In this document: piece by piece, positions 1 through 20,640 of the stretch
Layout of the letters: the number at the start of each line of letters is the position of its first letter
Numbering within the stretch: position 1 is the first letter of the stretch
IMG/VR virus record: IMGVR_UViG_3300034198_008368
Coordinates: 1 to 20,640 of that record
DNA length: 20,640 nt
Origin: a virus
Direction: 5' to 3' (one strand)
Program-made: the position numbers and the translations under genes
Notes under the pieces: model-generated
Told to the model about the DNA's origin: nothing
What the model saw: the letters and a program-made list of their open reading frames with translations, nothing else
Databases searched by the model: none

Positions 1-501
1 AACCTGGCTCCATAGGTCTTGTAAACCTTGCGGCGACGGCGTCCCAGTCAATATCAACCTCCGCTTGAAAGACTTCAAGTGCTTCTTCAGCGCCTTGAAC
101 CTTTTCGTGCTCGGATCCTTGAACCGGCTGCTCTCGTCTATCACTAGATTGTCGAACTTTTTCCCCTGCTCTAACAGCCACACTAAATTCTCGAGATTGA
201 CTACATAGATGTTCGATGAACTTTCTAATGCTGTCTGCCTTTGCTTGGGTGTCCCCATTACTTTCGCTACCTTTAGATGACATAAATGCTCCCATTTTTT
301 AGTTTCTTGTTCCCATACCGATTCCGCTACCCGTTTTGGCGCCACAATAAGGGTTGTGCCTTCAAATTGTTCGGCAATAATTGTTAAAGTTGTTACACTC
401 TTGCCTAGTCCCATGTCCAAAAATAATGCTAAGTTAGGCGTTGTCTTGGCTTTATTTATTATATCAAGCTGGTATTTGTGTAATTGGTTACGTTTTAACA
501 T
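1..501 (-). CDS. SNF2-family DNA helicase/ATPase, N-terminal part (cut by window edge)
   Basis: This frame stays open from the ATG at 501 to the window edge, giving 167 residues and no stop. It shows the order of a superfamily 2 SNF2-type ATPase: a Q-like N-terminus (LHKYQLDII), Walker A DMGLGKSVTTL at about residues 29-39, motif Ia (LIVAPKRV), a DEAH-box variant VIDESSRF at about 118-125, and motif III LTGTPSPQGLQDLW near the end. Phage proteins of this family are usually 450-550 residues and are thought to act in DNA replication or recombination as dsDNA translocases. The DES in place of DEAH is common in phage members. The start overlaps the end of the HNH gene by 14 bases, and AAGAAAAT lies just upstream of the ATG. 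The family call is firm; the exact role is inferred. Confidence 0.9.
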   Translation of the reverse strand, partial: MLKRNQLHKYQLDIINKAKTTPNLALFLDMGLGKSVTTLTIIAEQFEGTTLIVAPKRVAESVWEQETKKWEHLCHLKVAKVMGTPKQRQTALESSSNIYVVNLENLVWLLEQGKKFDNLVIDESSRFKDPSTKRFKALKKHLKSFKRRLILTGTPSPQGLQDLWSQV

Positions 502-952
502 ATTTTCTTTTTTCATGTATCCAATCAGCGACAGCGTACAATTCTTTTTCTGTTGCATCTTGTTTAATTGAATTCGCCCACATAGAAATAAAAGCCACAT
601 TGCCTTTTATATAACCTAACTCTGGAATAATTCTATCTAATGATGGTCGTTCGTTACCCTGCCCCTTTTTATCTCTGCCCCAATCAAATGTTGTTTTAAA
701 AATGGGACATTCATTTGTAGAAATACTTTCTAAATATTTTAAATCTAAATTAAAGGGTAAATTTTTTTCTTTGGCTCTATGTTTGCTATCAGAAAGATAG
801 CTAGATAAATGCCCACGTTTAGTTTTACTATATTCTGTTTTGTATTTTGCCGAACAAGATTTACATTTACCCTGATATCCAGATTTGCTATTATTTTTTT
901 TAAAAAATTCAGACACAGGTTTTGTGGTATTGCAAACTTTGCATTGTTTCAT
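488..952 (-). CDS. HNH endonuclease, probable homing type
   Basis: A 154-residue protein with an N-terminal zinc-finger-like part (C4, C7, C30, C33) and a C-terminal HNH module with the phage signature PSLDRIIPELGYIKGN at about 103-118, followed by SMWANSIKQDAT at about 123-134. Proteins of this layout are freestanding nicking or cutting endonucleases that spread between phage genomes. The gene is clearly more AT-rich than the primase and VRR-NUC genes, which fits later insertion. It splits what looks like a replication operon (VRR-NUC, then SNF2 helicase). The start at 952 follows GGAGTATCACA. A promoter motif and a foldable leader lie upstream (981-1054). Target site and activity are unknown. 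Confidence 0.9.
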   Translation of the reverse strand: MKQCKVCNTTKPVSEFFKKNNSKSGYQGKCKSCSAKYKTEYSKTKRGHLSSYLSDSKHRAKEKNLPFNLDLKYLESISTNECPIFKTTFDWGRDKKGQGNERPSLDRIIPELGYIKGNVAFISMWANSIKQDATEKELYAVADWIHEKRKYVKT

Positions 953-980
953 TGTGATACTCCATTAAAGTAATTGATAG

Positions 981-1040
981 TAGAGGTGCTAGTTATGTTA
1001 ATGGCATAACGGGACTGGCCGGTCTTTTCGCTTACCTCTA
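981..1040 (-). other. Foldable leader upstream of the HNH gene
   Basis: Arms 981-987 (TAGAGGT) and 1034-1040 (ACCTCTA) are perfectly complementary. They enclose a perfect 6-bp hairpin (992-997 with 1005-1010, loop 998-1004) and a weak GAC/GTC hairpin (1013-1024). If the promoter motif at 1046-1054 starts RNA at about 1039, the outer stem would lie at the extreme 5' end of the HNH mRNA. I see no known ribozyme or riboswitch core in it. A structured leader is the simplest reading. Confidence 0.45.
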
Positions 1041-1045
1041 TATCT

Positions 1046-1074
1046 ATTAATGCAATGTTATTCATTAATTCGCC
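1046..1074 (-). promoter_or_regulatory. Phage promoter motif (GGCGAA ... TGCATTAAT) upstream of the HNH gene
   Basis: On the - strand, TGCATTAAT (1054-1046) has GGCGA (1074-1070) exactly 15 bases upstream of the TG. That is the same spacing as in the three late + strand promoters. The -35-like part overlaps the end of the VRR-NUC gene. Predicted start is near 1039, giving a leader of about 87 bases to the HNH ATG at 952. The assignment rests on motif recurrence, position and orientation, not on transcription data. Confidence 0.6.
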
Positions 1075-1330
1075 CTATAAAATCATTTACGTCTTCTTTG
1101 CTGCGAATGATTAACACCGGAAACCCGTGAGCCTCCAGTTCTTTAAATACCAGCTCCTGCCTAGAAGATATTTGTCCGGTTTGTGTTTTCAGTTCCACTA
1201 ACCACAGCCGGCCCCTGTATATAACTATCCGGTCTGGGACCCCCGTTATCGTTGAGATCCACTTGTAGCTTAGTCCGCCCAGTGCCTTTACCTTTTTGCT
1301 TAGGTGCTGCTCGATTTCCTTTTCCAGCAT
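1058..1330 (-). CDS. VRR-NUC domain nuclease
   Basis: A 90-residue single-domain VRR-NUC protein of the PD-(D/E)xK nuclease superfamily. Visible motifs: GVPDRIVIY at about 30-38 (catalytic D33), LVELKTQTG at about 44-52 (E46 and K48), then SSRQELVFKELEAHGF at 55-70, the typical Q-containing helix. The N-terminus MLEKEIEQHLSKKVKALGG matches the usual family start, so the start at 1330 is well supported. Standalone phage VRR-NUC proteins are thought to resolve branched DNA during replication or recombination, which fits the primase-helicase and SNF2 helicase neighbours. Its first 57 codons are also read in another frame as the tail of the preceding HExxH gene. Confidence 0.92.
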   Translation of the reverse strand: MLEKEIEQHLSKKVKALGGLSYKWISTITGVPDRIVIYRGRLWLVELKTQTGQISSRQELVFKELEAHGFPVLIIRSKEDVNDFIGRINE

Positions 1331-1721
1331 GCTTTTCTTTCTCTGTAATGACGGCCTGCGTTAGCTGCATGACAATGTGCTCCGTCAAGTAGGCGCGCGA
1401 CTCCTCGCCGATGTCCTCAACCTCTTCGCCGATATGCTCAAATATCCTGCAGACACAGTGCGTGGCCTCGTGCGCAATCACGCCGGCTAGATAGGCTGGG
1501 TTCTCGTCGCACTCTGCCAAGTCAAACACCAAGATGATGATGCCCTCACGACCGTCTGACAGGTAGTGTGTCTCCGCTATGCCGGCGTCCAGTGCGGTTG
1601 TCTTGGCCTTGATGTCGTGGTCTTGCAGTATCTTTTGAAACTCCAACTGATCAAAGCAAAGCTTAATCTGCACCTTGAAGTGGCCGGCGTCGACGTGGTA
1701 GTAGTTAAACTTTTTTGGCAT
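1161..1721 (-). CDS. HExxH metallopeptidase-like protein with out-of-frame tail
   Basis: A 186-residue protein. AGVIAHEATHCVCRIFEHIG at about 79-98 carries HEATH, a classical HExxH zinc motif. GEESRAYLTEHIV at about 105-117 could supply a third ligand (a glutamate), as in gluzincin-like proteins. This resembles conserved phage zinc-protease-like proteins of unknown substrate. GGAGTTAAAGA precedes the ATG. The recognisable domain ends near residue 129. The remaining 56 or so residues are Lys/Gly/Asn-rich, look unstructured, and are encoded across the first 170 bases of the VRR-NUC gene in a different frame. Either the tail is dispensable overprinted coding sequence or the gene has lost its original stop. 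Peptidase activity is inferred from the motif only. Confidence 0.75.
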   Translation of the reverse strand: MPKKFNYYHVDAGHFKVQIKLCFDQLEFQKILQDHDIKAKTTALDAGIAETHYLSDGREGIIILVFDLAECDENPAYLAGVIAHEATHCVCRIFEHIGEEVEDIGEESRAYLTEHIVMQLTQAVITEKEKHAGKGNRAAPKQKGKGTGRTKLQVDLNDNGGPRPDSYIQGPAVVSGTENTNRTNIF

Positions 1722-1929
1722 TCTTTAACTCCTTCTGTAGTTTCTTTACCATGGCGTCCAGTCGCTTGTTTTCCTTCTCCAAGTCGAGCACCAACTCGGT
1801 CAGTTCTTTAACAACCCCTTGGCACTCCTCAAAGCCAACAGCGAACATCTGCTCGTCGGTTCTTACCTGCATGTCGACCGTATGCTGTTTCTTCCATCTA
1901 CTGTATGCTTCCTGCGCTTCTTTATTCAT
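1705..1929 (-). CDS. Small coiled-coil protein, unknown function
   Basis: A 74-residue protein starting MNKEAQEAYSRWKKQ. Its second half (about 38-70) is a heptad-like stretch, ELTELVLDLEKENKRLDAMV, ending in lysines: a predicted short coiled coil. I chose the ATG at 1929 over a TTG one codon earlier because it forms a TGATG overlap with the primase stop and has GGAG about 8 bases upstream. It overlaps the next gene by 17 bases, so translation is probably coupled along the primase operon. Small coiled-coil proteins at this spot are common in phages, but I cannot name a function. Confidence 0.7.
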   Translation of the reverse strand: MNKEAQEAYSRWKKQHTVDMQVRTDEQMFAVGFEECQGVVKELTELVLDLEKENKRLDAMVKKLQKELKNAKKV

Positions 1930-4250
1930 CAAAATATCTCCGTGTCAAAACTGCTTCCAATTGTCTCAATGTACTTCTGTGCCTTGCTGTTCAAGCGCAC
2001 GCCCCTGTAAATGTGCTTCCTGTCGCCGGCCTCGCGTATCAGGTCGGTCGTAACCCTGTGCTCCTGCGTGGACGCCAAGAACCTACGCTTAAACGCCATC
2101 TCAGTCCCCACCGGCATCTTCTTCTTAATCGCCCAATGGTTGTAGCAGTTAAACACGTCGTCCTTGGTGACAAACGCCGCCGGATCAAACTCTAAGGCGT
2201 CCTCTGCGAACGTGCTCATCGGGTTGCCAATCTCTTGCATCAGGTCTAAGTACTCCTGCCCGCTCTTTGGCTGTAAGAAGTAGCCACCGCGCGCCAGTCG
2301 TCTTGAAAGCCCCTCCATCGCCCAGTTAAAGATGCCACTAAGCTCGGCCTCGAGCCTTGTTGACAGCGTAGAGTCTTCCTTGTTGTAGAAGTCGTTCACC
2401 ATCTTTAAGACAATCATACGACCGGTGAGCGCGTTGGAGTTCTCCGTCAGCTGTAATGCCTCGTTGGAGTAGATTACAATTCGCGTTGGCAGGTAACCGT
2501 TCCATGCTTCCTTGTTCTTTCGATTGACTGTAACAGTGTCGCCGCCACTAATTCTAAGGAGTTGAGAGACAACAGCACTACGGTTACGCTCAGGGGCACG
2601 GGCGTCGGTGAAAGAAGCGAGTAGCTTACCCAACCAAGGTTGAAGACCGAAAGTATCACAGAGTTCCTCCATTTGTGGCGCGACCGTGTTGTGCTGACCT
2701 AGCAGGCTCACGAGCACCTTGTTAATCGTTCCCTTGCCCGAACGACGTGGGCCAATCAGGTTAAAAAACTTCTGCTGGGTTGTGTCACCGCTCAGGATGT
2801 ACCCAAACATTTCCTGCAGGCAGTCGATCGACTCTTGGTCGTGGCCCCACAGGTCGTCTAAAAACTTCATCCACGACGGGCACAGCGCCCTTGGGTTGTA
2901 CTCAAACGGCAGGGCGTTCTGCGTAAAGAACCCCAACGAGTGCGGCAGTACCGCCGAGTCCTTCAGGTGAAACAGGCCATTCTTTAAACTGACCAGCTGC
3001 GACGCCTCGGGGCGGTTAACCTCGTAGCCCGACAACCAAATCGGCGGCTTTGTGTTCGGGTGGTTGGCCAAGTGCGTGATGGCCTTCACCGCGTCCATTG
3101 CGGCCGACACGCTAGACGGGGTTGGGTTGAACGGCATCAGCTCGCCCTTCTTGCCTGACTTCTTGCACTTGTCCAAGAAGGCGTACAGCTTCGATCGGAC
3201 CGTTGACTCCTCGATCAACTCATAGTGCGTCGACACGTACACAAAAAACTCGTCGGCGTAGTGCACGAGCCGGTAGCCCTCCTCGCACGAGAACATGTTG
3301 TCTAAGAAGTTCTTGGCGTGGTTCAGCGGGCTGGCGTTGTCCAGTATAACCTCGCCCCTAGCCATGGCCTCCTTGCGCGCCTCCTGATTAACCTTGAACA
3401 GCAACGAGCGTAGCGTTGAGCCCTGACCCCTAAACGTGGACCACTTCCCCTCGCAACTCATGGGGCCTGACTCCACGTAGTTCGCCACGTCACCGTTGCC
3501 AAAGCTCCAATTCTCCCATAACTCTAAGGCCTCAAGGTCGCCTGAGAACTGGTGGTGTAGCGCGAAGCCTACCTGCAACCAGTCCGTGTACCCACAGTTC
3601 GGGTCTAATTGGGCCAGTATTTCAGTCTCCACCCTGTGCAGGTCGTAGCCCTCCAGTGGTGGCACGTAGTCTGCAAACGCGTCGCCAGTCCGGTGGATGA
3701 TACGCTCCGGCACGAAGGACGTGATGTCCTGCTCGTCGGCCGGTATCTCGCCTGACAGGTGGTGGCCCGTCACCGTGAAGTAGCGCCCGCGGTTGTACAC
3801 CTCCAGTCCTAAGGCGTGGTCGACGTGCGCCGCGCCTAGGTTGGCCCGCGTAAATATCTTAACGCCAGTCCCCGACGGGCTAATCTCCATGTAGCCGACG
3901 ACCTTGTCGGCAATTTGTTGCAGTGCAGCATTTGTGAAACGCTCAGACTGGTGGTCAAAGCAGTCGTCCAAGTCCACACCGGCTAGGTTGTCGTCGTCCG
4001 TGAACACAAAGCCCACGCCGTCAAACTTGCCTGAGTTATACGCCTCTTGGACCGACAGAAAGTCCACCCACGTGCTCGGGTCGTTGGCCTTAGCCTGCTC
4101 GCCGGTGGGCCTGACTGGTATCTTGCTCCATCGCTTGTTGTCCGAGGCGCCAACCTCCATAAAACGCCACATCACCCAACGGGGTATCTTCTTGAGCTCG
4201 TAGGGTATGTTTTGAAACAGTACTGGTAGTGCTACTGGCCTATCTGACAT
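1929..4250 (-). CDS. Primase-helicase: AEP-type primase/polymerase fused to D5/P4-like SF3 helicase
   Basis: A 773-residue two-part replication protein. The N-terminal part looks like a primase-polymerase: PRWVMWRF at 23-30, GVGFVFTDDD at 78-87, the metal-binding GVDLDDC at 91-97, SPSGTGVKIF at 124-133 and GRYFTVTGHHL at 155-165. About 203-285 (YTDWLQVGFALHH and around) resembles a primase C-terminal linker domain. The C-terminal part is a superfamily 3 helicase as in phage P4 alpha and poxvirus D5: Walker A GPRRSGKGT at 500-508, Walker-B-like LASFTDAR at 544-551 and a sensor region RIVIYSNEAL at 590-599. It should make primers and unwind DNA at the fork. It starts 16 bases after a predicted transcription start, with AAAGGA as ribosome binding site. 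Confidence 0.93.
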   Translation of the reverse strand: MSDRPVALPVLFQNIPYELKKIPRWVMWRFMEVGASDNKRWSKIPVRPTGEQAKANDPSTWVDFLSVQEAYNSGKFDGVGFVFTDDDNLAGVDLDDCFDHQSERFTNAALQQIADKVVGYMEISPSGTGVKIFTRANLGAAHVDHALGLEVYNRGRYFTVTGHHLSGEIPADEQDITSFVPERIIHRTGDAFADYVPPLEGYDLHRVETEILAQLDPNCGYTDWLQVGFALHHQFSGDLEALELWENWSFGNGDVANYVESGPMSCEGKWSTFRGQGSTLRSLLFKVNQEARKEAMARGEVILDNASPLNHAKNFLDNMFSCEEGYRLVHYADEFFVYVSTHYELIEESTVRSKLYAFLDKCKKSGKKGELMPFNPTPSSVSAAMDAVKAITHLANHPNTKPPIWLSGYEVNRPEASQLVSLKNGLFHLKDSAVLPHSLGFFTQNALPFEYNPRALCPSWMKFLDDLWGHDQESIDCLQEMFGYILSGDTTQQKFFNLIGPRRSGKGTINKVLVSLLGQHNTVAPQMEELCDTFGLQPWLGKLLASFTDARAPERNRSAVVSQLLRISGGDTVTVNRKNKEAWNGYLPTRIVIYSNEALQLTENSNALTGRMIVLKMVNDFYNKEDSTLSTRLEAELSGIFNWAMEGLSRRLARGGYFLQPKSGQEYLDLMQEIGNPMSTFAEDALEFDPAAFVTKDDVFNCYNHWAIKKKMPVGTEMAFKRRFLASTQEHRVTTDLIREAGDRKHIYRGVRLNSKAQKYIETIGSSFDTEIF

Positions 4251-4272
4251 TCTTATCCTTTCAGTTGCCTAT

Positions 4273-4281
4273 ATTAATGCA
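4273..4281 (-). promoter_or_regulatory. Phage promoter -10 motif (TGCATTAAT) upstream of the primase-helicase
   Basis: TGCATTAAT reads leftwards in the short gap between the 4299-4634 gene and the primase. Predicted RNA start is near 4266, a 16-base leader containing AAAGGA. Unlike the other four copies it has no GGCGR 15 bases upstream (the minus-strand bases there are TAGTC), so it would be a -10-only version and perhaps weaker. Confidence 0.5.
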
Positions 4282-4298
4282 AAAAATGTGTGACGCGA

Positions 4299-4634
4299 CT
4301 AACATTTATGTTGATATTTGTCCAAAATGTTAGCCATGTCGCACACTTCTAACGACCCGCCCTGTTCTTTGAGTTGCTTCTCAAAGTCCAAGAAAACCTG
4401 CGCGGTGTAGGCGCTCATGCCCTGTGACTTTTTGTGGCACATGTACACGCTGCCTGACTGGTTATGAACCTCGTAGTAGGTGTCCTTCTCAACCACCTCG
4501 ACGATGCCCGAGCTCAGACGCCAGTTGTCCGATCCCAAGAAGCCACCGTACCAACTGCCCATCACCTTGTCGACGTCCAGTTCGTCTATTTTTAAGTTAA
4601 CAACCTGCCACCTATCTGGTATATATTCTGCCAT
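4299..4634 (-). CDS. Conserved phage protein of unknown function
   Basis: A 111-residue protein starting MAEYIPDRWQVVNL. The frame is open further upstream, but the start at 4634 is chosen because it has a near-perfect ribosome binding site (AGGAGGAATT). The upstream extension is Lys/Phe-rich, encoded by the AT-rich control region. A central stretch, SWYGGFLGSDNWRLSSGIV at about 27-45, looks familiar from other phage hypothetical proteins, but I cannot attach a function. It is the first gene after the iteron region at 4704-4835 and directly precedes the primase promoter, so it may be an early or replication-linked gene. Confidence 0.75.
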   Translation of the reverse strand: MAEYIPDRWQVVNLKIDELDVDKVMGSWYGGFLGSDNWRLSSGIVEVVEKDTYYEVHNQSGSVYMCHKKSQGMSAYTAQVFLDFEKQLKEQGGSLEVCDMANILDKYQHKC

Positions 4635-4703
4635 AATTCCTCCTATTTTAATTTTATCAACGACCTTCCAGTCACTCCAGTATTTTTTTATCATTTCAAT
4701 ATA

Positions 4704-4835
4704 ATACACAAAAACGTACAATTTTTTATTTTGTTCACGTAACGTGAACAACTTTTTTTTCCGTACAACACACAAAATCGTACAATTACTTGGAAACTCA
4801 AACTTTTTCTTACACTTACACACTTTTTCGTACAA
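4704..4835. repeat. Three 18-bp iterons in an AT-rich control region
   Basis: Near-identical 18-mers at 4704-4721, 4768-4785 and 4818-4835 read on the - strand as TTGTACGWWWWWGTGTRT, all in the same orientation. A fourth partial copy (CGTACAA) lies at 4762-4768, abutting the second. They fill the 243-base gap (4635-4877) upstream of the 4299-4634 gene. Iterons of this kind bind a replication initiator or a repressor. Near a primase gene either is plausible, and the sequence does not decide between them. Confidence 0.65.
4733..4749. promoter_or_regulatory. Perfect palindrome, probable operator
   Basis: GTTCACGTAACGTGAAC is a perfect 8-bp inverted repeat around one base. It lies between iterons 1 and 2, about 100 bases upstream of the ATG at 4634. 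Size and symmetry fit a dimeric helix-turn-helix repressor site. A GTTCAC half-site recurs near 4885. Confidence 0.5.
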
Positions 4836-4877
4836 ATCTACACTTTCCCTACCTTTTTTTAGGGTTTGTGTACACTT

Positions 4878-5153
4878 TTATGCACGTTCACTTACTTTCT
4901 TTAGTATTGCTCTTGCAAACTTATGTAAATCAGCATCTGCTTGATATGCTGCAAAACTTCCACCTTTTAGGTTTACATAAATACCTTCTTCAATAAGCAC
5001 TTCCATGATTTCCTCATCTGTTAGTTCACGCATTGGGTGGGTGTAAAGAGGAGTTTTAAAAGTATCTGTTTTATATGGAGAAATTTCAATCCAAAAAGCA
5101 TCCTCAAATTCAATTAATTCAAATGTATCTATCCACCCTATTGGCTTACTCAT
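4878..5153 (-). CDS. Conserved small phage protein (TPLYTHP motif), unknown function
   Basis: A 91-residue protein. MSKPIGWIDTFELIEF at the N-terminus, KTPLYTHPMRELTDEEIMEV at about 33-52 and a C-terminal FARAILKKV form a pattern I recognise from many small phage hypothetical proteins, with no assigned role. The start overlaps the stop of the upstream gene as ATGA, with GGGGGTGAAGGA before it, so translation is probably coupled. It is the last gene before the iteron control region. Function unknown. Confidence 0.75.
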   Translation of the reverse strand: MSKPIGWIDTFELIEFEDAFWIEISPYKTDTFKTPLYTHPMRELTDEEIMEVLIEEGIYVNLKGGSFAAYQADADLHKFARAILKKVSERA

Positions 5154-5545
5154 TCCTTCACCCCCGACAGTTCTTTCATACGCATTAACAACTTAGCCAA
5201 TGGTTCAATCATCATGGCACGAGTACAACTTACATGGATAGGGTTAAACACTCGACCACTATCCGATTCCTCTTCGTAGTTTAAGTAGTCCTCAAAGAAT
5301 GACTTGACTAGGGTTTGTAGTTCGTCATGTTGCTTTTTATACTCAATGCCTTTCCAGTAACCTGTTGCATATATAGCAGAGTCTCGGTCTTCAATCTCTT
5401 GACCAATATCAGATAGCCTTTGTAGTGCTAGTTCTTTCTTTACTTCATCCAACATATCTTCCGTAACCGTGCAAGTCCACACATGGTCGGTCTTGTAGAA
5501 CCGTAATACAAACTTACCAATGGCAAATTCTTTAAATGCAGTCAT
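5150..5545 (-). CDS. Hypothetical protein
   Basis: A 131-residue protein beginning MTAFKEFAIGKFVLRFYK, with no motif I recognise. The N-terminal third looks beta-rich (KFVLRFYKTDHVWTCTVT). The rest is mostly helical and acidic (FFEDYLNYEEESDSGRVF). ATGA overlaps at both ends place it inside a translationally coupled string of four genes (5966 down to 4878). GGGGATGAGAA before the ATG supports this start. Confidence 0.7.
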   Translation of the reverse strand: MTAFKEFAIGKFVLRFYKTDHVWTCTVTEDMLDEVKKELALQRLSDIGQEIEDRDSAIYATGYWKGIEYKKQHDELQTLVKSFFEDYLNYEEESDSGRVFNPIHVSCTRAMMIEPLAKLLMRMKELSGVKE

Positions 5546-5724
5546 TTCTCATCCCCCACAACAAAGTCCAAGTGTCCTTCAAACACAAACCCACAGCCAC
5601 GCAAGAAGTCTTCAAAGTTAGCCACAATTTCATCTAGCCTGACTGCCTTAAATTCCATACCCACGTTGACTTGGTTCTCTTCATAAACCGTGCCATCACC
5701 TTCTTTTGCAAATGTAAATATCAT
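5542..5724 (-). CDS. Conserved small phage protein (FLRGCGF motif), unknown function
   Basis: A 60-residue acidic protein. LDEIVANFEDFLRGCGFVFE at about 31-50, followed by GHLDFV, resembles a small family seen in many phage early regions (a beta N-terminus, then a helix ending in RGCGF), whose function is not known to me. AAAGGAAATGATAA precedes the ATG, and the start overlaps the upstream stop as ATGA. Confidence 0.75.
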   Translation of the reverse strand: MIFTFAKEGDGTVYEENQVNVGMEFKAVRLDEIVANFEDFLRGCGFVFEGHLDFVVGDEK

Positions 5725-5966
5725 TTATCATTTCCTTTTTTAAATTCAGTTCTATATGTTACTTCTGTCGCTGACTGCCTGTGTATCTGCATACCTAAAT
5801 GATTTGCTATTCTACGCACAACAGTTTCAAGTGGTGCCGCTGGTCTTTCGCCCATATAAAACCAATAATCATCTGTCTGATAATCTAAACGGTTTGCTAA
5901 AAAATCTATTCTCATTTTTAGTTCATGCAACTCTTCTCTACAATTACATCCAAATATTTTTTTCAT
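5721..5966 (-). CDS. Hypothetical protein
   Basis: An 81-residue protein starting MKKIFGCNCREELHELKMRI. The N-terminus holds a CNC pair and a short amphipathic helix (EELHELKMRIDFLANRL). The C-terminal half is basic (VVRRIANHLGMQIHRQSATE). No known domain recognised. It starts inside a repeated junction sequence, GCGAGGAAGAAATGA, which also occurs at the starts of the next two upstream genes. Confidence 0.65.
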   Translation of the reverse strand: MKKIFGCNCREELHELKMRIDFLANRLDYQTDDYWFYMGERPAAPLETVVRRIANHLGMQIHRQSATEVTYRTEFKKGNDK

Positions 5967-6112
5967 TTCTTCCTCGCTTTCTTTAATGATTTAATTTTTA
6001 CTTCCAACCTTTTAACAATTTTTCTATACCCTTCGCATTGAGCTTTTAGGTCATAGTTTTGGTCTAAAATTTTTTTGTTAACATTTATTAATGCTTGCTC
6101 TTTAGTTATCAT
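5963..6112 (-). CDS. Small basic coiled-coil protein, hypothetical
   Basis: A 49-residue protein, MITKEQALINVNKKIL at the start and LEVKIKSLKKARKK at the end. It is highly basic and probably one long helix. Support: the frame fills the gap exactly, ATGA overlaps at both ends, and GAGGAAGAA is a good ribosome binding site. Like its two upstream neighbours it ends in ARKK, because the last codons and the next ribosome binding site are the same repeated 15-mer. Confidence 0.7.
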   Translation of the reverse strand: MITKEQALINVNKKILDQNYDLKAQCEGYRKIVKRLEVKIKSLKKARKK

Positions 6113-6291
6113 TTCTTCCTCGCTTCCTTTTGTTCTGCTAAGTAATCAGCTTTCCATTTACGATAACCTTCTTGGCATTTTTCACAATCACATTGGAACG
6201 TAACCATATCAGGGTCAACAAGCATACCCTCGCCTTTAAGTGGTGCTAAACCAAATGGATTTTCTAAACTCATAAGTTCTTTTTGTTTCAT
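6109..6291 (-). CDS. Small Cys-containing phage protein, hypothetical
   Basis: A 60-residue protein starting MKQKELMSLENPFGLAPL. QCDCEKCQEGYRKWKADYL at about 33-51 has three cysteines (CDCEKC) that could hold a metal. The start at 6291 is preferred to one seven codons upstream because the shared ribosome binding site GCGAGGAAGAA lies directly before it and the start overlaps the upstream stop (ATGA). It ends in EARKK. Function unknown. Confidence 0.7.
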   Translation of the reverse strand: MKQKELMSLENPFGLAPLKGEGMLVDPDMVTFQCDCEKCQEGYRKWKADYLAEQKEARKK

Positions 6292-6461
6292 TTCTTCCTC
6301 GCTATTCTGCAATCTTGTTTTTCTTTCGGTGTGAAGTCAGGGCTAATCTCAGCCAACTCACAGTTCTTTAACTTCCATACGGTCTGCTTCTCGGGCAGTG
6401 CGGTGATGAACATCACAAAGCCACAGATAAATGCTGCCATAAAAATTGCGATCGTTTTCAA
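6288..6461 (-). CDS. Small exported or membrane-anchored protein with a TTG start
   Basis: A 57-residue protein. TTG is the likely start because GAGGAGG lies 7 bases upstream and TTGA overlaps the upstream stop. Residues about 4-21 (IAIFMAAFICGFVMFITALP) form a hydrophobic segment after one lysine, resembling a signal peptide or a single N-terminal membrane anchor. The remainder is hydrophilic with two cysteines (KNCELAE, KQDCRIARKK). It could be a membrane-modifying early phage protein. There is no recognisable family. Confidence 0.6.
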   Translation of the reverse strand: MKTIAIFMAAFICGFVMFITALPEKQTVWKLKNCELAEISPDFTPKEKQDCRIARKK

Positions 6462-6619
6462 AATGGTGCCTCCTCGAAGGTTGTCAAATCGACGACTTTA
6501 CGTTCCATCCTAACAAAACGCACCGTCCAGTCCGTATGGGTGTCCAGTATAGCACGCGCCTCTTCCTTACGTGCCACCCACCGCATGTAGTTGTTGTCCT
6601 CGTCGTATAGTTTATACAT
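6458..6619 (-). CDS. Hypothetical protein
   Basis: A 53-residue protein starting MYKLYDEDNNYMRWVARKEE. The ATG at 6619 is chosen over an earlier in-frame ATG because AAGGAACCCA lies just upstream. The protein alternates short strands with a helix (ARAILDTHTDWTVRFVR), compatible with a small alpha/beta fold. It overlaps the upstream gene by 8 bases and hands over to the next through a TTGA junction. Function unknown. Confidence 0.65.
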   Translation of the reverse strand: MYKLYDEDNNYMRWVARKEEARAILDTHTDWTVRFVRMERKVVDLTTFEEAPF

Positions 6620-6791
6620 TGGGTTCCTTGTAGGGTTTAATTGCAAAATCGATTTGGAGGCCAATAGCGGGGCCTAGGAGCGGTTTTAATGAGAAGTTAA
6701 GGGGTAGGTAGCCAGTGGGTACCTTAACGCCTCCTAGGGGCTCTTTCTTTGGCTTCTCGTGCCAGTCTTCTATGTCGTGCTCGTTTACCAT
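6612..6791 (-). CDS. Hypothetical protein (start uncertain)
   Basis: A 59-residue Pro/Leu-rich protein starting MVNEHDIEDWHEKPKKE, with VKVPTGYLPLNFSLKPLLG in the middle. The frame is open back to an ATG at 6863, but that ATG belongs to the terminal repeat of the 6836-6956 element and the extra residues are low-complexity, so the start at 6791 is preferred. No clear ribosome binding site precedes it, which lowers confidence. It is the first gene downstream of that element. Confidence 0.5.
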   Translation of the reverse strand: MVNEHDIEDWHEKPKKEPLGGVKVPTGYLPLNFSLKPLLGPAIGLQIDFAIKPYKEPNV

Positions 6792-6835
6792 GTCAATTTT
6801 TCTAAGTGCTTGATAGTTAATAATAAAGTTTTTTA

Positions 6836-6956
6836 TTTGTACCACTAGTACCACTTGTACCACTTAGTTTGACTATTACCCCCATATATTTATTTTATTT
6901 TTTTAAAAAGAATAAAAAGAATAAAAGAGTAGTACTAGTGGTACTAGTGGTACAAA
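6836..6956. repeat. GTAC-iteron inverted-repeat element, copy 1
   Basis: An element of about 121 bp with perfect 19-bp terminal inverted repeats: TTTGTACCACTAGTACCAC at 6836-6854 and its complement at 6938-6956. Each end is built of 9-bp units around GTAC, three per end. They flank a very AT-rich core at 6879-6929. A second, about 90% similar copy in inverted orientation lies at 13880-13989. The structure fits a replication origin, a regulatory site bound by a repeat-reading protein, or a MITE-like element. It lies in the 195-base gap between genes and encodes nothing. Confidence 0.75.
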
Positions 6957-6985
6957 TTTGCCCCTTTATACTACTTTTAGTTATA

Positions 6986-7204
6986 TCAATCGGCAACTAT
7001 ATAACCGTATCGTCTAACAACCTCCTTGGACCACCTGCGGAAGTTGGCTCGATTTTCTTGGGACTGCGAGTCGTTCTCGTCCCAAATTATGTCAAAGACG
7101 AACTCACCCTCCGAGTCGACGACCTCGATACGTGTCAGGTTCCCGTCCTTGTCGTGGATGTCGTACAGATTTGCAACACCCATGCTGTCTTTCTTAGCGT
7201 CCAT
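6986..7204 (-). CDS. Hypothetical protein
   Basis: A 72-residue acidic protein starting MDAKKDSMGVANLYDI. The start at 7204 is fixed by AAAGGAGGGGTA directly upstream and a TAATG overlap with the preceding stop. DKDGNLTRIEVVDSEGEFVF looks like paired beta strands, followed by a basic tail (ANFRRWSKEVVRRYGY). No family recognised. It ends about 30 bases before the repeat element at 6836-6956. Confidence 0.7.
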   Translation of the reverse strand: MDAKKDSMGVANLYDIHDKDGNLTRIEVVDSEGEFVFDIIWDENDSQSQENRANFRRWSKEVVRRYGYIVAD

Positions 7205-7536
7205 TACCCCTCCTTTAGTTTGCTGTATGTGTCCTGCGCCCTGCTCACCTTGTCTTCCCAACTGTCCGCCAGTCCGTAGTCGCCCCTGCTTGCCCTCATG
7301 CGCTCGGCGTCCCTGAACTTGGGCTCGATGTCTAGCCACGCCATGAAGGCGTCCATGTACTCCTGATAGGCCTCGTTGGCGACGTAGAACGGGTGGTTAA
7401 ACCCCTCGATGTCGACCGACGACTCTATGGGTGACGGCTTGACCCACTTCGATCCCTTGCGCACCTTGTCACGTGCCCTGATGAATCGGTCGTAGGCCTT
7501 TCTTTGTTCTTGGGTCAACTCCAGTGTGTTACTCAT
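7204..7536 (-). CDS. Hypothetical protein next to the sigma factor
   Basis: A 110-residue, mostly helical, charged protein starting MSNTLELTQEQRKAYDRFIR. The ATG at 7536 has GAGGAAACAAACG upstream and overlaps the sigma-factor stop by 8 bases, so the two are probably co-translated. I checked whether it could be a detached sigma region 4: I see no helix-turn-helix pattern, so I leave it unassigned. Its position makes it a candidate partner of the sigma factor. Confidence 0.65.
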   Translation of the reverse strand: MSNTLELTQEQRKAYDRFIRARDKVRKGSKWVKPSPIESSVDIEGFNHPFYVANEAYQEYMDAFMAWLDIEPKFRDAERMRASRGDYGLADSWEDKVSRAQDTYSKLKEG

Positions 7537-8104
7537 CGTTTGTTTCCTCGTGCCTGTCATTTAAAAATGCTTCTAGTGAGATGGGCTCACGCATAACGTA
7601 CCCCCTCAACTGGCTAATGCGCTTGGTTGATACGTCCATAGCGTCTGCCAGTTCTTTAATCTTTGGCTCCCGTCCAAGGGACTGCCTTAACTGTCGCTCG
7701 ATGTAGTTCATCTTCTTAACCGCCTCGACGATGTTAATCGGTAGCCTAATGGTGCGCTCCGTGTTGTCCAACTCTCGTGTCACGAACCGCAAAATATAAT
7801 TGCCGGCGTAACTGGCAAACCGTGCGCCCTTCGTTGGCGTCCAACGCCTTGCTGCGAGCACCAGTGCGACGTTGCCCATCTGCACCAAGTCCTCGGGGGG
7901 TATGATGCTGTGTTGCCACGCCGTTGTCTTCCTAAGCATGAAGACAACCAACCGTAAGTTATGGCGTATCAGCGTGTTTAATGCGTCCGTGTCACCCTTG
8001 CCTATCTGCTCAGACAGTTTGTACTCCTGCTCCTTGGTAAGCCCGCCGATGTCCTCAGCGAGCATCCCCTGTAAGTAAGTCGTCAGCAGGTCCTTGTCCT
8101 TCAT
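7529..8104 (-). CDS. Sigma-70-family RNA polymerase sigma factor lacking region 4
   Basis: A 191-residue protein. DALNTLIRHNLRLVVFMLRK at 40-59 is region 1.2/2.1. PPEDLVQMGNVALVLAARRW at 69-88 is region 2.2. KGARFASYAGNYILRFVTRE at 92-111 is region 2.3/2.4. TIRLPINIVEAVKKMN at 118-133 and GREPKIKELADAMDV at 144-158 are region 3. The protein ends soon after the REPISLE stretch that leads to region 3.2 in host factors, so the -35-reading region 4 is absent. Relative to E. coli sigma-70, the W433/W434 pair is Asn-Tyr, Q437 is Arg106, T440 is kept, and E458, which is linked to TG recognition, is kept as Glu127. It should redirect host RNA polymerase to phage promoters. TGYATTAAT is the obvious candidate target. 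Confidence 0.9.
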   Translation of the reverse strand: MKDKDLLTTYLQGMLAEDIGGLTKEQEYKLSEQIGKGDTDALNTLIRHNLRLVVFMLRKTTAWQHSIIPPEDLVQMGNVALVLAARRWTPTKGARFASYAGNYILRFVTRELDNTERTIRLPINIVEAVKKMNYIERQLRQSLGREPKIKELADAMDVSTKRISQLRGYVMREPISLEAFLNDRHEETNDE

Positions 8105-8370
8105 TAAACTGCCTTTTGCATCTTAACAACGACGGCGTTAACGTGCTGAATCTTTGTTACTTGGCTGATAAAGTCCTCGTCAGCCAACTCACGTACCAAC
8201 GTTGCGTCGATGTTAGCACGGTCGTATGACTGCACCTCTGCAATGTACTGCTCGCCGTCGTACGTCCCAACGCCACGAGCGATTAACTCTGCCTTGAGTT
8301 TACGTGCGGTAGCCTCTAACTCTTTGATTGCTTGGTTTACTGCGCCTAATTCGTCAATAATATTCACCAT
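8104..8370 (-). CDS. Small coiled-coil phage protein, hypothetical
   Basis: An 88-residue protein. The first 33 or so residues (IDELGAVNQAIKELEATARK and on) form a likely coiled coil, followed by GVGTYDGEQYIAEVQSYDR and a short C-terminal domain. The layout (helix, then a small beta part with YDG) recalls small phage proteins that precede replication or regulatory genes, but I cannot name the family. AGGAGAATTACC precedes the ATG. The stop overlaps the sigma-factor start as TAATG, so it probably drives coupled translation of the sigma factor. Confidence 0.7.
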   Translation of the reverse strand: MVNIIDELGAVNQAIKELEATARKLKAELIARGVGTYDGEQYIAEVQSYDRANIDATLVRELADEDFISQVTKIQHVNAVVVKMQKAV

Positions 8371-8489
8371 GGTAATTCTCCTATTTTATATAAATAAACA
8401 ACTGCTAATGTACAACCGACTGCAATACTGAATATTGTAGCATACAAATAATCCATAAAGGTGGTCCTTTTAATAAAAATATTTCTCAT
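8364..8489 (-). CDS. Membrane microprotein
   Basis: A 41-residue frame, MRNIFIKRTTFMDYLYAT at the start, with one hydrophobic segment (IFSIAVGCTLAVVYLY) and a short IGELPW tail. This is a single-pass membrane protein by composition. The first ATG overlaps the upstream stop as ATGA. An internal ATG at 8456 (30 residues) has AAAAGGA upstream and is an equally good start. It overlaps the next gene's start by 7 bases. Small membrane proteins are frequent in early phage operons; the role is unknown. Confidence 0.55.
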   Translation of the reverse strand: MRNIFIKRTTFMDYLYATIFSIAVGCTLAVVYLYKIGELPW

Positions 8490-8659
8490 ATAAACGCATC
8501 CTGTTCAATTTTATGTGCAATTTTTTGCTTCAGCCACATGGCTCTGTCCCATTCGGAGTCGTCACGCCCCATCTGACGCTCCGTGTTCGACACCCTGTCA
8601 ATGTACCAATACAGCGCACGTGACAGCAGTACCAAGTCGTTGTAGTCTAAGTCGTTCAT
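8486..8659 (-). CDS. Hypothetical protein
   Basis: A 57-residue helical protein starting MNDLDYNDLVLLSRALYWYI, with WDRAMWLKQKIAHKIEQDAF towards its C-terminus. Its N-terminal acidic part and Trp-rich helices show no motif I know. The ATG overlaps the upstream stop (ATGA), and the stop overlaps the next ATG the same way, which supports the frame despite its small size. Confidence 0.65.
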   Translation of the reverse strand: MNDLDYNDLVLLSRALYWYIDRVSNTERQMGRDDSEWDRAMWLKQKIAHKIEQDAFI

Positions 8660-8955
8660 GCTTCCCCCTGTGCTATTTTAACAATCCTCTCTAACTTCTC
8701 AAGGCGCTTTGATGCCATCTTAAACGCCTCCGACATGGCGTCGGCTATCTCACGCTCACTGTAGCCCCTGTTAACGCCACCACTGCCCCAATGCATGCTG
8801 ATATCAGGCCTCTCCATCCATCCGTAGTTCAGGGTCACCTGACAGATGCCGTCCTTGCACCAGTGGGTTGGTGATGTGTAGGTGTATCTTACACGTCCCA
8901 TGACCCTGCCCAACTCCGACTCTCTCAAGTCGTCCATTACCTCTTCCTTAATCAT
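8656..8955 (-). CDS. Hypothetical protein
   Basis: A 99-residue protein starting MIKEEVMDDLRESELGRVMG. A central beta-like, Trp-rich stretch (THWCKDGICQVTLNYGWME) with two cysteines is followed by a C-terminal helix (AFKMASKRLEKLERIVKIAQ). TAGGAGTTTACA lies before the ATG at 8955. A second ATG at codon 7 also has a purine-rich site, so the start could be there. Overlaps of 8 and 4 bases with its neighbours indicate an operon. Function unknown. Confidence 0.65.
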   Translation of the reverse strand: MIKEEVMDDLRESELGRVMGRVRYTYTSPTHWCKDGICQVTLNYGWMERPDISMHWGSGGVNRGYSEREIADAMSEAFKMASKRLEKLERIVKIAQGEA

Positions 8956-9232
8956 TGTAAACTCCTATCTCTCCTGCGTTAATCCACTCGGCATGAAGCC
9001 CATACTTCTTTAATATATCCGTAATCAACGGATTAATACCAAACTCCCAGTGGGCAATGTCAGGCCCCTCATAAAAACTAGCCCACATAATGTAGTCTTT
9101 GTACCCTTCGTAGGCTGACCTACTACCCAAACCCTCAGCACTAATCTGAAAATTCTCTAAGTCACTGCGCTCGTACACCGGCGCACCAATCTTCTTAAGT
9201 GCGTTAAATGCTAGTCTATGGTTTCGTTTCAT
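8948..9232 (-). CDS. Hypothetical protein
   Basis: A 94-residue protein starting MKRNHRLAFNALKKIGAPVY. Notable are several aromatic-rich segments (YKDYIMWASFYEGPDIAHWE) and a C-terminal NPLITDILKKYGLHAEWINA. GGAGGAAATTTAATT precedes the ATG. It overlaps the next gene by 8 bases. No family recognised. Confidence 0.65.
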   Translation of the reverse strand: MKRNHRLAFNALKKIGAPVYERSDLENFQISAEGLGSRSAYEGYKDYIMWASFYEGPDIAHWEFGINPLITDILKKYGLHAEWINAGEIGVYND

Positions 9233-9234
9233 AA

Positions 9235-9402
9235 TTAAATTTCCTCCATTTTATAAACAGATGCGTCTGCTTGACCACCATTGCCGTACATGGCTTGTAT
9301 ATCTAAATCATTGAGCAATGTTTCAGCGTGTTGGTCGTTTACCGCCTCTATATCTTTAGTGATAATTGATTTTACTTCAATATAAATTCTATACTTTTTC
9401 AT
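9235..9402 (-). CDS. Small hypothetical protein
   Basis: A 55-residue acidic protein starting MKKYRIYIEVKSIITKDIEA and ending YKMEEI. It looks like a beta strand followed by helices. GAAAGGAATACAACC precedes the ATG, and its last codons contain the GGAGGA ribosome binding site of the next gene, so coupling is likely. Its leader contains a hairpin just after the upstream stop and a CAATAGA stretch shared with the leader of the 11043-11333 gene. Confidence 0.65.
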   Translation of the reverse strand: MKKYRIYIEVKSIITKDIEAVNDQHAETLLNDLDIQAMYGNGGQADASVYKMEEI

Positions 9403-9450
9403 GGTTGTATTCCTTTCTTTGTTATTAAGATTCTATTGTATCGGGTCTGT

Positions 9451-9467
9451 GGCTCATAAAGTGAGCC
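9451..9467 (-). other. Intergenic hairpin after the stop of the zinc-finger gene
   Basis: GGCTCA/TGAGCC arms (9451-9456 and 9462-9467) with a 5-base loop form a perfect 6-bp stem that begins at the last base of the upstream TAG. No U-run follows, so it is not a classical terminator. It could protect a 3' end or mark a processing site. I looked for a hammerhead core here and found none. Confidence 0.4.
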
Positions 9468-9682
9468 TAGTCTCTGCCGTCCCAAAATATTTTTACGTAC
9501 AACTCACGTGTTGGCTTGCGCACCGTATCAGCCTCAAACCGACCCGTGTTGTAGTACTTCTTAAAGTCTGCACAGGCCTTAAGGTCAAGCCCGCACCTGT
9601 GGACGTGCTCACAGCCCGTGCACGGCATTTTTTCATTCAATATCTTTTCAACGTGCCTATTTCGATTCATTGCTATTTTCAT
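9467..9682 (-). CDS. Small Cys-rich (zinc-finger-like) phage protein
   Basis: A 71-residue protein with four cysteines in the pattern C21-x2-C24-x5-C30-x6-C37 (PCTGCEHVHRCGLDLKACAD), followed by FKKYYNTGRF. This CxxC...ACxDFxxYxxxG layout recurs in small phage proteins and probably binds zinc; the function is unknown. The ATG at 9682 overlaps the upstream stop as ATGA with AGAGGG upstream. A second ATG four codons later is possible. Confidence 0.7.
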   Translation of the reverse strand: MKIAMNRNRHVEKILNEKMPCTGCEHVHRCGLDLKACADFKKYYNTGRFEADTVRKPTRELYVKIFWDGRD

Positions 9683-9975
9683 ATTGTGCCCTCTGCGCCC
9701 TGTATGTACTCTTGTTTCTTAATGTCAAAAAAACTAAACGTCTCCCACGCCGTGCCGTCCTCAGTGGGGTCAATAACCATTTCATAGTCACGTGAACCAA
9801 TCCAAAAATGGTGGTGGGTGCGCTCTCTATGGTCTGCGCCTGATTGCCACAGACGACCCCGTATAGAGCCCCTAGTGCCGTCGTTGATGATAATCCATTG
9901 GTCTGTATCAAGATTAAAAATTAATGTAATGGTGACCCTGTTAGTGAGTCTTACGTCGTGTATAGATGCCTTCAT
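9679..9975 (-). CDS. Hypothetical protein
   Basis: A 98-residue protein starting MKASIHDVRLTNRVTITLIF. It appears mostly beta (VTITLIFNLDTDQWIIINDG) with a His-rich turn (DHRERTHHHFWIG). ATGA overlaps at both ends put it in a coupled group of four genes (10393 down to 9467). No motif identifies a function. Confidence 0.65.
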   Translation of the reverse strand: MKASIHDVRLTNRVTITLIFNLDTDQWIIINDGTRGSIRGRLWQSGADHRERTHHHFWIGSRDYEMVIDPTEDGTAWETFSFFDIKKQEYIQGAEGTI

Positions 9976-10181
9976 TTAATGTATCCGCTTTCAATTAAGT
10001 ACTGGTTGATAACCTCGTCGATGTCCTCAGTCTCTGAGTTCACTACGCCCTGTGCAATGATGCCTTCAGCGATTTGACATATTAGGTGCCTTGCGCTCGC
10101 CCTTGGGTGACCTTGCAGCAAATGGTCCAACTGCCACCCCACCTCGATGGCTACCTCTTCGTCAATGTACGTGTTTTTCAT
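9972..10181 (-). CDS. Hypothetical protein
   Basis: A 69-residue acidic, helical protein starting MKNTYIDEEVAIEVGWQLDH, with HPRASARHLICQIAEGIIAQ in the middle and a DIDEVINQYL helix near the end. GAGGTGGCACA precedes the ATG, which overlaps the upstream stop. Function unknown. Confidence 0.65.
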   Translation of the reverse strand: MKNTYIDEEVAIEVGWQLDHLLQGHPRASARHLICQIAEGIIAQGVVNSETEDIDEVINQYLIESGYIK

Positions 10182-10393
10182 TGTGCCACCTCGACGATTC
10201 TGTACTGCTCTATGTCGTACGGCTCCTCTAGGTCACCGTTTTGGAAGTCCACAAGGGTGCAGGCAATAAACTCTTCGAGTTCTTTCTCCGCCTCTTCCTT
10301 GGTGTCGTACGTTGTTGGGTTGCCCCGTTCGTCCGTCCATACGTTCTCCCACCCGTACAAAAACTCTGTCTGTACCTCAAATTTAGATGCCAT
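10178..10393 (-). CDS. Conserved small protein, unknown function
   Basis: A 71-residue protein starting MASKFEVQTEFLYGWENVWT. The pattern FEVQT...GWENVWTDE.GNPTTYDTKEEAEKELEEF and a closing YRIVEV recalls a small conserved family found in phages and Proteobacteria (strand, strand, helix, strand), of unknown role; this is memory of the pattern, not a search. AGGGAGAAGCAT precedes the ATG. It overlaps the upstream gene by 11 bases. Confidence 0.7.
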   Translation of the reverse strand: MASKFEVQTEFLYGWENVWTDERGNPTTYDTKEEAEKELEEFIACTLVDFQNGDLEEPYDIEQYRIVEVAQ

Positions 10394-10757
10394 ATGCTTC
10401 TCCCTTGTGAATAATAAATGTTGGTTCTACTTCTTTGTACACCTCAATAAAGCCCTGTTCGTCGGACACGTACACGTCGTACCCAGCCTCAGCGACTTGA
10501 AATGCAACCGTGCCAAATGAATCGTACACTGCGTCCCACGTGCTAAAGTCCAAGCCCTCCCTGTCGATTTTAATGCTGAGTGTATCCTCCCACGAGTCTA
10601 AGATGTCGTTGGCTTGGTCCGACAACTGCTGAGGCGTTGCGTCCTCTGCGTCCATGTAGTGGCCGTCCTCCTCGTCGCCCTCCTCGTACTCAAACCAACT
10701 GTCAAAGTGCGTGTACTCGATTGGGTTTACTTCCGGCTGTATGTCTAGTAGTGCCAT
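10383..10757 (-). CDS. Acidic hypothetical protein
   Basis: A 124-residue, strongly acidic protein starting MALLDIQPEVNPIEYTHFDS. EYEEGDEEDGHYMDAEDATP at about 23-42 is almost entirely acidic. The later part (TVAFQVAEAGYDVYVSDEQG) looks alpha/beta. Highly acidic early phage proteins sometimes mimic DNA, but nothing here proves that. ATTAGGAGAAATTAAC precedes the ATG. Confidence 0.65.
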   Translation of the reverse strand: MALLDIQPEVNPIEYTHFDSWFEYEEGDEEDGHYMDAEDATPQQLSDQANDILDSWEDTLSIKIDREGLDFSTWDAVYDSFGTVAFQVAEAGYDVYVSDEQGFIEVYKEVEPTFIIHKGEAYGI

Positions 10758-10758
10758 G

Positions 10759-10893
10759 TTAATTTCTCCTAATGTCGATGATTAAACCGCCTGTTACCTT
10801 GGCGTACTTCTTTGCGTGCTTTAAATTGTAAAACGGTATTGATACCTGTTCACCGCTCTTGTCAACGTATACAACTAAGTACTCATAGTCCAT
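10759..10893 (-). CDS. Small hypothetical protein
   Basis: A 44-residue protein starting MDYEYLVVYVDKSGEQVSIP and ending LIIDIRRN. It is probably a small beta-rich fold with one basic helix (NLKHAKKYAKVTGG). The ribosome binding site CTGAAAGGATACACA is of the same cassette type as those before the primase and the ribozyme-linked genes. Its last codons contain the AGGAGAAAT site of the next gene. Confidence 0.65.
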   Translation of the reverse strand: MDYEYLVVYVDKSGEQVSIPFYNLKHAKKYAKVTGGLIIDIRRN

Positions 10894-10908
10894 TGTGTAT
10901 CCTTTCAG

Positions 10909-11043
10909 TTAATAGGGTTGTACTGCGATGCGATAATCCCAAACCGACAACTCTTCGGCGCTTATGCCGGCAAGGTAGGCTTGTGCCTGTGACTCGTTAT
11001 AAAACCGTGCGACTATTGAACCGCCTAGCATGATGTAAAACAT
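10909..11043 (-). CDS. Small hypothetical protein
   Basis: A 44-residue protein starting MFYIMLGGSIVARFYNESQA and ending DYRIAVQPY. It has the look of a strand-helix-strand mini-protein. It starts at a TAATG overlap with the upstream gene, preceded by GAGGAGATTCA. Function unknown. Confidence 0.65.
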   Translation of the reverse strand: MFYIMLGGSIVARFYNESQAQAYLAGISAEELSVWDYRIAVQPY

Positions 11044-11333
11044 TATTGAATCTCCTCGTCACTTAATAGTTCAATCCCTAAGTCCTTACAAATAGACCTG
11101 AAAAGGTCGCCGTTTGCCTTTTTGATAGCAAGAGACTTGCGTCTTTGCTCTTCTTTTTGCTCGTCCGAAAGACGTGGCGTAGGCGCACGGTAATTCATTG
11201 GAACCGTCTCAAAACTGTAAGGCAAACTTACTGCCTCGTGGGCTTCAGCACTCATTACACGCTCATAACAAGCCTCGGCACGCTCGTGCTCTTCTTGTCT
11301 TGCTTTTGCTAGTGGGTCAAATCTTGTAATCAT
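11043..11333 (-). CDS. Charged helical hypothetical protein
   Basis: A 96-residue protein starting MITRFDPLAKARQEEHERAE. Highly charged helices at both ends (SDEQKEEQRRKSLAIKKANG near 60-80) surround a Pro-containing middle (VPMNYRAPTPRL). AAAGGAAATACACC precedes the ATG. The 73-base gap upstream holds a leader similar to that of the 9235-9402 gene and follows a GGG/CCC-containing stop region. Function unknown. Confidence 0.65.
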   Translation of the reverse strand: MITRFDPLAKARQEEHERAEACYERVMSAEAHEAVSLPYSFETVPMNYRAPTPRLSDEQKEEQRRKSLAIKKANGDLFRSICKDLGIELLSDEEIQ

Positions 11334-11406
11334 GGTGTATTTCCTTTGTTGTTTAGATGTATCTATTGTCGTGGGTTATTTCGGGTTTGTGAATTAGGGG
11401 AAACCC

Positions 11407-11655
11407 TTAGTTCTCAAAAATTAATTCAAACTGTTTATTGAACGGCTCTAGGTCTATCTGCACACTGTAGTCCGTGATGCCTGTATCCCTGTCGTACGGG
11501 TACACGTTGACGACAAACACGTCCTCGCCCTCGTTGTCGTGGATGTTGACTGAGTAATTATTGAGAAAGTACCAAACGTCCCCGTCCGCATACAGGTCGT
11601 GCTTGCAACGCTCTTTGATAATGTCTACGGCCTGTTGTAATCGTCTAGTATTCAT
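11407..11655 (-). CDS. Hypothetical protein
   Basis: An 82-residue acidic protein starting MNTRRLQQAVDIIKERCKHD, with beta-rich segments YSVNIHDNEGEDVFVVNVYP and DYSVQIDLEPF. It looks like a helix followed by a four-strand sheet. GAGGACTAAT before the ATG overlaps the end of the upstream 44-residue gene. No family recognised. Confidence 0.65.
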   Translation of the reverse strand: MNTRRLQQAVDIIKERCKHDLYADGDVWYFLNNYSVNIHDNEGEDVFVVNVYPYDRDTGITDYSVQIDLEPFNKQFELIFEN

Positions 11656-11656
11656 A

Positions 11657-11791
11657 TTAGTCCTCTAGTATTTGTACGATGTAGCCCATCTCTAACAAGT
11701 AGCCGGCCTCTTCGACGGCCTCTTCTATTGTGGCAAACTTCTCTTCTCTAAACGGCTCGTTAATGCTTGTAGTTTTATATAGTGTGTACAT
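11657..11791 (-). CDS. Small hypothetical protein downstream of a hammerhead ribozyme
   Basis: A 44-residue acidic protein starting MYTLYKTTSINEPFREEKFA, then an IEEAVEEAGYLLEMGY helix and a VQILED end (strand-helix-strand). CTGAAAGGATTACT precedes the ATG. The predicted cleavage site of the type II ribozyme lies 49 bases upstream of the ATG, so the processed mRNA would carry a short structured 5' leader. Function unknown. Confidence 0.65.
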   Translation of the reverse strand: MYTLYKTTSINEPFREEKFATIEEAVEEAGYLLEMGYIVQILED

Positions 11792-11811
11792 AGTAATCCT
11801 TTCAGGTTGTT

Positions 11812-11864
11812 AGTCATCATCAGTGCACGCCTCACGTGCAGACAGCCGGCCGGCTGTTTCGACT
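11812..11864 (-). ncRNA. Type II hammerhead ribozyme (copy C)
   Basis: Read on the - strand: helix II strand AGTC (11864-11861), GAA (11860-11858), helix III hairpin ACAGCC/GGCTGT (11857-11852, 11847-11842, loop GGCC), cleavage C17 at 11841, helix I hairpin TGCACG/CGTGCA (11840-11835, 11829-11824), CTGATGA (11823-11817), one extra T (11816), and the closing helix II strand GACT (11815-11812). This is the complete hammerhead order, opened at helix II. The extra base after A9 is at the position where the CChMVd viroid hammerhead also has one. It starts just after the upstream stop (11868-11870) and ends 20 bases before the next ATG. Predicted cleavage is between 11841 and 11840. Confidence 0.85.
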
Positions 11865-11867
11865 TGG

Positions 11868-12077
11868 TTATTTTGTGCACCCCTCACAATTGCAAGAAAT
11901 AACATTTCCTTCTTTAACATACTTTCTTAAGTCAGCCAGTGAGTCAAACCCCCTAATATGATAAATATCAGAGTCATTAATACGAAAACCGGCCGGCGTA
12001 TTTAAAATGTAATCTGTATTACCGAAATAATCGCTCGAAATGTCCACATCACGTTTAATGTTTAATTTGTATTTCAT
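11868..12077 (-). CDS. Small hypothetical protein between ribozymes
   Basis: A 69-residue protein starting MKYKLNIKRDVDISSDYFGN and ending in a Cys-containing tail, ISCNCEGCTK, possibly metal-binding. The ATG at 12077 is chosen over an upstream one because CTGAAAGGTAATAAT lies directly before it. Its stop is followed almost at once by the type II hammerhead at 11864. No family recognised. Confidence 0.65.
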   Translation of the reverse strand: MKYKLNIKRDVDISSDYFGNTDYILNTPAGFRINDSDIYHIRGFDSLADLRKYVKEGNVISCNCEGCTK

Positions 12078-12081
12078 ATTA

Positions 12082-12228
12082 TTACCTTTCAGCATGAGTG
12101 TTGATATCCACACAGTCGTCCAACTCGTCGACCATGTCGGCACTGTATCGGTTACCGTCAATATAAAGGAAAACGTACTGCTCTTGGTCGCAGTCTTTTA
12201 ACTGCTCGATTAGGTCTTTAACTTTCAT
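12082..12228 (-). CDS. Small hypothetical protein
   Basis: A 48-residue acidic protein starting MKVKDLIEQLKDCDQEQYVF, with LYIDGNRYSADMVDELDDC in the middle. The opening KDLIEQLKDCDQEQYV.L..DG resembles small proteins common in phage and bacterial genomes, without known function. GGAAAGACTAAT precedes the ATG, and its last codons (GCTGAAAGG) form the ribosome binding site of the next gene. Confidence 0.65.
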   Translation of the reverse strand: MKVKDLIEQLKDCDQEQYVFLYIDGNRYSADMVDELDDCVDINTHAER

Positions 12229-12229
12229 A

Positions 12230-12448
12230 TTAGTCTTTCCAATCGATGGTTATGTTGTTGGCGTTGCACAAGTCAATGACTATCTGCTCGTATACGTTAA
12301 TGAACCTGTCACTAATTGAGCAGTCAAACAAGTCCGTGACGAACACTTGTTTGTCTGTTGTGTTGGCGTATTCTTTTAAGTCGTCTGTGGTTATCTTTAA
12401 CATCATGTCCATGACGGTCTTATCTCTAAGTAATTGCTTTGGTAACAT
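12230..12448 (-). CDS. Small hypothetical protein downstream of a hammerhead ribozyme
   Basis: A 72-residue protein starting MLPKQLLRDKTVMDMMLKIT. It is mostly helical, with TDKQVFVTDLFDCSISDRFI in the middle. CTGAAAGGATTACC precedes the ATG. The predicted cleavage site of the type II ribozyme (12498/12497) lies 49 bases upstream of the ATG, the same distance as in copy C. Function unknown. Confidence 0.65.
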   Translation of the reverse strand: MLPKQLLRDKTVMDMMLKITTDDLKEYANTTDKQVFVTDLFDCSISDRFINVYEQIVIDLCNANNITIDWKD

Positions 12449-12468
12449 GGTAATCCTTTCAGGTTGTT

Positions 12469-12522
12469 AGTCATCATCAGTGAGCGCCTTACGCTCAGAC
12501 AGCCTCGACGGCTGTTTCGACT
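12469..12522 (-). ncRNA. Type II hammerhead ribozyme (copy B)
   Basis: Same layout as copy C: helix II strand AGTC (12522-12519), GAA (12518-12516), helix III hairpin ACAGCC/GGCTGT (12515-12510, 12504-12499, loop GTCGA), C17 at 12498, helix I TGAGCG/CGCTCA (12497-12492, 12486-12481), CTGATGA (12480-12474), extra T (12473), and GACT (12472-12469). Compared with copy C, helix I differs at matched positions on both arms (GCACG/CGTGC against GAGCG/CGCTC), while the catalytic core is identical. That is compensatory change, good evidence for a selected RNA fold. It begins four bases after the stop of the upstream gene. Confidence 0.87.
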
Positions 12523-12525
12523 TGT

Positions 12526-12780
12526 TTACTGGTAAATAATGTTCTCAGCATATGCGATTAACTGTGCGTCTTTATGGTCAAGTGTTTTAACCAATTGGTA
12601 ATCGTCGTCGATGAAATCATATATTTCATACTTAAACTGCTTTGTCTTTGTGTTGTACTCTAAAACGTCTGTATCACCTACTTGCCACGTATATACATCG
12701 TCGCCTAGTTTCTCAGGCAGTAATGCAAGTGGAACTACTTTGTGTGAGTCAATTAATTTTAAGAATGTAAAGTTTGCCAT
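12526..12780 (-). CDS. Small hypothetical protein downstream of a type III hammerhead ribozyme
   Basis: An 84-residue acidic protein starting MANFTFLKLIDSHKVVPLAL. It is probably beta-rich (DDVYTWQVGDTDVLEYNTKT, FKYEIYDFIDDDYQLVKTL), with a short C-terminal helix. AAAGGATATATACC precedes the ATG. It is framed by ribozymes: type III just upstream (12800-12851) and type II just after its stop (12522). Function unknown. Confidence 0.7.
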   Translation of the reverse strand: MANFTFLKLIDSHKVVPLALLPEKLGDDVYTWQVGDTDVLEYNTKTKQFKYEIYDFIDDDYQLVKTLDHKDAQLIAYAENIIYQ

Positions 12781-12799
12781 GGTATATATCCTTTATGTT

Positions 12800-12851
12800 A
12801 GGGTTTCGCACTTACGTGCTCGTCAGTACTGGTACATAACCAGTAGACCCT
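12800..12851 (-). ncRNA. Type III hammerhead ribozyme (copy A)
   Basis: Read on the - strand: helix III 5' strand AGGGT (12851-12847), cleavage C17 at 12846 (triplet GTC), helix I hairpin TACTGGT/ACCAGTA (12845-12839, 12833-12827, loop TATGT), core CTGACGA (12826-12820), helix II GCAC/GTGC with a GTAA tetraloop (12819-12808), core GAA (12807-12805), and helix III 3' strand ACCCT (12804-12800). Every invariant hammerhead core base is present (CUGANGA, GAA, A15.1-U16.1, GUC). Helix III is 5 bp, so the ribozyme is short but complete. It lies 20-71 bases upstream of the ATG at 12780, and AAAGGA follows directly. Confidence 0.94.
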
Positions 12852-12895
12852 TTAGGTCTTCTAGAGCGTTTCCATCCTCTAGGCTTGCCTCATGT

Positions 12896-12988
12896 TTACA
12901 GTGGTAGGTACTTTAACTCGCCACTTGCGGTGATTAGCACCGCCCCTCCAATAACTACTATTCTCCTCGCATTTTTGGCGTCTGTCAT
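12896..12988 (-). CDS. Putative hydrophobic microprotein
   Basis: A 30-residue frame, MTDAKNARRIVVIGGAVLIT then ASGELKYLPL, with a basic start and one hydrophobic stretch (IVVIGGAVLI). AGGG lies about 10 bases before the ATG, which is only moderate support. It would be the first gene of the leftward early transcript. Its region also forms strong RNA hairpins (for example GCGGTG/CACCGC at 12927-12943), so it may instead be structured leader RNA. Confidence 0.35.
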   Translation of the reverse strand: MTDAKNARRIVVIGGAVLITASGELKYLPL

Positions 12989-13187
12989 TGGGGTAAACCC
13001 TAGGTTATGCAAAATAATTGGACTTTATCACATCGTGAAATGATTACACATATGTTACACAATTCGCCCCAATTGTCATAAATATTTCACTTGACACGCT
13101 TGTTCTATAAGGCTCGCAGGCCTGCCTCTCAGAACGCTCTGTGTTGCGTTATCTTATCGGGTCTAGTGCAGACGCCTCAGACAAGAA

Positions 13188-13222
13188 TTAAACGCCTTGT
13201 AGCCCCCTCTATTGGCGTTTAA
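13188..13222. repeat. Perfect 9-bp inverted repeat
   Basis: TTAAACGCC (13188-13196) and GGCGTTTAA (13214-13222) are exactly complementary, separated by 17 bases. This fits an operator with two half-sites or an RNA hairpin in the leader of the leftward transcript. No U-run follows the stem, so a terminator is less likely. Confidence 0.5.
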
Positions 13223-13340
13223 ATGCCATGTTGTGGGCGTGCAACAGTGGGATATCGTGGGTAATTGTGGAAGATGTTATTAGCCATGTTGGGGCGCCCA
13301 CCGCACCGTGTCCGTCGCGCCCGCATGGCCTATCAGACCG

Positions 13341-13523
13341 TAATGATAATCATTCTCATCTAGGCTCGGTGCGCAGGGGGACAGAGTGGCCAGTAAGTCA
13401 GTAAGCGCACACTAACAGTGAGGGACAGAGTGGGCCCGTTTGCCACTAAGTCAGTGTGCACTAACATACAGTGAGGGACAGAGTGGGCGCCGAGGCTGAT
13501 TGCGAATGAGAATCATTCTCATC
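13341..13523. repeat. Two Fur-box-like palindromes
   Basis: The sites are at 13341-13360 (TAATGATAATCATTCTCATC) and 13504-13523 (GAATGAGAATCATTCTCATC). Compared with the 19-bp Fur consensus GATAATGATAATCATTATC I count 16 of 19 and 15 of 19 matches. The second holds a perfect 8-bp inverted repeat around one C (13506-13522). Similarity continues about 15 bases past each site (GC[TC][CT]GGTGC). They may bind host Fur or a phage repressor with a similar site. Confidence 0.45.
13378..13486. repeat. Imperfect tandem repeats with GGGACAGAGTGG
   Basis: GGGACAGAGTGG occurs at 13378-13389, 13422-13433 and 13475-13486, spaced 44 and 53 bases. Between copies, AGTCAGT and CACTAAC stretches recur in the same order. 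The block lies between the two Fur-like palindromes. Such directly repeated modules in a non-coding phage region suggest protein-binding sites at an origin or packaging site. Confidence 0.55.
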
Positions 13524-13560
13524 TGCGCTTGGTGCTAGTTAAGTCTGTAGGGCGCCTAGA

Positions 13561-13673
13561 CTATGTGTGTAAGTGCTCACTTAACGCACCGCCCCAGTGA
13601 GCGCTTACTTACATAGCGCACCGCCCCAGTGAGCGCTTACTTACATTGTGCCTATGTGTGTGAGTGCTCACTT
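13561..13673. repeat. A-B-B-A repeat cluster forming two long hairpins
   Basis: Unit A is at 13561-13582 and 13652-13673 (20 of 22 or better identical). Unit B (29 bp) is at 13586-13614 and 13618-13646, identical copies with a 32-bp period. The end of B is the reverse complement of A: 13561-13581 pairs with 13596-13616 over 21 positions with 18 Watson-Crick pairs, two G-T pairs and one mismatch. B copy 2 can pair with A copy 2 in the same way. The loops contain CACCGCCCC. A replication or packaging site is the most natural reading. Confidence 0.65.
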
Positions 13674-13717
13674 CGGGGGGTGTTGTTTATAAACCACACA
13701 CCCTTAACGGGTCCTGT

Positions 13718-13742
13718 CCGGCGGGCCGGGGCCGGGGGCCCC
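13718..13742. repeat. Adjacent GC-rich hairpins
   Basis: CCGGC/GCCGG (13718-13722 and 13725-13729) and GGGGCC/GGCCCC (13728-13733 and 13737-13742) are perfect stems that share two bases, so they are mutually exclusive or alternate. They mark the sharp change from GC-rich to AT-rich sequence. Possible strong pause site, terminator stem or nuclease recognition structure. Confidence 0.45.
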
Positions 13743-13879
13743 ACAGATCAGTAGCTCGTATAATTTTCCAGTGTTTGTGCAAAAAAGTGACTTTTAAATT
13801 TTTTTTTTTGGGAAATTCTATAAGGTTTACTTAGGGTAAACCCTTAGTGACTTCTGTAAGTCCTTGATATTTGTCTGGG

Positions 13880-13989
13880 TTGTACCACTAGTACTACTCT
13901 TTTATTCTTTTTATTATTTTTAAAAAAATAAAATAAATATACTGGGGGTAAGGTCAAAAACGTCGTACAAGTGGTACTAGTGGTACAAA
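13880..13989. repeat. GTAC-iteron inverted-repeat element, copy 2
   Basis: Reverse-oriented relative of the 6836-6956 element, about 90% similar by eye. It lacks one 9-bp iteron at the end nearest 13880 and has small changes between the opposite terminal repeat and the AT core. Terminal repeats are TTGTACCACTAGTAC (13880-13894) and its complement within 13971-13989. It ends just before the first late promoter. In both copies the same end faces the downstream gene, which favours a regulatory or origin role. The 13971 ATG is part of the repeat, not a gene start. Confidence 0.75.
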
Positions 13990-14001
13990 TTGGAATACAA
14001 C

Positions 14002-14030
14002 GGCGGAAAAACAACAAAGTGTGCATTAAT
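14002..14030 (+). promoter_or_regulatory. Late promoter 1 (GGCGGA-N14-TGCATTAAT)
   Basis: GGCGG at 14002-14006, 15 bases, then TGC-ATTAAT at 14022-14030. Treated as a sigma-type promoter, the hexamers are 17 bp apart and the start would be near 14037, which is the A of the next gene's ATG. No Shine-Dalgarno sequence lies before that ATG, consistent with a leaderless message. Confidence 0.65.
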
Positions 14031-14036
14031 GTAAGT

Positions 14037-14339
14037 ATGAAATACGCATATCAGATACAAGGTGCACTGGAGGATCAAAACCAGGAAATCACAGGATTTC
14101 GGGTTATCTTGTGCACGGCGTATCATTTTTATAACGTGGACGCACCAGCAGAGTTGTTTGATAGAAGCACCTTACAGTACATTAAGTTTAGGCTGGCGGT
14201 AAATTCACACATGAACATGAAGAACCTGCCTGTGCCTATTCAAAATAAGATTAGAACGCCGTTAGGGCGTTTCCTTGACTTTTGGGTCTTAGAAAATACA
14301 GATGGCTATTTTAGCGAACGAAAAGATATTAACACTTGA
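14037..14339 (+). CDS. Conserved phage protein at the head of the packaging operon, unknown function
   Basis: A 100-residue protein starting MKYAYQIQGALEDQNQEITG, with ILCTAYHFYNVDAPAELF and NMKNLPVPIQNKIRTPLGRF further on. The longer frame from 13971 begins in the repeat element, so the ATG at 14037 is chosen. It coincides with the predicted transcription start of the promoter at 14002-14030. It overlaps the Hint gene by 38 bases. By position (first gene before the terminase) it could be the small terminase subunit, but no DNA-binding motif is visible. A similar small protein in this position seems familiar from aquatic phages. Confidence 0.75.
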   Translation: MKYAYQIQGALEDQNQEITGFRVILCTAYHFYNVDAPAELFDRSTLQYIKFRLAVNSHMNMKNLPVPIQNKIRTPLGRFLDFWVLENTDGYFSERKDINT

Positions 14340-15291
14340 TTATTGGAAGACTGCGGATAAAGTAGTTGTGGGAGACTATGTGTTTGACAGGAAGGGCGAC
14401 CTGGTTAAGGTCACCAGCATCCAGCACTTTGAGTCTAGGTGCTACACCATCCACCTGGACGATTTGATGTCTGTCAACGGTAACGGCGCGCTTAGTTTTT
14501 TATTGGAAACTCCCAAGTACAGGATCAGGTCGCTGGAGTACAAGGGCAAAAAAGAGTTTAGGCGGCCCCTACTAAAGCTGTCCGTGCTTGAGTTGCTTGA
14601 AAAACCACTGCGCTACAAGGGCAACAAGCTATTTTTTTCAATCCCAACCTGCGAACCGCTCAAGTTACCGCACCAAGACTTGCCAGTTCCGCCGTTTGTC
14701 TTTGGCTTTTGGTACTGGAACCGACTAAAGAATAACGTTTTTGCACTAAAAGACATAAACTTTAAAGAAACGACGCAAAAATTAAAAGATTTTGGCTACA
14801 AGGTTATTAAATTATCAAAAAGACACGACAGCGCACACATTTTTAGCCTGGAGCCAAGCGTCGAGTCGCAGCTATACCCATTTATACCCCCACAAATACC
14901 CAATAACTACCTTTTAGCCAGCCAGGAGCAACGAATTGAGCTCCTAAGTGGCATTATTAATGGCAGAATCAGGCAGTACCATAAAAAAATAGATCGTTTT
15001 AAGATTGGTTGTGCTAATTGGCTAAGAGTTAGGCAGCTACAGGCGCTGATTGAGTCAATTGGTTGCAAGACAACCATCCATTCACAAGAATACATCAAGT
15101 CTTACACCATTAGCTTTAAAAGTCGTTACAAATTATGTGAGCATCAAGAATCACCACCGATACGCATACACCAAACGCGTAGGTACATTACAAAGATTGA
15201 AGAGATTGGCACACATCAATGTGTACACATTGAAACCAACGGGCCGGATGGCTCATTTTTAGTAGGTGAAGGGTTTATCACATGTCGTTAA
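14302..15291 (+). CDS. Standalone degenerate intein-like (Hint/LAGLIDADG) protein
   Basis: A 329-residue protein. The N-terminal part, NEKILTLDYWKTADKVVVGD to about residue 66, matches intein blocks A-B in layout but lacks Cys1 at the start and the block B histidine (VNGNGALSF in place of a TxxH-type motif). About 200-260 holds LLSGIINGRI, which aligns with a LAGLIDADG helix but lacks the catalytic acid. The C-terminus HQCVHIETNGPDGSFLVGEG then FITCR resembles blocks F-G, with TCR where inteins have HN-C. Splicing and cutting therefore look lost. Homologues directly before the terminase are, to my memory, conserved in uncultured aquatic phages, suggesting a domesticated role. It overlaps the terminase start by 10 bases. 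Confidence 0.8.
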   Translation: MAILANEKILTLDYWKTADKVVVGDYVFDRKGDLVKVTSIQHFESRCYTIHLDDLMSVNGNGALSFLLETPKYRIRSLEYKGKKEFRRPLLKLSVLELLEKPLRYKGNKLFFSIPTCEPLKLPHQDLPVPPFVFGFWYWNRLKNNVFALKDINFKETTQKLKDFGYKVIKLSKRHDSAHIFSLEPSVESQLYPFIPPQIPNNYLLASQEQRIELLSGIINGRIRQYHKKIDRFKIGCANWLRVRQLQALIESIGCKTTIHSQEYIKSYTISFKSRYKLCEHQESPPIRIHQTRRYITKIEEIGTHQCVHIETNGPDGSFLVGEGFITCR

Positions 15292-16727
15292 CAGCAATAC
15301 AAGAAAAAATTCTAGCAGAATTTGCAAACAAGTACAAAGACCTTCCTAAGTCTGAGGTAGAGGGTGCTATGTGGATGGTTAAGTACCAGCTATCAGCATT
15401 GCCACACCAAAAAGAGCCGGAAGATGGCGAGTACGACACTTTTTTAATGCTTGCTGGTCGAGGTGCCGGTAAGACGTGGACCGCGTCCAATTGGATTGGC
15501 GAGCGTGCGTGGAAGTTTGACAAGACCCGGTGGCTAGTCACCGCGCCAACAACAAACGACATACGCGCGACATGCTTTGAGGGCGACTCAGGGCTACTAA
15601 ACATCCTGCCTCGATCGATTATCCGCGACTACAACAAGTCTTTACTGGAAATCACACTCATCAACGGCTCGCTGATTCAGGGCATACCTGGCTCGGAGCC
15701 AGAACGTTACCGCGGTAAGCAATACCATGGCGCGTGGTTTGACGAGCTGTGCGCCTTTGAGTACATCGACGACGCGTACGATCAGGCACAGTTTACGTTG
15801 CGTCTTACAGACCCGCGCATACCGCGCGTGCAACAGATTATCACCACAACCCCCAAGCCACTGGAATTAATAGTTGACTTAAACGAGGGCAAGGTTGGCG
15901 GCGACGTGTACGTGGCCAGCGCTAGCTCGTACGACAACCGCGCCAACTTGTCGGACACATTTTTCAAACAGCTCGAGTCTTACGACGGCACTAACCTAGG
16001 ACGCCAAGAAATTTATGGGGAGATTCTTGACCCCGAAGAGGCGGGAATTATTAAACGTAAACAGTTTCGCATGTGGCCAGCCAATAAGCCAACACCCAAT
16101 CTAGAGTACGTGATTGCCTCGTACGATCCAGCCACCAGTGAAAAAACAGTCAACGATCCGACGGCCTGCACGGTCTGGGGTGTGTTTGAACAAGAAGACG
16201 CCGGCACGGCCATCATTCTTTTAGACTCGTGGGATGCCCACTTGGCGTACCCAGAGCTTAGACGTAAAGTAATCAACGACTTTAAGGAGGTGGTGTACGG
16301 CGCGGACAACACGTTTGCCAAGGGCCGTAAGGCTGACTTACTGCTCATGGAGGACAAATCCGCCGGTATCTCACTCATTCAAGAGCTACAAGGCGCAGGC
16401 GTACCAGTGCGCGGCTACAACCCGGGACGTGCCGATAAGGTCCAGCGTATCAACATTGTCGCGCCAATTGTGGCCAAGGGCAAAGTGTTCATACCAGAAG
16501 AGCCAACACAAAAAGGCGAATTTGCCCACTGGTCCAAAAGATTTATTCGGCAAGTGTGCTCGTTTCCTGAGGCCAAAGGACATGACGACTACGTGGACTC
16601 ACTATCACAAGCCTTGCGGGTGCTTAGAGACTCAGGCTGGATCCAGTTAGACCCACTGCCGGCTAGGGACTACTCTTACATTGACGACCAGCTAAACAGA
16701 AAATTTTCAAACCCTTACGCACAATAG
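15282..16727 (+). CDS. terL: Terminase large subunit (DNA packaging ATPase and nuclease)
   Basis: A 481-residue protein that powers DNA entry into the prohead and cuts the concatemer. ATPase part: Walker A LAGRGAGKT at 57-65, Walker B HGAWFDEL at 149-156 (D154, E155) and the TTTPKP coupling motif at 188-193. Nuclease part (RNase H fold): first acid in SYDPATSE (D282), second in LLMEDKSAG (E357), third cluster GHDDYVDSL at 433-441 (D435, D436, D439). All key residues are present and the length is usual. GAAGGG precedes the ATG, inside the end of the Hint gene. There is no intein within the protein itself. It is followed by late promoter 2. Confidence 0.96.
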   Translation: MSLTAIQEKILAEFANKYKDLPKSEVEGAMWMVKYQLSALPHQKEPEDGEYDTFLMLAGRGAGKTWTASNWIGERAWKFDKTRWLVTAPTTNDIRATCFEGDSGLLNILPRSIIRDYNKSLLEITLINGSLIQGIPGSEPERYRGKQYHGAWFDELCAFEYIDDAYDQAQFTLRLTDPRIPRVQQIITTTPKPLELIVDLNEGKVGGDVYVASASSYDNRANLSDTFFKQLESYDGTNLGRQEIYGEILDPEEAGIIKRKQFRMWPANKPTPNLEYVIASYDPATSEKTVNDPTACTVWGVFEQEDAGTAIILLDSWDAHLAYPELRRKVINDFKEVVYGADNTFAKGRKADLLLMEDKSAGISLIQELQGAGVPVRGYNPGRADKVQRINIVAPIVAKGKVFIPEEPTQKGEFAHWSKRFIRQVCSFPEAKGHDDYVDSLSQALRVLRDSGWIQLDPLPARDYSYIDDQLNRKFSNPYAQ

Positions 16728-16756
16728 GGCGGTAATTATCCGCTTTGTGCATTAAT
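16728..16756 (+). promoter_or_regulatory. Late promoter 2 (GGCGGT-N14-TGCATTAAT)
   Basis: GGCGG begins at 16728, directly after the terminase stop. TGC-ATTAAT lies at 16748-16756 with the same 15-base spacing as the other copies. Predicted start near 16763 leaves a 26-base leader before the portal ATG at 16789. AATAGAAAT follows the hexamer, as in late promoter 3 (AATAGAAT). Confidence 0.65.
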
Positions 16757-16788
16757 AGAAATAAGACCAACAGTAGGCTTAAAAAACA

Positions 16789-19686
16789 ATGGCAAACCCA
16801 AACATACCGATTCAACAAGGTGGTAATTTACCAGCTTTGGATTTTAAAAAAGACGAAGAAGTTAAAAAAGAACAGCTTCAAGAAGAAGAGATATCTGAGC
16901 TTGAGCAAAAATTGGGTTTGGATGAAAGCGAAACAGAAGGCGAAATAATTGAATTAGAAGACGGTTCCGTGATTATTAACATGGAACAAACCAAGGGCCC
17001 TAAAGACAGCCCTAAGTTTTATGAAAATTTAGCCGAGTCATTAGATGATGCTACGTTGGACCAATTGGCCAATGACTACTTAGACTTTATCGACAATGAC
17101 CAAGATGCCAGAAAAACAAGAGACAAGCAATATGAAGAGGGGCTACGCCGCACTGGTCTTGGTAAGGACGCTCCTGGCGGCGCTACTTTTGATGGTGCTT
17201 CTAAAGTTGTTCATCCAGTTATGGCGGAGTCATGCGTAGACTTTGCTGCAAGTTCTGCAAAAGAGTTACTTCCACCTGAAGGCATTGTTAAGGCCAACAT
17301 TAAAGGCACGGATAACAAAGACAAGTTAGAAATAGCAGAACGTAAGGCTAATTTTTTAAATTGGCAGTTAACAGAACAAATTCCAGAGTACCGCGATGAG
17401 ATGGAACAGCTACTCACACAGTTGCCATTGGGTGGTTCACAGTTTTTAAAATGGCGCTGGGATAGTGAACAAACTCGCCCAATGTGTGAGTGGATACCAA
17501 TTGACAACATCCTATTACCTTACTCCTCTACCAATTTTTACACAGCACAGCGTGTAACAGAAGTACAAGACATTACAGAAGACATTTTTTTACAGCGCGT
17601 AGAGCAAAAAATCTACAGAGAAATTGATTCAACTTACTCATCCGACGCGCCGTTAAATGATCAAACACAGTCTGAAAAAGCAAACAATAAAATTGAAGGC
17701 AAAGACTTACCCGGTAAAAATATTGACGGTTTGCGTCGCATATACGAGATTACTTGCTTTATGCGCTTGGAAGACGATGACAAAACAGACGGCAAGCGCG
17801 CACCTTACATTTTAACAATCGACGAGACAACCGGTAAGGTATTGTCTTTGTATAGAAACTGGGCAGACGGCGATGAAAAACTTGAGAAATTGGACTGGTA
17901 CGTTGAATTTAAGTTTATACCTTGGCGTGGCGCTTATGCTATTGGTTTACCTCACCTTATTGGTGGTCTTAGCGCCGCTCTTACTGGCGCACTTCGTGCT
18001 CTCCTTGACGCTGCACATATTAACAATAGCCAGACAATGCTTAAACTCAAGGGCGGACGCATTGGTGGACAGTCTGATCGGATCGAGCCGACGCAAGTAA
18101 TAGAAATTGAAGGCGCTCCAGGTGTTGACGACGTGCGCAAGTTGGCGATGGCCTTGCCATTTAACCAGCCCTCTAGCGTCCTATTTAACCTTCTAGGATG
18201 GCTTACAGACGCGGCTAAGGGTGTGGTAACCACCGCAGAAGAAAAGATTGGCGAAGCAAATAATAACATGCCGGTGGGTACAACCCAGGCATTGATTGAG
18301 CAAGGTGCCAAAGTATTTTCTAGCATTCATGCACGATTGCACCGCAGCCAAGCCAAGTCATTAAAAATTATTTCGCGAATTAATAACTGGTACTTGTCTG
18401 AAATGGACAATCAGTCAGGCGAAGAAGTAGAAGTTCGTGACTTTGCCTACAATAGCGACGTACGCCCTGTTTCAGACCCTAACATTTTTTCTGAGACACA
18501 ACGTCTTGCACAAAATCAAGCCTTGTTGCAAATGGCAACGTCTGCGCCTCCCGGAATGTTTGACTTACGCGCCGTTTACAGCCGTATTGTGCAACAACTA
18601 AAGATACCGGAAGCGGAACAAATACTACCAAACCCACAAGGCGCAAAAGAATCCAACCCAGCGTTAGAAAACGTTTCTATGACGATGGGCAGACCAGCTG
18701 CTGCCTACCCCGACCAAGATCACATGTCACACATACAGGTTCACCTGGAGTATGCAAAGAATCCGGTATACGGTGGCAGCCCGGTCATTGGACCATCATT
18801 TGCTCCGGTGTGTTTAGAACATATCAAGCAACACTTAATGTTGTTTTATCTGCAGTCTATGCGTAGTGTTGTTGCACAAGCCTCGGAAGGAAAAGACGTA
18901 CTAAATCTACACGAAGAAAAAGCGTTAGATAAAGAGTCACAGCAAGCTATAGCGCTTTGCTCTAAGATTGTTGACCAAGACTCACAACAAGTCTTACAGC
19001 CGTACATGCAAGACATTATGGCTTTAGTACAAAAAGTACAGCAAATGCATCAGGCAAAACAACAAGAAGCTGCAGGAGCTGATCCAACAGCACAGGTTAT
19101 TCTTAAAACTCAAATGGCAGAAACAGAACGTAAAGCTAAAGAGTTCCAAGCCAAAATGCAGTCAGATGTACAAAAAGCAACACAAGACTACCAGCTTAAG
19201 GTTGCTGAATTACAGCAAAAAGTGGCGGAATTGCAGGCTAAGTACTCAACACAAACCAGCATTGATAACCAGCGCAACGCAACAGACATTGCAATGGCTA
19301 ACATTAACAACGCCGCGCGCGAGCGTGTGGCAATGATTACAGCCGGCGCTCAAATGGATCAGCAACAAATGCAGTTGGAACACGAACAAGACATGTCAGC
19401 TATGGAGGCAATTGCCGCAGCCAATCAAGACATTAGGCAGCATGGATTGTCAATTGAGCAGCAAAACTTCCAACAACAGGCCGAAATGGTAAAGCAGCAA
19501 GCACAACAAGATGCACAACACCAAGCACAAATTGGACTAGCTGATCAACAGCATCAGCAGCAATTAATGCAAAATGATCAACAACATCAGCAGCAAGTAG
19601 TGCAAAATGATCAACAGCACCAAAACACAATAGAACAACAAATGCAGCAACCGCAACCGCAATCACAACCGCAAGAAGGACAATAA
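16789..19686 (+). CDS. Portal protein with a long Gln-rich C-terminal tail
   Basis: A 965-residue protein, longer than P22-type portals (about 725). Residues 75-165, with ATFDGASKVVHPVMAESCVD followed by FAASSAKELLPPEG, are typical of P22-like portals of environmental podoviruses. The ring-forming core continues to about residue 640. The portal makes the dodecameric DNA channel at the capsid vertex. The acidic N-terminus (20-60) looks disordered. From about residue 745 the protein is a long coiled coil that becomes Gln-rich, ending in an 11-residue repeat (DQQHQQQLMQN). The tail may match the barrel that extends into the head in P22. It is the first gene after late promoter 2 and lacks a strong ribosome binding site. 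Confidence 0.9.
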   Translation: MANPNIPIQQGGNLPALDFKKDEEVKKEQLQEEEISELEQKLGLDESETEGEIIELEDGSVIINMEQTKGPKDSPKFYENLAESLDDATLDQLANDYLDFIDNDQDARKTRDKQYEEGLRRTGLGKDAPGGATFDGASKVVHPVMAESCVDFAASSAKELLPPEGIVKANIKGTDNKDKLEIAERKANFLNWQLTEQIPEYRDEMEQLLTQLPLGGSQFLKWRWDSEQTRPMCEWIPIDNILLPYSSTNFYTAQRVTEVQDITEDIFLQRVEQKIYREIDSTYSSDAPLNDQTQSEKANNKIEGKDLPGKNIDGLRRIYEITCFMRLEDDDKTDGKRAPYILTIDETTGKVLSLYRNWADGDEKLEKLDWYVEFKFIPWRGAYAIGLPHLIGGLSAALTGALRALLDAAHINNSQTMLKLKGGRIGGQSDRIEPTQVIEIEGAPGVDDVRKLAMALPFNQPSSVLFNLLGWLTDAAKGVVTTAEEKIGEANNNMPVGTTQALIEQGAKVFSSIHARLHRSQAKSLKIISRINNWYLSEMDNQSGEEVEVRDFAYNSDVRPVSDPNIFSETQRLAQNQALLQMATSAPPGMFDLRAVYSRIVQQLKIPEAEQILPNPQGAKESNPALENVSMTMGRPAAAYPDQDHMSHIQVHLEYAKNPVYGGSPVIGPSFAPVCLEHIKQHLMLFYLQSMRSVVAQASEGKDVLNLHEEKALDKESQQAIALCSKIVDQDSQQVLQPYMQDIMALVQKVQQMHQAKQQEAAGADPTAQVILKTQMAETERKAKEFQAKMQSDVQKATQDYQLKVAELQQKVAELQAKYSTQTSIDNQRNATDIAMANINNAARERVAMITAGAQMDQQQMQLEHEQDMSAMEAIAAANQDIRQHGLSIEQQNFQQQAEMVKQQAQQDAQHQAQIGLADQQHQQQLMQNDQQHQQQVVQNDQQHQNTIEQQMQQPQPQSQPQEGQ
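19543..19641 (+). repeat. 33-bp tandem repeat in the portal tail
   Basis: Units start at 19543, 19576 and 19609 (each beginning GATCAACA). The first two are nearly identical; the third diverges at its end. They encode DQQHQQQLMQN, DQQHQQQVVQN and DQQHQNTIEQQ. Slippage of CAR-rich codons probably created them. Confidence 0.85.
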
Positions 19687-19687
19687 C

Positions 19688-19903
19688 ATGGCAGAAAAAG
19701 AACTAGGCTACAAAAAAGCATACAAGATGACTGGCACTCCAGGTTACGCTGGTGGCCCCGACCAAAAAGTAGAAAACGGAGCGTCAGGCTCACACCGCGA
19801 CAACAACTGGAAGGCCGGAGCTAAACAAGCTAAAATGGCTAAATCACCTAAAGTTGGACCAGATAAAAACCTTAATGAAATTGGTGGTGGCAATTTTTAT
19901 TAA
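19688..19903 (+). CDS. Small Lys/Gly-rich hypothetical protein
   Basis: A 71-residue basic protein starting MAEKELGYKKAYKMTGTPGY, with GASGSHRDNNWKAGAKQAK in the middle and NEIGGGNFY at the end. It is probably disordered. It starts one base after the portal stop with AAGGA upstream, so it belongs to the portal transcript. It could be a small head-associated or capsid-decorating protein by position, but nothing proves this. Confidence 0.7.
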   Translation: MAEKELGYKKAYKMTGTPGYAGGPDQKVENGASGSHRDNNWKAGAKQAKMAKSPKVGPDKNLNEIGGGNFY

Positions 19904-19910
19904 TTGTAAG

Positions 19911-19939
19911 GGCGGATTTTTTAGCTCTTTTGTATTAAT
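19911..19939 (+). promoter_or_regulatory. Late promoter 3 (GGCGGA-N14-TGTATTAAT)
   Basis: GGCGG at 19911-19915, 15 bases, then TGT-ATTAAT at 19931-19939, followed by AGAATT. Predicted start is 19946, the A of the next ATG, with no Shine-Dalgarno sequence: the same leaderless geometry as late promoter 1 (six bases between hexamer and ATG in both). Confidence 0.65.
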
Positions 19940-19945
19940 AGAATT

Positions 19946-20137
19946 ATGAAAGACATTTTAAGTGAGATCCTGAAGAGGATTAAGAACACACAAAAAGACA
20001 TGACAGAGGCGATAGCTTCTGGTGCAAACGTACATAGCTTTGACTCGTATCAAAGACTTGTCGGTAAGCGCGAGGGTTTGTCCGATGCCCTAGCGATTAT
20101 TGAAGCAATTTTATCGGAAGATGACGAAGACCTGTAA
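19946..20137 (+). CDS. Small conserved helical protein, unknown function
   Basis: A 63-residue acidic protein starting MKDILSEILKRIKNTQKDMT, with FDSYQRLVGKREGLSDALAI then IEAILSEDDEDL. It is probably two helices with an acidic end. A similar small protein between portal and co-chaperonin seems familiar from aquatic phages; its role is not known to me. It is probably translated from a leaderless mRNA starting at its ATG (late promoter 3). Confidence 0.75.
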   Translation: MKDILSEILKRIKNTQKDMTEAIASGANVHSFDSYQRLVGKREGLSDALAIIEAILSEDDEDL

Positions 20138-20157
20138 AGGTTAAGGAGCACTGTAGA

Positions 20158-20595
20158 GTGATTGACGTAAAAGAAAAAGACGAGCCGGATTTACGCACGG
20201 AAGAGGAGTGTTTTCCTGTTGTAGATCATGGTATTGACGTGGCTGGTGACCGTGTTTTAGTCCAACTAAGACGTGAAAAAATAACCAGCAAGGGTGGGAT
20301 CATCTTAGTTGATGAAACCAGACAGACGATTAAGTTTAACGAAACCGTAGCCAAAGTAATTCAAGTAGGCCCGTTAGCGTACCGTAACCTAGACGATCTA
20401 AGCAATTGGATTGAGGGACCGTGGTGTAAAGAGGGTGACTTAGTGCGTACAATTAAGTATGGTGGCGATCGTTGTGTAATTGATGCAGGAGATGGTGGTG
20501 CAGCCGTAGTGTTTATCACACTACAAGCACGAGAAATCATTTCACGTATTAAGAGCTTTGCTCACGCACAAAAAATGAAAGCGTTTGTTGATTAA
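20158..20595 (+). CDS. GroES-like co-chaperonin (Cpn10)
   Basis: A 145-residue protein with a GTG start preceded by AAGGAGCACTGTAGA. The Cpn10 signature is VAGDRVLVQLRREKITSKGG at 28-47, with the mobile loop ITSKGGIIL at about 42-50, followed by AKVIQVGPLAY (65-75), KEGDLVRTIKYGGDRCVIDA (91-110) and AVVFITLQAREIISRIK. It is longer than E. coli GroES (97) because of about 25 N-terminal and 15 C-terminal extra residues. By analogy with T4 gp31 it should cap host GroEL so that the phage capsid or another late protein can fold. Placement between portal and the next head gene fits this. Confidence 0.88.
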   Translation: MIDVKEKDEPDLRTEEECFPVVDHGIDVAGDRVLVQLRREKITSKGGIILVDETRQTIKFNETVAKVIQVGPLAYRNLDDLSNWIEGPWCKEGDLVRTIKYGGDRCVIDAGDGGAAVVFITLQAREIISRIKSFAHAQKMKAFVD

Positions 20596-20614
20596 TTAAC
20601 TTTTGGGAAAAAGT

Positions 20615-20640
20615 ATGAGTGAAAATGAAAAAGATGTTCC
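20615..20640 (+). CDS. Start of a further late gene (cut by window edge)
   Basis: ATG at 20615 opens a frame reading MSENEKDV to the window end. GGGAAAAAGT upstream is a fair ribosome binding site and the gap after the co-chaperonin stop is only 19 bases. In this position a scaffolding or capsid-assembly protein is likely, but eight codons cannot show it. Confidence 0.5.

Follow-up and report, generated by a model that had tools for sequence, protein, structure and literature searches.

What several hammerhead ribozymes could do between the genes of a single phage operon is the question raised by this locus; the role of phage and bacterial hammerheads was called open both in a 2017 review and in a 2023 paper (PMC6155905, PMC10085705). 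The stretch of DNA that was analysed (the window) is a virus record of 20,640 bases, in which the early genes occupy the minus strand and are read leftward from 12780, the late genes rightward (terminase at 15282, portal at 16789). An earlier note on this DNA had read two type II hammerheads at neighbouring gene junctions, with a type III copy nearby, and stated that no phage operon processed in this way had been described. The latter statement does not hold. Type II hammerheads and hammerhead clusters around prophage genes were reported by Perreault et al. (2011), who proposed processing of polycistronic RNA (PMC3088659). Clustered prophage hammerheads and the processing proposal have been known since then; what this analysis adds is a fixed geometry from stop to start, the scale of the arrays and a subclass that lacks the pseudoknot, has a UNANG pentaloop and usually carries an extra U behind A9.

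Across the 10.25 kb compared, a 66-kb contig matches the window at 99.92% identity, and therefore the window belongs to that phage or to a very close one. The only type II matches in the whole 66-kb record were the same two. Among named phages no nucleotide match to window positions 8001-13800 was found; the closest named-phage terminase is 52% identical, and the part of that phage record that was searched gave no hit. Some other features of the window were noted. The early operon encodes a sigma-70-like protein (7529-8104; Pfam regions 2 and 3). Two similar elements, at 6835-6957 and 13880-13988, have an AT-rich centre flanked by long inverted arms (TTGTACCACTAGTAC...). The non-coding stretch between the divergent gene blocks (13342-13703) holds several families of direct repeats and is possibly a control region or origin. 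A stand-alone ORF (14302-15291) overlaps the terminase start by 10 bases, matches parts of PHROG terminase families weakly and has no Pfam match; it is possibly an intein-like region.

Hammerhead elements of the early operon

Two complete type II hammerheads were read directly on the minus strand at the places given by the earlier note (Table 1). Copy A reads, from 11864 to 11812, AGUC GAA ACAGCC-ggcc-GGCUGU C17 (11841) UGCACG-ugagg-CGUGCA CUGAUGA u GACU, and copy B, from 12522 to 12469, AGUC GAA ACAGCC-gucga-GGCUGU C17 (12498) UGAGCG-uaagg-CGCUCA CUGAUGA u GACU. In both, stems I and III are closed and stem II is open, which is the type II topology, and the minimum-free-energy folds directly contain the hammerhead helices. 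GAA, the C17 site and CUGAUGA are common to the two copies, as are the stem II arms AGUC/GACU, and the predicted cleavage positions check out on the sequence. Helix I has two pairs changed in step between A and B (C-G to A-U and A-U to G-C), and the helix III loop is 4 nt in copy A and 5 nt in copy B. Each copy starts 3 nt past the stop codon of the upstream gene (11868-11870 for copy A, 12526-12528 for copy B) and ends 20 nt ahead of the next ATG (at 11791 and 12448). The earlier note is thus confirmed in its coordinates, predicted cuts, spacing to stop and start and compensatory changes; it had not mentioned the extra U that both copies have between A9 and G10.1.

The type III copy in the leader of gene 1 brings the count to three ribozymes of two topologies, as had also been claimed. 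Its stems I and II are closed, stem III is open and the core is intact. One relative was found (L005), in which stems I and II are changed with pairing kept. In the free fold stems I and II form, and the stem III strand pairs alternatively with an upstream hairpin. This hairpin, ACCUAAAGGGU at 12847-12860, competes with stem III and is conserved in L005 (around 6071-6086); it is a possible switch.

A mechanical hammerhead scan of the window returned exactly three elements. With minimal stems, chance gave 0.275 type II and 0.02 type III matches per shuffled window (200 shuffles); when stems I and III were both required to have at least 6 pairs, no type II match occurred in 200 shuffled windows. 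Judged by their sequence, all three elements can be taken as hammerhead ribozymes, encoded in the leftward-running early operon of a tailed phage.

Table 1. Ribozymes, predicted cleavage sites and genes of the early operon in the window
Feature	Position	Strand	Remarks
Type III hammerhead ribozyme	12800..12851	(-)	C17 = 12846; leader of gene 1; stems I/II/III of 7, 4 and 5 pairs
Gene 1, 84 aa	12526..12780	(-)	first gene of the leftward early operon
Type II hammerhead ribozyme, copy B	12469..12522	(-)	junction of gene 1 (84 aa) and gene 2 (72 aa)
Predicted cleavage site, copy B	12497..12498	(-)	after C17 at 12498; hammerhead numbering on sequence
Extra U between A9 and G10.1, copy B	12473..12473	(-)	read from sequence
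Shine-Dalgarno AGGA of gene 2	12454..12457	(-)	in predicted post-cleavage leader of copy B
Gene 2, 72 aa	12230..12448	(-)	directly downstream of copy B
Gene 3, 48 aa	12082..12228	(-)	
Gene 4, 69 aa	11868..12077	(-)	directly upstream of copy A
Type II hammerhead ribozyme, copy A	11812..11864	(-)	junction of the 69-aa and 44-aa genes; exact core, three helices
Predicted cleavage site, copy A	11840..11841	(-)	after C17 at 11841; hammerhead numbering on sequence
Extra U between A9 and G10.1, copy A	11816..11816	(-)	read from sequence
Shine-Dalgarno AGGA of gene 5	11797..11800	(-)	in predicted post-cleavage leader of copy A
Gene 5, 44 aa	11657..11791	(-)	directly downstream of copy A

Covariation and the short-loop type II subclass

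The covariance-model search that the earlier note had proposed gave a divided answer. Against the Rfam model RF02276 copy A scored 31.5 bits, below the gathering threshold of 37, and copy B was not reported as type II, because the window copies deviate from the RF02276 consensus; the sub-threshold score is a feature of the model and not of the topology. The model R1, based on 41 phage copies, gave 71.3 bits for copy A (E = 1e-20) and 70.3 bits for copy B (E = 2e-20), scores that are high partly by construction, both copies being in the 41-copy alignment. Since this is so, the independent evidence beyond chance is the covariation. Across the 41 copies 653 of 656 helix cells are paired (99.5%), and 12 of the 16 pairs have changes on both sides. 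The covariation score was 0.634 versus 0.148 for shuffled alignments and at most 0.078 with slid partners, and was reached by none of 500 shuffles. The three helices are 100, 98.8 and 100% paired, the A15.1-U16.1 pair is A-U in all 41 copies, and the core (CUGANGA, GAA and a cleavage base H17 that is not G) is invariant except for N7. In relatives the stems were kept by compensation and no broken-stem remnant was seen, so that the claim withstood the refuting condition that the earlier note had set for related phages.

Like Hammerhead_II of Rfam (RF02276), the window copies have the type II topology, CUGAUGA, GAA, A15.1-U16.1 and C17. Unlike it, they have a helix II of 4 pairs plus the extra U, a 5-nt loop I and no pseudoknot of at least 4 pairs. 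In the RF02276 type II consensus such a pseudoknot between loop I and the 3' tail is a majority feature and not a universal one. Two ribozyme-pattern searches enlarged the collection to 189 distinct type II copies, which split cleanly into 110 with a 5-nt loop I and 79 with loops of at least 8 nt. The long-loop copies showed the loop I-3' tail pseudoknot, with a mean longest complement of 4.57 versus 3.25 by chance and at least 4 pseudoknot pairs in 81% of them. The short-loop copies, to which those of the window belong, have at least 4 pairs in helix II and mostly UNANG in loop I. These 110 gave no pseudoknot signal (mean longest complement 2.25 versus 2.35 by chance), which rules out the loop I pseudoknot as the tertiary contact of this subclass; in the window copies loop I and the 3' tail allow only 3 pairs (AGG/CCU), fewer than the 4 by which the pseudoknot was scored. 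The short-loop subclass also offers structural work a target, namely the way in which its helices I and II come to dock when the known pseudoknot is absent.

Between A9 and G10.1, 15 of the 22 copies from the terminase relatives described below and 18 of the 63 copies of one pattern-search set carry an additional base; in each case it is U. The plus-strand hammerhead of chrysanthemum chlorotic mottle viroid likewise has an extra nucleotide at this place. There it is an A, and the phage base is the very substitution that sped up the viroid ribozyme: A10-to-U is described as raising the trans-cleaving rate 3-4 fold (PMC3705267, as cited there from De la Pena and Flores, 2001). By analogy, the extra U may be a functional and perhaps rate-favouring feature.

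Junction geometry and turnover of the neighbouring genes

A terminase search yielded 80 contigs, 31 of them with 4 kb or more of upstream sequence. Of these 31, 11 carry between one and three type II hammerheads, on the strand opposite the terminase; therefore the element is dispensable in the group. Together they provide 22 distinct type II copies, window included, that were obtained without a ribozyme query. All 22 lie 2-4 nt after a stop codon and have the next start at a median of 18 nt, and in 19 a start with a Shine-Dalgarno follows within 8-45 nt. This supports the view of the earlier note that the placement looks built to cut between genes. In the collection of 189, 68% have both a stop within -4 to +10 and a Shine-Dalgarno start within 8-45 nt; positions drawn at random on the same strands do so in 1.8% of cases. 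Since the pattern searches selected ribozyme sequence and not context, this comparison is a fair one, but the per-genome counts that they give are not a census.

Longer series of hammerheads were encountered as well. The model, run against whole records, matched 16 times within 10 kb of a 50.8-kb contig and 12 times in a contig of 71.8 kb; three further contigs gave 10, 8 and 8 matches. The maps of these arrays show hammerheads alternating with single genes or gene pairs. In L195 (1839-11860 of its minus strand), L196, L197, L198 and L199 there are 8 to 16 type II hammerheads per operon. No published description of arrays of up to 16 copies was found in the literature checked, which was not exhaustive. 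Type II hammerheads were further seen in metagenome bins (L205-L212), mostly ahead of Shine-Dalgarno-like sites and probably in prophage DNA; several bin names point to Gastranaerophilales/Melainabacteria and one to Synergistaceae. A match from the bacterial-genome scan (L204, Novosphingobium; 30.4 bits) lies inside a gene and was rejected as a chance match.

In other phages this junction position is taken by type I hammerheads, of which 59 of 80 are near both a stop and a start. Several type I copies per contig were observed at the stop-to-start position of type II in L218, L221 and L238. Type III copies are rare (5 among the loci examined). The idea that type II was chosen for leaving hairpins on both products is only partly supported: type I shares the junction position, while type III is rare.

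The genes around the ribozymes change freely. The 176 proteins downstream of ribozymes belong to 137 families, and of the ribozyme pairs compared between contigs 65 share the upstream gene only, 49 the downstream gene only and 14 both. This indicates that the role of the ribozyme is generic and not gene-specific.

The junction behind gene 1, a gene without a match in Pfam or PHROG, was surveyed in relatives as the earlier note had suggested. The gene-1 protein as query gave only two close relatives, and a profile was used instead. A type II hammerhead follows gene 1 in 10 of 13 relatives, part of whose contigs came from the ribozyme-pattern searches, and the next gene is mostly a different one; the other 3 have no hammerhead at this junction. 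In L059 and L060 a different GC-rich hairpin (GGCGGGG..CCCCGCC) stands in its place. In L194 and L202, whose genes 1 and 2 are 95-97% identical to those of the window, an extra unit of a hammerhead and a 190-aa gene lies between the two, and the hammerhead ahead of gene 2 in L202 retains stem I and the leader of the window copy. In this case gene and ribozyme were gained or lost as one unit. In other relatives the gene pair of copy A is replaced.

Proposed processing of the operon transcript and alternative readings

Hammerheads cut after C17, leaving a 2',3'-cyclic phosphate on the upstream product and a 5'-OH on the downstream product. The elements described here combine the hammerhead sequence with a covarying structure, a fixed placement at junctions and independence of gene identity, and several lie on one strand between co-directional phage genes. 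Given hammerhead chemistry, it is very probable that co-transcriptional cleavage splits the polycistronic phage RNA into hairpin-capped mRNAs. As RNA polymerase passes, each type II copy would fold in the gap between stop codon and Shine-Dalgarno and cut after C17. The upstream mRNA would then end in the closed stem III hairpin with its cyclic phosphate, and the downstream mRNA would open with the closed stem I hairpin, the 5'-OH sitting right on that stem and the Shine-Dalgarno coming next. The leader of the operon would be trimmed by the type III copy, so that the gene 1 message also begins with a hairpin. Stems III and I at the new 3' and 5' ends may slow exonucleases and 5'-end-dependent decay. 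The spacing (2-4 nt behind the stop and some 18-20 nt ahead of the start) would leave just enough room for an initiating ribosome and would put the 5' part of the ribozyme under the terminating one. As to its purpose, we infer separate expression or lifetime of neighbouring genes and protection of the new RNA ends.

Known systems offer several points of comparison. Phage-type hammerheads in tandem have been found to cut themselves both in vitro and in E. coli, and among the 18 consensus hammerheads assayed in 2011 four were inactive (PMC3088659). The clustered phage and prophage hammerheads of that study, e.g. the Agrobacterium ardA triple, resemble ours in that several on one strand flank single phage-origin genes or short blocks of them, and these genes are not constant. 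Unlike those clusters, the window copies do not have the published loop I pseudoknot, their placement is quantified here (2-4 nt after the stop and about 18-20 nt before the start) and some of the other contigs reach 16 copies in 10 kb. In the haloviruses HF1/HF2 the 5' end of an mRNA was placed no more than 3 nt from the hammerhead site (PMC3088659). That hammerhead, ahead of a helicase gene, likewise lies close upstream of a phage start codon, but it is a single copy with a variant core at the operon head, a position that resembles the type III copy of the window and not the type II copies. RiboJ insulators also place a hammerhead between upstream RNA and ribosome-binding site, leave a fixed 5' leader and are credited with higher mRNA stability (PMC7536230); they are engineered and used one per promoter, whereas the window ribozymes are natural and lie between genes.

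Among the alternatives, the ribozymes could primarily be modular seams, conserved 50-nt cassettes at the ends of genes that serve homologous recombination in swapping, inserting or deleting single genes, with cleavage secondary. The inserted unit of hammerhead and 190-aa gene, the replaced gene pair of copy A and the many pairs that share one neighbour only are what such seams would produce. However, stems I and III are identical in only 16-17% of within-contig pairs, the compensatory changes fit selection for pairing and not for identity, and recombination needs no strict distance to stop and start. We consider this unlikely. Less likely again is that the ribozymes are ligand- or protein-controlled switches of the downstream gene: although they sit just ahead of the Shine-Dalgarno and the competing hairpin of the type III copy is conserved in the window and L005, no conserved aptamer-like domain is attached, the window loops are of 4-5 nt and the downstream genes are mostly unrelated.

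A retrozyme-like course, in which two copies together free an RNA with a gene on it and this RNA is religated into a circle, is very improbable. With the shared AGUC/GACU arms, an excised piece could re-form one core from its two ends, and 77% of within-contig pairs have the same stem II, but so do 51% of across-contig pairs, so that the excess is modest and confounded by kinship. Spliced or circular products were sought by Perreault et al. and not found (PMC3088659). Moreover, the pieces are coding genes and not repeats; a retrozyme or viroid-like identity was rejected for the coding genes of 72, 48 and 69 aa between the type II copies and for their differing stems. That ordinary intergenic hairpins or terminators resemble hammerheads by chance, as two GC-rich hairpins per element and Rfam scores under the gathering thresholds might suggest, is refuted by the strong covariation and the nearly invariant unpaired core of the 41 copies, and no terminator-like site was found on the minus strand at the ribozyme positions, which leaves this reading a negligible chance.

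The preferred reading remains cleavage of the polycistronic RNA at gene junctions. There is about an even chance that it extends further: that in many phages the early operons are ribozyme-punctuated strings, in which nearly every gene or gene pair has its own hammerhead wedged between stop codon and Shine-Dalgarno, the transcript is turned into single-gene hairpin-capped messages and a ribozyme and its gene come and go as one unit, with the window copies representing the pseudoknot-free UNANG/extra-U type II subclass. The strict geometry, the independence of particular genes and arrays with as many as 16 copies all speak for a single generic role, the separation of mRNAs at junctions, which is directly testable by 5'-OH and 2',3'-cyclic-phosphate ends at the predicted nucleotides.
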